DNA from: Chthonomonadales bacterium
GTDB lineage: Bacteria > Armatimonadota > Chthonomonadetes > Chthonomonadales > CAJBBX01
DNA length: 64,000 nucleotides
Reading direction: 5' to 3'
NCBI GenBank assembly: GCA_027459625.1
Contig: DAIDHP010000015.1
Location: forward strand, 1-64,000
The notes beneath the pieces are model-generated. The model saw only the letters and a program-made list of their open reading frames with translations, made no database searches and was not told where the DNA came from. The position numbers were made by a program, and so were the translations under genes. Positions 1-64,000 of this stretch are shown in pieces (within the stretch, counting starts at the first letter, position 1; each line of letters opens with the position of its first letter).

Positions 1-70
1 GCTTAACGGTTACGGTTTCCTGCACCGTAGAGGACTTGCACCTCCGAGAGCATGAACATGCCCGGCATAC
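1..70 (-). other. Three small hairpins at window edge, unassigned
   Basis: Read on the minus strand this stretch holds three short consecutive hairpins: GCAT-GTTC-ATGC, then GAGG-TGCAAGT-CCTC, then ACGGT-GCAGGAA-ACCGT. No ORF of note is present. The GGTGCAAGTCC core resembles motifs seen in structured mobile-element RNAs, but the window edge cuts the context, so no family is assigned. Confidence 0.25.
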
Positions 71-109
71 AAAAAGGCTCTTTCATCCTCTAAAGGGTGA
101 AAGAGCCTT
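71..109 (-). terminator. Rho-independent terminator after the pseudopilin gene
   Basis: A perfect 12-bp stem (AAGGCTCTTTCA with TGAAAGAGCCTT) encloses a 12-nt loop. On the minus strand it runs directly into a T5 tract. It lies about 28 nt past the distal TAA of the prepilin-like gene, so the terminator matches the full-length gene end rather than the premature stop. Confidence 0.85.
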
Positions 110-136
110 GATACAAATGAAACTCGTTAAGGGATG

Positions 137-841
137 TTAATTGATCCCCGGATTCACAATCGGGTTTTCAGGAGCCGCACCAGCGTTGGGGCAGGTTATT
201 GCTCCCGTTGGATAGAATTTGACATGCCCATCGGCGAATCCGAAATTGGAGCCGTCATGTCTTGGCGTGTTGCCATCCGCAAGCAACACACGTCCGAGCT
301 AATCATTCGGATACGCAGTGCCGTTGCCTGTGCCACCATTATCCCAGTCGTTGAAAATCCCCGGGAAACGGCTGTCCGCAATGATTGCGACCCCCGCAAC
401 GCCACTCGGCGAGCCTGCAAGCGCCGCCATTTTGCTCCAACCGCGGCTATTATCGTATAGATATTCACTGTATGCGTAACTCAGATTGATCTGCTGACCC
501 GCCGGGCCCACCATATTCTGATTAGCAGGTGCGCTGGGGCACGTGTAAAGCTGCCAATTCTTGATGTACGGTTGCCACATCGGCCAAAGATACGCCCAAC
601 CCCATTGCTGCCACGTTGGGGTTGCCCACATGCCATTGTAGTTGGCGGAGGGATAGCTCTCATCAAAATCCTGAGTGTACATCATAATTGCTGTGCCTAT
701 CTGTTTGAGATTACTGGCACAAGAGATTTTTTCCGCCTGAGCACGCGCTTTCGCGAAAACAGGAAACAAAATTGCCGCAAGAATGGCGATAATAGCTATA
801 ACCACGAGCAATTCAATTAACGTAAAACCTTTTTTCCTCAT
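137..841 (-). pseudogene. Type II/IV pseudopilin (H-X9-DG type) with in-frame amber stop
   Basis: The first 180 residues encode a prepilin-like protein. A short basic leader MRKK is followed by [20 protein letters not shown], the PilD cleavage/methylation signature and hydrophobic helix, then [13 protein letters not shown] and [13 protein letters not shown]. Such proteins form pseudopili or surface structures in Armatimonadota and Planctomycetes. An in-frame TAG at 299-301 ends the ORF. The same frame continues for 53 more codons to a TAA at 137-139 and encodes the conserved C-terminal motif RHDGSNFGFADGHVKF. The gene is therefore a full-length pseudopilin (233 sense codons) interrupted by one amber codon. 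A Shine-Dalgarno-like AAAGGG precedes the ATG, and promoter and terminator are intact, so the lesion looks recent or could be a sequencing error. A truncated 180-residue product would still have the pilin helix. RF1 is encoded in this window and TAG ends other genes, so translation through it is not expected. Confidence 0.85.
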
Positions 842-918
842 TTTTACCCTTTCCGAAGTGTGTTACACCATCAGCAGATGAAACGGACAAATTCCATCTC
901 AAAACGTATTCTGTACCT

Positions 919-947
919 ATTATATGGACTCATTGACAATTTGTCAA
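919..947 (-). promoter_or_regulatory. Consensus sigma-70 promoter with overlapping palindrome
   Basis: On the minus strand TTGACA (942-947), a 17-nt spacer and TATAAT (919-924) form a perfect consensus promoter about 75 nt upstream of the pseudopilin ATG. The -35 box lies inside the palindrome TTGACAA-T-TTGTCAA (933-947), a likely operator for a repressor. No regulator gene is adjacent. Confidence 0.75.
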
Positions 948-968
948 CAGTTATATGAGAAGTAATTA

Positions 969-2501
969 TTATTTTTCGGTAATTTTCAAAGGCGCAATCG
1001 GCACGCTGCCGAAAGAACGAACGCACACATCTGATTTTAATCGCGCAATATGCATGGTGGAGTCCCTTTGCAAACCCGAGGCGGCATACTGCCCAAGTTC
1101 AACCCACGGACGTGGATAGGCTCCGATAAGTATGGTCGCCACGACGCATATGGATATGGCGGCGCTTAGAGAGCTATGCACCGTAATCCGACTCTCCTCC
1201 TCGGGATCCTTGATATACACCTGCAGAGCCACCATAAGATAATAATACAGCGACACAACACTGACGATAGCCCCGAGCAATACTAACAGGTGCTGTCCTC
1301 CGCTCCAGCCGGCGGCGAAAAGATAGAGCTTTCCTACGAACCCCGCGAGAGGCGGAATACCACCAAGCGAAAATAAAACTATCAGCATTCCAAATGCCAA
1401 CGGTGCGGACCTCCTATGCAGCCCCTTTAATGCGGACACCTCCGTGGAACCCGTAACATCGGCGATAGCTTGGGCGATTAAAAAACCACCCACATTCGTG
1501 AAGGAGTACAGAAGAAGATATACATAAGCGGATGCTACGCTCATGGAGCCATTGGTGGCTTGCATCCCCGCAATCGCAACCATAATGTATCCCATTTGGG
1601 CGATGCCGGAATACGCTAAAAGACGCTTGAGATTGGTCTGCACCAACGCCACAAGGTTCCCCACGATCATGGAGAGGACGGCGAGCAACATAATGATCGG
1701 AGTCCATTCCAACAATGCGGAATGCATGCCTAAGAGAATGAACTGTAAAAGAGCCGCTACCCCTCCGGTTTTGGACGCCGTGGAGAGATAAGCCGTAATG
1801 GTGGTGGGAGCCCCCTCGTACACATCCGGAGCCCACATATGGAAGGGTGCGGCGGTGATTTTAAAACCGATGCCCGCCAACGTGAATGCGACACCCAACC
1901 ATAACGCCATGGACTGCGCCGCATCCAAATGAGCCACGGCCAAGGACATCCTGTCAAATTGAGTGGAGCCGAGCACCCCGTAGAGGATACTGATCCCGTA
2001 TAACATCACGGCGGACGCAATCGCCCCAATGACGAACATCTTTAACGCCGCCTCCGCGCTGCGCTTTTCTCGCTTCGCGAAACCGACGAGGGTAAAGAGA
2101 CACATGCTCGTTAACTCTATGCCGAGATAGAGCATAAGCAACCCGCCCGAAGAGGCTATCAGCATCAGACCAACGGTCGAGAATATCAGCAAGCCGTAAT
2201 ACTCGCCGCGGAAACTCATCGCCCCTTCTTCGGCTACCGAGGCAATGCTGACGGTAATGAGCGTCAACAGGAAAATGGTGTCAAACGCACGAGAATAGGA
2301 AGTGAAATTCACCAAGCCATACCAAAGTTTCGCATCCGGAGAGTGCCAATCGATCAATAGGATAATCAATCCGCCAATCGCCACCAACCAACCAAGGAAG
2401 GCTGGCTTCTTCTTTGGGAGGAAGATATCCAACATGATTATGAACAGGGCAAGAACGGTCAATAAAATAATTGGGTGAAGGCTACTGTAATCGTTTGGCA
2501 T
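969..2501 (-). CDS. nuoN: NADH-quinone oxidoreductase subunit N
   Basis: One of the three large antiporter-like subunits of the Complex I membrane arm, which couples quinone reduction to proton (or Na+) export across the inner membrane. The 510-residue product is almost entirely hydrophobic helices, has the family core (AAPFHMWAPDVYEGAPT, then LAYSGIAQMGYIM) and matches the usual NuoN length. The ATG at 2501 (MPNDYSS) is chosen over an upstream in-frame ATG at 2537 because a GGAG site precedes it by about 6 nt and it gives the expected N-terminus. It overlaps the 3' end of nuoM by 20 nt, which suggests translational coupling. It is the last gene of the nuoI-N run. Confidence 0.95.
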   Translation of the reverse strand: MPNDYSSLHPIILLTVLALFIIMLDIFLPKKKPAFLGWLVAIGGLIILLIDWHSPDAKLWYGLVNFTSYSRAFDTIFLLTLITVSIASVAEEGAMSFRGEYYGLLIFSTVGLMLIASSGGLLMLYLGIELTSMCLFTLVGFAKREKRSAEAALKMFVIGAIASAVMLYGISILYGVLGSTQFDRMSLAVAHLDAAQSMALWLGVAFTLAGIGFKITAAPFHMWAPDVYEGAPTTITAYLSTASKTGGVAALLQFILLGMHSALLEWTPIIMLLAVLSMIVGNLVALVQTNLKRLLAYSGIAQMGYIMVAIAGMQATNGSMSVASAYVYLLLYSFTNVGGFLIAQAIADVTGSTEVSALKGLHRRSAPLAFGMLIVLFSLGGIPPLAGFVGKLYLFAAGWSGGQHLLVLLGAIVSVVSLYYYLMVALQVYIKDPEEESRITVHSSLSAAISICVVATILIGAYPRPWVELGQYAASGLQRDSTMHIARLKSDVCVRSFGSVPIAPLKITEK

Positions 2502-4116
2502 CGTTACTCCAACCGTTTGGATTAATATGTATCGCATATCCGTTTATTGCTGTTAAAAAATATCTTGTTCCGTATTGCGCGTGAAGTGTCCCATCGGTGA
2601 TTTTCGCGGATTCGTTCGTTGAGGGTGTCTTCACCGGCGGGACGGATGCCACAAATGGCTGGGCTTGTTTACTCACATCAATCATTTTCACCAGCGGCTC
2701 CGGATAAAGCCCCACAACTATTAACAGAAGAGCCAGCCCCGTAATAGCCACCCATTCCGTTGTTTTCGCGTCCGGAAGCGAGGGATACATCTCATCCTTA
2801 AATTGTCCGAGGAATATTCTCTGTATCATGCGTAAGACATATATCGCAGTAAGCACGATTCCCACGACGGATATCAGAGCGAGTATCGGATACCGCATCC
2901 ACATCCCGTAGAAGCAGAGAAACTCGGCGATGAAGCCGCTGGTCGCGGGAAGGCCAAAGGACGCCAAGCCTCCTATTGTCATCAGCAAAGCGATTCCGGG
3001 CATCTTTTTCGCAAACCCACCCATAGAGGGGATATTGCGCGTATGAGATTTTTCGTATATCAAACCGACGCAAGCGAAGAACAACCCCGTCATGATCCCG
3101 TGGGAGAACATTTGCATTACGGATCCATTGATTCCGATGGAGTTGAAGGAGGCAAGTCCCAACATCACCACACCCATGTGGGACACGCTCGAATAGGCGA
3201 TGATGTACTTCAAATCCGTTTGCCCCATGGCGGATAGCGCGCCGTAAAGGATGTTTATCGTGGCGATCGCGCCCATGAGAAATGCGAAATGCTGCGCACC
3301 GTCAGGCAGCAACCCCATGCCAATTCTCAAAATACCGTACGCCCCGAGCTTCATGAGAACACCGGCGTGAAGCATCGAAACCGCAGTTGGGGCGGATGCG
3401 TGACCATCAGGCGACCAAGTGTGAATAGGCCAGATACCCGCAAGCACACCGAACCCGATGTACACCAAAAGGAATATGGTCTTCTGGAAGGAAGGCCCGT
3501 AATGAGCGTGAGCCATGGCGCCCATGTCGAAGGAATGCGGAGTTTGGTTAAAGTATAAGGCGAGTATCGCCACAAGAATAAACGCGCTTCCCGCCAGAAG
3601 CATCAATGTCAACTTCATCGCGGAATATTCCTTGGTTCGCTGCTTTGTGGAGGTTCCCCAAACACCGATTAACAAATACATCGGCAACACGGCGATCTCA
3701 TAGAACAAAAAGAGAAAGAACAGATCTCTTGATGCGAACACCCCAAAAACACCGCTCACCAATAAAAGAAGGAGGGAGAGGAACTCCTTGGTCCGAACCT
3801 TCTGTGTCCAGGATGCAAATATCCCACCGGTGATAATAATCGCGGTTAACAGAATTAATACAACGCTGGTGCCATCCACCCCCACATGATAGCTTATTCC
3901 AAGCGATGGAACCCAAGGCACCGTCTGTTCGAACTGAAACCCAGCCACTTGACGATTATAAGCGGCGAAAAGCCAAATGGCGGCTGGCAGAGTAAGCCCC
4001 GCCCCCGTAAGGGCGGTGATGCGAACCAAGGTTCTCAGTTGCCTTGGAATCAGCAACAGCACGAGAGATGCGGTCAACGGCGTGAATATGACGAAAGTGA
4101 GTATCCAATGTGTCAT
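2482..4116 (-). CDS. nuoM: NADH-quinone oxidoreductase subunit M
   Basis: Proton-translocating antiporter-like subunit of respiratory Complex I. The 544-residue polytopic membrane protein contains the discontinuous-helix region and the conserved HTWSPDGHASAPTAVSMLHAG block, followed by IAYSSVSHMGVVMLG. Size and motifs are typical of NuoM. An AGGAT site precedes the ATG. The gene lies 24 nt after nuoL and overlaps nuoN; its stop codon is TAG. The C-terminal 60 residues after the last predicted helix are longer and more polar than usual and show no recognisable domain. Confidence 0.95.
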   Translation of the reverse strand: MTHWILTFVIFTPLTASLVLLLIPRQLRTLVRITALTGAGLTLPAAIWLFAAYNRQVAGFQFEQTVPWVPSLGISYHVGVDGTSVVLILLTAIIITGGIFASWTQKVRTKEFLSLLLLLVSGVFGVFASRDLFFLFLFYEIAVLPMYLLIGVWGTSTKQRTKEYSAMKLTLMLLAGSAFILVAILALYFNQTPHSFDMGAMAHAHYGPSFQKTIFLLVYIGFGVLAGIWPIHTWSPDGHASAPTAVSMLHAGVLMKLGAYGILRIGMGLLPDGAQHFAFLMGAIATINILYGALSAMGQTDLKYIIAYSSVSHMGVVMLGLASFNSIGINGSVMQMFSHGIMTGLFFACVGLIYEKSHTRNIPSMGGFAKKMPGIALLMTIGGLASFGLPATSGFIAEFLCFYGMWMRYPILALISVVGIVLTAIYVLRMIQRIFLGQFKDEMYPSLPDAKTTEWVAITGLALLLIVVGLYPEPLVKMIDVSKQAQPFVASVPPVKTPSTNESAKITDGTLHAQYGTRYFLTAINGYAIHINPNGWSNDAKRLQ

Positions 4117-4140
4117 CGGGCGATTTATCCTGGTGATGAT

Positions 4141-6108
4141 TCAGTGTGTAATCATAGTGATATGCATAGAGCCGGGAAGATACCTTGTCAGCCACAGTAA
4201 GGTGACAATAATGAATGCAACAGCGGCAAGAACGGTGACCGCGTAGGTTTGCGTCTGTCCGGATTCGGTTTTGCGGATCGCCAAACCACCCTGTTGGCAC
4301 ACCCAAGCGGGCAGCCCGGAGACGATACGATCCACGACATTCCTGTCAAACCACGCCACCATTCCCCCAAGGGCAACAACCCATGCCGCTCCAAAACGGT
4401 TCCAGAAAGCGTCCATATACCAGAGATTCACAAGAAATGCGTAGATCGACGAAGGCAAATTGGTAACCGGATCTTTCTCCAAATTCCGAACCGCGTACAG
4501 TTTCCAAGCGAGCCATAAACCGAAAAGGGCTACGAGCGTGGATATCCCCGCCAAAGCCGGATTTAATGGTTCCGTGGGCATGTTCAACCCCGTTAGGGAG
4601 TTCGCAAAACGGTTGCCGAAATATAGATAACCGCCAAGGAACACCGAAAGAAAACCGAGTATCACGAGAGGCAAAGTCATCACCCACGGGGATTCATGCG
4701 CATGTTCCGCATGTTCGGAACGCGGCTCGCCCCAAAATGTCATCAGCCATAACCGCAAGGAATAGAACGCCGTCATACCCGCAACGATTATTGCGACCAC
4801 TAACGCAAGCATCGCCACAGGCTCTTTCGCGGAGGCTTCGCGTAAAGCGCCGAATATGGCGTCCTTGCTCCAAAAGCCGGAGAACGGAAATAGCCCCGCC
4901 AATGCGAGCACGCCCGCCAAGCATGTCCATGCGGTGATGGGCATCCTTTTCATAAGACCGCCCATTCCGCGCATATCGTTAGGATCGGAGCTATGATGCA
5001 AGGCGTGAATGACGCTTCCTGCAGTAAGGAAGAGGAGAGCCTTGAACATGGCGTGAGTGGTGAGGTGGAACATCGCCGCAGTTTGACCCGTGGTGTACAC
5101 ACCGCTCACCGAGGGGGCGATCACTGTCCCCATCGCCCCAAGACCCAGCATCATGTAGCCAAGCTGACTGATGGTGGAATATGCGAGCACCTTCTTGATG
5201 TCATTCTGCACGATGGCGATGCTCGCCGACAAAAAGGCGGTGATCATGCCGATAACAAGCACCGTCTCCGTCACCACCGGAACAAAAGCGAAGAGCGTGA
5301 AGAGCCTGGTTACCATGTAGACCCCGGCGGCCACCATCGTGGCGGCGTGAATCAATGCGGAAACAGGAGTGGGGCCCTCCATCGCATCGGGGAGCCATAT
5401 GTGCAGCGGGAATTGCGCGGACTTTCCCACCGCTCCGCAAAAAAGCAGTAACGGCGCAAGCCATAAAAATGTGCGGGCGGAAACAAGCGGTGTCAATAGC
5501 TCACCCATCGAAATGGCGTGCATCGTGTGGGCGATAGCGGTGAATTGAAAAGAACCGGCGGCGCTGGATAGCAGCAGCACCCCAAGAAGAAATCCCACAT
5601 CTCCGAAGCGCGTCACCACAAAAGCTTTTTTCGCCGCGTTGGCGGCGGAGGGTTTAAACCACCAAAAACCTATGAGCAAATACGAGCAAATTCCGACAAG
5701 CTCCCAGCACACATAGAGCTGAAAGAGATTATCAGCCGACACCAAACCTAGCATGGATGCCGTGAAAATGCTCACATATGCGAAATAACGGGCGTAGCCG
5801 TTCTCATTCGCCATGTAACCAATGGAGTACAACTGCACAAGCGCACTAACAAGTGTCACCACGCACACCATTGTGAATGTTAATGCGTCCAGATTCACAT
5901 CCAGAGCAATTCTATAAGAGCTTCCAATGGTTAGCCATGTGGAGGATGCATATCCCCTATGGAGAAATAGGGCGATATAACCGCTATAGAGGGTAGTGGC
6001 GATTGTGAAAAGTGGCGCAATTTTTTCCGCTTTTCGCGTCAATGCCAAAGCTCCGGCGATCAGCGCCCCGATCAGAGGAGCCACGGGTATCAACCAAATT
6101 ATGGGCAT
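4141..6108 (-). CDS. nuoL: NADH-quinone oxidoreductase subunit L
   Basis: Distal antiporter-like subunit of Complex I, with the long lateral helix at its C-terminus that braces the membrane arm. The 655-residue product contains YSIGYMANENGYARYFAY, the FPLHIWLPDAMEGPTPVSAL block with its helix-breaking Lys/His region, and LAYSTISQLGYMMLG. Length fits the family (about 610-660). A gap of 147 nt separates it from nuoK, longer than the other nuo spacings. The gap holds an imperfect hairpin (CCCTTGG with CCAGGGG) but no obvious second promoter. Confidence 0.95.
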   Translation of the reverse strand: MPIIWLIPVAPLIGALIAGALALTRKAEKIAPLFTIATTLYSGYIALFLHRGYASSTWLTIGSSYRIALDVNLDALTFTMVCVVTLVSALVQLYSIGYMANENGYARYFAYVSIFTASMLGLVSADNLFQLYVCWELVGICSYLLIGFWWFKPSAANAAKKAFVVTRFGDVGFLLGVLLLSSAAGSFQFTAIAHTMHAISMGELLTPLVSARTFLWLAPLLLFCGAVGKSAQFPLHIWLPDAMEGPTPVSALIHAATMVAAGVYMVTRLFTLFAFVPVVTETVLVIGMITAFLSASIAIVQNDIKKVLAYSTISQLGYMMLGLGAMGTVIAPSVSGVYTTGQTAAMFHLTTHAMFKALLFLTAGSVIHALHHSSDPNDMRGMGGLMKRMPITAWTCLAGVLALAGLFPFSGFWSKDAIFGALREASAKEPVAMLALVVAIIVAGMTAFYSLRLWLMTFWGEPRSEHAEHAHESPWVMTLPLVILGFLSVFLGGYLYFGNRFANSLTGLNMPTEPLNPALAGISTLVALFGLWLAWKLYAVRNLEKDPVTNLPSSIYAFLVNLWYMDAFWNRFGAAWVVALGGMVAWFDRNVVDRIVSGLPAWVCQQGGLAIRKTESGQTQTYAVTVLAAVAFIIVTLLWLTRYLPGSMHITMITH

Positions 6109-6255
6109 ACCTAGCTTATATCCTTGAATTTATAAACTCTTAGAACCTGCAAATATAATCGTCATATTCATCCCTTGGCGCATCACCAGGGGTTTGTCAC
6201 TTCAGATGAAACACAGGGAACATTATGAAATCGTTCGCTTGTTCAAGCGCAACCA

Positions 6256-6561
6256 CTACCCCTTAAGCAACGATATCTCATCCACGTTTATCGTGCCGAA
6301 ATCGCGGTAGATATTTAAAATCACCGCCAAGCCCACCGCCGCTTCAGCCGCCGCCAAGGTTATACCCACCAACACAAATATCTGCGGTTCCATTGAGCTT
6401 GGATGCAGAAATCGCCAGAAGGAAAGAAAATTGAGGTTCGCGGCGTTTAACATCAACTCGATGCTGAGTATAACCGCGATCGCGTTTTTTCTCGTGAACG
6501 CACCATATGCGCCTATCATGAATAAAAGAGAGCTAACCACTAAGAAATCAGATAAATTCAT
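6256..6561 (-). CDS. nuoK: NADH-quinone oxidoreductase subunit K
   Basis: Small three-helix Complex I membrane subunit (MrpC-like) with buried glutamates in the proton path: here SIELMLNAANL carries the conserved helix-2 Glu. Starting at the ATG at 6561 (MNLSDFLVV) gives 101 residues, exactly the family length. An in-frame ATG 87 nt upstream would add a charged extension unlike the family and is rejected. GGGGAAGA lies just upstream. The gene follows nuoJ by about 100 nt and ends in TAG. Confidence 0.93.
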   Translation of the reverse strand: MNLSDFLVVSSLLFMIGAYGAFTRKNAIAVILSIELMLNAANLNFLSFWRFLHPSSMEPQIFVLVGITLAAAEAAVGLAVILNIYRDFGTINVDEISLLKG

Positions 6562-6659
6562 TCTTCCCCACCCGCATCGTGTGTGATTATGTTTACTAAA
6601 GTCTCGCTTGACCAATAACGGCTCCTGCTTAGGGCGAGACCGGAACATCGGTTGCGACC

Positions 6660-7223
6660 CTATTCAGGCTTGCTATCCGGCAACGCCGCCAGTGTTGGAA
6701 GCGGTAGTGGCGCGGGCTCCTTTTCCGACTTCGCCAGGACAATCGCCCCCACCAACGCCGCCAACAGAAGGACTGAGGCGATTTCAAAGGGAAGAGCGTA
6801 TTCTCCAATGAGGGCTTGACCCAATTGACGAGTTTGAACGTTCGCAGGGAGTATTACGGCATTGCTGTTCACCCACTGATGCCCCGTTAAAATCGCTGCA
6901 ACCCCTGCCGCAAACACGATGCAAAACACCCCAATCGGCAGCGACATCCGATTTGTTTGAGGCTTGTTCGGATTCATAACATCCTGAGTTAACATCAGAG
7001 CGAATAGCATAAGCACTAGAATGGCGCCGACATAAATTAAAACCTGAACCACCACAAAAAAATGCGCCTGCAGCAAAGCATACAAGCCCGCAACCCCAAG
7101 AAAGCAAGGCAGCAACCAGAAACCCGCGTGAACGATATTTCTAACTCTAACCACCACTAACGCGGAACCCAACGTGAGAGCGGACATAATAAGGAAGGGA
7201 AGGTGACTATCGATTGAATTCAT
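6660..7223 (-). CDS. nuoJ: NADH-quinone oxidoreductase subunit J
   Basis: Complex I membrane subunit whose third helix undergoes the rotation linked to coupling. The product has five predicted helices and the conserved LIYVGAILVLMLFALML segment near residues 63-79. The ATG overlaps the TGA of nuoI by 4 nt (ATGA), a classic coupled junction. At 187 residues it is within the family range. The soluble C-terminal tail (about 25 residues, Pro/Leu-rich) is not conserved. Confidence 0.93.
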   Translation of the reverse strand: MNSIDSHLPFLIMSALTLGSALVVVRVRNIVHAGFWLLPCFLGVAGLYALLQAHFFVVVQVLIYVGAILVLMLFALMLTQDVMNPNKPQTNRMSLPIGVFCIVFAAGVAAILTGHQWVNSNAVILPANVQTRQLGQALIGEYALPFEIASVLLLAALVGAIVLAKSEKEPAPLPLPTLAALPDSKPE

Positions 7224-7795
7224 GCATGCCCCCCGGTGGTTGTCGTAGTCGATTTTTGAGCGTTGCTCGCCTTCTGCGCCGCTTCAGCCTCAAGGGCGGC
7301 TTTGATCGTATTCGAGTTGCTCTCAACCTGAGCCTTGCCTCCCGGAGCCAAATCCTCAATACGAAATACGCTTCCGCCTCGCTCGTAAGTGGCTAGTTCA
7401 TAGGATGGACCCATATGAATCGCATCAAACGGGCACGCCTCTATGCAGAGATCGCAAAACATGCATCGGCCCAGATCCATTGTGAATTCGCTCACACCCG
7501 CATGCTTTCCCGCTCCCAACTTCGTCATGCTGATAACATTGGTGGGGCAAGCCTGGGCGCATAAGGTGCATCCGACGCATTTTAACCGCCCCGCCTCCTC
7601 ATTATAAGGCAAATAAAAAAGGCCTCGGTATCTCGGTGATACCGTTCGCTTCTCATAAGGATAGGAGATTGTCACCTTTTCACGCTCGAACAGATTCACA
7701 AAGGTCACCTTCATACCCCTGCAAAACCCAGCCAAACTGGACATAAAGTCGGACAAACGTGATTGTTTTTTTTGTCGCTCGTACATGGAATCCAT
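7220..7795 (-). CDS. nuoI: NADH-quinone oxidoreductase subunit I (2x[4Fe-4S])
   Basis: Peripheral-arm ferredoxin-like subunit carrying clusters N6a and N6b, which pass electrons toward the quinone site. Both CxxCxxCxxxCP motifs are complete: C73-C76-C79-C83 and C111-C114-C117-C121. YRGLFYLPYNEE and GRCMFCDLCIEACPFDAI are typical. AAGGATTC precedes the ATG; an alternative start at Met4 is possible. The last ~50 residues (Ala/Ser/Thr-rich) are a variable tail. It is the first gene of the nuo run in this window, with its own promoter and no nuoH upstream, so the remaining Complex I genes must be elsewhere if the complex is whole. Confidence 0.94.
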   Translation of the reverse strand: MDSMYERQKKQSRLSDFMSSLAGFCRGMKVTFVNLFEREKVTISYPYEKRTVSPRYRGLFYLPYNEEAGRLKCVGCTLCAQACPTNVISMTKLGAGKHAGVSEFTMDLGRCMFCDLCIEACPFDAIHMGPSYELATYERGGSVFRIEDLAPGGKAQVESNSNTIKAALEAEAAQKASNAQKSTTTTTGGHA

Positions 7796-7817
7796 GAATC
7801 CTTCACATGTTTGATCA

Positions 7818-7826
7818 ATTATACCA
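7818..7826 (-). promoter_or_regulatory. Extended -10 promoter for nuoI
   Basis: On the minus strand TGG-TATAAT forms an extended -10 element about 23 nt upstream of the nuoI ATG. The -35 region is poor, as is usual for extended -10 promoters. It supports transcription of nuoI-N independently of hcp upstream. Confidence 0.6.
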
Positions 7827-7880
7827 CTTATGAAATACGTTAGTTACTAAACTTGCGTTATAACTATAGCTTGATTATTG

Positions 7881-7927
7881 CATGAATGGCAAGGGCTATA
7901 GATGATATTTCGCCCTTGCCATTCATG
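7881..7927 (-). terminator. 16-bp perfect hairpin between hcp and nuoI
   Basis: CATGAATGGCAAGGGC (7881-7896) pairs perfectly with 7912-7927 around a 15-nt loop. It lies 30 nt past the hcp stop. No T-tract follows on the minus strand, so it may be a processing or 3'-stabilising hairpin or a weak terminator. Confidence 0.55.
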
Positions 7928-7956
7928 AATTATTGTTTGACACTAGCATGACGGCT

Positions 7957-9600
7957 TTAGTTTAGTATCGCCTTCATGTCGTTTTCCGGTGTGGTGATGG
8001 GTGTTAGTCCAAACTTTTCCACCAACAGATTTAATACTGACGGTGCTATGAAAGAGGGAAGAGACGGTCCGATGCGTATATTCTTGATCCCAAGATAGAG
8101 CAATGTCAAAAGTATTGAGACCGCTTTTTGCTCGTACCAAGAAAGAATTAACGACAATGGAAGATCATTCACCCCGCATTGGAACGCATCCGCGAGCGCC
8201 ACGGCGATTTGTATTGCCGAATATGCGTCATTGCACTGCCCGATATCCAAAAGCCGAGGCAAGCCCGCGACGGTGCCGAAGTCGTATTTGTTGAATCGAT
8301 ACTTTCCGCAGGCCAGCGTCAGGATGATCGTATCATCGGGAGCGTTTTCAGTGAACTGAGTGTAGTAGTCGCGTCCAAGGCGAGCCCCGTCACATCCGCC
8401 GACGAGGAAGAAATGCTTCACCGCCCCGCTCTTAACGGCTTCCACCACTTTGTCCGCCACGCTCATCACGGCGTTACGCCCGAAACCCACAAGTATCGTC
8501 TTATCCTCTCCGTCCTCCGTAAAACCCGGGGCGGCAAGCGCGGCGTCGATCACGGGCTTGAAATCCCGATTTTGTATGTGCCTTACATTAGGCCACGCCA
8601 CCATTCCGCATGTGAATATCCTGTCGATATAACCTGGCTTCGGCTCTTGAATGCAGTTGGTGGTCATCAGAATGGCGCCCGGGAACATGTCGAACTCTTT
8701 TCCCTGATTCATCCACGCGCCTCCGTAATTGCCGACCAAGTGAGGATTTTTTTTCAGTTTCGGATACCCGTGAGCGGGAAGCATCTCCCCGTGGGTGTAG
8801 ACATTGATCCCCAACCCTTCCGTCTGCTTCAGAAGCTCTTCCAAATCCTTGAGATCGTGACCTGATATGAGAATGGCTTTGCCCTTCAATGGCTCGACGC
8901 GAACAGGCGTCGGTTCCGGATGTCCGAAAGTGGTGGTGTGCGCCCGGTCCAACAACTCCATCACTCTGTAATTGATCTCACCCATCGCCAGGCATCTGCC
9001 GAGCAACTCCTCCTGAACCGGTTCAGCGGACGCCAGATAGTTCAGGGCTTCATGCATCTCGTTGAAAATTCGATCATCCTCATATCCTAATATGACGGCA
9101 TGATCCAGATATGCCGCGGCGCCCTTCAACCCATAAAGATAAAGCTCCTGCAATCCCGCCAGTTCATCGCCGTACTTCTTGCGTCTTTCCTCGATGGACA
9201 CATCCTCGGCCTGCTCCAATAGTCCGTTCATATCGGGGGCCGGCTCCCATTTGGCGGAGCCCTGGAAATCCTCCGGACTTTGATCCTTCTTCCGACAAAC
9301 TTGTAAATAAAGCCCTTTGGCTCTCTCCTTCATCATGCCCGCTCTTAACAGAAGTTTTTTCATGCGCTCGGGATCGAAATTCACATTCGTCACCGTCGTG
9401 AACAACGCCTGAAGCATAAACAGATCAACTTCGTTATCCTTGCCGCCCAATAATCGAGCGTGATATGCGTATTGTGAAATCCCCCCGGTTGCGTAGATGA
9501 GCAAGTCCTGAAGCTTGGCGGTGATTGGGTCCTTGCCGCAAACACCCACATCCACGCATCCGGTTCCACGAAATGTCTGCTCGCATTGATAGCAAAACAT
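7957..9600 (-). CDS. hcp: Hybrid cluster protein (Hcp, hydroxylamine/NO reductase)
   Basis: Cytoplasmic iron-sulfur-oxo protein of nitrosative-stress defence; family members reduce NO or hydroxylamine. The N-terminal cluster motif is C3-x2-C6-x8-C15-x5-C21, the spacing of the strict-anaerobe (class I) type. Downstream segments carry the hybrid-cluster cysteines: GGCDGARLGRDYY, LACGKYRFN and DIGQCNDAYSA. The 547-residue length is normal. AGGAGA precedes the ATG. The gene lies 79 nt downstream of an Rrf2-type regulator on the same strand, the arrangement expected for NsrR-like control. Confidence 0.95.
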   Translation of the reverse strand: MFCYQCEQTFRGTGCVDVGVCGKDPITAKLQDLLIYATGGISQYAYHARLLGGKDNEVDLFMLQALFTTVTNVNFDPERMKKLLLRAGMMKERAKGLYLQVCRKKDQSPEDFQGSAKWEPAPDMNGLLEQAEDVSIEERRKKYGDELAGLQELYLYGLKGAAAYLDHAVILGYEDDRIFNEMHEALNYLASAEPVQEELLGRCLAMGEINYRVMELLDRAHTTTFGHPEPTPVRVEPLKGKAILISGHDLKDLEELLKQTEGLGINVYTHGEMLPAHGYPKLKKNPHLVGNYGGAWMNQGKEFDMFPGAILMTTNCIQEPKPGYIDRIFTCGMVAWPNVRHIQNRDFKPVIDAALAAPGFTEDGEDKTILVGFGRNAVMSVADKVVEAVKSGAVKHFFLVGGCDGARLGRDYYTQFTENAPDDTIILTLACGKYRFNKYDFGTVAGLPRLLDIGQCNDAYSAIQIAVALADAFQCGVNDLPLSLILSWYEQKAVSILLTLLYLGIKNIRIGPSLPSFIAPSVLNLLVEKFGLTPITTPENDMKAILN

Positions 9601-9617
9601 TCTATTCTCCTTGTTAT

Positions 9618-9647
9618 GGATCGGACAACATGCGATTTATCCGACCC
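9618..9647. promoter_or_regulatory. Inverted repeat between regulator and hcp
   Basis: GGATCGGA (9618-9625) and TCCGACCC (9640-9647) form an 8-bp inverted repeat with one wobble position, centred about 30 nt upstream of the hcp ATG. It could be an operator or a leader hairpin. It does not resemble the palindrome in front of the regulator gene. Confidence 0.35.
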
Positions 9648-9679
9648 CTCGTTTTCATTGGTTGATAACATCGGGTGAA

Positions 9680-10120
9680 TTAATGACAGGATGGCGTCGA
9701 ACTTGGCGGTTCCAACGAGTCATGCAGATCAGCCGCAGTCTTATCCATGAAGAAGGAAAGAACTTTCCGGTTAATCTCCTTGGTTAATTCACCGAGGATA
9801 CAGCTTTCACGAAGGCAATCGGTTCTTCCGAGAAGACAGTTGCTTGGAAGATACGGACCCTCCACCGCCTCGATCACATCTATGAGTCGAATATCCTTCG
9901 CATCTCTTGCGAGACGAAAGCCTCCGTGCGGTCCGCGTACAGCCATGAGAATGCCCGCCCTGACGAGCCATTGATGCACCTTCGCCAGATGGTGAGTTGA
10001 CGCCTCCAAGTTATCGGCAATCTCCTGATTGGAGATCAATCGACCCGGATGAGCGGTGATGTAATCCACGGAATGCAATGCCAATGCGGCGGCGTCCGTC
10101 AACTTGAGGCAGGTGAGCAT
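9680..10120 (-). CDS. Rrf2-family transcriptional regulator (NsrR/IscR-like)
   Basis: Winged-helix Fe-S transcription factor. The N-terminal HTH (ISNQEIADNLEASTHHLAKVHQWL) and wing (RGPHGGFRLAR) are typical of Rrf2 proteins. Three cysteines, C95, C102 and C107, form the expected cluster-ligand set, although the C-x6-C-x4-C spacing differs slightly from Escherichia coli NsrR and IscR. At 146 residues it has the usual size. GAGGAG stands 6 nt before the ATG. Its position upstream of hcp suggests an NO-sensing repressor of that gene, which is inference from the known NsrR-hcp regulon. Confidence 0.9.
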   Translation of the reverse strand: MLTCLKLTDAAALALHSVDYITAHPGRLISNQEIADNLEASTHHLAKVHQWLVRAGILMAVRGPHGGFRLARDAKDIRLIDVIEAVEGPYLPSNCLLGRTDCLRESCILGELTKEINRKVLSFFMDKTAADLHDSLEPPSSTPSCH

Positions 10121-10145
10121 AACTAACTCCTCGAAGGGGTTATTC

Positions 10146-10161
10146 TGGTATTATAATACCA
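10146..10161. promoter_or_regulatory. Perfect 16-bp palindromic operator over a -10 box
   Basis: TGGTATTATAATACCA is a perfect palindrome 26 nt upstream of the Rrf2 regulator gene and contains TATAAT-like sequence on both strands. It fits an autoregulatory site that blocks the -10 region. The same site could also affect rightward transcription toward the tRNA. Confidence 0.65.
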
Positions 10162-10260
10162 TATTACTTTAATTAAGAGTTTCATTTATCCCTTTATCGC
10201 GGCGATCCAATTTTATCCTGTTGACTTCATGAATGTTAGGGAATATACTATTCATGACAT

Positions 10261-10342
10261 GCCCAGGTGGTGGAATAGGCAGACACAAGGGACTTAAAAT
10301 CCCTCGCCGCAAGGCATGCGGGTTCGACCCCCGCCCTGGGCA
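10261..10342 (+). tRNA. tRNA-Leu (anticodon UAA)
   Basis: Complete class II tRNA. The acceptor stem GCCCAGG pairs with CCTGGGC. The anticodon loop CTTAAAA presents TAA within stem GGGA/TCCC. A long variable arm follows, and the T arm is GCGGG-TTCGACC-CCCGC. The discriminator is A. The 3' CCA is not encoded. Confidence 0.97.
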
Positions 10343-10429
10343 TTCGGAATAAATGAAACGGATGGAACCAACCTAATCTCCAGTCCTTGATACCACCTAA
10401 AGCATTCACAGGAATGGAGGCGAGAAAAT

Positions 10430-10756
10430 ATGAAAGTCACATTAAAGTGCCACTGCGGGCAGAAGATTTTCAGTAAGGATATCATGCAGCGCAATTACTA
10501 TGTCCGTCAGTACGGACCGAGCTACGTGTATATCAAATATCGTTGCTCCAGATGCAAGAAGCTTGGCGAGCATTTTATCAAGCAAGAGGAGTGGGATGAT
10601 AGCCTGCTCCGCGATAATATGACGGAACTTGAACCCGACGAAAAATTACGTTTCGAAAAGCTAGGCAAAATTAGCGAAAAAGAGATAAAAGAGTTTCACA
10701 ATTACCTCGATAGGCATAGCCTCAGAAAAATAAAGGATTGGAAGGAAGACAAATAG
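10430..10756 (+). CDS. Zinc-ribbon protein of unknown function
   Basis: A 108-residue soluble protein with two cysteine pairs, C7-x-C9 and C38-x2-C41, suggesting a zinc ribbon in the first half (CHCGQKIF ... YRCSRCKKLGEHF). A charged, probably helical C-terminal part (ELEPDEKLRFEKLGK) follows. GGAGGCGAG precedes the ATG with good spacing. It does not resemble a named family that I can place with confidence. Its 3' end overlaps the start of the downstream ABC ATPase by 19 nt, so the two are probably co-translated. Confidence 0.75.
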   Translation: MKVTLKCHCGQKIFSKDIMQRNYYVRQYGPSYVYIKYRCSRCKKLGEHFIKQEEWDDSLLRDNMTELEPDEKLRFEKLGKISEKEIKEFHNYLDRHSLRKIKDWKEDK

Positions 10757-11481
10757 CGCACTCCTCGACCACATCTTTGATAGAGACCCATAACCTCAGT
10801 CGCTTTTATGAAAATGGCGCAATGAGAGTCCAAGCTGTTACGGAAATCAATCTGTCCATCAATGAGGGGGATTTCGTTTCGATAATGGGTCCTTCGGGCT
10901 CGGGAAAGTCAACCTTCATGCACATTTTGGGATGCCTTGACCGACCCACCTCAGGGACCTATCTTTTACAAGGCACGGACGTATCAAAATGCCCGGATAT
11001 AAAACTGGCGGATATCAGAAATCGTCTGATTGGATTTGTTTTTCAGACCTACAATCTACTTCCTCATGCGAACGCTCTGAAAAACGTCGAGTTGCCTCTT
11101 CTCTACAAAAACGGTTCGTTCCCGAAATACGCCGCACAGGAGGCGCTTGCCGCAGTGAGGATGCAGTCTCGCATGCACCATAAACCCAATCAACTATCCG
11201 GCGGTCAGCAACAACGAGTCGCCATCGCTCGCGCTCTGGTGAACAACCCCTCCATCATCCTAGCGGATGAACCCACCGGCAACCTTGACAGCAAAACCGG
11301 GGAGGATATCCTCGCCATCTTCCAAAAACTCAACGCCGAAGGAAAAACGATCATACTCGTCACGCACGAACGAACTGTGGCGGAGCATACGGATAGAATC
11401 ATTCATTTCGCGGATGGCTCCATCGTGAATGACGAAGTTGTGCGAAACCCAAGAACTGCCAATAGCATCTCGCTGGATTAA
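10738..11481 (+). CDS. ABC transporter ATP-binding protein (LolD/MacB type), orphan
   Basis: ATPase of the MacB/LolD/FtsE-like class that powers lipoprotein release or mechanotransmission. Walker A is GPSGSGKST, the Q-loop is in [13 protein letters not shown], the signature [15 protein letters not shown], Walker [14 protein letters not shown], and the switch His in VTHER. The cognate permease normally follows, but the next gene is on the opposite strand, so this ATPase is orphaned locally. The upstream TTG start overlaps the zinc-ribbon gene and is only moderately supported; a second in-frame TTG about 33 nt downstream is an alternative. Confidence 0.9.
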
Positions 11482-11560
11482 AGAAACGCCCGCGACGCAA
11501 TATGCATTGCCGCGAGCGTATAATCTCATTCATGGAAGACGATGTTGGGTCGTTTTCCTA

Positions 11561-12625
11561 TTACAATATAATCATCCTTGTGGCGGCGCGGGTTAAAACC
11601 TTGTGGCCGTCCGAAGTTACAAGGACATCCTGTTCAATTCGAACACCGCCCCAGTCCGGGATATAGATTCCTGGTTCCACCGTCAGGATCATCCCTTCCT
11701 TCATAACCGTCTCGCTTTTCGGAGAGAAGCCATGTCCATCGTGCACCTCCAAACCGATGCTATGTCCCAAACCGTGTCCGAAATAGGACCCATATCCTTC
11801 GGTGCGAATGTGATTTCTCGCAATAAAGTCGATATCCTTGCCGAGAACGCCGGGCTTTATAGCCTGAATCGCCTTATTCAATGCCTCCAAAACCGTGCGA
11901 TAGACCTTTCTCTGCTCTTTATTCGCACGGGTCAACACCACCGTGCGCGTAATATCGGAGCAGTACCCATCCACTTTGGCGCCGAAATCCATTGTGACAA
12001 AATCGCCCTCCCGTAGAATTCGGTTCGTGGCGTGGCCGTGCGGTAACGAGGAACGGGGGCCGGAGGCGAGGATGGAATCGAAAGCCACATCAGCGCCCAT
12101 TTTCCGCATGCTCCATTCCAACTCAAGCATCACATCTCGCTCGGTGACGCTTGGTCGTATGAATGGCAAAATTCCTTCAAACGCCTTGTCCGCCACCCTG
12201 CACGCATCGCGAATAATTTTAATCTCCTTGGGATCCTTTATCATGCGAAGGTTCTCGATTATCTGCGAACATGGTGTGAACTCCACCCCCGAGCCCAGAG
12301 TATCTGTGTAGGTTTTCCAATTTCTCCAGGAGATATGATCCGAATCAAAACCAAGTTTTGTTATGCCTTCCTCACGCAGCCAGTCGGCGATCTCATCGGG
12401 GTAACTCTTTTCTATTTGAAAAACATCCCATCCCTTGCACTCCATTCCGGCTTGCGAGGTGTAGCGAGAATCGGTTAGGAAGATTTGGCGCGTATCCGTT
12501 AAAAGTATCACCGCGCTAGATCCGCTGAAACCGCTCAGCCAACGTATATTGTGTATGTTCGTTACGAGCATGGCGTTCAGCGACGCGCCATGCATCGCCT
12601 CGCGCGCCAAGGTTAATCTATCCAT
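11561..12625 (-). CDS. Xaa-Pro aminopeptidase-like M24 metallopeptidase
   Basis: Cytosolic dimetal peptidase that removes residues N-terminal to proline. The creatinase-type N-domain (residues 1-125) is followed by a pita-bread catalytic domain with all five metal ligands: D213, D224, H288, E317 and E331 (MDFGAK, CSDITRT, GHGLGHSIGLEVHDG, VEPGIY, GVRIEQD). At 354 residues it fits PepP/PepQ-type enzymes. The ATG follows immediately after the aroQ TAA, so the two are translationally linked. The pairing of aroQ with an M24 peptidase is seen in other bacteria, where the efp gene often follows; efp is not here. Confidence 0.93.
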   Translation of the reverse strand: MDRLTLAREAMHGASLNAMLVTNIHNIRWLSGFSGSSAVILLTDTRQIFLTDSRYTSQAGMECKGWDVFQIEKSYPDEIADWLREEGITKLGFDSDHISWRNWKTYTDTLGSGVEFTPCSQIIENLRMIKDPKEIKIIRDACRVADKAFEGILPFIRPSVTERDVMLELEWSMRKMGADVAFDSILASGPRSSLPHGHATNRILREGDFVTMDFGAKVDGYCSDITRTVVLTRANKEQRKVYRTVLEALNKAIQAIKPGVLGKDIDFIARNHIRTEGYGSYFGHGLGHSIGLEVHDGHGFSPKSETVMKEGMILTVEPGIYIPDWGGVRIEQDVLVTSDGHKVLTRAATRMIIL

Positions 12626-13069
12626 TTATCGATGGCTCTCCTCTACGAGTGTTTTTGCAGCATCCAGCGCCAGCAGATAACTGTTGGTGCCAAAGCCTAT
12701 TATTTGACCGTTGGTTACAGGGGAAACAACCGACTTGCTCCGCCACTCTTCGCGAGAGTGAATGTTGGTCAAATGCACCTCTATCGTTGGAATGCGAACT
12801 GCGGCGAGCGCATCGCGGATGGCATAGGAATAGTGCGTATAAGCTCCGGGGTTCAGTATGATTGCATCAGCCCACTTCATCGCGTCATGAATCGCGTCAA
12901 TCAACTCCCCTTCCGCATTGGACTGAAAGATACGCACCTCGATGCCCATCGATCGAGCCTTATCCTTGATTTTATGGTTGATATCGTCAAATGAATCCTG
13001 TCCGTACACATCCGGCTCGCGAATGCCGAGCAGGTTCAAGTTTGGTCCGTGCAGCAGGCAAAATTTCAT
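12626..13069 (-). CDS. aroQ: Type II 3-dehydroquinate dehydratase
   Basis: Shikimate-pathway enzyme converting 3-dehydroquinate to 3-dehydroshikimate. LLHGPNLNLLGIREPDVYG contains the catalytic Tyr region, and NPGAYTHYSYAIRDAL and EVHLTNIHSREEWR carry the remaining active-site residues including the His and Arg. Starting at the ATG at 13069 gives 147 residues, the family length; the in-frame extension upstream runs into the Trm112-like gene and is rejected. GGAG lies about 9 nt before the ATG. It ends flush against the M24 peptidase gene. Confidence 0.95.
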   Translation of the reverse strand: MKFCLLHGPNLNLLGIREPDVYGQDSFDDINHKIKDKARSMGIEVRIFQSNAEGELIDAIHDAMKWADAIILNPGAYTHYSYAIRDALAAVRIPTIEVHLTNIHSREEWRSKSVVSPVTNGQIIGFGTNSYLLALDAAKTLVEESHR

Positions 13070-13085
13070 CTCTTTTATCTCCGAC

Positions 13086-13277
13086 TTATTTATTCGATGA
13101 TGAGGACGGAGGCTCCGGCATGATCGCGGATTCCACGAGCAGTTCGGGAATACCATCTCTTATCGGGTATGCACGATGACATTTGTCGCATACGAGAGTC
13201 TCTCCATCCTCTCTTAAGGAAGGACGGTCCTCACAAGCGGGACAAGCCAAAAGCTCAAGTAGTTTCGGATCTATCAT
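13086..13277 (-). CDS. Trm112/UPF0434-family zinc-ribbon protein
   Basis: A 63-residue protein with MIDPKLLELLACPACE, a second CxxC (CDKCHRAYPIRDGIPELL) and the family length of about 60. Eukaryotic Trm112 is a methyltransferase activator; bacterial YcaR-type homologues are uncharacterised. GGAGG stands before the ATG at 13277, and this start is preferred over the one at 13337 that would overlap the glycosyltransferase gene. A short Ser-rich tail ends the protein. Confidence 0.9.
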   Translation of the reverse strand: MIDPKLLELLACPACEDRPSLREDGETLVCDKCHRAYPIRDGIPELLVESAIMPEPPSSSSNK

Positions 13278-13311
13278 TTTAAACCTCCAATATCGATGAA
13301 ACGGGTGTGCG

Positions 13312-14451
13312 CTATCCGGGAACGGATACTCCGGCAACCTCGCGATAGACTTCCAGCGTTTGTTTGGCGGAACGCACCCAACTAAACTGTTCCGCGCGTC
13401 TTATTCCTCTTTCACTCCAATATTGTCTCATCTCGGCATCCGTCAATATACGCGCAATCGCATCGCCCCATGCCACTGCGTCCATTTTAGGCAAAACCCA
13501 AGCCCCGTCACCAACCACCTCCGGCATAGCCGGGGCGTCACTTACAAGAGTCGGGGTTCCGCATGCCATCGCTTCGAGGGGGGGCAATCCGAACCCCTCG
13601 TAAAGGGATGGAAACGCCATCCCATCCGCCGTAGAGTATAGCGGGGGGAGATTCTCATCCTCCACATAATCGGTGTAAATCAGCGCATCCGCGACATTCA
13701 AACGGGCGGCCTGCCGGATCAAGGCTTCCCATTCCCACCCCTTTTTACCCGTTATTACCAACTTATGAGGGAGCCCGGCCTGTCGCCTGGCGCGGGCGAA
13801 AGCTTCGATCAGCATGGAGTGATTTTTACGCGGCTGCAATACTCCCACGGTGATTAGAAACGGATCAGTGATTCCGAATCGATTCTTCACAGATTCTCTT
13901 GCCAAATCCTTCGGTACCGGTCCATACTCCGGACCCGCCGCCTCCGGTATGGCGATGATTTTGGATTCCTCCAACCCATATATCCTAATGATATCTCTTC
14001 GAGAGCTTTCAGAAACGGTGATTACCTTCTTCGCCCTTCTCATGGCGGGCGGCACGGAAAGATTTAACAGCAGGCGATGTTTGCGTGGAAACCATTCGGG
14101 ATAGAGGCGAAACGAGATATCGTGAATAGTGGTGATTATCGGACAGGGCGGACGAATGGGAATGGTGTATTGGGTATGCCCGATATCCATACCATCCATT
14201 TTCAAAGCTTTTGGAAAGGTGAATATCGTCCAGATGCGATCGTTATTCGCAGGCACCACACGAATATTCAGGTTGGGAACATCCGGCAGGACGCCGGCGG
14301 GGATAGGCAAACGGGAATAGACGAAATATTCGTCCTTTTCGCGGGGATTCTCCTTGGAAAGATTTAAAATGGATCGTATTATATTCAACCAATAGGTACG
14401 GTCACCAGTGTATCTGCCGGTAAGCGCCCTTCCGTCAATGCCTATTCGCAT
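13312..14451 (-). CDS. GT4-family glycosyltransferase
   Basis: Cytoplasmic GT-B-fold retaining glycosyltransferase. It has an N-terminal acceptor domain (RIGIDGRALTGRYTGDRTYW), a donor domain beginning near ITVGVLQPRKNH, and the E-x7-E motif in YEGFGLPPLEAMACGTP. At 379 residues it is a normal GT4. A GGAGG site precedes the ATG. It is the third of three consecutive GT4 genes spaced 5-6 nt apart, so the set probably builds one exported polysaccharide or O-antigen-like glycan. Donor and acceptor cannot be read from sequence. Confidence 0.92.
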   Translation of the reverse strand: MRIGIDGRALTGRYTGDRTYWLNIIRSILNLSKENPREKDEYFVYSRLPIPAGVLPDVPNLNIRVVPANNDRIWTIFTFPKALKMDGMDIGHTQYTIPIRPPCPIITTIHDISFRLYPEWFPRKHRLLLNLSVPPAMRRAKKVITVSESSRRDIIRIYGLEESKIIAIPEAAGPEYGPVPKDLARESVKNRFGITDPFLITVGVLQPRKNHSMLIEAFARARRQAGLPHKLVITGKKGWEWEALIRQAARLNVADALIYTDYVEDENLPPLYSTADGMAFPSLYEGFGLPPLEAMACGTPTLVSDAPAMPEVVGDGAWVLPKMDAVAWGDAIARILTDAEMRQYWSERGIRRAEQFSWVRSAKQTLEVYREVAGVSVPG

Positions 14452-14456
14452 CCCTC

Positions 14457-15533
14457 TTACGCCTCCGAAAGAAGAGTTCGATAGAGCGCCATCGTCTCCT
14501 CCGCCATGCTCGAGTATGAATGTTTCCGAGCGTACTCCCCGGCTGCGGATGTCAACGACTCTCTCTGTGCCGGATCCCCCGCTAAAGTCTTTATGAGATC
14601 CGCCATCATCTCAGTGTGTGCTGCTGGGTATGCTCTAATGCAATCCGGCGTATCGTCTAGATATTCCATGTTAGGCGGAATATCCGAAGCCAATATAGGC
14701 TTGGCGCATGAAAACGACATGGCAAGCGACCCGGATCCGCTTGTTTGGTGGAACGGAGCCAGAATTAGATCGGTGGCGGCCATCCACTTATAGATATCCT
14801 CCCTATTAAGATACCCCGTAATCCGAACTCGATCATTCAATCCCCTTGCGTTTATCTCCTTATCGATAACTTGAGCGTAGTCCGTTCGATCGTCGGGATG
14901 CCTCCCTCCGGCGAAAATCAGATGGATATCATTCGGTAACAAGGAGAGCGCCCTCAGGGCGTCAAGATGCCCTTTTTTACGAGAAAGAAAGCCAAACATC
15001 GTGACGATGAACTTGTTCTCCAACCCAAATTCCTGTTTCATCGCGTGTGATGAGGGCAGCGCAGGAGAGGATGGAACTCCATGACGTATCAATTGTACCT
15101 TTTCAGGGGGAATTCCCGAGTGAGTCATCAAATATCTGTCCTGAGACGTATGCACAAGGATACGCCTGATACTGGGGTGCATGAAATTGGAGTGATTGGT
15201 GAGACGTATCATGAGGGATCGCACCGGATTTCCAGTGGATGGAAGAAACTCATGAGCGGTCAAAACCACTGGGGCGTCCACCTGATTCAAAAAATATCCG
15301 CATCTGTTCTTCCAAGGGGCGACACCGCCGAATAGGAAGTATTCATGCTGGATGTGAACCAAATCCGCACTGTCATTTTCAGGCGAATAGTTCTCCCAAT
15401 CGATCCTGCGAATCCGTATCGTCCTTTTGCTCAAAGCGTCCACAAGATAGTCGCTATAGTCGCTGATGCCGCACTGATCCTTCCGAGGGGCGATCATCAC
15501 GATGCTGAAATCCTGCTGAGATGAGGGGAGCAT
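14457..15533 (-). CDS. GT4-family glycosyltransferase
   Basis: GT-B glycosyltransferase of 358 residues. The N-terminal half contains QCGISDYSDYLVDAL and HIQHEYFLFGG, also present in its upstream neighbour. The donor domain has MFGFLSRKKGHLDALRAL and the degenerate E-x7-E region SGSGSLAMSFSCAKPILASD, in which the first Glu is replaced. This variant is frequent in this GT4 subgroup. There is no clear Shine-Dalgarno site; translation is probably coupled to the gene 6 nt upstream. Confidence 0.9.
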   Translation of the reverse strand: MLPSSQQDFSIVMIAPRKDQCGISDYSDYLVDALSKRTIRIRRIDWENYSPENDSADLVHIQHEYFLFGGVAPWKNRCGYFLNQVDAPVVLTAHEFLPSTGNPVRSLMIRLTNHSNFMHPSIRRILVHTSQDRYLMTHSGIPPEKVQLIRHGVPSSPALPSSHAMKQEFGLENKFIVTMFGFLSRKKGHLDALRALSLLPNDIHLIFAGGRHPDDRTDYAQVIDKEINARGLNDRVRITGYLNREDIYKWMAATDLILAPFHQTSGSGSLAMSFSCAKPILASDIPPNMEYLDDTPDCIRAYPAAHTEMMADLIKTLAGDPAQRESLTSAAGEYARKHSYSSMAEETMALYRTLLSEA

Positions 15534-15539
15534 AATTTT

Positions 15540-16664
15540 TTACCGTTTCGCCAGCGCCTTTTGGTAGACCTCCAATGTTTGCATCGCCGTATTCCTCCAT
15601 TGGTGTGTCTTGGCGTACTCTTGAGTGCGTTCGATAAGTTCTTTTTGACCGATGGGATTTTTCAAAACGCCCTTCAAACATGCGGTGAAATGATCGGCGT
15701 CTCCCGCTCGAAAGAGGCGAAGACATGGATGCCTCTGCTGTATCTCCTTGAAACAAGCCAGATCCGAGGCGACAATGGGCTTGGCGTAAGCAATCGCCAT
15801 CATGATGGAGTAGGAGCCGGTTGCTTGAATTTGCGGGATAATCACCACCTCCGTCGCCGCCATCATTTCAGCGATTTCCTCCTCCGATAAAAATCCGGTA
15901 ATCACCACTCGTTTTTCGAGCTTCATGGAGGCGATGCGCGCCTTCAGATCATCTCCCCACATGGTCTCGGTCGGAATACGAACCCCACCCGCGATCACCA
16001 GTGTGAATTCCTCGGGAAGATCAAGCAATGCATGCAAGGCGAGTTCATAACCTTTGGAGGGGTTGATAAAACCGAATAGCGTGATAAGACGTTTGTCCTC
16101 CAGATGAAACCGATCGCGCATGACGCCCCCCTGCGTTGGGGCGGGATAAGTGTGAGGAACGCCTGCAGGTACCACATGCACATCCTCCGGCTTCGCGCCA
16201 CGTGAAACAAGGATTTCGCGCCCGGCTTCAGTCAACACGATGCATTCTCCGGTGACAAAAGGGGCAACCTCCACGCTGTCGCGATACTTCACGTTTCTGA
16301 GCAGCATCCATTTCGCAAACCTATGGATTAACCGTTTTTCCTCCTTGTAACGGAGCATCTCCGCCACGGAATAGGTGGTGTGAGCGGTAATCACCACAGG
16401 CTTTTTGAGCAGGTAACGCATGTTCCAAAAGGCGCTGGACCCGGGCATGATTCCCCCCCAAAATCCGTGCTCATGCTGAATATGTATCAGGTCCGCCTCG
16501 TTTAATCTCTCCGCCTGAGCCTGATAATGAGCCATCTCCTGTTTGCCGGGTTCAATCGGCTCCACGCTCACTTCCACCAATTGCGACAGTTCAGCCACCA
16601 ACTCTCGTGTATAGTTGGCGATGCCGCAATGATCCCCTACGGTTGTAAGCATGGCGACTTTCAT
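15540..16664 (-). CDS. GT4-family glycosyltransferase
   Basis: GT-B glycosyltransferase of 374 residues, paralogous to the next gene: both share the CGI-x-[ND]Y motif near residue 15 and HIQHE about 75 residues in. The donor domain carries LFGFINPSKGYELALHAL and QATGSYSIMMAIAYAKPIVASD, where the usual E-x7-E is altered. GGCGAG precedes the ATG. The pair looks like a tandem duplication that has diverged. Confidence 0.9.
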   Translation of the reverse strand: MKVAMLTTVGDHCGIANYTRELVAELSQLVEVSVEPIEPGKQEMAHYQAQAERLNEADLIHIQHEHGFWGGIMPGSSAFWNMRYLLKKPVVITAHTTYSVAEMLRYKEEKRLIHRFAKWMLLRNVKYRDSVEVAPFVTGECIVLTEAGREILVSRGAKPEDVHVVPAGVPHTYPAPTQGGVMRDRFHLEDKRLITLFGFINPSKGYELALHALLDLPEEFTLVIAGGVRIPTETMWGDDLKARIASMKLEKRVVITGFLSEEEIAEMMAATEVVIIPQIQATGSYSIMMAIAYAKPIVASDLACFKEIQQRHPCLRLFRAGDADHFTACLKGVLKNPIGQKELIERTQEYAKTHQWRNTAMQTLEVYQKALAKR

Positions 16665-16861
16665 TCCACTCGCCTTCCCAAGTCATTCAATGGAGGTAAT
16701 TCCAAAAATCAGCATATGAGGAGCGAAACGCAATACGGACGCTCATAGAAACGCCTAAATACGTAATCCACAATTATCCGACCGGCATCCAAATTCGGGT
16801 TTCATCCCCATGTTTTCAAGTATACCTGAACGATATGCCGGCTATGAGCAAACCGAAGTGA

Positions 16862-17710
16862 TTATGAGCGCAAAGCTCTTTTCACGGAGGATCCGATATG
16901 CAGTAACTCGCTTTTGATCAGCCCCAAGGTAAGCGCCGGCAAAGCTAACGCAGCGTACGCCCAGCCTCCGGTGAGTCGATAATAGAGGAACCTGCTTTTA
17001 AAGTATTGCCTCGCCATCCGTCTCGAATCCTGCCGCACACTTCCCATCCAATGGTGGACCACCTTCGCCTCTGGCACGTAAAATATTTTGTATCCGGCTT
17101 TCTTAATTCTATGGCACCACTCCACTTCCTCGGAGAAGAGAAAAAATATCTCATTCATTCCGCCCACTTTGCGTACGACCTCGTTTTTCACCATGAGGCA
17201 CGCCCCGGAAACTTGATCCACCTCGCAAATACTGTTGTAATCGTCTCGTTTTCCACGTTTACGGAGGTTTCGTCCGCTAATCAGGCCGTAATAATCGTCC
17301 CATATGGCGGGAAAATCCCCGCCGTTGGTTTGCAGCGAACCATCCGTGTGCAACAGCATCGGACCGCACGTCCCTGCATCCGCGTGGGATTCCAAAAAAC
17401 GCTTCAACTCCGAGATTGAACCCGGCCGAGGTATGGTGTCAGGGTTGAGTAAAAGGTAATAGCTCGGATCCGACATCTCCATCAGTCTGTTATTGGCGCG
17501 GGCGAACCCAAGATTTGAGCGGCTTTCCACCAGGCGAACCTTCGGAAAGTCACATAGGATCATCTCGACGGAGCCGTCCGAAGAGGCGTTATCCCACACA
17601 AAAATCGCACATGACGCTTCCTTCGTTGCCGCAGGGATCGCCTCGAGGCACTCCCGTAACATCGCACAGGTGTTGTAACTGACTATGAGTATGGAGATGT
17701 CGGGGTTCAA
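16862..17710 (-). CDS. GT2-family glycosyltransferase
   Basis: Inverting GT-A glycosyltransferase, similar to rhamnosyl- or N-glycan-type GT2 enzymes. ISILIVSYNTCAMLRECL starts the fold, the metal-binding DXD-like region is in LLLNPDTIPRPGS, and VDQVSGACLMVKNEVVRKVGG with EEVEWCHRIKKAGY are hallmarks of this subgroup. A C-terminal hydrophobic stretch (WAYAALALPALTLGLI) may anchor it to the membrane. I place the start at TTG 17710 (NPDISIL) because GGAG lies 5 nt upstream; a TTG at 17782 is possible but weaker. It lies 197 nt upstream of the GT4 trio. Confidence 0.9.
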   Translation of the reverse strand: MNPDISILIVSYNTCAMLRECLEAIPAATKEASCAIFVWDNASSDGSVEMILCDFPKVRLVESRSNLGFARANNRLMEMSDPSYYLLLNPDTIPRPGSISELKRFLESHADAGTCGPMLLHTDGSLQTNGGDFPAIWDDYYGLISGRNLRKRGKRDDYNSICEVDQVSGACLMVKNEVVRKVGGMNEIFFLFSEEVEWCHRIKKAGYKIFYVPEAKVVHHWMGSVRQDSRRMARQYFKSRFLYYRLTGGWAYAALALPALTLGLIKSELLHIGSSVKRALRS

Positions 17711-17805
17711 AGGGGCTCCGTGATGAAAATGGAGAGAGGATTCCGCGAAGGTGTCGTTGACGCCTGTCGGGAATCCTCGCAAATGGGGTTATGAGATAAG
17801 CGCGG

Positions 17806-18195
17806 TTATTTCAGGCAGGAAAGATAGGCGACTAATTCCTTCAATTGTTGCGCATTTATCTGCTTCGGGCCGTAGGGAGGCATGATGCTCTTCTTATTGA
17901 TCTTCTTAGAGTCACGAATCATGAGAGCTAATCTCGCAGGTTTCCAAGTTTTGCCGACATGCATGAGGTTGGGGCCGATTTTCCCGCCCTTTTTACCAAT
18001 GGCGTGGCACATGTCGCACTTTTTCTCCGCATACACTTTCTCGCCCAGTTCAATCATCTTCTTGGTTTTGGCATTGACCTTCCAATGCTTGGCTTTCGGC
18101 TTCCAATGCGGTTTTGCCTTTCCAAGGGACAACGAGCAGATACCGAGCACCAAAGTGAGTGCACAGGCGAATGCAAGGAACACTTTGAATTTCAT
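17806..18195 (-). CDS. Small secreted cytochrome c
   Basis: A 129-residue protein with a signal peptide (residues 1-25) and a Lys-rich spacer, then a class I cytochrome c domain: heme-attachment motif C60-D-M-C63-H64 and a probable axial Met105 in SIMPPYG. It should act in the periplasm as a mono-heme electron carrier. The domain resembles short SoxX or cbb3-associated cytochromes, and no oxidase genes are adjacent. An AAGGAGGAA site lies upstream of the ATG. Confidence 0.9.
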   Translation of the reverse strand: MKFKVFLAFACALTLVLGICSLSLGKAKPHWKPKAKHWKVNAKTKKMIELGEKVYAEKKCDMCHAIGKKGGKIGPNLMHVGKTWKPARLALMIRDSKKINKKSIMPPYGPKQINAQQLKELVAYLSCLK

Positions 18196-18313
18196 TTATC
18201 AATTCCTCCTTCTTGGATGAAAATGTCATCCCTTATTATTATCCACAATAGATGGGTTTTATTCACCCTTATTTCAATAGTTTTTTCTGTTTTAATTCTG
18301 ACGGGAAATCGGC

Positions 18314-18319
18314 TATAAT
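18314..18319 (+). promoter_or_regulatory. Probable -10 box for rpmE
   Basis: TATAAT stands about 57 nt upstream of the rpmE ATG. The -35 region (TTTAAT at 17-nt spacing) is weak. A small imperfect leader separates it from the gene. Confidence 0.45.
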
Positions 18320-18375
18320 AGAAGCTGCAAAGTATCAACTATGCATGAACATGCATTCAAAGGGGCTTAAAGACA

Positions 18376-18579
18376 ATGAAAGAGGGTATCCACCCGCAAT
18401 ATCAGAAGGCTACCGTTACCTGCGCTTGCGGAAACACCTTCGAGACACGATCCACCAAGCCGGTTATCCGGGTGGAAATCTGTTCCAGTTGCCATCCGTT
18501 CTATACGGGCAAACAAAAGATCGTGGATACTGAAGGAAGAGTTGAGAAATTCCTTCAAAAGTATAAGATGAAGGGTTAA
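18376..18579 (+). CDS. rpmE: 50S ribosomal protein L31
   Basis: Zinc-binding (C+) form of L31, which bridges the large and small subunits. [22 protein letters not shown] is typical, and the zinc ligands are C16, C18, C36 and C39. At 67 residues it has the normal length. It begins a run of translation genes (rpmE, DUF1385 gene, prfA, prmC) that is conserved in order in many Firmicutes and related phyla. Confidence 0.97.
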
Positions 18580-18916
18580 GGTTATTGCAAAGTTCCTCCG
18601 AACGCACATTTTTCTCAAAGCGTTGCGGAATGTGATGGCTTCGATTCAAGGAATTTGCTGTTTCAAGGGTTGATAACGCAGTATCCGTCCGGCAAGATAT
18701 AACCGCATGTGCTTCCAAAACAGGGCGTAACATACGCAATGTGTGTTTCGTATTACACATAAATGCGATAGTGTTGCGTCCTTTTATCTTGCGGGATACG
18801 TTCCGATATTGAGACCGGATATTGCATCCGTTAACGCGCATGATTATAAACCCATGATTTTAAGCTTGGTTCCCCTTTTTTCTTCGCTTCGTGGAATATA
18901 GGGATGAGGTGCGAAA
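18580..18916 (+). repeat. Intergenic stretch with degenerate copy of the 85-bp palindromic repeat
   Basis: The gap between rpmE and the DUF1385 gene holds a likely decayed member of the repeat family described at 53820, at about 18580-18660: the left arm GGTTATTGCAAAG is clear and the right arm GGAATTTGC is partial. The rest has no ORF. It includes GAGGT just before the TTG start of the next gene. Confidence 0.35.
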
Positions 18917-19906
18917 TTGAGTGACATCCTACAATATGGTGGTCAAGCGGTGCTTGAAGGCGTGATGATGCGCAGTTCCCGCTTTTTCGCCATCGCATGC
19001 CGCAAACCGGACGGGGAAATCATTGTCAAAGACGAACAGGTGGAGCAATCCATCGTTGGAAAGCTGAAATTCCTCAACAAACCCTTTTTGCGGGGCACCT
19101 TGGCTTTGATCGACGCCATGGCTCTTGGAATAAAAGCTCTGAATTTTTCGGCGTCCATACAGGCGGATGCGCTATCCGAGGAAAATGCGACGCATGAAAG
19201 TGAGAAGGATGATGCCACACTCGCCAAGAACAAACGGATAAACGACATCGCCATCGGATCCGTAATGGTGTTCGCCATATGCTTCGGAATTGTCCTGTTC
19301 ATCGCCATTCCGACGTTGCTAACCCAACTCATTCAAGCGAGATTGCACATACCGACCCATCACATACTCCCCTACCCTGAGCAAGTATCCCTGAACGTCG
19401 TTGACGGATTGATACGAATCTCCATATTTCTCATATACCTCGGATTAATCACTCGCATGGAGCATGTGCGCCGCGTTTTCGAGTACCACGGCGCGGAACA
19501 CAAGGCGATCAATACGCTTGAGGCGGGAAAAGACCTTACTCTGGAGAACTGCTTGGAATCCTCCAGAATTCACCCTCGCTGCGGAACAAGCTTCATCATA
19601 GTCGTGTTGCTTGCAAGCATTCTCGTGCACTCCCTTTTTCCACGCCCTCCGATGTATCTCATGCGCCTGGCTCTTCATATCGCCCTTATACCCGTGGTGG
19701 CAGGATTATCGTATGAGGTGATAAAGTGGTCCGGAAAGCGGCGAAACTCCTTTGTGTCGCGCACTTTTCTGGCTCCAGGATTATGGACACAGAGACTCAC
19801 CACAAGAGAACCGGATGAGACTCAAGTGGAGGTGGCGCTAACTGCGTTACAAAAGGTCATTCAACTCCAAACTGAAAGTGACTCTCTAACCGGCATAGTT
19901 GTCTGA
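18917..19906 (+). CDS. DUF1385 (YqhQ-family) membrane protein
   Basis: A 329-residue membrane protein with the family N-terminus ILQYGGQAVLEGVMMRSS and the block YHGAEHKAINTLEAGKDLTLENC. HPRCGTSF is also conserved in the family. Four or five hydrophobic helices are visible (around residues 115-140, 165-180, 230-265). The function is unknown. In many bacteria it lies between rpmE and prfA, as here. The start is a TTG at 18917 with GAGGT upstream. Confidence 0.93.
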   Translation: MSDILQYGGQAVLEGVMMRSSRFFAIACRKPDGEIIVKDEQVEQSIVGKLKFLNKPFLRGTLALIDAMALGIKALNFSASIQADALSEENATHESEKDDATLAKNKRINDIAIGSVMVFAICFGIVLFIAIPTLLTQLIQARLHIPTHHILPYPEQVSLNVVDGLIRISIFLIYLGLITRMEHVRRVFEYHGAEHKAINTLEAGKDLTLENCLESSRIHPRCGTSFIIVVLLASILVHSLFPRPPMYLMRLALHIALIPVVAGLSYEVIKWSGKRRNSFVSRTFLAPGLWTQRLTTREPDETQVEVALTALQKVIQLQTESDSLTGIVV

Positions 19907-20231
19907 CCGCCTTGGACTATTGTTTCTATTTCTTTCCGTCTGCGAAAAAAGCGAGTCCCGCCTTGGCGTGGGCTCAACATACGTAAATAACGGTTCTCCG
20001 TCAGCCTGAATAACACTCATTCGTCAATCAGCAACATCAATTGTGCAATCAATGGATCTCACGCCCCGCTATGAAAGCGCATGCGTCCGCGTTGGCATGT
20101 TGATACGCACTTGCAACATCCCATGAACTTGATGATATGGATATTCGGAGTTAGCGTTTCGAAAGCCTTGATTGAATATCTTTTTGGCTTTGGGATACAC
20201 TATAGGCGATCACATTATTAGGAGGTATGTT
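19907..20231 (+). other. Intergenic region before prfA
   Basis: No ORF is supported. A hairpin with GAGtCCC against GGGCTC near 19952-19975 may end the DUF1385 transcript. The final 60 nt contain a weak promoter-like TTGAAT ... TACACT pair, then AGGAGG at 20220-20225, which sets the prfA start. Confidence 0.4.
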
Positions 20232-21314
20232 TTGTCCCTGGAACAAGCAAGCGAAAAACTGGAGGCGTTGGAAGCTCGATATGAAGAGCTAGGCAAGCAG
20301 ATGATGAATCCGGATATCATAAGTGACATCCATCAATACCATCAAATTCACAAAGCCTGGGGTGATATCGAGGAGGTTGTGACGTCATATCGCAGCTACA
20401 AGCAAACTCTGAAGCGAATTGACGACACCGAATCGCTTCTGAGCGATCCCGAGATGAGGGATTTGGCTGAATCCGAGCTTGCGGACCTGCGAGATCAACG
20501 GGATCAGATCGAGGCGAAACTCAAACTGCTTCTGCTACCCAAGGATCCAAACGATTACAAGGATGTAATTGTGGAGATTCGCCCGGCTGCCGGAGGTGAG
20601 GAGGCGGCGCTTTTCGCAGGCGACCTTTTACGCATGTATATGAGATATGCGGAGCGAAAAGGGTGGAAAATCGAAATGATGAACATGCAGGAGACGGGTA
20701 TCGGCGGATACAGTGATATTTCGTTCTCCGTGAAGGGCAAAGGAGCTTATAGCCAACTCAAGTTCGAAAGCGGCGTGCATCGAGTGCAAAGGGTTCCGGC
20801 AACGGAATCGGGAGGCAGAATTCATACATCCACCGCCACCGTGGCAGTGCTTCCAGAAGCGGAGGACGTTGAGGTGGAAATCAACCCGAACGACATAGAA
20901 ATTGATATATACCACTCCTCTTCGGCAGGCGGACAGAACGTGCAGAAAGTCGCCACCGCCATACGCTTGATTCATAAGCCAACAGGGTTGGTCGTAACAT
21001 GTCAGGATGAGCGCAGCCAGCTTCAGAATAAGGAGAAAGCGTTCAGGATACTTCGGTCCAAGCTATATGAGCGAGAATTGCAGATGCGCACCGAGGCTAG
21101 AACGGAAACCCGACGTTCGATGGTCGGAACCGGTGACCGTTCCGAAAAGGTAAGAACATACAATTTTCCTGACGGCAGAGTAACCGACCACCGCATCGGA
21201 TTGACCATCTATAATATCCCTAGCATTCTGGATGGGGATATCCAAGCCTTCATTGACGGCTTGACCACGGCGGATCAAGCGGAGAAGATGCGTTTGGACA
21301 GCCGAATAGATTAA
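20232..21314 (+). CDS. prfA: Peptide chain release factor 1
   Basis: RF1 decodes UAA and UAG and releases the finished peptide. The anticodon-like PAT tripeptide is at residues 189-191 (QRVPATES) and the catalytic GGQ at 233-235 (SSSAGGQNVQK). The start is TTG 20232, with AGGAGG ending 6 nt upstream. This gives exactly 360 residues, the family length, whereas the longer ORF from 20172 lacks a ribosome site. RF1 presence matters for the in-frame amber codons seen elsewhere in the window. Confidence 0.97.
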   Translation: MSLEQASEKLEALEARYEELGKQMMNPDIISDIHQYHQIHKAWGDIEEVVTSYRSYKQTLKRIDDTESLLSDPEMRDLAESELADLRDQRDQIEAKLKLLLLPKDPNDYKDVIVEIRPAAGGEEAALFAGDLLRMYMRYAERKGWKIEMMNMQETGIGGYSDISFSVKGKGAYSQLKFESGVHRVQRVPATESGGRIHTSTATVAVLPEAEDVEVEINPNDIEIDIYHSSSAGGQNVQKVATAIRLIHKPTGLVVTCQDERSQLQNKEKAFRILRSKLYERELQMRTEARTETRRSMVGTGDRSEKVRTYNFPDGRVTDHRIGLTIYNIPSILDGDIQAFIDGLTTADQAEKMRLDSRID

Positions 21315-21334
21315 GATTATGAGGTGCGCCTGCC

Positions 21335-22195
21335 GTGTTCCCCAATACCACTGTTGAGGATTATCTAAGAAAGGGGGAGAATGCCTTAATCAAGGCGGGA
21401 GTGGAATATGCGGCGATGGAATCGCGTATCCTGATGGCCCTCGCCACGGGGATGGACAAGATCACCCTGATAGCTCATCCGGAACTTCCCCTTTCACAAG
21501 ATCAAATTGATTCCTTCATGAGCTTAATACACCGCCGATCCGCCAGAGAACCCATGGCGTATCTTCGAGGTTTTCAGGAGTTTTACGGGCTGGAGTTTAT
21601 GGTCAGCAAGGATACCTTGGTGCCAAGACCAGAAACGGAGATGCTGGTTGATTACGTCATTCAAACCCTCGCTCATATGAATCATCCTGTAATTATTGAC
21701 GTGGGCGCTGGAACTGGATGCATAGGAATATCCGCAGCCGTCAATCATCCTCTGATTCATATATTATCCATCGATATCAATTGGAACGCCTTATGCATGA
21801 CCAGACGAAACGCCATAAGGCATGGGGTTGAAAACAGGCTATCCTGCTTGCATTGCAATCTGCTTGCGGGAATTGGGACGAATATAGCGGATATCATTGT
21901 AAGCAACCCCCCTTATATCCCCGATAGCCAAATCCCATTCCTTCAGCCGGAAGTTGGAGATTACGAACCGAATTCCGCCCTTGACGGCGGATGGAACGGC
22001 TGGAAAGTCATTGAAAAACTGCTTGACGAGGCGAAAGATACTTTGAAGATCGGCGGAATCCTCGCATTCGAAATCGGTGCGGGAATGGGCGATGAGGCTC
22101 CCGAAATTATACAACGACATGGTTGGAAGCTCCTTGAATTGAGAAAGGATTATTCTGGGATCGATAGGATGGTTATCACCCAACCCGCAAAATAA
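21335..22195 (+). CDS. prmC: Release-factor glutamine methyltransferase
   Basis: Methylates the GGQ glutamine of RF1 and RF2 using S-adenosylmethionine. Motif I is DVGAGTG at residues 122-128, the substrate-binding NPPY is at 191-194, and VPRPETE is at 96-102. The N-terminal helical domain (1-85) is present and the 286-residue length is normal. The start is a GTG with GAGGTG 8 nt upstream. It lies 20 nt after prfA, so the enzyme and its substrate are co-expressed. Confidence 0.97.
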   Translation: MFPNTTVEDYLRKGENALIKAGVEYAAMESRILMALATGMDKITLIAHPELPLSQDQIDSFMSLIHRRSAREPMAYLRGFQEFYGLEFMVSKDTLVPRPETEMLVDYVIQTLAHMNHPVIIDVGAGTGCIGISAAVNHPLIHILSIDINWNALCMTRRNAIRHGVENRLSCLHCNLLAGIGTNIADIIVSNPPYIPDSQIPFLQPEVGDYEPNSALDGGWNGWKVIEKLLDEAKDTLKIGGILAFEIGAGMGDEAPEIIQRHGWKLLELRKDYSGIDRMVITQPAK

Positions 22196-22264
22196 TTGAT
22201 TAAACGAGCCTTCCCCTTATGGAAAAAACTTTGAGAACGGAATTTTCTCGGAGGCTATCCATAA

Positions 22265-23197
22265 ATGAAACGGGGAAACGTCATCCTCTCCCTCTTCGCT
22301 TCCATATTCTGCCTGTTTGTTTTCACCGACAATGCGAAATGCAGACAGACAAATGATCTTATGTCACTTGCGAAAGCACGCAAGTATATGCTCGTATTAA
22401 TCAATCAAGATCGAATGAGCCACGGATTGAATCCCGTTACAATGGAATCCATCGCCACAAATGCGGGTCAAAAACATGCGGAGGAGATGGCGAAATACTG
22501 TTATCTGGCACATTGGGACAGAGAAGGCAAACTGCCGGAAGAGAGATACAACGAAGCGGGTGGCTCCGGATTCGACGAGGAAAACGTTTACCTTGGAATG
22601 CATTATTACGGAAATGAGCCAAAAGGCCCCATGCAATTGGAGGCGAACCCCACTTTCACCCGCAAAGAGATAGAGGATATCGAATCGACTTATATGAATG
22701 AGACGCCGCCTGATGACGGTCATCGCAGGAACATCCTTGATCCTGATCACACTCGAGTGGGTATTGCCTTGGCGAAATCCAAAACGGCGAATGCGGAAGT
22801 TATAACAAATACGCAAGAATTTGTAAATGATGCGATTAAAGTATATAATCTTCCAACGATTGCTGATGTGGGCGCGAATGTAACCGTGGCGGGACGACTC
22901 ATCGGCGGTTACCGTTTCAGGGCTGTGACGGTGGGCAGGGATGCCACTCCATCCCCGATGAGCGTTGATGATTTGAGAATGACGCGGAGTTACGGTATGC
23001 CTCCGGCATACGCCACATACTATCCGCGAGGTTACATTACGCCGGAACCGGTGATTTTTACGAATTCAGGTGTTTTCTATGTCACTGTGAACCTCAGCGA
23101 CGCCGGCAAACCAGGTTTATACTACATATCCATATGGCTGCAAGATAATACCGGTCGGGATTTCATAGCATCGCAGAGAACCATTCTCGTGAATTAA
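22265..23197 (+). CDS. Secreted CAP-superfamily protein
   Basis: An N-terminal signal peptide (1-25) is followed by a CAP/SCP domain: LVLINQDRMSHGLNPV, NAGQKHAEEMAKYCYLAHW and GHRRNILDPDHTRVGIAL include the conserved His and Glu cavity residues. A C-terminal beta-rich domain of about 110 residues (from near ADVGANVTVAGRLIGGYRF) follows, possibly an Ig-like module. Bacterial CAP proteins are secreted and mostly of unknown activity. CGGAGG precedes the ATG. Confidence 0.85.
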   Translation: MKRGNVILSLFASIFCLFVFTDNAKCRQTNDLMSLAKARKYMLVLINQDRMSHGLNPVTMESIATNAGQKHAEEMAKYCYLAHWDREGKLPEERYNEAGGSGFDEENVYLGMHYYGNEPKGPMQLEANPTFTRKEIEDIESTYMNETPPDDGHRRNILDPDHTRVGIALAKSKTANAEVITNTQEFVNDAIKVYNLPTIADVGANVTVAGRLIGGYRFRAVTVGRDATPSPMSVDDLRMTRSYGMPPAYATYYPRGYITPEPVIFTNSGVFYVTVNLSDAGKPGLYYISIWLQDNTGRDFIASQRTILVN

Positions 23198-23252
23198 CCC
23201 CTCGTCAGATGACGCGGGGGATGCCCGCTCCCGCCGTCATTGGGACGAAACA

Positions 23253-24044
23253 TTGACTGAACCCTTTCTTAATCACCAAAACGCTCAGACAGACATACCA
23301 TTAATCGAATGCACGGACTTAACCAGAGATTACGGGAAGTTTCGTGCGGTGGATTCCCTTTCGCTTTCCGTCAAGGCCAGCGAGATATTCGGTTTTCTGG
23401 GTCCAAACGGTGCGGGAAAAACCACCACGATACGTATGATCACCGGGCTTATTCGCCCCACTTCGGGCTTCGCCAAGGTCGGTCCATATGACATTCGAGA
23501 ATCTCCAATTGAAGCAAAACGCCTGTTTGGCTATATCCCCGACAACCCTTATCTATACGACAAGCTGACAGGCGGGGAGTATCTGCGATTCATGTCGGAT
23601 ATCTACAATGTTCAGGAGGAGGGATTGAGAGCGAAAATGGATTCGCTGCTGAATCTCTTCGAACTCAAGGATAAGGAGCATGACCTTATCCAAGGATACT
23701 CCCGCGGAATGAGGCAGAAGATCGCTCTGGCGGGGGCGTTGATCCATAATCCATCAATCATCATTTTGGATGAGCCCACCGTCGGGCTGGATCCACGAAG
23801 CGCGCGCATACTGCGAGACGTTCTACGCCATTTCGCCGATCATGGCGGCACGGTATTCTTTTCCACCCACATCCTTGAAATCGCGGAGCATCTTTGCGAC
23901 CGTTTCGCCATCATAAATCATGGCAAGATTTTGACATGCGGCGCGCTGGAGGATTTATTAAACCTGAACCCCGGCGAGGATAAAACCCTTGAGGATGTAT
24001 TCCTGCGATTAACCAGCGAAAACAACCCAACTGAACTCCCTTGA
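23253..24044 (+). CDS. ABC transporter ATP-binding protein (NatA/CcmA type)
   Basis: A 263-residue ABC-2-type ATPase. Walker A is GPNGAGKTTT, the signature YSRGMRQKIALAGAL, Walker B IIILDEPTVGLDP, and the switch His in FFSTHILEIAEHLC. The C-terminal region matches exporter ATPases of the gliding/Nat group. The cognate ABC-2 permease is not adjacent; instead a CPBP-family membrane protease starts 10 nt downstream. The TTG start is only weakly supported by GGGACG upstream. Confidence 0.9.
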   Translation: MTEPFLNHQNAQTDIPLIECTDLTRDYGKFRAVDSLSLSVKASEIFGFLGPNGAGKTTTIRMITGLIRPTSGFAKVGPYDIRESPIEAKRLFGYIPDNPYLYDKLTGGEYLRFMSDIYNVQEEGLRAKMDSLLNLFELKDKEHDLIQGYSRGMRQKIALAGALIHNPSIIILDEPTVGLDPRSARILRDVLRHFADHGGTVFFSTHILEIAEHLCDRFAIINHGKILTCGALEDLLNLNPGEDKTLEDVFLRLTSENNPTELP

Positions 24045-24054
24045 GGCTTCAATA

Positions 24055-24918
24055 ATGTCAAGGAACCTTTTCAATCTTATCTTCCTATGCGTACTTCTGT
24101 TAAATCTGACATTGATGCTTCTTGACAAGCTTCATCGCATTAAACACTCCGGAAAAAGCCTTTTCGCCGACAAGTGGAGTCTCGTCCATGTCTGGATCGC
24201 CGGACAGATAATCGTTGCGGGGATGTTCGTTTTCTTCATATGCAGCGGCATGGCATTGGGCATTTTGTCCACATGGATTTCCAAATCGCTTCATCAGGAT
24301 TTTTTCAACGACATTGTATTGCTTTCCCTGCTTCCTCAGAATATTTTATTGGTCTTTGTACCCGTATTCTATATAATCGCTGTTTATGGAGAGCCTTTAT
24401 CGACCATTGGCTTTCGCTTGTCGCTTAAAAGCCGCGATGCATTCAATGCGTTTGGTTATGGTCTGGTTCTTCTGGGATTTGGGTGGAGCTTTAACACCTT
24501 ACTGAATATCACATTGCGGCATTTTCTCGGTTTCAAAGCGTACACGCACCTTGTCCATTTGAATAATCAACTGGGTAATGGGAACCTTGTCAAAAACGAT
24601 ATCGCCTCTCCATTGTTAGGGGTTATTCTGTTAGTCATGGGAGCGGTGGTGGCGCCGATAGGCGAGGAGTTCTTTTTCAGAGGCTTTCTCTATAACGCAG
24701 CAAAGAAACGATACGGTGTCATCGCCGGCATTATTCTAAGCTCAGCGGTTTTTGCGCTCGTGCATGGTGGTCCGTTGCTTATACCTTCGGTATTTCCCGT
24801 AGGCTTGGTTCTCGCCTATGCGTATGAGAAATCGGGAAATCTGTGGACCTCGGTAATTATGCATGGAACATTTAACGGATTGCAGTTGCTTCTGGCTATC
24901 ATATGGAAGATTACATAG
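24055..24918 (+). CDS. CPBP-family intramembrane metalloprotease
   Basis: Polytopic membrane protein (287 residues, about eight helices) with the four CPBP/Rce1 motifs: E204-E205-x3-R209 (GEEFFFRG), H237 (FALVHGG) and H270-x3-N274 (HGTFN). Such proteins act as type II CAAX-like proteases in bacteriocin immunity or maturation, or as uncharacterised membrane proteases. GAGG precedes the ATG. Tight coupling to the ABC ATPase suggests a joint role, perhaps peptide export, but no peptide gene is visible. Confidence 0.9.
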   Translation: MSRNLFNLIFLCVLLLNLTLMLLDKLHRIKHSGKSLFADKWSLVHVWIAGQIIVAGMFVFFICSGMALGILSTWISKSLHQDFFNDIVLLSLLPQNILLVFVPVFYIIAVYGEPLSTIGFRLSLKSRDAFNAFGYGLVLLGFGWSFNTLLNITLRHFLGFKAYTHLVHLNNQLGNGNLVKNDIASPLLGVILLVMGAVVAPIGEEFFFRGFLYNAAKKRYGVIAGIILSSAVFALVHGGPLLIPSVFPVGLVLAYAYEKSGNLWTSVIMHGTFNGLQLLLAIIWKIT

Positions 24919-25157
24919 TGTGAAGCCCACTGGCTTGTTTCCACTCGCCGATGGGAAATGCGGTCGAATTCAACGATGCGACAAAAGACTGAATTTGTCT
25001 TCGAGGCGTTTCCGCCATCGTGAAGTTCTTATTGATTGAATGGTGCAATTACATGGGAAAAGGAACGTATACCATATGGGTGCGTGAATACCCGATGGCT
25101 TTTTCGCATAAACGTTTTATAGGATAACGTAATTGTTCCTGAAAGAAAGATTTAAGA

Positions 25158-26015
25158 ATGATCAGCAAAAAATATTTGATAATCATGCCGTTGATATTTT
25201 CCGCTGCATTCCTTGCGGGATGCGGCAGAAATATCTTTCCGTTTAATCAGTTCGTTCCACCTCCTGAAATCGCGCAAGGCAGGACTTTTCTATCTCAGAA
25301 CAACGTCGCGAACGCCACCGCCAAATTCAATCAGGCCATTGCGAAGTCCCCTACCAATCCGATCATATACGAATTAGTTTGTGAAACCACCAGCGATCTG
25401 AACCATCCCGAGTTAACGATCTATTACGCCAATCAGGGTCTAACGGGCTGTACCAAAGCTTCGAACTATGACAAAGCGCAACTGAACACTATTATCGCGA
25501 TGGCTTATCGAAGCCTGGGCAATCTCGACAAGGCGCTGACCTATCACAAAGCCGCGTATGATCTGATGCCGAGCGATCCGATGATGATGATGAATCTTGG
25601 CTACACATATGCGGATATGCCTGGAGGCGGCGAGAACCTTGACGAAGCCCTCTCCCTCACTCAAAAAGCGGTATCCGCGGCAAGAGCGCAAAACGACCCG
25701 GAATCCATCGTCGGAGTGATCATGGATAGTCTGGGATGGGTATATTACAAAAAAGGGGATTACGCAAACGCCTGCATCAACTTGGAACGAGCGGTATCCC
25801 TGGCTCCGGATAAGGCTGTGATACATTTTCATTTGGGGATGACGTACGCTAAAACGGGACGTATCAACGATGCCATTGTGGAGATGCAAAGGACGCTGCG
25901 CCTGGATCCCGGAGATCGGGATGCGGAGACCCAGTTGAAATCGCTACAGGCGATGGTGAACACGCCGGATAACTCAAAGCAAAGCGTCAAGGATACGAGC
26001 GCGAACGCCATCTGA
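25158..26015 (+). CDS. TPR-repeat lipoprotein
   Basis: Signal peptide with lipobox L19-A-G-C22, so the mature protein is a lipid-anchored periplasmic or outer-membrane protein. Several tetratricopeptide repeats cover residues 45-260, with typical signatures such as AMAYRSLGNLDKALTYHKAA and LGWVYYKKGDYANACINLE. Probably a scaffold; no enzymatic domain. It converges with prs, the two being separated by a shared hairpin. Confidence 0.87.
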   Translation: MISKKYLIIMPLIFSAAFLAGCGRNIFPFNQFVPPPEIAQGRTFLSQNNVANATAKFNQAIAKSPTNPIIYELVCETTSDLNHPELTIYYANQGLTGCTKASNYDKAQLNTIIAMAYRSLGNLDKALTYHKAAYDLMPSDPMMMMNLGYTYADMPGGGENLDEALSLTQKAVSAARAQNDPESIVGVIMDSLGWVYYKKGDYANACINLERAVSLAPDKAVIHFHLGMTYAKTGRINDAIVEMQRTLRLDPGDRDAETQLKSLQAMVNTPDNSKQSVKDTSANAI

Positions 26016-26042
26016 AGCGGACAAGCGGATGGCTTGTCCGCT
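26016..26042. terminator. Hairpin between convergent TPR gene and prs
   Basis: AGCGGACAAGC (26016-26026) pairs perfectly with GCTTGTCCGCT (26032-26042) around a 5-nt loop. It begins just after the TGA of the TPR gene and precedes the end of prs, so it can serve both strands. T-tracts are poor. Confidence 0.6.
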
Positions 26043-26050
26043 ATCTTCGC

Positions 26051-27001
26051 TTACTCGAACAGGGTCGAGATGGATATATCGTTATGTGCGCGATGAATCG
26101 CTTCCGCGAATAAAGCGGATACGGAAAGTTGCGTGATCTTAGGATGCCTTTTACTTACAGGCAGAGGAATGGTATCCGTAATCACGATCTGAGCGATCTC
26201 CGGTCGGGAAGTTAGTTTTTCCACCGCGTTTGCCGCGAGCACTCCATGGGTGCATGCGATGTATATCTCGGGGTTGCATCCATGATCCAAAAGTGCCTCC
26301 ACAGCTTCGATGATGCTTCCGCCGGATGTAATCATGTCCTCGATGATAATGGGGGTTTTCCCCTTCACATCCCCCGCGAGATGCGTTACGGCGGTGCGCT
26401 GATGAGCGGAGTGGTGCTTGTAACCCACCGCCAGAGGCGCCCCCAAGGCGTTCATCACCCGGCGAGTTTTCTTCACTCTTCCCTCATCCGGCGAAACCAC
26501 CACGATATCTTTCATCTTCTTATTCACAAAATAATCACTCAGAAGATTGATTGCGGTGAGATGATCCACGGGGATATTGAAAAAGCCTTGAATGGCGTCT
26601 GCGTGAAGGTCCATCACCATCACCCGGTTAGCCCCGGCTGTTGAGATGATATCCGCCACCATCTTTGCGGTAATCGGTTCGCGGGGGGCGTCCTTTTTCT
26701 CCTGCCTGGCGTACCCGTAATAGGGGATTACAGCGGTGATTCGGTGCGCCGAAGCTCGACGCAACGCATCGATGCAGATGAGAAGCTCCATGAGATTCCT
26801 GTCCACGGGGGGACAGGTGGGTTGAATCACATAGGCGTCGAACCCGCGGACACTCTCCTCGAATTTAATGTACGTCTCACCGTCCGTAAATCGGGATATT
26901 TTAAGTTTTCCCAACGGTAGATTCAGATTCTCGCCAATTTTTTGGGCGAGCAAGGGATTTGCAGTGCCTGAATATATCTTCAGTTCCATGCGGTTAGTCA
27001 T
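26051..27001 (-). CDS. prs: Ribose-phosphate pyrophosphokinase (PRPP synthetase)
   Basis: Transfers pyrophosphate from ATP to ribose-5-phosphate to make PRPP for nucleotide, His and Trp synthesis. LKISRFTDGETYIKFEESVRG, YYGYARQEKKDAPREPITAK and the PRPP-loop segment IEDMITSGGSI are present. The loop departs from the common VDDMIDTGGT form, and VVVSPDEGRVKKTRR replaces the usual SPDVGGV. I use the ATG at 27001, preceded by GAGGCGA, giving 316 residues; the longer ORF to 27094 runs through a leader hairpin. The gene sits behind a long structured 5' leader. Confidence 0.94.
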   Translation of the reverse strand: MTNRMELKIYSGTANPLLAQKIGENLNLPLGKLKISRFTDGETYIKFEESVRGFDAYVIQPTCPPVDRNLMELLICIDALRRASAHRITAVIPYYGYARQEKKDAPREPITAKMVADIISTAGANRVMVMDLHADAIQGFFNIPVDHLTAINLLSDYFVNKKMKDIVVVSPDEGRVKKTRRVMNALGAPLAVGYKHHSAHQRTAVTHLAGDVKGKTPIIIEDMITSGGSIIEAVEALLDHGCNPEIYIACTHGVLAANAVEKLTSRPEIAQIVITDTIPLPVSKRHPKITQLSVSALFAEAIHRAHNDISISTLFE

Positions 27002-27020
27002 TAGTCGATTCGCCTCGCAC

Positions 27021-27054
27021 AAAAACAGCCCGTAATCCTTAAGGGAGCGGGCTG
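27021..27054 (-). terminator. Terminator-like hairpin in prs leader (candidate attenuator)
   Basis: On the minus strand CAGCCCG and CGGGCTG form a 7-bp GC-rich stem around a 15-nt loop, followed at once by T5. It ends about 20 nt before the prs ATG, downstream of the promoter. A terminator at this position inside the leader suggests transcription attenuation. Confidence 0.6.
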
Positions 27055-27123
27055 AAATATTAAGGTACGGATCACTCAAGGTGACCGAAATCACGCATAA
27101 TCAGATGCTGTTTCATCAGCGAT

Positions 27124-27206
27124 GCAATTGCAAAAACCGGAACAATGGCTCATGTCGTCTATTTCACGCTATGTGAATCGCCGAAATTCGTATGCTGCAA
27201 TTACCT
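27124..27206. repeat. Copy of ~85-bp palindromic repeat in prs leader
   Basis: The right arm GCAATTACCT and left arm CAATTGCAAAAA bound an ~83-bp element. Its minus-strand interior (AGCGTGAAATAGACGACAT) aligns with the copy at 53821-53907 (AGCATGAAATGAACGATAT). It lies between the prs promoter and the terminator-like hairpin, so it is transcribed as part of the leader. Confidence 0.65.
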
Positions 27207-27233
27207 GTATCTTAAGCGATATCCGCTAAAGCG

Positions 27234-27268
27234 TGAGGTGTAATCACCTCAACCCTTTGATAATTATA
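27234..27268 (-). promoter_or_regulatory. prs promoter -10 box and leader-start hairpin
   Basis: TATAAT on the minus strand (27263-27268) sits about 260 nt upstream of prs. The -35 is poor. Just downstream, TGAGGTG-ATTA-CACCTCA (27251-27234) forms a 7-bp hairpin at the expected 5' end of the transcript. Confidence 0.5.
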
Positions 27269-27448
27269 CCCTCAATAAATCTCATTTGAGGTCGCCGCAA
27301 AACATCCCCGTACGAACGCTTTAAGACGAATACGAGATTTCAAATCACGCCCGCTTATGAATACGCCTCGTTGCGGAAAGGCACTATTGGGATTTCCCGA
27401 TGCATTCGCCTGAGAGGTTCGTCATGCAATTGGAAAACGCATGGCGAA

Positions 27449-28024
27449 TTAAAAGCGCACCCCCACGGAGATGGTGGTGCCATCCGCTCGCAGACCTGTG
27501 CCGATGTCATTGCTGAACCCGCTGACGTAATCATAGGTTCCCTGCAGAAAATATCGGTCGGTGATATCCAAACCCACCGTTAATCTCAATCCAGGTTGAG
27601 TGGTGCCGCCCATGTATCCCGCATTAATGAAATAGATTCCGCCGCCGATGCCTGCGTAAGGACGCACCGTTTTATCATGCATATCGAACGTCCATATGAG
27701 ATTGGCTGTTAGCGGCAGCACGAAATTGGTGTTTCCATGCAAATCATGCTGTGAGTAATCGATATCAAAATGCACTTGGCCGTTTAAGGGCGAAAAGGCG
27801 ATGGCGGGGCAGTAATCGAAGCCGAAGGACATCCATGGAACGGACGAAAGCTGCATCATTCCGCCATTTGAGGGGATGAACATGCCCAACTTAAAAGCCC
27901 ACTGATGCGTTGGCGGCGGGGCGATATCCTGCGCACTTGCATGTGGAATGACCCATGTCAGAAAAGCCAGCGCAACCGAACAGACAAGAACAAAACCGCG
28001 GAATCCGTTTCGAGTGATTCTCAT
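27449..28024 (-). CDS. Small outer-membrane beta-barrel protein
   Basis: A signal peptide with a typical A-x-A cleavage site (HASAQ) precedes alternating amphipathic strands, Gly/aromatic-rich segments (RPYAGIGGGIYFINAGYMGG) and a terminal ISVGVRF ending in Phe, the BAM recognition signal. OmpW/OprG-like or generic porin-family barrel of 191 residues. AGGAGATGG supports the ATG at 28024. A second barrel of similar size is at 51723-52301 (both end in RF), but family identity is uncertain. Confidence 0.82.
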   Translation of the reverse strand: MRITRNGFRGFVLVCSVALAFLTWVIPHASAQDIAPPPTHQWAFKLGMFIPSNGGMMQLSSVPWMSFGFDYCPAIAFSPLNGQVHFDIDYSQHDLHGNTNFVLPLTANLIWTFDMHDKTVRPYAGIGGGIYFINAGYMGGTTQPGLRLTVGLDITDRYFLQGTYDYVSGFSNDIGTGLRADGTTISVGVRF

Positions 28025-28217
28025 CAATCCATCTCCTTGGATGCATATGATATGTCTGATTTTATTGAATATCTTTTCCCCTATGACAACACGAGCATGG
28101 AGACGCAAAAAATCGAACGCCTTCCACTCTGCGTGATGGAAACAGGAAGGAGCATTCCGAACAAAAGAAATATAAGCCGGGGGGATGGGTCGCTCCCCCT
28201 AGCCTACGAGACAACCT

Positions 28218-28541
28218 TTAGTATCTTTCGCGACGAGAGTTGTGATCTCTCCCCCCGGAATAGGAGCTGCGACGCCCTCCCTCCGGGCGATTTTCACGAT
28301 CTCTTGCCTCATTTACGATGAGAGTTCGTCCGCCCATGTTGGATCCGTTTAGAGCGGTGATGGCTTTCAAAGCCTCGTCATCATTCGCCATCTCGACAAA
28401 CGCGAAACCTTTTGATCGGTTTGTCTCACGGTCCTTTACAATCACGGAATCCGTTACATCGCCATATGGGCTGAAAAGATCGGACAGTTGCTCTGCAGTT
28501 GTAGTGTAGGGCAGACTTCCGACATAAATGCGTTTGGCCAC
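28218..28541 (-). CDS. RRM-domain RNA-binding protein
   Basis: Single RNA-recognition motif with RNP2 IYVGSLPY (residues 5-12) and RNP1 KGFAFVEM (around 44-51), followed by an Arg/Gly/Ser-rich tail (GGRRSSYSGGRDHNSRRERY). This is the Rbp type found in cyanobacteria and several other phyla, often cold-induced. The start is GTG, with AAAGGAG upstream. The leader is about 175 nt long and contains a duplicate of the start-codon region, which suggests post-transcriptional control. Confidence 0.95.
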   Translation of the reverse strand: MAKRIYVGSLPYTTTAEQLSDLFSPYGDVTDSVIVKDRETNRSKGFAFVEMANDDEALKAITALNGSNMGGRTLIVNEARDRENRPEGGRRSSYSGGRDHNSRRERY

Positions 28542-28587
28542 GACTGGGTCTCCTTTTTCTCAAAACTATGGTCGTTTGCCCACGACC
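28531..28587 (-). promoter_or_regulatory. Start-codon region duplicated as a leader hairpin (RRM gene)
   Basis: The 14-mer GTCGTGGCCAAACG spans the GTG start (28544-28531). A near copy, GTCGTGGGCAAACG (28586-28573), differs at one base and lies 42 nt upstream. The upstream copy is the core of a hairpin, GGTCGT-GGGCAA-ACGACC. The two sites flank the Shine-Dalgarno region and could bind the same RNA-binding protein. Confidence 0.5.
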
Positions 28588-28723
28588 GGGGAACTACCAA
28601 ATGGCATCTCAAACGATTCGGGAGACTCCAGCCTTCCATATTCGCCACCTGACACCATTCGAAAATCACCGCCCGCCATTTTTATTACACTGGCGATGAC
28701 AAAGGATGAATCCTCTTATGTCA

Positions 28724-28752
28724 AGTATAACACTCCCTGCATTTCCGGTCAA
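28724..28752 (-). promoter_or_regulatory. Promoter of the RRM gene
   Basis: Minus-strand TTGACC (28747-28752), 17-nt spacer, TATACT (28724-28729). It predicts a leader of about 175 nt before the GTG. Confidence 0.7.
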
Positions 28753-28785
28753 GCAAAAAATCGTTTTTTTCTTCTATTTTATCGC

Positions 28786-28814
28786 TTGACATAAAAAATA
28801 TGACGTGGTTTAAT
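28786..28814 (+). promoter_or_regulatory. Promoter of ftsE
   Basis: TTGACA (28786-28791), 17-nt spacer, TTTAAT (28809-28814), about 60 nt upstream of ftsE. It is divergent from the RRM promoter, the two -35 boxes being about 33 bp apart. Confidence 0.72.
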
Positions 28815-28875
28815 GATTGAACCTCATTGGATATGACTATTTCGAATTGTCAAACAGCTTGCAGATAGAAGGCGC

Positions 28876-29589
28876 TTGAATTTGCGTATGATTGATTTGA
28901 AGGATTTATCAGTGGTTTATTCGGAAAATCGGTCTGCGCTTTCGCATGTCACCTTGCATGTCGAAAAGGGAGAGTTCGTTTTTCTGGTTGGACCCACCGG
29001 CGCAGGAAAATCCACCATGCTAAAGGTTTTGTACCGCGAGGAGTGCGACATTCAAGGGATGGTGAAGGTCATGGGTTTTGACATCCCCTCAATGCATCCA
29101 AGGGATGTGCCGAAACTTCGCCGCAGCATGGGAGTTGTGTTTCAGGATTTCGGACTACTGCCTAATAAAACGGTTTTTGAAAATGTGGCTTTCGCATTGC
29201 GCGTGATTGGCGCGGGGCGGCGCGAAATCCGAAGCAAAACACCCGAGGCCTTGGACATGGTGGGCATGACCCATCGTTGCGACGCCTTTCCGAATCAACT
29301 GTCATGGGGGGAACAGCAAAGAGTCGCCATCGCTCGCGCCTTGGTAAATCGCCCCAGTCTCTTCATTGCCGATGAGCCCACAGGGAATCTAGACCCCGAC
29401 ACATCCATGGGGATTGCATCCATTTTGGAGGATATTAATTCAACGGGCACGACGGTTATCGTCGCCACCCACGACAAGCATATCGTGGACGCACTCTGTA
29501 AACGAGTGGTGGCGTTCAATCATGGATGCATCGTTCGAGACGATCCAAACGGACGTTACGACATAGAGGAAAAACCACAAGTCTCGTAA
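28876..29589 (+). CDS. ftsE: Cell-division ATP-binding protein FtsE
   Basis: ATPase of the FtsEX complex, which couples cytokinesis to activation of septal peptidoglycan hydrolases. Walker A is GPTGAGKST, Walker [14 protein letters not shown], and the Q-loop in VVFQDFGLLPNKTVFENVAF is typical of FtsE. The ABC signature reads [15 protein letters not shown]: the usual first Gly of LSGGEQ is replaced by Trp, which is unusual because this position packs against ATP. The start is probably TTG 28876 (GAAGG upstream); TTG 28882 or ATG 28888 are alternatives. FtsX follows. Confidence 0.93.
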   Translation: MNLRMIDLKDLSVVYSENRSALSHVTLHVEKGEFVFLVGPTGAGKSTMLKVLYREECDIQGMVKVMGFDIPSMHPRDVPKLRRSMGVVFQDFGLLPNKTVFENVAFALRVIGAGRREIRSKTPEALDMVGMTHRCDAFPNQLSWGEQQRVAIARALVNRPSLFIADEPTGNLDPDTSMGIASILEDINSTGTTVIVATHDKHIVDALCKRVVAFNHGCIVRDDPNGRYDIEEKPQVS

Positions 29590-29618
29590 TCATCGAGACC
29601 ATGCCATAATATTTTAAC

Positions 29619-30521
29619 ATGCGTTTCGCTACACTCGCTTTTTTATTTGATGAGGCATACAAGAACATCAAACGCAACGGTTTGATGTCCATCGCCGCCA
29701 TTACCACCGTTACGATCACGATGGCGATACTCGGCGGCGTGGATTACTCCCTATACCGTGTCTACCAAGTGGCTTCAACCTTGCCAAGCAAATTCGTAAT
29801 TCAGGTCTTTCTCAAAACAAGCGCAACCCGCAATCAGACCTTGGCGCTGCAAAACACAATCCAACGGATGCCTGGAGTGAAAACGGTGTCACTCTTCACG
29901 AAAGAGACCGCATGGGCTGAAATGCAGCAGGAAGACAAAGAACGGCGAACTTTTCTCACCGGAGACGTCCCTGGCAATCCGCTCCCCGACAGGCTGGATA
30001 TAAAAATGACACGCCCTCAGGATATTCATCCGATGTGTCTGGCTTTGAGGGATAGCGCTCGTTTCCCTTGGATTGATACGGTAAAAGAGGATAATGAAAC
30101 TCTGAACAGGATGATGGCGACCACGAGATTAATTGCGAATCTGGGAATTGTCATCGGCTTGCTTTTGCTTACGGCGAGTGCTTTTGTGATCCAGAACACA
30201 ATCCGTCTGACGGTTTACGCACGACGCAGAGAGATTCGCATCATGCAACTAGTGGGAGCCACCTCGCGATTTATTCGGTTCCCATTGATCCTTGAGGGGT
30301 TTTTTTACGGTTGCCTCGGCTCGCTTCTGGCGTCGGGCATCGTGCTATTCGCGGCCGAGCAGTTTTCAAACTATGTCAGAGCCTTCCAAACCCCAATTAG
30401 CGAAAATCTTCCTCAAGGCATCAATCCCTTCGTTTTTGTTCTGGGGATGATGGTCGTTGGCATGTTAATTGGATCATTTGGAGTGTTTTTATCCATCCGA
30501 CGATTCCTAAAACGAGTATGA
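29619..30521 (+). CDS. ftsX: Cell-division permease FtsX
   Basis: Membrane partner of FtsE: one N-terminal helix (residues 23-45), an extracytoplasmic loop of about 120 residues, then three helices near 170-192, 222-250 and 270-292. RREIRIMQLVGATSRFIRFPLILEG is the hallmark cytoplasmic coupling segment of FtsX. At 300 residues it has family length. The start ATG has no clear Shine-Dalgarno site and lies 29 nt after ftsE. Confidence 0.94.
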   Translation: MRFATLAFLFDEAYKNIKRNGLMSIAAITTVTITMAILGGVDYSLYRVYQVASTLPSKFVIQVFLKTSATRNQTLALQNTIQRMPGVKTVSLFTKETAWAEMQQEDKERRTFLTGDVPGNPLPDRLDIKMTRPQDIHPMCLALRDSARFPWIDTVKEDNETLNRMMATTRLIANLGIVIGLLLLTASAFVIQNTIRLTVYARRREIRIMQLVGATSRFIRFPLILEGFFYGCLGSLLASGIVLFAAEQFSNYVRAFQTPISENLPQGINPFVFVLGMMVVGMLIGSFGVFLSIRRFLKRV

Positions 30522-30549
30522 CGAGGTTTTCCGATATTCGGAGAAAAGC

Positions 30550-31731
30550 ATGCGCAAATCGATTTTAATCTTTTTATCCCTATTATTCCTCTTTATGACT
30601 GCGGTGGAATCCATAGCCGCTGTGAAACGCCATCCGGTGTCGAACGCCAAGGCGCGAGAGAAACGGATTCAGCAGCGAAAACGCCTTCGCGGCAAGCTAT
30701 CCACTCTTCAATCGCAAATCCGTAAGAAACGCACCCAGATAAGAATCGTGAAACGCAAGGAAAGAAATGCGATCGCCTCCGTGACGACGGTGGAGCATAG
30801 ACTGATGCAGACGGAAAACAGACTCGGAGCGGCGCGAGATCGCTTATCCTACCTTCAAAGAGAACATCGAAATCTGACTCGACGCATTCAAAGAACGGAA
30901 GCGAGCCTGAACGCCCGGCGGGATTTGCTTGCGGTTAGAATCCGACAGAATTACGAACAAGGCAATATGAATTACGCTCAAGTGCTTTTTCGCTCCCGAA
31001 GTTTCAACGACTATCTTTCAAGGTCGTATTATGTTCAGCGCATCGTGGAAAGCGATGAGCAGTTGGTGCAAGGCATCAAAGCGGATCACGCCAGACTGCT
31101 GTCCGACCAGAGACGCCTGATGGCTCAGGAAACGGAACAACGGAGCATCAAGCAATCCCTTGGACAATTATCCTCGCAATACTCCAGTGACGCCGATCAA
31201 AAGAAGCACCTGCTCCATAACATTCAGCAATCCCGCGACGATCTCGAACAGGAGCTCGATCTCCTTGAGCAGGAATCCTCGCAAATCGAGACGATGATCC
31301 AAGCCACCGAGGAGACGCCAAGCGGTCGCGCAAGAATGCTGCAGCCTTACCATGGCTTCTTCATCCGCCCTGCGGAAGGCCCGATCACATCTCCGTTCGG
31401 GATGCGCTTCCATCCCATCCTGCATTGCTATCGAATGCACACCGGCGTGGATATCGGCGCCCGATACGGCTCACCTATCATCGCCGCCGCAGCGGGCGTG
31501 GTCATCTACGCAAGCTACATGCGAGGATATGGAAACACGGTGATATTGGACCACGGCGGCGGGCTCTCCACACTTTACGCCCACTGCTCCGCGCTTCTTG
31601 TGAGAGTGGGAGAGCACGTAAGGCAGGCTCAGGAGATTGCAAGAGTGGGTGCGACGGGGCTCGCCACGGGACCGCATCTTCATTTCGAAATTCGTCGCAA
31701 CGGGCATCCCATAAAGCCTTACTGGCGATAA
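30550..31731 (+). CDS. EnvC-like M23 peptidoglycan hydrolase with coiled coil
   Basis: Signal peptide (1-24), a long coiled coil (about 35-255, Gln/Arg/Glu-rich) and a LytM/M23 domain (280-393). The zinc ligands are intact: the H-x3-D motif in MHTGVDIG and HLHFE at the end (TGPHLHFEIRRNG). In E. coli EnvC the LytM site is degenerate and only activates amidases; here it looks catalytic, as in Gram-positive FtsEX partners (PcsB/CwlO analogues differ in domain). Directly downstream of ftsEX, it is probably the periplasmic effector of that complex. Confidence 0.93.
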   Translation: MRKSILIFLSLLFLFMTAVESIAAVKRHPVSNAKAREKRIQQRKRLRGKLSTLQSQIRKKRTQIRIVKRKERNAIASVTTVEHRLMQTENRLGAARDRLSYLQREHRNLTRRIQRTEASLNARRDLLAVRIRQNYEQGNMNYAQVLFRSRSFNDYLSRSYYVQRIVESDEQLVQGIKADHARLLSDQRRLMAQETEQRSIKQSLGQLSSQYSSDADQKKHLLHNIQQSRDDLEQELDLLEQESSQIETMIQATEETPSGRARMLQPYHGFFIRPAEGPITSPFGMRFHPILHCYRMHTGVDIGARYGSPIIAAAAGVVIYASYMRGYGNTVILDHGGGLSTLYAHCSALLVRVGEHVRQAQEIARVGATGLATGPHLHFEIRRNGHPIKPYWR

Positions 31732-31771
31732 GAGACGCATGCCTTATCCCGTTCGACACACTGCGGTTCAT

Positions 31772-31826
31772 TGCGAGGCGATGCAAACCTCAATTTCATA
31801 TCGCCTCGCAGATATTATGTTTTTTT
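31772..31826 (+). terminator. Terminator after ftsEX-M23 operon
   Basis: TGCGAGGCGAT (31772-31782) pairs with ATCGCCTCGCA (31800-31810), an 11-bp perfect stem, followed nine bases later by a T-rich tract. It closes the division operon. Confidence 0.65.
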
Positions 31827-32023
31827 CTGACACACTTCCCAAACTCAAGGTATATTTCATTTGACCATTACGGATAACGTTCCGGTGTTTCCGGACAATG
31901 GCGTCTCGAAACACCGGACGGATGCTCATCATTTGGTGGAAACAGTTATGTTCCCGCAAGCAAATGGTTGAGTTATTTGGAGATTCGGGGCATAATATAT
32001 CAACAATATACTTTCAAAAAGGA

Positions 32024-32107
32024 CGGCAAAGGCAAACAGCGTTCCGCAGTCATCATTTTTATGCAACGATGCAATCATACCCTTTCCTTCGCCTTTTGCA
32101 ATTGCCG
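32024..32107. repeat. Probable copy of the ~85-bp palindromic repeat
   Basis: An element of about 84 bp bounded by CGGCAAAGGCAAA and TTTTGCAATTGCCG. Arms and length match the family; the interior is more diverged. It ends 11 nt before the STAS gene and probably forms part of its leader. The rest of the 31827-32118 gap has no ORF I would support. Confidence 0.5.
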
Positions 32108-32118
32108 CAGGGTTCTAA

Positions 32119-32469
32119 ATGGATATTAATATTGATAATGACGGGATCATCCCCGTCATCGTTCTGCGGTCGGAGAACTTGGATTCAGGAAACGCGGATG
32201 AATTCAGACGTCATATCGCTCCCATTCTAGCCACCAATCCAAAGGTGATCCTGGATATGAATCATGTGGAGTTCCTGGATAGCACAGGTCTGGGCGCCAT
32301 ACTTTCTTGCTTGCGTCGCGCTGGCGAGACCGGCGGAGATATGAAACTCATCGGCATGTCGAAAAACGTTCGGTCCGTATTTCGCATCACCCGCATGCAT
32401 CGTATCTTCGATATTTTCGAGAGCAAGGAGGAGGCGATACTCTCCTTCAATCATGCATTGCCCGAATAA
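32119..32469 (+). CDS. STAS-domain anti-sigma factor antagonist
   Basis: A 116-residue SpoIIAA/RsbV-like protein. VILDMNHVEFLDSTGLGAIL contains the phosphorylatable Ser55 of the D-S-T-G-L-G motif, and the alpha/beta fold length is normal. Such proteins release anti-sigma kinases in a partner-switching cascade. No kinase, phosphatase or sigma factor gene is adjacent, so its partner is elsewhere. Confidence 0.93.
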   Translation: MDINIDNDGIIPVIVLRSENLDSGNADEFRRHIAPILATNPKVILDMNHVEFLDSTGLGAILSCLRRAGETGGDMKLIGMSKNVRSVFRITRMHRIFDIFESKEEAILSFNHALPE

Positions 32470-32507
32470 ACTGCAGGATGCCGTTTAGAGATTTAAGGAG
32501 ATAACAT

Positions 32508-34973
32508 TTGCGGCGGGACCAATTTCAATCCCCACTGTATGATTCCATACACAAACATATAAGGTACTCTCTTGCGAAAGAGTATGATGCATTATCCCCA
32601 AGAGATGTATTTCATGGGGTGGCTCTTGCCGTGCGGGATCGTTTGGTGGATACAATGCTCGCCACGGAGGCACGTTACCGCAAAGCCAAAGTGAAACGGC
32701 TCTATTATCTATCCATCGAATACCTTATCGGCAGATCCTTGAGCAATAATATCATCAATCTCGGATTGATGGATGAAGTGCGCCAAATCCTCGATGACAT
32801 GGGGCTCAATCTCGACCAGGTTCTATCCGAGGAGAACGATGCGGGGCTGGGCAATGGTGGATTGGGACGCTTGGCGGTCTGTTTTCTCGATTCCCTCGCC
32901 ACATTGGACATGCCTGCGATCGGCTACGGGATTAACTACGAATACGGCCTCTTTAAACAGGAAATCACGAACGGTTACCAGAAGGAGAAGCCCGATAACT
33001 GGATGGCTAACGGCACTCCTTGGGAGATCGTCCGTCCGGAGGAGGTCTGCTACATCCCCCTTTACGGCAAGATCGACCACGCTCAGGACCGCAAGGGCGG
33101 ATACAACCCCATGTGGCTCGACTGGAAGCTTCTGGTGGGCGTTCCTCACGACGTCCCCATATCCGGTTACGGCGGGCGAACGGTAAATACTCTGAGACTT
33201 TTCACCGCACGCGCCTCGAACGAATTCGATATCAGAATATTCAACGAAGGGGATTACATTCGAGCGGTCAAGCAAAAAATTGAAACCGAATCCATTTCAA
33301 AGGTTCTTTATCCCTCCGATGCCGTGAGATCCGGGCGAGAGCTGCGATTGGTGCAGGAGTATTTCATGGTCGCCTGTGCTGTGAGGGATATCGTTCACAG
33401 GTATCTTAGAGACCACGACACCTTCGATGCGTTTTCGGAGGAGGTGGCGATCCACTTGAACGACACACATCCGGCGCTAACCGTTCCGGAATTGATGCGG
33501 GTGTTCGTGGATGAAAACGAACTGTCTTGGGAGTTCGCATGGGAGTTAACACGCTCCACGCTTGGTTACACCAACCACACCCTGATGCCCGAAGCTCTTG
33601 AAAAATGGCCGGTCTCCTTGATGGAATATGTCCTTCCCAGGCATCTTCAAATCATCTATGAAATCAACCAGCGTTTCCTTCAACAAGCGTCCGCCAAATG
33701 GCGATTCGATTCCGCGAGAATCCGTAATGTATCCATTGTGGAGGAGGGGGAGCAAAAATTAATACGGATGGCGAACCTCGCCATGGTCGGATGCCATTCC
33801 GTGAACGGTGTGTCCGCACTCCATTCGGATCTCATCACCAAAAAAATGGCTCCGGATTTCTTCGCATTGTGGCCTGAGATCTTCAACAACAAAACGAACG
33901 GGGTCACACCCCGAAGGTGGCTGAAACTGGCGAACCCTCACTTCTCCAAGATCATTACGGAAGCCATCGGCGATGATTGGGTTACCGATCTAACGCAGTT
34001 GCGTAAACTGGAAAATTACGCCGATGACAACGGTTTTCAGCAGGATTTTCTTCAAGCCAAGCGCGTTAACAAGGAGCGTTTGACGCGGATTATTCGGGAC
34101 ACCACGTGCGTGATCGTCGATCCTGACTCCCTATTCGATGTTCAGGTCAAACGCATTCACGAATACAAACGTCAGCTTTTGAACCTGCTTCGCATCATAC
34201 ATGAATATCTGCGGATTGTTCAGGATAACATCGAGCCCTCTCACCCAAGAACCTGTATTTTCGCGGGAAAAGCCGCTCCGGGCTATGCGACGGCGAAAAA
34301 CATTATTAAGCTCATTAACAACGTGGCGCAGGTGGTCAATAACGATCCCAAATGCAAGGGTTTGCTCAAAGTGGTCTTTTTACCGGATTATCGGGTTAGC
34401 CTTGCCGAGAGGATCATCCCCGCCGCGGATTTAAGCGAACAGGTTTCCACCGCCGGCATGGAGGCATCCGGCACGGGCAATATGAAATTCACCATTAACG
34501 GCGCTCTCACCATTGGCACCTTGGACGGAGCGAATATCGAGATATTGCAGGAAGTGGGAGAGGAGAATATATACATCTTTGGATTAACCGCATCCGAAAT
34601 CGAAGAGATGCGACTTTCGAAGAGCTGCGATCCAATTGAGATGCTCAAAGAACATCCTGACTTGAAAAGAGTGGTGGATACGCTCTCCTCGGAACTATTC
34701 TCGCCGGGGGAGCCCGGGCTTTTCAACTGGGTTCGCAACAACCTTACGGAACACGGCGATTATTATATGCACCTTGCGGATATGCCGTCGTATATTCAAG
34801 CCCAGGATCATGCCGGCTCCGAGTATCGCAACAAGCCACTATGGTCTCGAAAAGCGATCCTAAACGTCGCTCGATCCGGAAAATTCTCCAGCGATCGCAC
34901 CATACGGGAATACGCGAAGGAGATTTGGGGAATCAACCCATGCCCCGCCGAAAACATCATGGCGTTGGATTGA
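32508..34973 (+). CDS. glgP: Glycogen/starch phosphorylase
   Basis: GT35 enzyme releasing glucose-1-phosphate from alpha-1,4-glucans. The 821 residues are the family size. LSIEYLIGRSLSNNI and GLGNGGLGRLA start the fold, FNEGDYIRAV and the HLNDTHPAL block are present, and the pyridoxal-phosphate Lys sits in EASGTGNMKFTINGALTIGTL. The start is TTG 32508 with AAGGAGA upstream. It converges with the next glycosidase gene across a short gap. It links stored or imported glucan to central metabolism. Confidence 0.97.
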   Translation: MRRDQFQSPLYDSIHKHIRYSLAKEYDALSPRDVFHGVALAVRDRLVDTMLATEARYRKAKVKRLYYLSIEYLIGRSLSNNIINLGLMDEVRQILDDMGLNLDQVLSEENDAGLGNGGLGRLAVCFLDSLATLDMPAIGYGINYEYGLFKQEITNGYQKEKPDNWMANGTPWEIVRPEEVCYIPLYGKIDHAQDRKGGYNPMWLDWKLLVGVPHDVPISGYGGRTVNTLRLFTARASNEFDIRIFNEGDYIRAVKQKIETESISKVLYPSDAVRSGRELRLVQEYFMVACAVRDIVHRYLRDHDTFDAFSEEVAIHLNDTHPALTVPELMRVFVDENELSWEFAWELTRSTLGYTNHTLMPEALEKWPVSLMEYVLPRHLQIIYEINQRFLQQASAKWRFDSARIRNVSIVEEGEQKLIRMANLAMVGCHSVNGVSALHSDLITKKMAPDFFALWPEIFNNKTNGVTPRRWLKLANPHFSKIITEAIGDDWVTDLTQLRKLENYADDNGFQQDFLQAKRVNKERLTRIIRDTTCVIVDPDSLFDVQVKRIHEYKRQLLNLLRIIHEYLRIVQDNIEPSHPRTCIFAGKAAPGYATAKNIIKLINNVAQVVNNDPKCKGLLKVVFLPDYRVSLAERIIPAADLSEQVSTAGMEASGTGNMKFTINGALTIGTLDGANIEILQEVGEENIYIFGLTASEIEEMRLSKSCDPIEMLKEHPDLKRVVDTLSSELFSPGEPGLFNWVRNNLTEHGDYYMHLADMPSYIQAQDHAGSEYRNKPLWSRKAILNVARSGKFSSDRTIREYAKEIWGINPCPAENIMALD

Positions 34974-35000
34974 CCCCCAAAAAAACTCCTAAGTTCCAAG

Positions 35001-37769
35001 CTATTTTCGCGCGATCTCGTAGTAGAGCGTAGCCTGATCGTTTGGTCCCGCAGTGGACAGATCGACCACAAGGTGATCGCCCTCAATATGAACCGGCAAT
35101 GGAGCCACGCGCTCCCCGGAAGTATCCAAACGCCACGCTTTGAACCCCTCAGGATGCAGACAGCGCAAAGTCACCGTGGCGGAGCCAGCCCTCACAAGAT
35201 AGGGTAAACGTCCCCAAGCCTCCAAAACCCTTTTATCCTGACCGCGGAAAAGCATATCGGTGTTCTCCACATCCGTTACATGCACTAATAGAATGCGGGA
35301 GCTTTGGTCCAAAGGTTTGTCATCCAGCGAGGACGCCCATATAACCGCCCTTGCGCCTTCCACCTTCGCATCCAGCATTTGGGTATGTATGATCTCTCCG
35401 GGTCGCGCCACTCCCCCCGCAGTGCGAGGGGTGGTGATCTCGAGCAACCCCTTGTTCGCTTCAAGCAGCGCCTCCCCGTTATCGCTTTCCAGTATCTGGC
35501 GGGACAGATTTGTTTGATTGGCTGGCGGCAGGAACCCCTTCGCCCTCATCATTTGCTCTATTTGCGGCAAGGACTGATCCGTCACCATAATCTCGTTCTT
35601 GGCGGGTTTGGGCGGATTTTGCGCTGCATAGACGGTGGTTCCCACTCCAGTCACCAAATCCAAGCCTCCAAGTCCCGGATCTTTCAATGGAACAGGGTGC
35701 TTCATCAATTCATCCACGGAGCGCAGTAGCGTGATCTTGTGATCCGCCGGTTTCATATCCTCGCGTCGGTAAAGGAGAATGGCTGCGCGATCCGCAGCCT
35801 GATTGGCGGGATCGCAAGCCGTGTCAAAATATCCGATCGGACCGCCTGATATCGCCGACTGTTCGCTGCTGGCGTAATCAAATCTCCACACTCCTCCCCA
35901 GTTCTGCAGGGAACCAAAGGAACCCATCAGCAACCCGCTTTCGGCTCGGTAGGGATTGGGAGCCACGTAGTTGAACTCCGTCACTGTGAACGGCTTGTTC
36001 CAGAGGCGGGTCTCAACGATTCCCCCCGGACCCGCGCCTCCGGCATCCACTGCGGAACCTCCCCCGGACCATCCCTCCGACGGCAAACTCCACTTTTTAT
36101 CAAGAAAATTCGGATGATCCCAGTAGAAATGGTTATCCACGTAATCGAACTTCATTCGATCCACCATGAACTGAGGCAACTCCGCCCATCCGTTCAAATA
36201 GGTCAGAAGGGCTTTGCAGTGGAGTTCATCACGCAGGAATGCGCTCATCCGATCCCAGGTTCGATTGTGCAGCCAAGCCGCGAATACGGCGAAATCCAAG
36301 CCTTGAGGCGTGTTGTCGAAATTGGATGGCATGGGGGCGTTGAAAGTGGCTGAGGGGTCATCCCACGCCTTTTGAACCGCCTCGTCGCTGGCGTACCGCG
36401 TCCTCAGCCATGCATGCCACTCCCGTTCAAAGTCGGAGTGCAAGGCGCCGCGAACCGGCCCCATGTTTGCAGGCATTGTGGGTTCGTTCACTAAGCTGAT
36501 GAAAGCGATGGTCGGATCATCCCTCCACTCCAAGCCGGTGTAGGGGTTCTTATGCGTCAGCAGTTCTCGCGAAAAATCCTCCCAGTTCCTCAGGGCCTTG
36601 TTCGAAACCATCACCGCCATTTTGAAATTACTTATGTCGGAGTTATCTCCCGGAGCCTCGTCCGGTCGAATCGGTCGTGAGACGAAAAGGTCGGTGGTGA
36701 CATAGATTCCGTGTTCTTTCAACTGATAAACGAGGTAATCAAGCTTGTCCATTTGGACGGGATCGATATGAAGACTGCTGTTTGGATCGTTGGTGATCAA
36801 CCCGATCTCGTAATGGTGGATGCGAACGGCGTTGTACCCCAGCATCGCCAGCCTTTGCGCCAACTCGCGCACCTCCGGCTTGGTGAGGTAGTTAGCGGAA
36901 AAACAGAGGTTCACCCCGTAAAACCGTTCCGTTATATTGGGGGAGTTGGAGAATGTGAAATGTCCGTTAGGGGTGGAGATCACCCAGCCATGCTTGCCTG
37001 CAGGGGCGTCCTCCAGGAAGGAGAAGTCCAAAGCACTCCCTTTGACAATATTCATTTTCGGTTCCATCGGTATCCAGTCGGCGTCTGGCTTGAGCATGAG
37101 AGGTCGCTCCTTTTGAAGGTTGAGTTCCGAGTGGAAATCCACGGTGAATTGGATAGTTTTCGGTTCATCGGCTTTCCAATCGTAGTTTACCGGATCGCCC
37201 GTGCTGATGCGTATTTCGAGGTCTGTGGCGTTCCAGATTCGATTATCCTGAAGTAGAATCGTATTGTCCGGAGTTTTTATCGTGAGTGAATGCGTACCTT
37301 TGGTTAGGGAAAGCGAATGATGGCATGTGGCGATCGATGCCTGCGCCGCCGTGACAGGCACAATGGTCGGTGTGCCGTCGGCTTCGCAATGCGCGCCTAT
37401 CCAGGCGGCGATGGGAACGATCATCGAAACGTCGATGTTATTGACCCGCAAATCCTGTTGAGGCGTCAGTACGTAGCGGCAGACAACGGAATTCCCTTCC
37501 ATGCGGATATCGGGCTGCACGGTGATCTTAATTCCGTTCGTGGTGACAATCACCCCTCCCCCTACGTTTTGTAGGGAGTTGGCGGAGGTAACGCGTCTTT
37601 GCACCCATCCGGGTTCAAAGATATTGGGGCTGATCGTGGCGACAATCGCGTTGGAATTGGCGTCCCTGAACGTAATCTCCCCCGAGTTCGCCCAGACTCC
37701 ATTTATCGTATCCGCGCAGGCTGCGGATGCAAGCAGGAGCAAGAGGAGGATCGAAAACCATTGTTTCAT
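35001..37769 (-). CDS. Secreted GH5-like glycoside hydrolase
   Basis: A 922-residue exported protein. The signal peptide (MKQWFSILLLLLLASAACA) is followed by an N-terminal beta-sandwich of about 250 residues, a TIM barrel (YGVNLCFSANYLTKPEVREL onward), and a C-terminal beta domain. The barrel has candidate catalytic Glu residues in SLVNEPTMP (acid/base) and TVTEFNYVAPNPYR (nucleophile), the pattern of clan GH-A families such as GH5. Substrate unknown. The start at 37769 follows GGAGATAGCT. The longer ORF upstream has a charged, non-signal N-terminus. Confidence 0.85.
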   Translation of the reverse strand: MKQWFSILLLLLLASAACADTINGVWANSGEITFRDANSNAIVATISPNIFEPGWVQRRVTSANSLQNVGGGVIVTTNGIKITVQPDIRMEGNSVVCRYVLTPQQDLRVNNIDVSMIVPIAAWIGAHCEADGTPTIVPVTAAQASIATCHHSLSLTKGTHSLTIKTPDNTILLQDNRIWNATDLEIRISTGDPVNYDWKADEPKTIQFTVDFHSELNLQKERPLMLKPDADWIPMEPKMNIVKGSALDFSFLEDAPAGKHGWVISTPNGHFTFSNSPNITERFYGVNLCFSANYLTKPEVRELAQRLAMLGYNAVRIHHYEIGLITNDPNSSLHIDPVQMDKLDYLVYQLKEHGIYVTTDLFVSRPIRPDEAPGDNSDISNFKMAVMVSNKALRNWEDFSRELLTHKNPYTGLEWRDDPTIAFISLVNEPTMPANMGPVRGALHSDFEREWHAWLRTRYASDEAVQKAWDDPSATFNAPMPSNFDNTPQGLDFAVFAAWLHNRTWDRMSAFLRDELHCKALLTYLNGWAELPQFMVDRMKFDYVDNHFYWDHPNFLDKKWSLPSEGWSGGGSAVDAGGAGPGGIVETRLWNKPFTVTEFNYVAPNPYRAESGLLMGSFGSLQNWGGVWRFDYASSEQSAISGGPIGYFDTACDPANQAADRAAILLYRREDMKPADHKITLLRSVDELMKHPVPLKDPGLGGLDLVTGVGTTVYAAQNPPKPAKNEIMVTDQSLPQIEQMMRAKGFLPPANQTNLSRQILESDNGEALLEANKGLLEITTPRTAGGVARPGEIIHTQMLDAKVEGARAVIWASSLDDKPLDQSSRILLVHVTDVENTDMLFRGQDKRVLEAWGRLPYLVRAGSATVTLRCLHPEGFKAWRLDTSGERVAPLPVHIEGDHLVVDLSTAGPNDQATLYYEIARK

Positions 37770-38049
37770 AGCTATCTCCGATATAAAAAGCTTTTTGGCG
37801 GGTCTTACCGCATAATTCCTTTGATTGCATTTTATCACGAGTTGACGTTGTTTGACGCGATAATACATTTACGGATAGTATTCATACCTTGAAAATAGGT
37901 ATTAAGTCAGTAATTCCATAAAATTACCAAGCGTTTATCGATTTCGCCCGAAGAATGGATCAGCCGCCCACCCGGACGCCGATGATGAACTCTTGGAGAA
38001 ACAAGTCGTTGCATTGGATAATATGGCAAATTGCAAAGGAGCGTTTGAA

Positions 38050-39012
38050 ATGAAAGCGATATGCGTGCGAGAGTTCGGCGAACCCGAAGTAATGATAATT
38101 GAGGAGATCGACACCCCGGCTCCGGGCGCGGGGGAGGTTTTGGTGAATATCAAGGCGATCGGGGTGAACCCGGTGGATACCTACATCCGCAAGGGCATCT
38201 ACGGCAACATCCCCATGCCCTACTCTCCCGGTTCCGACGCGGCGGGGATTGTGGATGCCGTGGGAGAAAATGTCACGGAGTTCAAACGGGGGGATCGGGT
38301 GTACACATCGGGATCGCTTACCGGAACATATGCGGAAAAGTGCCTCTGCGCCGAATCCCAAGTGCATCCTCTGCCTTACAATATCAGCTTCGAACAAGGC
38401 GCGGCGTTGTACGTCCCGTTTGGAACGGCGTGGCAGGCTCTCTTCGCGAGGGCGAAGGGCATGGCGGGGGAGAGTTTGCTTGTGCATGGAGCCTCGGGCG
38501 GGGTGGGTCTCGCCGCCATCCAATTCGGCAGGGCGGCGGGCATGCGAGTCATTGGCACGGCGGGTACGGAGGAGGGGCTGAGGCTGGTACGGGAAAACGG
38601 CGCTCACATCGCCATCAATCACACCTCGCCGGACCAATACATGCAAATCCTGAAGGAGACGGAGCACAAAGGGGTGGACGTCATCCTGGAAATGCTTGCG
38701 AACGCGAATCTCGCCGATGATTTGGAGATCATCGCCCCGCATGGAAGAGTGGTTGTAATCGGCAACAGAGGCAAGGTGGAGATCGATCCGCGCCTCATGA
38801 TGCGCAAGGATTCCTGCGTGATGGGCATGATGCTGGCGAACGCCACGGAAAAGGAGTTCCGAGGAATATTCGCGGGGATCGAGGCTGGATTGGAGAACGG
38901 ATACCTAAACCCGATCATCGGCAAAAGATTCCCTCTCTGCGAAGCCCCCGCCGCCCACCACGCCATCATGGAAACCCGCGCGACGGGGAAGATCGTGTTG
39001 GTGAATGAGTGA
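38050..39012 (+). CDS. Quinone oxidoreductase, MDR superfamily
   Basis: Zinc-independent NADPH:quinone reductase-type enzyme of 320 residues. MKAICVREFGEPEVM and NPVDTYIRKGIYG are typical of QOR proteins, and the nucleotide fold is in LVHGASGGVGLAAIQFGRAAG. The zinc-binding cysteines of alcohol dehydrogenases are absent. The start at 38050 is preceded by AAGGAG; the upstream ORF extension is rejected. It stands between two polysaccharide-degradation genes, with no evident link to them. Confidence 0.93.
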   Translation: MKAICVREFGEPEVMIIEEIDTPAPGAGEVLVNIKAIGVNPVDTYIRKGIYGNIPMPYSPGSDAAGIVDAVGENVTEFKRGDRVYTSGSLTGTYAEKCLCAESQVHPLPYNISFEQGAALYVPFGTAWQALFARAKGMAGESLLVHGASGGVGLAAIQFGRAAGMRVIGTAGTEEGLRLVRENGAHIAINHTSPDQYMQILKETEHKGVDVILEMLANANLADDLEIIAPHGRVVVIGNRGKVEIDPRLMMRKDSCVMGMMLANATEKEFRGIFAGIEAGLENGYLNPIIGKRFPLCEAPAAHHAIMETRATGKIVLVNE

Positions 39013-39141
39013 GAAAGGGTTTAGTCCAATTCAATTGACAAGTCTTAACCGATTGATCTGACTTATCCGATCAGTCCGACAAATTGGGTAATATATCGCT
39101 GTTCCGCCTATATCACAAAGTGGTCCAAGGGAGACTTTACA

Positions 39142-42100
39142 ATGGATTATCAAAATCAGTTCGCTTCGCCGTCTTCCGAATATCGCGGCAAGCCATTCTG
39201 GGCGTGGAACGGTCCGCTTGAGGAAGATGAGCTTCGACGCCAGATTCGTGTATTCAAGGAGATGGGCTTGGGGGGAGCCTTCATGCATTCTCGCGTGGGA
39301 TTGGCGACCCCCTATCTTTCCGAGGAGTGGTTCAAACTCATTGACGCATGCGCGGATGAGGCTCGGAAACAGGATATGGAAGCGTGGTTGTATGACGAGG
39401 ATCGCTGGCCCTCCGGAGCGGCGGGGGGATTGGTCACGAAGGATGTCCGCTATAGAATGCGTGAAGTGGCTCTCACGGTGGCCAAACCCTCGGAGTATCA
39501 GCCGACCGGCGATGAAATCGGGGTTTTCTACGCGCGCATCGATGGCGTGGTGATTCAAAACGCTCACAAGGCGGACCCCGGAGCGAAACCGGAAGAGGGG
39601 GAATCCCTGCTGGCGTTTCATATAAGAACCATGCCGGAATCCCGTTGGTACAACGGACAAACCTATCTGGACACCCTTTCCGATGAAGCCGTAAATGAGT
39701 TCATTCGCGTCACCCATGAAGCCTACAAGAAAAACAGTCTTTCGCAATACAACAACTCCGTTATCCCGGGCATCTTCACCGACGAACCCAATTACGGCAC
39801 ACTGGGCGCCAGACATTTTCCCAACACCATTGGATGTCCATGGACCGCAAAGCTCCCCGAGAGCTTCAAGGCTCGCTACAATTACGATCTATTGGATCAT
39901 CTCCCGGAATTGTTCTTCCAACCGGATGGCGAAGCATACTCCGCCGTGAGGCACGATTACATCGACACCCTCACCCACCTTTTCGCCACGAATTTCGGGG
40001 GGTTGATAGGAAAATGGTGCGATGAAACCGGCATCCTGTTCACCGGGCATGTGCTTGCCGAAGAGAACCTCATCAGTCAAACGTCGGTTGTTGGGTCCGC
40101 GATGCGCTTTTATGAATACATGCAGGCTCCCGGCATCGATATCCTTTGCGCCGAAGGGGTCACTCGCGAAGGCGGGTCGAATCCGGAATACTCCACCGCC
40201 AAGCAGTGCGCCTCGGTGCATCATCAGTTCGGGCGGAAATGGATGCTGAGCGAGCTCTACGGTTGCACGGGATGGGGCTTCACCTTCGCTGAACACAAGG
40301 CGGTGGGAGACTGGCAAGCCGCCCTCGGCGTGAACCTCCGTTGCCAGCATCTCGCCTGGTACACCATGCTGGGAGAGGCGAAGCGGGACTATCCCGCCTC
40401 GATCTCCTTCCAGTCCCCGTGGTGGCGAAGCTACTCCATCGTCGAGGATTACTTTGCAAGAGTCGGTGTCCTGATGACCCAAGGGGAGCCCGTGCGTGAC
40501 GTCGCGGTGATACATCCCGTGGAGAGCGTATGGGGCGTCGTGACGCCTGGAGTGGGTTTAGGCGGCGCCAGCGAGGGAAACCGGAAGGCGCGTGAGCTCA
40601 ATGAACAGTTCATGATGGTTCAGAACTCTCTATTGCAGGAGCACTTCGATTTCGATTACGTGGAGGAGGATATACTTTCTCGTCATGGAGACGTTTCGGG
40701 CAAGCAACTGAAGGTTGGAGACGCACTCTACAAAACGGTGGTGGTGCCCCCGTCGATCACCCTCCGAAAAAGCACCGTCGATATGCTCAATCGATTTCAA
40801 TCCGCCGGTGGTTCGGTCATATTCGTGGAACCGACGCCAACGCTCGTTCAATGCGAAGCAAGCGCGGAACTCAACGGATTGATCGGAAAATCCAAGGCGA
40901 TCCCATTGGATAGAGCCTCTCTCTCCGCCGCGTTGAACGCCGTTCCGGATTTGGATCGAGTTTCCATCGCCACGGAGGATGGAGAGCAACATCCCGATAC
41001 TATTTACATGCTGCGAATGGATGAGAGCGGAAGAAAGTTCCTCTTTATCGTACATACCAAACAGGATCGTTCCACGGGACCCCTCGTCATCACTCTGAAA
41101 GGAAACGGACAGGTTCAAGAGTGGGACGCCCTAACAGGCGAAGTCCATCTTGCAGACGCCAAGACCGAAAACGGCGCGGTGACGATTTTTGCGGAACTGC
41201 CGGGGGTGGGAAGCGCCCTGTACGTGATAGATCCCGAGCCTGATTCCAGCCTTCGCCCGAAGAAAAAGAGAAAGGAAACCCAGAGAATTATCATTCACCA
41301 GGAGAATTGGCCCATCCTGCGCAACGAGCCTAACGCTTTTCCGTTGGATGTAGCCGAGTTTGCTGTGAACGAAGGCGAATGGCACGCTCCGATGGAAATC
41401 CTCAAAATCGACCGAGCGGTGCGAGACGCCGCTGGGTTGCCTCATCGCAGCGGGGATATGGTTCAGCCGTGGGCGCAGACCAAGCCTCCCGCAGCGAAGC
41501 CGATCACTGTCTCCTTAAGGTATCGGTTTAACGTGGAGGACTTGCCAACCGGTCCGTGCAATCTTGTCATGGAGACTCCGGATAAGTATTTCATCTCTCT
41601 GAACGGTCATACCTTAAAATCGGATCAAAACGAGGGTTGGTGGATCGATAACTCGTTTGTAAAGACCCTTGTTCCGTCATCGGCGCTCCAAGAAGGGGAG
41701 AACACTCTTGTGTTGGAAACGGAATATGCGTACAATTCCAACCTGGAGTGCGTCTATTTCACCGGAGAGTTTGGCGTTCGTATGGATCAGGATCGCATGA
41801 CGATCACCAAACTGCCCGTCACGCTGAAACTGGGCGATTGGACCACACAGGGACTTCCCTGTTACACGGGCGCGGTGAGCTATGTCACTCACTTGCAGCC
41901 ATCCCTCAAGGAGGGCGAACGGCTATGCATCGAGGTTCCAAACTGGAATGGAACTCTCTTGCATATCCGAGTGAACGGGTTGGAAGCGGGAAACATCGCG
42001 TGGCCGAATTATGAGCTTGATATCACGGATGCCCTCAATCCAGGACAAAACCGTGTGGAGATCGAAGTCGTCAGCGGGCGAAGAAACCTGCTTGGTCCGT

Positions 42101-42240
42101 TGCATTGCTCGATCCTCTATCCGAGATGGACCGGCCCCGGGCAGTTCGTAACGCAAGGGGAGGAGTGGACGGATAAATACATGTTGCTCCCCTACGGACT
42201 CAACGAGGCTCCTGTCCTATCGATACGCAAGGATGCATAG
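39142..42240 (+). CDS. GH106-like glycoside hydrolase (putative alpha-L-rhamnosidase type)
   Basis: A 1032-residue protein without a signal peptide. The N-terminus (PFWAWNGPLEEDELRRQI, GGAFMHSRVGL, WLYDEDRWPSG) is the barrel entry typical of GH106-like proteins, and FTDEPNYG and the SELYGCTGWGFTF region supply candidate acids. The C-terminal third contains beta-sandwich modules resembling GH2 sugar-binding folds (LRYRFNVEDLPTGPCNLV; WNGTLLHIRVNGLEAGNIAWP). Many relatives are exported, so the lack of a signal suggests a cytoplasmic role on imported oligosaccharides. Substrate is inference from the family. Confidence 0.82.
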   Translation: MDYQNQFASPSSEYRGKPFWAWNGPLEEDELRRQIRVFKEMGLGGAFMHSRVGLATPYLSEEWFKLIDACADEARKQDMEAWLYDEDRWPSGAAGGLVTKDVRYRMREVALTVAKPSEYQPTGDEIGVFYARIDGVVIQNAHKADPGAKPEEGESLLAFHIRTMPESRWYNGQTYLDTLSDEAVNEFIRVTHEAYKKNSLSQYNNSVIPGIFTDEPNYGTLGARHFPNTIGCPWTAKLPESFKARYNYDLLDHLPELFFQPDGEAYSAVRHDYIDTLTHLFATNFGGLIGKWCDETGILFTGHVLAEENLISQTSVVGSAMRFYEYMQAPGIDILCAEGVTREGGSNPEYSTAKQCASVHHQFGRKWMLSELYGCTGWGFTFAEHKAVGDWQAALGVNLRCQHLAWYTMLGEAKRDYPASISFQSPWWRSYSIVEDYFARVGVLMTQGEPVRDVAVIHPVESVWGVVTPGVGLGGASEGNRKARELNEQFMMVQNSLLQEHFDFDYVEEDILSRHGDVSGKQLKVGDALYKTVVVPPSITLRKSTVDMLNRFQSAGGSVIFVEPTPTLVQCEASAELNGLIGKSKAIPLDRASLSAALNAVPDLDRVSIATEDGEQHPDTIYMLRMDESGRKFLFIVHTKQDRSTGPLVITLKGNGQVQEWDALTGEVHLADAKTENGAVTIFAELPGVGSALYVIDPEPDSSLRPKKKRKETQRIIIHQENWPILRNEPNAFPLDVAEFAVNEGEWHAPMEILKIDRAVRDAAGLPHRSGDMVQPWAQTKPPAAKPITVSLRYRFNVEDLPTGPCNLVMETPDKYFISLNGHTLKSDQNEGWWIDNSFVKTLVPSSALQEGENTLVLETEYAYNSNLECVYFTGEFGVRMDQDRMTITKLPVTLKLGDWTTQGLPCYTGAVSYVTHLQPSLKEGERLCIEVPNWNGTLLHIRVNGLEAGNIAWPNYELDITDALNPGQNRVEIEVVSGRRNLLGPLHCSILYPRWTGPGQFVTQGEEWTDKYMLLPYGLNEAPVLSIRKDA

Positions 42241-42253
42241 ATAACGTTGAAAT

Positions 42254-42279
42254 GAGGGGCGGAATTCCACCCGCCCCTC
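42254..42279 (+). terminator. GC-rich terminator after the GH106-like gene
   Basis: GAGGGGCGG (42254-42262) pairs with CCGCCCCTC (42271-42279) across an 8-nt loop, just past the stop. The T-tract is weak. The rest of the 42280-42550 gap holds only the promoter at 42436. Confidence 0.6.
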
Positions 42280-42435
42280 TTCCATTCTCCGTTTGACGCA
42301 CTAGGATTATCTCTCCCTATTCTTCGACCATGCGCGCCTTTATTCACTTCATCCACCCACGCGACGCCCCGCCGCAATCCGCCCTTCATTGCCGAAGAAA
42401 ACGGTCATGAAAAATCAAATATTTTTGCACACCCC

Positions 42436-42464
42436 TTGACATGACATTAATGGTGTGAGATAAT
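42436..42464 (+). promoter_or_regulatory. Strong promoter for the decayed NifX-like operon
   Basis: TTGACA (42436-42441), 17-nt spacer, GATAAT (42459-42464), about 87 nt upstream of the first ATG of the operon. The promoter is intact although the genes it serves are damaged. Confidence 0.75.
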
Positions 42465-42550
42465 AGATGTTACAAACATATAGAAATAAATAACATATAA
42501 CCAAATGTTCCTTATTGGATGTTTCAAAGATATGGAAAAGGTGTTGGAGT

Positions 42551-42890
42551 ATGAAGATAGCGATCACATCGACAACTTAGGATCCTGCCGAGCAAGTGGA
42601 ACAAAGGTTCGGCAGAGCCCCCTACTTTTGCAAATACGACACCGATTCCAAACCTTGGGAGCCTTTGAGCAATGAAACCGTTGAAAACGCATATGGAGCG
42701 GGCGCCCAAACAGCACAAAACTTAACTCGCAAAGGGGTGAACGTTGTATTGGCCGGCTCATGCGGACCAAACTCCTTTCAAACCCGGCAAGCGGCGGGCA
42801 TGGATATGAACGGTGCTGCAAGCATTGGAATCGTATCAGAGAGGATATCTTGTGAAGGCCAGCCAGCAAAACGCAAAAGACTCTCATTAA
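42551..42890 (+). pseudogene. Dinitrogenase Fe-Mo cofactor domain (NifX/NifB C-terminal-like) protein, disrupted
   Basis: From the ATG at 42551 the frame reads MKIAITSTT, then an in-frame TAG (42578-42580), then DPAEQVEQRFGRAPYF, the classic start of this small cytosolic family, which binds or chaperones metal clusters. Later NVVLAGSCGPNSFQTRQAAG is the conserved core. The expected C-terminal helix appears only in another frame, as VLQALESYQRGYLVK, ending at TAA 42888-42890. So a frameshift, apparently with a small deletion, lies near 42800-42815. Two independent lesions make this a pseudogene. Intact relatives are about 110-120 residues and sit with DUF5320 and MinD-like genes, as here. Confidence 0.85.
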
Positions 42891-42937
42891 GAATACGAAA
42901 TGAAATGCCGCGTCAATGCGGCGGAAAGGAGCGCAAA

Positions 42938-43135
42938 ATGCCACGAGGTGATGGAACAGGTCCGCAAGGACAAGGACCCATGACCGGCCGAGGATTTGGA
43001 CGTTGTTCCGAAAACAACAATCCCGCGCCTGGTTTGGGAAGAAATCAAAACCAGCAGCCAGGACAAGGGCTTGGTCTGGGCAGACGACGCGGCGGAAATG
43101 GAATGGGCAACGGCAACCGCAAAGGTTCTCGCTAA
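42938..43135 (+). CDS. DUF5320-family Gly-rich small protein
   Basis: A 65-residue protein, MPRGDGTGPQGQGPMTGRGFGRC, followed by a Gly/Asn/Gln-rich tail. The N-terminal motif defines DUF5320 proteins, found next to NifX-like and MinD-like genes in anaerobes. AAGGAG precedes the ATG well. The usual C-terminal coiled coil is missing, so it may itself be shortened. Function unknown; family context suggests handling of metal clusters. Confidence 0.7.
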   Translation: MPRGDGTGPQGQGPMTGRGFGRCSENNNPAPGLGRNQNQQPGQGLGLGRRRGGNGMGNGNRKGSR

Positions 43136-43178
43136 GCGCTGGAACGGATTTGAAGCTCAAAAGGAAAGGAGGGATATT

Positions 43179-43456
43179 ACGCCTGGATTGGACGCCACCG
43201 GCCCGCAAGGGCTAGGTCCGATGATGGGACGCGGGCTTGGACGATGCGCCGGATACGCACCAGGATATGGCGGAGCCCTCTCCCCTATGGCGGGGGTGGG
43301 ACTCGGACTCGCCCATAGACGCGGAGCGGGATGGCGCGGAGCTTCAATTCACCCGTATACACGGATGAAAAAGCGGCGCTGGAAGCACATGCCAAAATAC
43401 TGGGGGATCGGTTATCCGTCGTGAAACAACGACTGGATGAGATCAACCGCAGCTAA
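43179..43456 (+). pseudogene. Second DUF5320 gene with lost ATG and frameshift
   Basis: AAAGGAGGG is followed at the right distance by ACG-CCT-GGA-TTG instead of ATG. The frame continues as PGLDATGPQGLGPMMGRGLG, the DUF5320 signature. Near 43360 the coding signal jumps frame: the open frame continues as an Arg/Lys-rich run to a stop at 43424. The adjacent frame gives the expected coiled-coil end, TDEKAALEAHAKILGDRLS then VVKQRLDEINRS, ending at TAA 43454-43456. The start-codon change and a frameshift mark decay. An ACG start is conceivable but does not explain the frameshift. Confidence 0.75.
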
Positions 43457-43480
43457 AAAGAAGAATAGACCCTTCATGAC

Positions 43481-43513
43481 GACGGGAGGACTGACAATAT
43501 CTCTCCTCCCGTC
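43481..43513 (+). terminator. Hairpin after the DUF5320 remnants
   Basis: GACGGGAGGA (43481-43490) pairs with TCCTCCCGTC (43504-43513), a perfect 10-bp stem with 13-nt loop. No T-tract follows, so it may be an intercistronic processing hairpin. Confidence 0.5.
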
Positions 43514-43559
43514 GATCAATATGAATAACCCGCCTCAATACGGAAGGCAATGATGTTGT

Positions 43560-43853
43560 ATGCGTGTAACAATCGCAAGCGGAAAGGGAGGGACGGGGAA
43601 AACCAGTCTTGCGGCGGCGTTCGCCACCTTGGCGGGCGGAGCCGTTATCACCGATTGCAATGCTGACGCTTCAAATCTGCACCTCATTCTTAAGCCTAAT
43701 AACATCGAGACATATCCCTTTTTCGGAGGAATAAAGGCGCAGATAGCGGGACGCAGCGTAAGGGATGGCGATTGCGGCGAAATCTCAAATAGGGTGCAGG
43801 GAAATATGGAGCGAACTTCGGGATACGCTCTAGGATGGAAGGAGGTAATCTAA
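43560..43853 (+). pseudogene. MinD/Mrp-type ATPase with ferredoxin insert, truncated
   Basis: RVTIASGKGGTGKTSLAAAF is the deviant Walker A of the MinD/ParA superfamily, and VITDCNADASNLHLILKP is the switch I/metal region. FGGIKAQIAG is the family lead-in to a CxxCxxCxxxC ferredoxin insert. There the cysteines are largely gone (S-V-R-D-G-D-C-G-E-I-S aligns with the expected C-x-x-C-x-x-C-x-x-x-C). The frame stops after 97 residues against about 280 in the family, and its end runs 4 nt into the opposing PLD gene. It completes the decayed NifX-DUF5320-MinD set. Confidence 0.75.
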
Positions 43854-44677
43854 TCCCCGTTTTTTGCGGCTCGATATCCTTTGCTAATCGCCTCCTTCTC
43901 GGTCATGTAAGCCCCTTGCGAGGTTTTTCCGTACCATCTGGATCCGGGATAATGATAGACGCCCGAACGAGTATTCACCCACACAAGCGTGGAGGAGCCA
44001 TTGGAAGGGGGCGGAACAGGAGCGCTGACGCCTGCGGAAGAGGCGGGGATGGAGGATGGAGCGGCGCCGAAACGATAAGGCGCGCCTCGCTCTCTTTGAA
44101 ACATCCATTCCCAAGCCTTCTCCGTCTGTTGAGCTACGGAGGGATCGTTAATAAAGACAACATCGCTGTTATCCTGCTTCTCCGCGGAATCGCTGAGATT
44201 CCAACTGCCGATGATGGCGTCCTTTCCGTCGAAAACCCCCATTTTATCGTGCAGCAAAACCGTGGATTTTTTAATGATGACCTCGCAACCGTCGGATTGC
44301 AACACTCCGTGTTCATCCCATCTCAACCGTGATTGACGGTTATCCTCCAGCAGGATTACTTCAACACCTCTGCTTCGTGCCGATTCCAGCGCATGAGCGA
44401 TAACCGGATTGGATATCCCGAAGCAGGCTATGTGAATGTACTTTCGAGCCTTGTTGATCTCCCGGATCCAAGCGGATTGGATATCGTCCTCCGGACTAAA
44501 TAGAATCTCCGCTTGATTCCTCTCGACCGTCAAAGGCGTGGGAATGGGCTTGTTCCCGCCAACTTCATGGGCGAATGCGCATCCGCCCAAGATCACTCCA
44601 ACCGCCACGAACCGCAAGGCGAATTTGACACCGCGCACATCTTTGATTTTTTTCAGTAATAACCGTGCCAAGCGCAA
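43850..44677 (-). CDS. Phospholipase D-like nuclease (single HKD), secreted
   Basis: A 275-residue Nuc-like member of the PLD superfamily. The N-terminal hydrophobic segment ends in L30-G-G-C33, a possible lipobox. AWIREINKARKYIHIACFGIS starts the fold, and the HKD motif is H-D-K-M-G-V-F-D followed by GSWNLSD. After a Pro/Ser linker, a C-terminal segment (VWVNTRSGVYHYPGSRWYG, then ISKGYRAAKNG) matches a short module found at the ends of secreted nuclease-type proteins. Such single-HKD enzymes dimerise and degrade DNA; here probably periplasmic or surface-bound. Confidence 0.88.
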   Translation of the reverse strand: MRLARLLLKKIKDVRGVKFALRFVAVGVILGGCAFAHEVGGNKPIPTPLTVERNQAEILFSPEDDIQSAWIREINKARKYIHIACFGISNPVIAHALESARSRGVEVILLEDNRQSRLRWDEHGVLQSDGCEVIIKKSTVLLHDKMGVFDGKDAIIGSWNLSDSAEKQDNSDVVFINDPSVAQQTEKAWEWMFQRERGAPYRFGAAPSSIPASSAGVSAPVPPPSNGSSTLVWVNTRSGVYHYPGSRWYGKTSQGAYMTEKEAISKGYRAAKNGD

Positions 44678-44917
44678 CCCTCCTTATTGAACTTTGATAG
44701 GACTAAATCAGCGTAATCTTATGTCGATTGATTCGTCGGACAATTTCGATATGAGTTACAAATCGCATTGGATTATTGCAGGAATTATACAATAGAAAGG
44801 TGTATTATGAAACATCATTTGCACGCAACGGTTCCATGATCATACGAGCACGGTTCCATCGAGGAGCGTCACAATCCTGTAAAGATAGCATCGATTATTC
44901 CATTCAGGAGGATTTCC

Positions 44918-47900
44918 ATGCAATTCAAAACCCATTTGAAAAGCTCAGTCTGTTTTTTGATCATTTTGGTATTTTTCACGCCGCCCGGCACGGCAAAAGG
45001 GGCGGGTATCCCCCTGGGCGCCGCGATCTCATCCTCGTTTCTTAGCGTAAACGCCGCAACCGAGGATAACGGATACACAACGATAAAAGGCGCATGGAAC
45101 GGCAAGGAAGCCATGTTACTCTACGCCAAGAACAACCAGGCGACAATCCTCAACCAACAGGGCGTGAATCCCTGTTTGAAGGGCATCGTCTCCTTTGAAT
45201 ACAGGGCGATCGCCTCCGCCGTGCAGGGACAGAACCTAGTGTTCTACGTCATTCCTTTCACTGCGGACGGCAAGGAGGGAGGCGCGGCGAGAACTGCGTG
45301 GATGGTTCCCGCTAAAACCGTCGGAGACGGGAAATGGCACCATGCCAGCTTCAGTTACGATTACTCCCCGAACCTCGAAGTTGTGGGAGTGCAACTAGAC
45401 CAAAGGGTGAACGAATCAGAGGAGACCGGTCCGGGAGAGTGGCTGATCACCGATATCCACCTTAAGCCCCTCCCGTATCCCACCGGTCCTAATTTGGTGA
45501 TTCAGGCGTTTAACGCCACACAAACACCTCTCACCACTGGGAACTCTTTCGATATGGCGCTGACCATCCAAAACATCGGAAGATCCACTGCAAAGGGAAT
45601 TCATGCCTCCATCACACTCAGCCCGAATTTGAAACGACTTGGCGTGAAGCAATCTTCCAATAAATTGAAAGCGGGCGAATCAGGCACATTCCTCTGGAGA
45701 TGCAAACCGTTTCGACGTTCCGGAATCGCTTACGCCAGGGTGTCCGTAACACGCAGCCTTCAAACGAGGAGCCTCGACGCCGTCTGGTCATCCGTGATTT
45801 CTCTTGCCCCGCCGGAGAGATGGGGTAATCAAAAAAACATTCTGGATCTCCGTTCGGGGAATATGCGCCTGGTCTTCCCGCAAATCGGCGATGGGGGCGG
45901 ACTGAAACAGTACGCTTTCGCCTCCGTGGAGTATCTCGTCAAAGGGAAATGGAAACTTCTTGCGGTGTTGCCCCATATAGCCCAGGTGAATACAACGAAG
46001 GGTTCGGAGCAATTCCCACTCGCAAAGCTCATAAGCCACACGGCGTCATCCGCACGATTTTCCATCCCGAATCCAAACTGGAACGCGGATGTCACTTTCC
46101 TTTTGAACCGAAAACTCGGCGTCATATCCATCGACGCCAGCCTTCATGCAAAGAGAGACTTGGATCTCCTGGCTTTTCGATGCCCAGACCTGAGAATCGG
46201 GGAAGGATCGTTCGGCTCATCGAAAAGCGACGCCATCTTCCCCGGCTTGGAGTTCCTATCATCCAAGCAGATATCCTCCAGTCCGGAGTTTGTGGACCCG
46301 CCCATGTCCGAAAGATGGACCCCTCACCCTTTACGCATCACGTCACCGATGATCTCTCTCGCGACGCACGGGATGGTGTTGACCATGCTCTGGAATCCCA
46401 ATGCCAAGTGGGATGGAGTCCACAAGGGGGAATCCGTGCAATTCGCAACTCCGAACCGCGCCATGCGTCAGAACAACTCCCGCATGGCGCTATTCGTCCC
46501 CACCATCCCGCAATGGGTGATGGAGAACGGATCCGAAGCGAACACACCATATCTGTTGAAACGTGGACGTGAAATCAGACTTCATGCGGTTGTTTTCCTT
46601 CGTTCCGCTGGATCGGCTTTGGACGGCATCCAAACCGTTCTGCACTCTCCTCTTTATCATCCATTGTACGCCGCGGCGCCTCGTTCGCTGCAGCAGGAGA
46701 TCGATCTGAGTGCAAAGTGTTTCATGCGGACGTTATGGCGCGGACCCGATAATGGATGGAAAGGACAGGATAATACAGGACCGGCGCCCAATTCCGGCAT
46801 CGCGATAGAGCTTCTAAAGATCGCGAATGAAACGAACAACCCCCAAATCGCCGCTCAAGCGACGCAGCAGGTCGAAGAGGTTATGAACCGATTCCATATG
46901 AACCAAGGCGATGTCACCCTTGCTTTATGGAAAGGGGGAGTTCAATCGGCGTTAAACGCAGCGCGAGGGGGCGCTGAGGCGAATATGCGAACCCAAAGAG
47001 CCGATGGAACCTGGGGATTTGCGCCTGACACCCCCGATAGAGAGAAGTTAGGGCCTCGAGGAGGCACGAACGTGGGGATATGCTCCACGAATCTGGGGCC
47101 TATCGCCGCCTATGCATTGATAACCCGAAACCCCGCAGCGGTGCGATCGTTGTTGAGGGCTTTGAAATCAATGGAAAGGTTCCGCATCCCTGCCGGAGCT
47201 CAGGTTTGGGAATGTCCCCTGCAGGAGCCCGACATACTTGCGGCGGCGAACGTAATCCCGGAATATGTGGATGGCTATCTGATCACTGGCGACCAACAAT
47301 ACCTGCGACGCGCGGCGTATTGGGCATGGACGGGCGTGCCATTCGTGTATCAGTGGAGATATCCGAATCGGGCGATCATGCCCGGAGCGACCACGCCGGT
47401 GTTCGGGAGCAGTTTTTTCACATGGTCGTGGATGGGGCGTCCGGTTCAATGGAATGGGCTCGCATATGCGCACGCTCTTCTCTCCCTCGCGCCATACGAC
47501 CATTCCTTTGACTGGAAAAAGCTCGCAGCAAGCATCACGCATTGCGGAATGCAGGAGCAGCAGCTTCATTCCCCTTCATCCTACGGATGCTATCCCGATT
47601 CCTACCATTTGCTAAGCAACAAGCCATTCGGGCCTTGGCTGAACCCTGGGGTCATAATGAACAATCTTTTCCATATAAAGGAGGGCGTGTTCGCCTACCC
47701 CAACACGATCGCGATACGGAATGGTTCCCGGAGATGGCTGATGACATCGGGGGCGCCATGCGGAAGCGAGACGATCCACGGCGAAATCACGCTCACAGTG
47801 AAACCGATCAAAGGGATAACAAGCCGCTTAATCGTCTCATCCCCCTTCCGGCCAAGTTCCATCGAGTTAAATGGCTCGCCGCTAACACAGGTGGAAAAAG

Positions 47901-47995
47901 AACAACCAGAAGGAAGTTGGTGGCTGTGGGACGCAACGGAAAATGTGACGCTGATTCAAGTGGAGAAAACAACCCCCTTCCGACTGCGGCTATAG
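44918..47995 (+). CDS. Large secreted protein, probable polysaccharide-active, unknown family
   Basis: A 1025-residue protein with signal peptide (1-28). It has a jelly-roll-like N-terminal part (about 30-195: VSFEYRAIA, WHHASFSYDY), then a CARDB-like beta domain (PNLVIQAFNATQTPLTTGN) and a beta-rich middle. A helical region (about 585-935) is reminiscent of alpha/alpha toroid glycosidases or lyases, with TLWRGPDNGWKGQDNTGP and repeated Trp-rich helices. I do not recognise a named catalytic motif. AGGAGG precedes the ATG. Neighbouring glycosidases suggest a carbohydrate role. Confidence 0.75.
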   Translation: MQFKTHLKSSVCFLIILVFFTPPGTAKGAGIPLGAAISSSFLSVNAATEDNGYTTIKGAWNGKEAMLLYAKNNQATILNQQGVNPCLKGIVSFEYRAIASAVQGQNLVFYVIPFTADGKEGGAARTAWMVPAKTVGDGKWHHASFSYDYSPNLEVVGVQLDQRVNESEETGPGEWLITDIHLKPLPYPTGPNLVIQAFNATQTPLTTGNSFDMALTIQNIGRSTAKGIHASITLSPNLKRLGVKQSSNKLKAGESGTFLWRCKPFRRSGIAYARVSVTRSLQTRSLDAVWSSVISLAPPERWGNQKNILDLRSGNMRLVFPQIGDGGGLKQYAFASVEYLVKGKWKLLAVLPHIAQVNTTKGSEQFPLAKLISHTASSARFSIPNPNWNADVTFLLNRKLGVISIDASLHAKRDLDLLAFRCPDLRIGEGSFGSSKSDAIFPGLEFLSSKQISSSPEFVDPPMSERWTPHPLRITSPMISLATHGMVLTMLWNPNAKWDGVHKGESVQFATPNRAMRQNNSRMALFVPTIPQWVMENGSEANTPYLLKRGREIRLHAVVFLRSAGSALDGIQTVLHSPLYHPLYAAAPRSLQQEIDLSAKCFMRTLWRGPDNGWKGQDNTGPAPNSGIAIELLKIANETNNPQIAAQATQQVEEVMNRFHMNQGDVTLALWKGGVQSALNAARGGAEANMRTQRADGTWGFAPDTPDREKLGPRGGTNVGICSTNLGPIAAYALITRNPAAVRSLLRALKSMERFRIPAGAQVWECPLQEPDILAAANVIPEYVDGYLITGDQQYLRRAAYWAWTGVPFVYQWRYPNRAIMPGATTPVFGSSFFTWSWMGRPVQWNGLAYAHALLSLAPYDHSFDWKKLAASITHCGMQEQQLHSPSSYGCYPDSYHLLSNKPFGPWLNPGVIMNNLFHIKEGVFAYPNTIAIRNGSRRWLMTSGAPCGSETIHGEITLTVKPIKGITSRLIVSSPFRPSSIELNGSPLTQVEKEQPEGSWWLWDATENVTLIQVEKTTPFRLRL

Positions 47996-48036
47996 CTCCG
48001 ACAGACGCTTCCGGCTCATGCCATTCGGTTCCGCAA

Positions 48037-48069
48037 TCCAGAACCCTCCCAATGCGGGAGGGCTCTGGA
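48037..48069. terminator. Bidirectional terminator between convergent genes
   Basis: TCCAGAaCCCTCCC and GGGAGGGcTCTGGA form a 14-position stem with one mismatch around AATGC, between the 3' ends of the secreted protein gene and amt. T-tracts are absent on both sides. Confidence 0.65.
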
Positions 48070-48092
48070 ACTGACAGGAAAGGAGCGAAAGC

Positions 48093-49481
48093 TTATTGCA
48101 TGCTCGGTTCGAACATCTCGTAACCGCTCTCGCCGTGTTGGCTTTGATCCAATCCAAGGGTCTCCTGTTCGTGTTCCACCCTCAACCCCATCGTGTGATT
48201 CAGGATGATGGCGATGAGCCAGGTGACAAGCATGGCATAACCGGCGGTTACCACAACGGCTACGAACTGAACCCATAATTGATACGGATTGCCCGCAATC
48301 AATCCTCTACCCATATAGGTGGCGAAGATTCCCGCCGCGATAGCCCCCCAGATGCCTCCCACGCCATGCACTCCGAAGACATCCAGCGTGTCGTCATAGC
48401 CGAACTTGTTCTTCAAGGTGACGGCGTAGAAGCAGATCAAGGAAACGACAATCCCGATGACAACCGCCGACATCGGGCTGACATACCCGGCTCCCGGAGT
48501 GATGCCCACCAATCCCGCCACGGCTCCCGTGGCGGCGCCAAGCACGGTGGGTTTGCCGTAGATTTTCCAATCGAGGAATATCCATGTGAGGGCGGCGATG
48601 GCTGCGGAGATATGCGTGGCGACGAACGCATTCACCGCTTGCGCATTGGCGGCTCCGGCGCTTCCCGCATTGAATCCGAACCACCCAAACCAAAGCATGG
48701 CGGTGCCGATCAGAGTCATGGTAAGGTTGTGAGGGCGCATCATCTCCCCCTCTTCCATGTGTCTCTTGCCCAGCATCCACGCTAGCACCAATGCGGAGGT
48801 TCCGCTGCTGATGTGGATAACCGCGCCTGCGAAATCCAACACCCCCATCTCTTTCAGAAATCCGCCCGCCCCCCAGACACAGTGCACCAGAGGGCAATAG
48901 ATAAAGGTGCTCCAAAGAACGAGAAATACGACATAGGTCTTGAATTTGATACGTTCCGCCACCGCCCCGCTGATAAGAGCCGGGGTGATGATGGCGAACA
49001 TCATCTGGTAAATCATGAAGGCTTCGTGAGGCACGGTGGGATTATAATTCGGGTTGGGGTTCAACCCGACTCCCCGCAAACCAAACCAACTCAAATTGCC
49101 GATCACATGATGGAAATCCGGACCGAACGCCAGACTGTAACCCCACATGATCCAAACGAAAGTAATGACCGCGAGAGCCACGAAGCTTTGCATGATGGTG
49201 CCGAGCACGTTTTTCGCCCGCACCATGCCGCCGTAAAAGAGAGCAAGCCCCGGTGTCATGAACATGACCAGCGCGGCGGCGGCGAGCATCCACGCCGTGT
49301 CACCGGCCTTGATGGGAAGCGCGTTCACGCCTTGCGCTTGGGCTGCGGTGGAGAGAGAGGCGAGGACAAGGGTTGTCCCCAGAAGTCGGAATTTGCCGAC
49401 TCGCCTGGAGCGACGCAATTCGGAGCCGATAACGGCTCGCGCGTCGCCAAGCAACGTGTAATGTGTGGTATTCAATTCCAT
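48093..49481 (-). CDS. amt: Ammonium transporter (first copy)
   Basis: Inner-membrane Amt/MEP/Rh channel of 462 residues. The N-terminal segment to about residue 50 looks like a cleavable signal (LASLSTAAQAQ), as in other Amt proteins. MTPGLALFYGGMVRAKN and the FGVHGVGGIWGAIAAG block with the pore His are conserved, as is the twin-His partner in YCPLVHCVWGAGG. The cytosolic tail GLDQSQHGESGYEMFE is the P-II-binding type, but no glnK gene is adjacent. GGGGG lies directly before the ATG. A conserved leader element lies about 95 nt upstream. Confidence 0.96.
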   Translation of the reverse strand: MELNTTHYTLLGDARAVIGSELRRSRRVGKFRLLGTTLVLASLSTAAQAQGVNALPIKAGDTAWMLAAAALVMFMTPGLALFYGGMVRAKNVLGTIMQSFVALAVITFVWIMWGYSLAFGPDFHHVIGNLSWFGLRGVGLNPNPNYNPTVPHEAFMIYQMMFAIITPALISGAVAERIKFKTYVVFLVLWSTFIYCPLVHCVWGAGGFLKEMGVLDFAGAVIHISSGTSALVLAWMLGKRHMEEGEMMRPHNLTMTLIGTAMLWFGWFGFNAGSAGAANAQAVNAFVATHISAAIAALTWIFLDWKIYGKPTVLGAATGAVAGLVGITPGAGYVSPMSAVVIGIVVSLICFYAVTLKNKFGYDDTLDVFGVHGVGGIWGAIAAGIFATYMGRGLIAGNPYQLWVQFVAVVVTAGYAMLVTWLIAIILNHTMGLRVEHEQETLGLDQSQHGESGYEMFEPSMQ

Positions 49482-49577
49482 CCCCCGTTGGTGATTTCCG
49501 CTTTCGCGTTCGGGTGAAATATTCCATCCTGGAACATCAATTCATTGATAACGCGAACATAGCGGGTGAATTTACTC

Positions 49578-49632
49578 CGCCTGTCGCTCCGCATTGAGAG
49601 AGGTGCGCCACGATGAACACCGGGGACGGGCT
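49578..49632 (-). promoter_or_regulatory. Conserved leader element upstream of first amt (candidate cis-RNA)
   Basis: A 55-nt block nearly repeats the one before the second amt gene. Minus-strand AGCCCGTCCCC, GTGTTCA, CACCTCTC, GCGGAG and GACAGGCG are identical in both, separated by substitutions that are nearly all transitions and one 2-nt indel. GCCCGTC and GACAGGC can pair as a closing stem with one mismatch. Flanking leader sequence is not alike. Confidence 0.6.
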
Positions 49633-49926
49633 CAATAGAAAGGAAGCTCCACAAAGAGCGGTCTCAACCACACCGTCAAGATGCATTTATTATGACACAT
49701 AGAGGGCGCGGAATCGCAATCCGGCGTACATGAAAGGCTGTGAGAGATGATGTTGGAAAATGATCATCCTTTTCAACATTGGGACAGAGCCAGCAGGAAG
49801 GTATTCAATAACCTACAACATGATTGACACAAGGAGAGGGCTTATCTTAAAGGGACGCCCCCTCCATTGTTTTTTACATACATCCCGTTCCCAAGACGCC
49901 AAATAGGTGCAATGGTTGACGTAAAA
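49633..49926. other. Intergenic region between the two amt genes
   Basis: No ORF is supported. A hairpin near 49749-49779 (ATGTTGgAAA against TTTtCAACAT) may end the second-amt transcript. A possible first-amt promoter (CATAAT -10) lies near 49690 without a good -35. Confidence 0.4.
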
Positions 49927-51357
49927 TCAATCCAAGCCGGATTCGAACATCTCGTATCCGCTCTCCCCGTGCTGGCTCTGATCCAAGCCCAGGGTCTCTT
50001 CCTCCGCGTCAACGCGCAATCCAATCGTCTTATTCACAATCGTGCCTAAAATGAAGGTCATCACGACCGCATAGCAAACGGAGACCAATACGCTGAACAC
50101 CTGAACGAGGAACTGATGGAAGTCTCCGTAAAGCAAACCCTGATGGTAGAAGCCGCTGGATTTCGGGTCTCCGTCGGACGCGATGAGATGCACCGCAAAG
50201 ATGCCCGTTGCGATAGCCCCCCACATCCCTCCCACGCCATGCACTCCAAAGACATCCAAGGTGTCATCATAACCGAATCTGTTTTTCAAGCCCACCGCCC
50301 AGAAACTGATGCAGGACACGCCCGCTCCGATCGCCAAAGCCCCGAGAGGATCCACGAAGCCTGACGCGGGGGTGATAGCGACCAATCCCGCAACGGCTCC
50401 GGTCGCGGCTCCCAACGCAGTCGGCTTTCCGTAAGCTTTCCAATCCAACAGCACCCAAACCAATGCCGCCGTGGCTGCGGCGATATGGGTGACCACAAAA
50501 GCGTTCACCGCATGCTCGTTCGCAGCGATGGCGCTGCCCGCGTTAAAGCCGAACCAACCGAACCATAGCAGTCCCGCGCCAATAAGAGTCATGGTTAGAT
50601 TGTGCGGGCGCATCAGTTCACGCTCGTCCGTGCGGCGCTTGCCAATCATTATCGCCAGAACCAACGCCGAAACTCCGCTGGATATATGCACCACGGTGCC
50701 TCCGGCGAAATCCAGCGCCCCCATGTTTTTCAGCCATCCGCCCGCTCCCCACACCCAGTGAGCAAGAGGGCAATAAACGAACGTGCTCCACAAAACGAGG
50801 AAAACCACATACGCCTTGAATTTAATCCGCTCTGCGATGGCGCCGCTGAAGAGAGCAGGCGTGATGATGGCGAACATCATCTGGAAGATCATGTACGCCT
50901 CATGGGGCACCGTGGGACCATAATTGGGATCGGGAGTGACGCCCACCCCATGTAATCCAATCCAGTTCAATCCTCCGATAATATGCCAATGATCCGGGCC
51001 AAAAGCAAGGGAGTATCCCCATAAAACCCACAACACCGAGATTATCGCCATGGCGATAAAACTTTGCATGATGGTGCTGAGCACGTTTTTGGCGCGGACC
51101 ATGCCCCCGTAAAAGAGAGCCAATCCCGGAGTCATCAATAACACCAACGCGGTTGACGCAAGCAGCCATGCGGTATCGCCGGTGTTAATGGAAGAGGTGA
51201 CGCCTTGAGCGAAGGCGCAAGAAGGAACTGCAAGCAGGACAATGATTGTCCCGATAAGTCGAAATGCACTGACCTTTCCGCTTCGCGCGCTCAAGCCGTC
51301 AACGGCTTCCGCGAGAGCGGAATTCACACACATCGTTTTCAAATATCCATCCCCCAT
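49927..51357 (-). CDS. amt: Ammonium transporter (second copy)
   Basis: Paralogue of the neighbouring Amt with the same block order: LLMTPGLALFYGGMVRAKN, YCPLAHWVWGAGGWL and FGVHGVGGMWGAIATG. The same P-II-type tail, GLDQSQHGESGYEMFE, is present. It differs by a longer periplasmic loop (HLIASDGDPKSSGFYHQG). The ATG at 51357 (MGDGYLK) or 51333 (MCVNSAL) is the probable start. The ORF reaches to 51504, but that would place the start upstream of the promoter and across the conserved leader. Tandem duplication is evident. Confidence 0.93.
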   Translation of the reverse strand: MGDGYLKTMCVNSALAEAVDGLSARSGKVSAFRLIGTIIVLLAVPSCAFAQGVTSSINTGDTAWLLASTALVLLMTPGLALFYGGMVRAKNVLSTIMQSFIAMAIISVLWVLWGYSLAFGPDHWHIIGGLNWIGLHGVGVTPDPNYGPTVPHEAYMIFQMMFAIITPALFSGAIAERIKFKAYVVFLVLWSTFVYCPLAHWVWGAGGWLKNMGALDFAGGTVVHISSGVSALVLAIMIGKRRTDERELMRPHNLTMTLIGAGLLWFGWFGFNAGSAIAANEHAVNAFVVTHIAAATAALVWVLLDWKAYGKPTALGAATGAVAGLVAITPASGFVDPLGALAIGAGVSCISFWAVGLKNRFGYDDTLDVFGVHGVGGMWGAIATGIFAVHLIASDGDPKSSGFYHQGLLYGDFHQFLVQVFSVLVSVCYAVVMTFILGTIVNKTIGLRVDAEEETLGLDQSQHGESGYEMFESGLD

Positions 51358-51368
51358 TGATAGTATGT

Positions 51369-51421
51369 CGCCTGTCACTCCGCTTTGAGAGGTGTACCGC
51401 GGTGAACACTGGGGACGGGCT
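51369..51421 (-). promoter_or_regulatory. Conserved leader element upstream of second amt (candidate cis-RNA)
   Basis: The 53-nt counterpart of the element at 49578-49632. It lies inside the predicted transcript, about 55 nt after the predicted start site, and its closing strand GACAGGC ends some 10 nt before the start codon at 51357. It could therefore gate ribosome access. It lacks the GGAAGTAGG core of known glutamine riboswitches. Confidence 0.6.
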
Positions 51422-51481
51422 ATGTCCAAAAAACCTGCATTGACGCAGTGAAATTGAACAACAATGTCAAAATCTTCCTCC

Positions 51482-51511
51482 ATTATAGACAATAAAAAAA
51501 GCATCCGTCAA
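51482..51511 (-). promoter_or_regulatory. Promoter of second amt
   Basis: Minus-strand TTGACG (51506-51511), 18-nt spacer, TATAAT (51482-51487). The expected start site is near 51475, leaving a leader of about 115 nt. Confidence 0.7.
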
Positions 51512-51575
51512 GCAGAAGGCGTCCCAATCATCAAATAAAACGACTCTTTGTCCGTATCCCACCACGGATAAAATG

Positions 51576-51609
51576 AAAAAAAGGCATTCGACGGATTGTC
51601 GAATGCCTT
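51576..51609 (-). terminator. Rho-independent terminator after outer-membrane barrel gene
   Basis: AAGGCATTCGAC and GTCGAATGCCTT form a perfect 12-bp stem around GGATT, followed on the minus strand by T7. It lies about 115 nt past the barrel gene stop and upstream of the second amt promoter. Confidence 0.88.
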
Positions 51610-51722
51610 AAGATAGAATGACAGCCTTTTACAGTGTTTCCACTGAATGGTAACCGCAAACGTCAGGAGAGATAGGTAATATCCTATCCATTGTTACGGA
51701 TAATATCGTCTCCCCCGATCGC

Positions 51723-52301
51723 TTAGAAGCGATATCCAACGTAGGTGCGAAAACCGCTCGGCGCGGTGTCGCCCACCGTATTGTGCTGATCAATCCATTC
51801 GTAACGAGTTTCCACATAGAACTTTCTCGTTACGTTCACCCCAAAGATCAGACCCGCTCCCATTCGAGTGACCGTGGGTTGATGAAGTCCTAGATAGTTA
51901 TTGGTTCCGCCAAAGGTGTCGGCGGTGAGACAATAACCAAGGTAGGGTGAGCGCCCGCTATCATCATTGAAGGTGTAAACCTGATTGATGGAAACGGGCA
52001 AATCACGAAATATACCGGCTGTCCTATCCGAATAATGGTAGTCGACTGAAATACTGGTGCTCCAGTTGTCGCCATTAAAGAGATGCGGGAACCACGGAAG
52101 TTGATACTCAAGACCTCCGCCCCAGGACGCAAAGTCGGTTATATCGCGAATACCACTACTGGACGGGGTGAAAAAGCCTCCGCGAATGCTGAGACCGTTA
52201 AGCAAATTGCTGGCGCTCGCAGGTTTCGGTGCGGCGAATACCGCTCCAACCAACAGCGCAACCAATGCAACCCGCCAGAGATATGCCTTTGTCTTGCTCA
52301 T
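51723..52301 (-). CDS. Small outer-membrane beta-barrel protein
   Basis: Signal peptide (LLVGAVFAAPKPASAS) followed by amphipathic strands and a C-terminal TYVGYRF ending in Phe, as in BAM substrates. LSIRGGFFTPSSSGIRDI and ISVDYHYSDRTAGIFRDLPV are beta-strand-rich, and RMGAGLIFGVNVTRKFYVETRYEW is typical of OmpA/OmpW-like barrels. Length 192, like the barrel at 27449. An AGGAG site precedes the ATG. Precise family unknown. Confidence 0.8.
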   Translation of the reverse strand: MSKTKAYLWRVALVALLVGAVFAAPKPASASNLLNGLSIRGGFFTPSSSGIRDITDFASWGGGLEYQLPWFPHLFNGDNWSTSISVDYHYSDRTAGIFRDLPVSINQVYTFNDDSGRSPYLGYCLTADTFGGTNNYLGLHQPTVTRMGAGLIFGVNVTRKFYVETRYEWIDQHNTVGDTAPSGFRTYVGYRF

Positions 52302-52623
52302 GGCTTATGCTCCTTTCTGAATACAATTATCGACCTCAGCCTGAAGTTCCACAGTGCTTCACGCTTCGGAATCGAACGATCGCTAAGCTTAAGCCGCCGA
52401 ACAGGGACAGCAGCCAGCCGATATACGGCCGTTCCGTGCGCGACGTAGTTATGAGAGCTAACATACGTCCATTTATATTTTACTCAAGTTACAGAGAAAT
52501 TACACCCAATTTGAAAAAAAAATACATCGTTTGCCCGTAAATTAAGGAAAATAGCGGTGTTTGAGCGCGCATTTACGCGCCAACCCGGACTCATCCGCCA
52601 TGCAGCGATTGCATAACGGCTTC
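52302..52623. other. Intergenic region, largely featureless
   Basis: No supported ORF. A short GC-rich hairpin (GCGCG ... CGCGC near 52565-52580) could end the isochorismatase-family transcript. The AT-rich part at 52470-52550 may hold the barrel-gene promoter, but no clear -10/-35 pair is visible. Confidence 0.4.
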
Positions 52624-53349
52624 TTATAAAATATCGCTTACAACTCGCACTCCATTCAAATTCATGTGATACAGAAACAGAGAGTGGATCAGGTTGGCGG
52701 GATGGGCGCATGCTCCGAGGTCCTTGGCGACATCATCCGGCAGATCGTAGGTATCCACGCAATTGGCGGGAACGATGACGGGCTGATCCAAGTTTAACGC
52801 GTTGGATTTTAATTTGAGATGCATTGCCAGTTGATAGACGCAGAGATCGGTACAATCGCCTACCACAATACGGCGGGTCACCTCCGGATGAGCGTCCAAC
52901 CACGCGTCCAAGTCGGTGCCGATGGAGGAACTCAGGGAGCGTTTGGGCATCACTGTGAAATGATCGGAGAATGGGAGAGACATCAACTCCGGTATCGTGA
53001 TGGCTTCGTTGGTGCCTTTGATGCAATGCACGGGGAAATCGTTGAACTCCGGAGAATCGGCGGGATGTGCGTCCTGCGGAAGCATGAAATGGCGCACACC
53101 CGCCTCCCACGCCGCAATGATTAGCTCATTTATCGGCTCAATCAAAGCCTGAACACGTTCGCTTCGCAGCATCCCCTCGTGGCAAAAGCCATTGGTCATA
53201 TCCACGCAAAATATCGCGACGGATCCCGGACCACCCGCCTCCGCAAGTAGGGATTCCAGCGTCAATGGTTCCAAATCCTCCATCCAATCCTCAAGAGTGG
53301 ATAGAAATCCCTCATATTTTAATTGCCACGCTTCGGAAATGTACGGCAT
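52624..53349 (-). CDS. Isochorismatase-family cysteine hydrolase
   Basis: A 241-residue alpha/beta cysteine hydrolase with the catalytic triad D50 (IFCVDMTNGF), K136 (VMPKRSLSSS) and C170 (VVGDCTDLCVYQLA). The family includes nicotinamidases and amidases of small amides. A 40-residue N-terminal extension (MPYISEAWQLKYEGFLSTL) and a nearby second Cys (C166) are features of the nicotinamidase-like branch. The exact substrate cannot be told. Confidence 0.88.
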   Translation of the reverse strand: MPYISEAWQLKYEGFLSTLEDWMEDLEPLTLESLLAEAGGPGSVAIFCVDMTNGFCHEGMLRSERVQALIEPINELIIAAWEAGVRHFMLPQDAHPADSPEFNDFPVHCIKGTNEAITIPELMSLPFSDHFTVMPKRSLSSSIGTDLDAWLDAHPEVTRRIVVGDCTDLCVYQLAMHLKLKSNALNLDQPVIVPANCVDTYDLPDDVAKDLGACAHPANLIHSLFLYHMNLNGVRVVSDIL

Positions 53350-53431
53350 TCTCTTTCCTCCGAATTCTTACGGATTAACACCGATGCGTTCAAAACACAT
53401 GAAATGATCGCCCCTCGATCGGCATCGGCGC

Positions 53432-53574
53432 TTGACAAACCGAGCGACTCCTTATGATATTACGATGCCTCTGCGGGGAATTCCTGCATGAACGGTAAAA
53501 AAATCAGGTGTCATTGGAGATGGCAGGCATACTTTAAGAATGGAGACGGGAACCTTATCAACAGTCGTTTATAA
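53432..53574 (+). other. Promoter-like signal and possible 28-residue peptide
   Basis: TTGACA (53432-53437) is followed by TATGAT at 15-nt spacing or TGATAT at 17. From the ATG at 53488, behind GGGGAA, a 28-codon ORF encodes MNGKKIRCHWRWQAYFKNGD and a short tail. No homology is recognised; the coding status is doubtful. The remainder of 53575-53814 shows nothing definite. Confidence 0.25.
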
Positions 53575-53814
53575 GCTTCTGGGATTTCAGTGTGCGGATG
53601 GCATCAGAAAGCGTATCCGAAGGGCAGAATGCAGTAACCAATATGTTGATATAAACAAGCATTTACGATGATCTCAGGTGTTGAAGCTCCCATAAATCTC
53701 GGTTATCCATTGGAATTGCTCCGGCAATATCGACATGGTAGTATCGCATAGGTGATGCAAATTCGTTTTCACTCCAATCCACGACAAAACAGCATGATTT
53801 CAGAAAGGATTATA

Positions 53815-53912
53815 CCGTACAGGTAATTGCAAAATTCGCTTTTCAGGTATTTCGCCGAGCATGAAATGAACGATATTAGCCTCATTTTCTGAATTTTGCA
53901 ATTACCTCCGTA
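53815..53912. repeat. Best copy of the ~85-bp palindromic repeat with possible target duplication
   Basis: AGGTAATTGCAAAATTC (53821-53837) and its perfect complement (53891-53907) are 17-bp arms around a 53-nt interior. The pentamer CCGTA stands on both sides (53815-53819 and 53908-53912), as a target-site duplication would. Related copies are at 57197, 27124, 32024 and perhaps 18580. It resembles a small non-autonomous palindromic element; no transposase lies within. Confidence 0.7.
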
Positions 53913-54231
53913 TAATTAACAGTTGTTTCGTTTATACAGTTTATTTAAAATGAGTTATTAATTACTTAATACGGCTTGACGCTTGTTTATTACACATTTA
54001 ATATCGTATAACACGACTATTTCGAAATTAAGATCAAAACATTCCACCATATAGCATGCCTACATATCAAATTTGATTAGAATAGTGAGCTTTCTTGGTA
54101 CATGTTGATGTCATCCCTCGGTTGAAATAAGTTGGTAGCAATGATATCGTGTCAACGCAAACCCATAAAAAAAAAAAGGAATCCACCTTATATTGGCAGG
54201 CAGGGAAAAATAACAAGCAACCATCATTGGA

Positions 54232-55479
54232 TTACTTTATAGCATAAAGATAGTTATCCCAATTCCCCACATATATTGTGCCATTCTTCCCGATAGCTGG
54301 AGATCCAAAGGCATAATTGCGAGATGGTATTTTATTTGTAATTTTTATTTTATATTTCCATATGAGCTTGCCATTTAAACCATTCAACGCACATAATACT
54401 CCATTATTTCCTCCTACATAAATTGCTCCATCGGAGGAAATAACGGGTGAAGTGAAAACTTTATCACCAGTTTCATATTTCCATAACATTTTCCCAGATT
54501 TTGCATATATAGCATATATGTAATGATCTGTGCTTCCGAAATAAATGATACCTTTTGGTGATATTGCAGGTGATGAGAATATTTTGTCATAGGTTTTGAA
54601 TTTCCATAGTAACTTTCCGTCATTTCCATTCACGGCATATAGATAATGATCCATGCTTCCTATGTAGATAATTCCATCCGAACTTATAGCAGGGGATGAT
54701 TCCGCTGTTCCGCCAAATCTAAACTTCCATTTTACCTTACCAGTCATTCCATCAAGCGCGAAAAGATAATCCGTATCATTTCCCACATAGACAGTTTCAT
54801 CGCTTCCTATGGCTGGACAAGAAAAAATATCGCCGATAGAATTGAAGATCCACATTAATTGATCGGAGATTCCATTTATCGCAATGAATTCACCTGATAT
54901 TCCGCTGCATCCTATGTATATGGTTCCGTCTTTTCCTATTAAAGGTGAAGACATCCATAGCTCATTATCATTAGTTTTGTATTTCCAATATGCATGTCCA
55001 TTATCGCCATTCAGTGCATATAAAGTGCAATTTTTCCCACCAACGTAGATTGTACCATCCACTCCAATGGCTGGAGATGATATATTTGTAGTATATCCTA
55101 TATTACATTTCCATTCCAAATTGCCATTTGAATTATTTAGTGCATAAATATAACCGTCCTTGCTGGTGAAATATATGGTTCCATTCGCACCAATAACGGG
55201 CGATGATAGTATATGTCCCTGTGTCTTGAATTTCCATTTTATTTTTCCTATAGCTTCCTTCCCAGCACCTAGACCAGAATTCCTTATATCCGCCTGGTAT
55301 TTTGGCCAAGGGGATTTCGCAAGACCTATAACGAATTTCATTTTATTATTATTGATTATCATATGATTGTGAATTAATCCGCAGCCAGGCGATAAAAGAA
55401 TTAACGCACATATTAAAATATTTATCAAAATTTTAATTATATATTTATGATGATAATTTCTAATTTGTATAATATTCAA
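54232..55479 (-). CDS. Secreted PQQ-type beta-propeller repeat protein
   Basis: A 415-residue protein: hydrophobic N-terminus with a weak lipobox (LSPGC at 29-33), then about eight repeats of the form SSPAIG-x-DGTIYVGS-x2-LYALNG-x2-GKLIWKYK, the PQQ/BamB-like WD-type blades. The start is TTG with GAAAGGAG upstream. The gene is visibly AT-rich with many Lys, Asn and Ile codons unlike its neighbours, so lateral acquisition is likely. The function is probably a binding scaffold. A poly-T tract near 54168-54178 follows the gene. Confidence 0.85.
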   Translation of the reverse strand: MNIIQIRNYHHKYIIKILINILICALILLSPGCGLIHNHMIINNNKMKFVIGLAKSPWPKYQADIRNSGLGAGKEAIGKIKWKFKTQGHILSSPVIGANGTIYFTSKDGYIYALNNSNGNLEWKCNIGYTTNISSPAIGVDGTIYVGGKNCTLYALNGDNGHAYWKYKTNDNELWMSSPLIGKDGTIYIGCSGISGEFIAINGISDQLMWIFNSIGDIFSCPAIGSDETVYVGNDTDYLFALDGMTGKVKWKFRFGGTAESSPAISSDGIIYIGSMDHYLYAVNGNDGKLLWKFKTYDKIFSSPAISPKGIIYFGSTDHYIYAIYAKSGKMLWKYETGDKVFTSPVISSDGAIYVGGNNGVLCALNGLNGKLIWKYKIKITNKIPSRNYAFGSPAIGKNGTIYVGNWDNYLYAIK

Positions 55480-55634
55480 TAGTTTTCATCTCCTTTCATT
55501 AGCTGTCCTCATATCAAAATATGGGGGGAGCTAATATATTAGGTTCTTCGCTGTTTCCTGTGGGTGATGAATGGATGAGTAAGCGGCCACATGGAATAAG
55601 ACGGCGTTTATTATGGTTCCGCTCCGTATTCCCA
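55480..55634. other. AT-rich flank of the propeller gene
   Basis: Contains the Shine-Dalgarno region of the propeller gene on the minus strand and no other gene. Composition shifts back to the genome average by about 55600. Confidence 0.4.
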
Positions 55635-55700
55635 TCGGGATGAATCCCGAGGTCCGAGGTCAAAATGGCTTGAAAGCCATCCGCCAACCCCAAAGGGGTT
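55635..55700. repeat. Three tandem short-loop hairpins
   Basis: TCGGGAT-GA-ATCCCGA (55635-55650), ATGGCTT-GA-AAGCCAT (55665-55680) and AACCCC-AAA-GGGGTT (55686-55700) follow each other with 5-14 nt gaps. They have tight 2-3 nt loops and perfect stems. Such blocks occur as intergenic repeats near mobile elements. Downstream to 56036 no gene is supported. Confidence 0.45.
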
Positions 55701-56036
55701 GAATATTAACTGCTTGGTTCGCCCGCAACACATCCTCCTTCGGGCTTTGCAAGAGTATCGGCACCCCCCATTGGACATCTTTTTCGGGATGGAATGTGTT
55801 TAATGCGGAGATACCCGCCAGTCGTATCAATTACTTTCTTCAATGGTTCTATCCAATTATGCGCGCTCGAATCGAGCCTATCGGCCAAATTCATTCTCAT
55901 GTGATACGACTTGTTTGTGATTCATAGTGTTAGTCTTCCTGTCTTGAAGTGTAATTTTGACATGAAGATTGTCTCACTTTATATTGACACATAGGGCTAT
56001 CCGAAAAAATATTTTTGAAATTTCATCTAAAACCTC

Positions 56037-56065
56037 TTGACAACCTGAACGGGCGGTGATATGAT
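56037..56065 (+). promoter_or_regulatory. Strong promoter upstream of RHS remnant
   Basis: TTGACA (56037-56042), exactly 17 nt, TATGAT (56060-56065). The start site should be near 56072, about 50 nt before the RHS start codon. Confidence 0.75.
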
Positions 56066-56120
56066 AGTTTTGTGCAAGGGAAAGTTTTGTTTGAGGCTCG
56101 ATTCGAGAAGGAGATTCCGG

Positions 56121-57129
56121 ATGACGCATTCGACAAGTATTCTCTTCAGGCAACGCCCAAGGCTCGCCGCCGCTCTCGTACTTATTTTACCCCCCCCATT
56201 GTGTTATTTTTCACAATCATGGGATGCCTCGCATCGCCCGTTCCAATAAATAATATGGGTTACCTCTCGTTGCTGGACGAAGTGGGCAGGCTGAGATGCC
56301 ATGTGTCACAATGCACGGTGAATAGTGGAGAAGCGAGCTTCATGTGAACACTCTCACCCCGCAAAAGGCGCGAGTTTTGCATCTCGAACTAGGCGAATAC
56401 GCTCTGGCTCACGACATGCACCCCGCTCTCGCCGGAGCAACCTCCTACTCCTACGACACTCGCAACGAACTTCTCAATGAAACCTCCGTGCGAAACGGCG
56501 GCTATTCGAGCGCATTCGGGTACGACGGCGCGGAGAACCCGACCACCTTCAAGGGGAGTCCGAACTCCTTCAACGCGGACAACCAGAACGCCGCTTTCGC
56601 ATTTGACGGAAACGGAAATCCGACAACCTACAAAGGGGATGCACTCGGATTCGACCCCGAGAACCGCCTGACCTCCTACGGAACCGTCATGACTGCAGGA
56701 TACGACGGGGACGGACTGCGGGCGTGGAAAAGCACCGCAGCGGGGAAGACTTATTTCGTGTACGATGGCGATGCTCCCGTGCTTGAGATGGATTCGAGCG
56801 GGAACGTGACGGCGTTTAATGTTTGGGGTGCGAACGGTCTGCTCTCCAGAAGGATGGGGACCGCCAGCGCCTACTACACCTTCGACCCGCAGGGGAGCGT
56901 GGTTCAGAGGCTGGATATCAATCAGAACATCCTTTCCACATCCGCCTACGACGCCTGGGGGAATCCGCTTGTGGCCAATCCAAACGACCCCTTCGGATAC
57001 GAGGCTCAGTGGGGGTATTATACGGACAACAAGACCGGTCTCCTCCTCCTCACCCACCGCTACTACGACCCGACTCAGGGAAGGTTTTTGACGAGGGACC
57101 CCGTAGGGTATGAGGGCGCATCAAATTAA
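56121..57129 (+). pseudogene. RHS/YD-repeat protein remnant, internally deleted
   Basis: An ATG at 56121 behind AAGGAG begins MTHSTSILFRQRPRLAAALV, a plausible signal peptide, but the frame closes after 42 codons. From about 56430, in a different frame, the RHS core resumes: YSYDTRNELLNETSV, FGYDGAENPTTFKG, then the tail RYYDPTQGRFLTRDPVGYEG. It stops at GASN just where the variable C-terminal toxin or tip normally begins. So the N-terminal bulk has been deleted with a frame change and the tail is missing. An intact RHS gene is several kb. No immunity gene is seen. Confidence 0.78.
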
Positions 57130-57196
57130 CTTTCTCGCTTTTCACATGGGCTAATCGAAATTAAACTTGTCCGATATAGAGTCAATGAATTGTTTT

Positions 57197-57282
57197 GAGG
57201 GTATTGCAAATGGCTTTTGAGGCCTGTCTTCAAAGATCGAATGACTGTTATTCCTCATCTTCCGTATTTTGCAAATACCCTC
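57197..57282. repeat. Copy of the ~85-bp palindromic repeat beside RHS remnant
   Basis: GAGGGTATTGCAAA (57197-57210) and TTTGCAAATACCCTC (57268-57282) are inverted arms with one indel. The interior shares GCTTTT, GAATGA and CCTCAT with the copy at 53821. It lies 67 bp past the broken end of the RHS gene. Confidence 0.65.
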
Positions 57283-57378
57283 GATCACGAACGTCATTGA
57301 TAAATGTATTATTGAAGGATTGTTCCAACTCCCGGCGGTGTTTAAATCCGGTCTTCATCCTTCGGCATTCCGTAAGTG

Positions 57379-60300
57379 TTACATCTCCATCTCCATCCGA
57401 TCCACCTTTGGCGAATACTCCGTATATGCTGATATCTTCAGGGAGGCGATGGAGGGCGGAGTGGTTCCATCCTTGCTTGGACGCATCACGATCACCAGGG
57501 AATTGGGCACCTCTCCGACCTTCAGCCAGCAACTTGGCAGGTAAAATTGCGTCTGGGGTCCCTCGGGGAAAAACCGCCCGACTAGTACGCCGTTCACCCA
57601 GATCTGGGCGTTACAAGTCGCTTGCATCTCAAGAGACCACCTCACGTCCCATCCCTTCGTATCAGGGAGATGAAACGGCGCCCGGCACCACGTGATTTCA
57701 TCCGGACCGCTCACATTCTCCACTTGCTGAGAGGTCCATTCGCCGTCATCGAAATGGGGAGTATGCCATCCCGCGAACTCCCCTGCGAGTTTGGGATGGA
57801 AGGTCATCTTCGCCAGATGATCTTCGGAGCCGTTTCCTTGCAACTCCACAGGTTGCCAGATACCCCCCGGGCCATCCACGTTTTGCACGTAGACAGCAAT
57901 CAAATTATCTCCAGGCTTCACATAGGGATGGAGCGGGGCGTTGAAAGGCATGTTCCAGCCTTGGTGTGACACCACCTTGTGTCCGTTTACGAAGACGACT
58001 CCGTTATCATCCACCCCCCCGAACCTAAGGTGCAGGGATTTGATCTCATACTGCTCTTGGGTGATATTCAGGTGAACACGGAACCAGCCGTTGACATTCC
58101 CGCCGTTAAAGAAAGGCTGCGTGCCATGCCCCACCTCGACGGGAGTCCAACCGCTGTCGTCATAATCCGGTTGGGCTTCTGGCGGGTTTGTCCCCAATGC
58201 GCCGGCGCGTTTCGAGGAGAGTTTCCAGCCTTGTATTTGATTTTGACCGGTGGTGACGCGAATCGAATTAAGTCCTTTTTCCTGCTCCATGTACCCGCCG
58301 TTGGGGCGTCCTTCGTTCTCGTAAAGCATCTCCATCGAATGGGCTTTGCTCAGATCCAATCCGATTTGGTCCGGTGATACGGTCTGTGTGGCGGAGGTTC
58401 CGCTTAACTCCCGGATCCATTTGCCGTCGATATAGGCTGCATGCCAGTCGGAATCGTAAAAGACGAACTCCAAATCGCCCTGTTTGGAGATAGATGGCAG
58501 TTCCCCTTTGTAAACGGTGTATCCGAAAGCGTAATGCCCCATTCTATCCAGGGAGTTATACCCCCCGTCCTTGTCAATCGTGACGTCCGACATCTTGACT
58601 GAGGGGGCTTGGGAATCTCTGCGTATCCTCACTTCACGAATATCCACGGAATCAAAAGGGAAATCGGGTGCGTGATGCACGAAACGCGACACATCCACGT
58701 TATTCACACTCTCCTTTTGCAACTCAATCGCCTGCCCGTTGATGCGCAGCGTTTTGACGGAGCGAGGAGTGAGGATAACGAAGTTGTTATCGCCAGGCAG
58801 CGTCTCCACATCCAAGGTCAGATTGCCCGATTTTTGCGATGCGGGTCTTACGTCTCTCATGAAATAGGAATCGGATAGGATCACAACGGGTTGACCATCG
58901 ACCGCGAAGGCTCTGGTTTTTCCCGCTCGCTCCCGCGTAACCAGAGCGGTGATCATATCGTTGGAGGATTGAATGTCATCTGTTTCCGCAATCACGCCAT
59001 TCACCGACGAACCATTGAACGATAGTATCGCGGTGTCTCCAACGTCGCCGTAAGCCACCACAATCGGCGTGTCCGCCATGCGCACCGCCTCGGCGATCTC
59101 CAGGTTGGCGAGTTCCATCGTCGTGCCCGCCATCGGCAGATTGAAGGCGAGGAAGCGCGCGTCACGCTCGCCCATGGGCACGGAGAGCGATATGGGGGCT
59201 TGCCCATCCAAAGTCACCTGGCAGGTGATGGTTCGAGGCTGTTCCTGCATGTTGCGAAGGAATAGGAACCCAGTCTTGCCATTTTGACGCAGAAGCGATT
59301 CCACTCCCGTATCCGTGACGCTCACCCCACCGTCAACCGGTTTGGAGCGAACGAAGAGCGGTCCAGCGATCCTCACGAAATCCCCGATGAGTTTCACGGC
59401 GCGTGTCTTATCCCATAGCCCTCCTGGCTCCGCGATAGGCGCGGTGTAATCGTAGGAGGTGGTGCGTCCTGGTGAGCCCCAGTAGCCGTAATTCGTTCCG
59501 CCGTATCCCATGTAATAACTGGAAGCGGCGACGCCATGCGCCATAACGTACTTTGTGAGGGCGTTGATCTGATCCGCGCCGTAGTTCGCCGTGTCACGGA
59601 GGCTGCCTCCGCCGACGCTAGAGAACCAGCCTCCCTGCAATTCCGTGATCATTCCGGGGGAGTTCGGCTCCTGCGTCAGCATGTCTTCGATGGATCCAAG
59701 CGTGCTGTCGATGTTCCAACCCGGATAAAAATTGCATGCGTCCAGTAACTGAGACATGATGGGATCGCTCTTATCCCTTGCCACTGAGGTCCAGCATGTG
59801 ATGAGCGGGACATCGATTAGATTGCGTTTGGCATCTTTGTAGAGCGACTTTACATAGTTCGATTCCACTTTTTGGGGTAATCCGCTGAACTGATATTCGT
59901 TCTCAAGTTGCACCAATATAACGTTTCCGCCTTTGGTGATGAGATGCTTGCGAACGACGGGAAGGACGGTGTCGTACCAGTAGCTCGACCATTTCTCGTT
60001 CGCCGGGCTGTCGGTGCGATATTGTATGTGATGATGCGCCAGCCAGGACGGAAGCCCTCCGCCGTTCCATTCCGCGCAAATGTAAGGCCCTGGTCTCACA
60101 ATCACATACAGCTCTCTATCGGCGCACTCCGTGAGAAATGCATTGAATGGCTCCATGTCCGCCTTGCCTCGTGGCGTTCCCGGCGGTTCCTGCTGATGCC
60201 AGTTCCAGGCGACGTAAGTCTCCACGGCGTTGAACCCGGCGCCCTTGATCTTATCAAGTCTGTCCCCCCATAAGGGGCGGGCGCATCGAAAATAGTGAAA

Positions 60301-60498
60301 ACAACTGCTGAAAAGATATAGATCATGGCCGTGGATGGTGAAGCACTGATGATCGTAATGGATGATATCCGGATTGGAGAACTTTACCGGCAATGCATTC
60401 CCCGCCTGGGTTTCGGGGAGAAAACTTATGGTTTGAAAAAAAATTGGTGTGATCGCCGCCACCTTGACAAAGTCGCGGCGGGAGATTTTGTCGCCCAT
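57379..60498 (-). CDS. GH35 beta-galactosidase, Tat-type export
   Basis: A 1039-residue GH35 enzyme hydrolysing terminal beta-galactosides. The N-terminus SRRDFVKVAAITPIFF is a twin-arginine signal. The TIM barrel carries FHYFRCARPLWGDRLDKIK, ETYVAWNWHQQEP and RPGPYICAEWNGGGLPSWL. The acid/base Glu is in VQLENEYQF and the nucleophile in ITELQGGWF. The C-terminal half has GH2-type jelly-roll domains (WFRVHLNITQEQYEIKSLHL). The ATG at 60498 (MGDKISRR) has AAAGGCGAG upstream; an ATG 15 nt earlier is possible. Confidence 0.93.
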   Translation of the reverse strand: MGDKISRRDFVKVAAITPIFFQTISFLPETQAGNALPVKFSNPDIIHYDHQCFTIHGHDLYLFSSCFHYFRCARPLWGDRLDKIKGAGFNAVETYVAWNWHQQEPPGTPRGKADMEPFNAFLTECADRELYVIVRPGPYICAEWNGGGLPSWLAHHHIQYRTDSPANEKWSSYWYDTVLPVVRKHLITKGGNVILVQLENEYQFSGLPQKVESNYVKSLYKDAKRNLIDVPLITCWTSVARDKSDPIMSQLLDACNFYPGWNIDSTLGSIEDMLTQEPNSPGMITELQGGWFSSVGGGSLRDTANYGADQINALTKYVMAHGVAASSYYMGYGGTNYGYWGSPGRTTSYDYTAPIAEPGGLWDKTRAVKLIGDFVRIAGPLFVRSKPVDGGVSVTDTGVESLLRQNGKTGFLFLRNMQEQPRTITCQVTLDGQAPISLSVPMGERDARFLAFNLPMAGTTMELANLEIAEAVRMADTPIVVAYGDVGDTAILSFNGSSVNGVIAETDDIQSSNDMITALVTRERAGKTRAFAVDGQPVVILSDSYFMRDVRPASQKSGNLTLDVETLPGDNNFVILTPRSVKTLRINGQAIELQKESVNNVDVSRFVHHAPDFPFDSVDIREVRIRRDSQAPSVKMSDVTIDKDGGYNSLDRMGHYAFGYTVYKGELPSISKQGDLEFVFYDSDWHAAYIDGKWIRELSGTSATQTVSPDQIGLDLSKAHSMEMLYENEGRPNGGYMEQEKGLNSIRVTTGQNQIQGWKLSSKRAGALGTNPPEAQPDYDDSGWTPVEVGHGTQPFFNGGNVNGWFRVHLNITQEQYEIKSLHLRFGGVDDNGVVFVNGHKVVSHQGWNMPFNAPLHPYVKPGDNLIAVYVQNVDGPGGIWQPVELQGNGSEDHLAKMTFHPKLAGEFAGWHTPHFDDGEWTSQQVENVSGPDEITWCRAPFHLPDTKGWDVRWSLEMQATCNAQIWVNGVLVGRFFPEGPQTQFYLPSCWLKVGEVPNSLVIVMRPSKDGTTPPSIASLKISAYTEYSPKVDRMEMEM

Positions 60499-60673
60499 AT
60501 GCTCGCCTTTCATGGCAACCCGATGAGGTTGCCTAAATGATGAATGTGATTATAATTCTCTCTATGAACTTGCAAGTCACGAATAGCCTTTGACTTCCCT
60601 AAGGATACCCGATAACGCCCCGCCACTCATGGCTTTCGCGGCTCGGATGCATTGAATCCTATACGGATAAAGC

Positions 60674-63600
60674 TCATCTTTCCTTTATGATCAAATCAAG
60701 GATATCCCCGAATTTGGCGCGATTTTCCGCCTCAATCTGCAATTGCAAATGAAGCGGGACGCCTGAAGCCACTGCATTGAACCTCACCGCACCGAACGAA
60801 CCGCTCCCTTGAAACCCCGTATCCTTCTCCAAAGGTGAAATGGCGTGAACGTCGCCTGAGATACTCAGGAGAACGCGACCCGAGTTGCTTCCCGATGGGT
60901 TCTTCGCCAGCCATTTCGCCTCCGCGATGTTCCCGACATGAGCCTTGATTTCAATAGGGCCCGCTCCTTGCAAAGTCAGCGTCACCGGCTTGGGATCCGT
61001 CGGTAAATCCACTGTTTGCCACGGTCCGTCGCCAGCGCGGATTCGCACCTCCTCGAAAATGGAGTCCAGGAAGCGCAAAGGTCCCTCGCCGCTCCACAAG
61101 CGTCCCGCCGGATCAATGAGAGGACAGTCGGCGGATGTCGTCCCAACGCCCATGGTGCGAACACTGACGTGGTGTCCTGTCTCCAGGATAGCGGCATATC
61201 TGTCTCTCAGACGGTCGAATTCTCCCACCCATCCTCCGATATCGTTCTCCGGCTTGAAAAGGAGCGTTCGATTCGCAGTGAAATGTTCGCTCGCATCGAA
61301 CTTCGGGACGAATTCCCTTGCGACAGAGGCGACAGGACGGGGGGCGTTGTCCGGATCCACCAATCCGCAATCGCTATTCTCCCCGACGCGGAATCCTCCG
61401 GGATACCACCAGATGAAATCGCCCCACGCTCCGGACTGCGTCATCATCGTCCAGAATTGCCGCCCCTCCTTGACCTGATATTCATAACGCTCCGGTTTGA
61501 TCCAAATCATGCTGTCCTTCCAAGTGGTTCCGTTCGGGTAGATCGGCAAACCGAACTCCATCCAGATCACCGGCTTCCCGCCGGATAGGAAGGAGAGCAT
61601 CCTTGTAACCAGACCACATCCGGAGATGAGTGGCCATGCTGTAAGATGACCGTAGAAAGGCTCGTAATAACCTTCCGGGCCTGCCCAATCCATGAAATGC
61701 AGCACCGCCGGTTGAGCGACGGGAAGAAACCCCTGCGGATCGGCGACCACGCTTCCTCTGAATCCGATCAAATGAATGGGATCCAGAGATTTGATTAGGA
61801 CATAGCTCCGACGATACTCAACGCCAAGCTGCCAGTTCATGAAGGAGAAATATGCGGCGGTCATATCATGCCATGGACCGTTTGTCATGCATTGCCGATC
61901 GCTTGGAGAAACCACCTCGCCTTGAGCGTTTTTGGGCAAGGGGTATCCGAAGACCTTTTGCGCATTCTCAAGGTCCCCGTACTCCTCCCTCAACCATTCC
62001 CGCCAATGGCTGTCGTATCCCTGTCTTAGGTTGTAATAGGATGGCTCCCACGCTATGTCGTATCCCGCAATGGCGGGATTATTCCGCACGTATCGTATGA
62101 TCTCCTTCGCCATGGCGTCGTTGCGACTTCGAGGATCAAGCCCGGGCACGTATAGGAAGACTTTGATGTGGTGCTCCTGGCATCTCCATAGAAAATCATC
62201 GAGGTCGCGTAATAGAGGCTTGTCCGCGCCGTTGCCAAACGGTGCGTCGGCGCCAACTCCTGCGATCGCCTTGAAGCCCCATTTTTCCATCTGTGTCAAG
62301 TCGGCTTCCACCACCGAAGGCTCGTAGAGCGTGGGGTCGAGGAAACTGAGGCTGTAAGCCCCGCCAGGGATGCCTCCAAGGTAATGCGGCCAGTAATCGC
62401 AGGAGACGGGATGCCACGGCTTGCCGTCAAGATAGAGACCGTTGCCTTTACGAACTACGATATTCTTCGGACTCGGTGGTGTGGATAACCTCGGCCGCAC
62501 TAAAAGCGATTGGGTGATGCGATCCACCGTTTCACCGCCACACTCGAGAACGGCGGTCAACTGATAATCGCCCTCCGGCAACGAATGCAACGTGCCCCTC
62601 ACCGTGCGCATTTCATGGGGCGATACTTTGGCGGACATGACAGCGGACAGAACCTTGCGAGAATGGTTCGTCACCGTAAACAGCACGGATACCGGCAAGG
62701 TTGACGAAGCGAAGCTGGTGAGATTCGCGCCCACCCGCAGAGTTTCGCCGGGGCGATACATGAAGCTTGACGCGCCCGCCTCGTAAAAGACCGGGTACGA
62801 CGCCAAACGCTTCATGGTATCCGTCAAAGCCTGCTGGATTTCCGATCGCCCCAGATCCGAAATACGGGTTAACCCGAGGCTGATCCATGCGGAGCGAGGG
62901 AGAGGAAGCATTCCGCTGATAATTACGGAGAGCGGTGCGCCTCTGTCGCGTCCTGTTTTGTCGAGCATGCTCGTTAACGGCGCCCACCGCCACCATCGGT
63001 CACGGTTGAATCCGTCCCCTTTCGGGCGCTCATTCGCCCCGAGCGATGGAAAAACCGATAAACGCCTGCGTGGCAACCCCCATGCCTCCCCTAATGCAGT
63101 TGGTTTGCAGAGCGTTGCATCCTTGATGAGGTGGAGCTTGTAGCCGGGGGAGACAGCCTCCAGATCCGGACACTGGGGAATTGTGGCGTGAGCCAACGCC
63201 CCAGGGGGAGCCGTCTCCATCCTGGGAGCCGTAAGCCAAATGTGATGCGTTTCCGGCTCCATGAGCACCTGCGGGGTGTGACTGCCGGACAAGCCGAAAT
63301 GAATCTGGTCCACATCATCGAGATGCACACTATCGCCAGGTCCCCCGCGTCCTTTGGAGGGATTGTCCGCCCAGTAGAGAAATGCCGACGGGGGTAGTGC
63401 GTAAAACCGCCAGGAAGGTGTCAGGGAGACCACAGCGATCCATCGGGAGCCATCCTTCTCGGTCCATTCGATGCTCATCGCCGATGTATGGTTGTCCCCC
63501 TTCGCCCAAAAGCAGGTCAGTTCCTTTCCTGGAGAGGTGGGAACCTTCGAAAATTGGCGATTGGCGGACCACCAGCCGCTGTTGAAATGGGGCACGATGA

Positions 63601-64000
63601 ATTCGACGGCATCCTGTCGCATCGGGGTGGCTCCTGGCTTCAGCTCTATTTTCGCTTTTTGAGCTCCGAAGGCATAGACCTGAGTCCACTTGGCTATCTC
63701 TTGATCGCTCCAAGCGAAGATAGGCTCCCCTTGGTTGTCGTTCGCCTCGGTCATCCGCTGCACATAGTCGTTCCAATCCATCCAGCGTCCGCTGGATCGC
63801 CAATAAAGGTTCTCGAACGCGGGAGCCGTGAGGCTCACTAGAATTCCCCCTTGACGCATCCAAGCCGTCAAAGGTCCCACCGCCTGAGCGGGAAAATTCC
63901 GCATATCCGCAGCGAAATAGCGCAGTCCCGGGTAGGTGAAAGTTCCAGGAGAGGTCAGTTCCTCACTTGTCAGAACTAAGGAGGCGAAACCCGCTTTCGA
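60674..64000 (-). CDS. Clan GH-A-like glycosidase, 5' end outside window
   Basis: The frame is open from the window end: 32 codons precede the first ATG at 63904 and read as coding (TFTYPGLRYFAAD), so the gene starts beyond 64000. The visible 1108 residues contain a GATase-like beta-galactosidase-type region (GPLTAWMRQGGILVSLT), then a beta-sandwich and a TIM barrel from about WHPVSCDYWPHYLGGIPGG. Catalytic candidates are YDIAWEPSYY (acid/base) and VIWMEFGLPIYP (nucleophile). Likely a GH5/GH42-related enzyme of the same utilisation locus as the GH35 gene, on the same strand and 175 nt upstream. Exact family uncertain. Confidence 0.83.
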   Translation of the reverse strand, partial: SKAGFASLVLTSEELTSPGTFTYPGLRYFAADMRNFPAQAVGPLTAWMRQGGILVSLTAPAFENLYWRSSGRWMDWNDYVQRMTEANDNQGEPIFAWSDQEIAKWTQVYAFGAQKAKIELKPGATPMRQDAVEFIVPHFNSGWWSANRQFSKVPTSPGKELTCFWAKGDNHTSAMSIEWTEKDGSRWIAVVSLTPSWRFYALPPSAFLYWADNPSKGRGGPGDSVHLDDVDQIHFGLSGSHTPQVLMEPETHHIWLTAPRMETAPPGALAHATIPQCPDLEAVSPGYKLHLIKDATLCKPTALGEAWGLPRRRLSVFPSLGANERPKGDGFNRDRWWRWAPLTSMLDKTGRDRGAPLSVIISGMLPLPRSAWISLGLTRISDLGRSEIQQALTDTMKRLASYPVFYEAGASSFMYRPGETLRVGANLTSFASSTLPVSVLFTVTNHSRKVLSAVMSAKVSPHEMRTVRGTLHSLPEGDYQLTAVLECGGETVDRITQSLLVRPRLSTPPSPKNIVVRKGNGLYLDGKPWHPVSCDYWPHYLGGIPGGAYSLSFLDPTLYEPSVVEADLTQMEKWGFKAIAGVGADAPFGNGADKPLLRDLDDFLWRCQEHHIKVFLYVPGLDPRSRNDAMAKEIIRYVRNNPAIAGYDIAWEPSYYNLRQGYDSHWREWLREEYGDLENAQKVFGYPLPKNAQGEVVSPSDRQCMTNGPWHDMTAAYFSFMNWQLGVEYRRSYVLIKSLDPIHLIGFRGSVVADPQGFLPVAQPAVLHFMDWAGPEGYYEPFYGHLTAWPLISGCGLVTRMLSFLSGGKPVIWMEFGLPIYPNGTTWKDSMIWIKPERYEYQVKEGRQFWTMMTQSGAWGDFIWWYPGGFRVGENSDCGLVDPDNAPRPVASVAREFVPKFDASEHFTANRTLLFKPENDIGGWVGEFDRLRDRYAAILETGHHVSVRTMGVGTTSADCPLIDPAGRLWSGEGPLRFLDSIFEEVRIRAGDGPWQTVDLPTDPKPVTLTLQGAGPIEIKAHVGNIAEAKWLAKNPSGSNSGRVLLSISGDVHAISPLEKDTGFQGSGSFGAVRFNAVASGVPLHLQLQIEAENRAKFGDILDLIIKER

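Follow-up and report, generated by a model that had tools for sequence, protein, structure and literature searches.

An 89-bp repeat family in a Chthonomonadales bacterium is most likely a MITE family mobilised by an IS1182-type transposase

Copies of the repeat in the analysed window

The window, a 64,000-nucleotide stretch of a Chthonomonadales contig, carries at 53820-53908 an 89-bp palindromic element of the form C-AGGTAATTGCAAAATTC...GAATTTTGCAATTACCT-C, with CGTA on each flank. We scored the window with a profile of the family built without this copy, using 60 Markov-resampled windows as the background control (best score, 11.8 bits). Four window sites in this profile search score above all 60 resampled windows. 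These sites, with the parts of the best copy, are as follows.

53820-53908, plus strand: young, near-consensus copy of the 89-bp putative MITE (profile 92.6 bits, E 1e-27)
53816-53819, no strand: left target duplication, CGTA (same 4 bp on both sides; a 4-bp duplication is found family-wide)
53909-53912, no strand: right target duplication, CGTA (same basis as the left)
53821-53837, plus strand: left terminal inverted repeat, AGGTAATTGCAAAATTC
53891-53907, minus strand: right terminal inverted repeat, AGGTAATTGCAAAATTC
27121-27207, minus strand: old, decayed family copy whose target duplication is gone (profile 37.7 bits, E 1.4e-10)
57197-57282, plus strand: diverged copy with ends GAGGGTATTGCAAA...TTTTGCAAATACCCTC and without a target duplication (profile 22.2 bits over 57197-57281)
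16693-16780, minus strand: old, decayed copy absent from the original prediction (profile 16.3 bits, E 6.5e-4)

The original prediction, made from the window alone, had described a dispersed family of about 85 bp. Its best copy, placed at 53821-53907, is real once the boundaries are corrected by a base at each end, and its copies at 27124-27206 and 57197-57282 are likewise recovered, the first with adjusted limits. The three other proposed sites do not rise above the resampled windows: 32024-32107 scores 3.3 bits and matches at a single end, the supposed degenerate copy at 18580-18660 reaches at most 7.3 bits and the supposed half copy at 25010-25065 has 7.0 bits. The CCGTA noted on both sides of the best copy was correctly taken for a target duplication, although its size is 4 bp: it consists of CGTA plus the final C of the element.

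Because both of its arms are altered to GGGTATT(T)GCAAA, its own genome contains no other close copy and its score comes partly from the terminal repeats, we class the 57197-57282 site as a diverged relative. The terminal repeats supply much of that score, which makes this the least certain of the four assignments; the reverse strand of the palindromic 53820-53908 copy alone scores 21.7 bits. The 57197 copy and a copy beside the orthologous GH35 gene in the sister species are probably independent insertions, since a separate TATT duplication flanks the latter and the DNA between the genes aligns poorly. Just upstream of the 57197 copy ends an open frame (56344-57129) with RHS/YD-repeat features in its translation and no Pfam family at E ≤ 0.001. 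Elsewhere in the window, the neighbouring genes at 48093-49481 and 49927-51504 are paralogous, with DNA 72-78% identical over several stretches.

Copy number, target duplications and placement

A BLAST search of the window's own genome (G000; 4.55 Mb in 114 contigs) with the 53820-53908 copy gave at least 40 near-full-length matches including the query itself, together with terminal-repeat matches. Among the 40 near-full-length matches listed, 27 are 93-100% identical to the query and 13 are 80-86% identical. The family profile (R1) finds at least 150 matches each in this genome and in that of the sister species (G001). Of 19 other relatives searched, 18 have no match and one, G017, a genome from another family of the same order, has a single marginal match (E 0.005). 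The genome-wide search put forward with the original prediction returns many further copies with shared boundaries. Matches to AGGTAATTGCAAAATTC with up to 3 mismatches number 338 in the window's genome (8 for the reversed control), 352 in the sister species (9) and 107 in G017 (0), and are near background in the remaining relatives.

The family ends are inverted [C/G]AGGTAATTGCAAAATTC, with perfect arms of 17 bp. Nearly all copies are 86-90 bp long, short and without coding capacity, and they are dispersed through the genome in the numbers given above. An exact 4-bp match lies directly outside the terminal base in 29 of 41 copies with aligned flanks, against 1.3 expected from crossed flanks, and a larger set gives exact 4-bp duplications in 37 of 75 copies (1.1 expected). 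The duplications that the original prediction proposed to look for are thus present, at 4 bp rather than 5 bp. When copies are grouped by rising numbers of terminal-repeat mismatches, exact duplications occur in 23/33, 14/31 and 0/11, as expected if duplications erode with age. Counts of the bases in the flanks suggest that the target is weakly palindromic, A/C-NNNN-G/T.

Among 35 copies placed by rough ORF calls, nearly all are intergenic, with 23 between tandem, 9 between divergent and 1 between convergent genes. This loosely agrees with the proposed settling in 5′ leaders. The placement may reflect insertion into AT-rich upstream regions.

Seven of the 26 copies in the young set equal the consensus, the mean distance to it is 1.6% and variants are mostly singletons; from these sequences the young copies look like a recent burst. 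Older subfamilies retain the 86-90 bp length and the ends, and their interiors have diverged. A literature search for MITEs with Armatimonadetes found none, and the single match from a distant BLAST search against plasmids was due to chance.

A decayed candidate partner with a transposase gene

The search for a transposase with matching terminal repeats, also suggested in the original prediction, led to an element at G000:C7:66966-68391 and a second copy on contig C27 of the same genome, both decayed. The C7 element starts GAGGTAATTGCAAAATAAAAATG and finishes CGGAATTTTGCAATTACCTC, and its ends GAGGTAATTGCAAAAT...ATTTTGCAATTACCTC enclose a DUF772/DDE_Tnp_1 transposase with internal stops. The ends of the 89-bp family match this partner over 16 bp at both partner ends, and the resemblance is limited to the terminal ~16-18 bp. 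The best partner copy lies in the sister species (G001:C211) and has one in-frame stop in a 364-residue frame. We found no intact transposase of the partner group in either the own or the sister assembly, where all copies are broken or partial, and no clear 4-bp duplication at the partner copies seen. A pair of terminal repeats 1.1 kb apart in the sister species (G001:C163), considered as an autonomous element, proved to be two MITEs around an ordinary gene.

DUF772 scores above its cut-off in the partner, and DDE_Tnp_1 and the NCBIfam IS1182 model score below theirs, in broken pieces. The nearest annotated proteins, 40-46% identical to the partner, are transposases of the IS1182 family encoded on plasmids of proteobacteria, and comparison with the annotated IS1182 relatives shows invariant D147, D270 and E319; the transposase of G017 is 53% identical to that of the partner. 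The type of the partner transposase and the ends and duplication size of the 89-bp family agree with IS1182-family relatives. Among the annotated relatives at 40-46% identity, the ends read GAGGCTCTTGCAGAAC or GAGCCTCTTGCAAAA and the duplications are 4 bp long; individual annotated elements combine GAGGCTCTTGCAGAAC with TGGT, GAGCCTCTTGCAAAAG with ATGA and GAGGCACTTGCAAAAC with TTAG. Within-genome comparison independently fixes the ends as GAGCCTTTTGCAAAAG and GAGCCTCTTGCAGAATT in Lentisphaera marina (15 loci) and Entotheonella (7 loci), and the duplications of these copies are mostly 4 bp. Ghiorsea elements have GAGGTAATTGCAAAAC at both ends; GAGGTAATTGCAAAACTC, likewise at both of their ends, equals the MITE consensus over 15 bases. 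Our survey of relatives recovered both ends at 40 loci, and 19 of these show an exact 4-bp duplication. The 4-bp duplication is thus shared with full-length IS1182 elements of other phyla, whose ends are homologous to those of the MITE and in some cases identical. ISPse1, another IS1182 element, also generates a 4-bp duplication (PMC3281130).

In Entotheonella (OX639990.1), the flanks of two IS1182 copies are swapped in reverse-complement orientation, as if recombination between the copies had caused an inversion. G017 contains several MITE types with common GAGGTAATTGCAAAA ends and differing interiors, some of them long inverted repeats such as CCCCCTCTCCCAAAAACAGGAGAGGGGG; the interiors of its many elements with the same terminal repeat measure roughly 110-570 bp.

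A MITE family and the alternatives

Because of their fixed length, inverted ends, target duplications and burst-like identity, and the transposase-bearing element with matching ends, we conclude, with a probability of roughly 0.94, that the 89-bp repeats are a MITE family most likely mobilised by the transposase of an IS1182-type element with shared ends. The MITE-like, non-autonomous character given in the original prediction is thereby upheld. Direct observations are the dispersal of copies that share boundaries, their 4-bp duplication, the decayed same-end transposase element in the same genome, and the occurrence of these ends and this duplication size in IS1182 relatives. An IS1182-group transposase would move the non-autonomous 89-bp copies in trans, attaching the element ends at points 4 bp apart on the two strands of the target, which would give each insertion a 4-bp duplication; the active transposase copy may now be lost or unassembled.

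The family is new and the kind of mobile DNA, a textbook MITE, is well known. The ISMac2-derived MITEs of Methanosarcina acetivorans are likewise non-autonomous with an IS1182-type partner, and a 4-bp direct repeat is reported for their 160-bp type (PMC3852290); they are 160-169 bp long and present in 7-14 copies in an archaeal host, whereas the bacterial family described here is 89 bp long and numbers at least 150 copies. In Pseudomonas syringae pv. actinidiae, MITEPsy3 is likewise a lineage-specific burst, of about 100 bp and ~78 copies, but it is attributed to a different partner, ISPsy25, and its sequence is different (PMC6053426). ISUnCu17-like and other IS1182 insertion sequences in plasmid records have homologous GAG-N5/6-TTGCAAAA ends and the 4-bp duplication; they are full-length and autonomous, whereas here the coding part is absent.

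It is unlikely that the family has outlived its own transposase, with an IS1182 enzyme that is unseen or foreign keeping it mobile and some upstream copies co-opted for gene regulation, for instance by way of the TTGCAA that faces outward close to each end. An outward promoter of hybrid type (TTGCAA and TATAAT spaced by 16-18 bp) occurs at 4.7% of ends against 2.4% of control positions, an excess that at only 7 cases is unconvincing.

A hairpin selected by the host as a terminator, leader RNA or protein-binding site, whatever its origin, would account for the position of most copies upstream of a gene and for the strong folding of young copies (z −5.0 and −4.2 against shuffles on the two strands). 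However, the folding of both old window copies, at 27121 and 16693, barely exceeds that of shuffled sequences (z −1.3 and −0.6), RNAalifold gave no consensus structure for 30 diverged copies and Rfam assigned no family to the element. Compensatory change across 17 terminal stem pairs did not exceed that in shuffles, and thus nothing points to selection on the hairpin after insertion. We regard such selection as very improbable; on the simplest reading of the sequences, the inverted arms would be transposase-binding ends rather than selected RNA. An Rfam match to mir-548 (E 0.98; 21.7 bits, where the cut-off is 90) is attributable to chance.

We hold it to be just as improbable that the MITEs belong to another DDE family, such as IS5, with an incidental IS1182-type match. 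IS5-group elements can make 4-bp duplications, and the NCBIfam IS5 model also has a match, below its cut-off (E 3.4e-10), in the N-terminal part of the partner, but the 16-bp end match to the IS1182-type partner holds at both partner ends and IS1182 is the annotation given to the relatives with homologous ends.

REP/BIME-type extragenic palindromes spread by a Y1 (RAYT) transposase, the other option in the original prediction, are, like ERIC-type ones, similarly short, palindromic, intergenic and numerous, but the Y1 enzymes that spread REPs are not known to leave a target duplication, and because the 89-bp family has 4-bp duplications, besides a DDE-type element with matching ends in its own genome and no sequence relation that we could find to REP/ERIC repeats, we give this origin next to no credence.

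The IS1182-type MITE reading explains palindromes of an uncultured bacterial lineage that could otherwise be mistaken for regulatory RNAs or terminators. It also provides a signature, GAG-N5/6-TTGCAAAA ends with a 4-bp duplication, for spotting IS1182-type MITEs across phyla. The fixed 89-bp unit, with its graded decay and partial sharing between two sister species, is usable for dating transposition waves.

Two old copies, on G000:C4 at about 28.9 and 33.1 kb, are also present at the corresponding positions in the sister species, and their drift is about equal to that of the flanking DNA; after insertion, copies would appear to decay as neutral DNA. The patchy distribution among relatives fits horizontal arrival of an autonomous element, from which MITEs may then have been generated locally. 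The empty-site comparison with the sister species gave no clean filled-versus-empty pair for a young copy; it turned up old copies present in both species, as well as inserted palindromic elements of other kinds. One of these elements, a 123-bp insertion in G001:C182, has palindromic ends GAGTGTGTTGCATAAA...TTTGTGCAACACACTC and is flanked by a TAAT duplication; its empty site is in G000:C4 near 32.3 kb, and it probably represents a second MITE family with IS1182-like ends. A 90-bp palindromic insertion in the same contig, with TTAATTCGGCAATTAAATA ends, apparent TA flanks and an empty site in G000:C4 near 36.2 kb, is possibly an IS630-type MITE.
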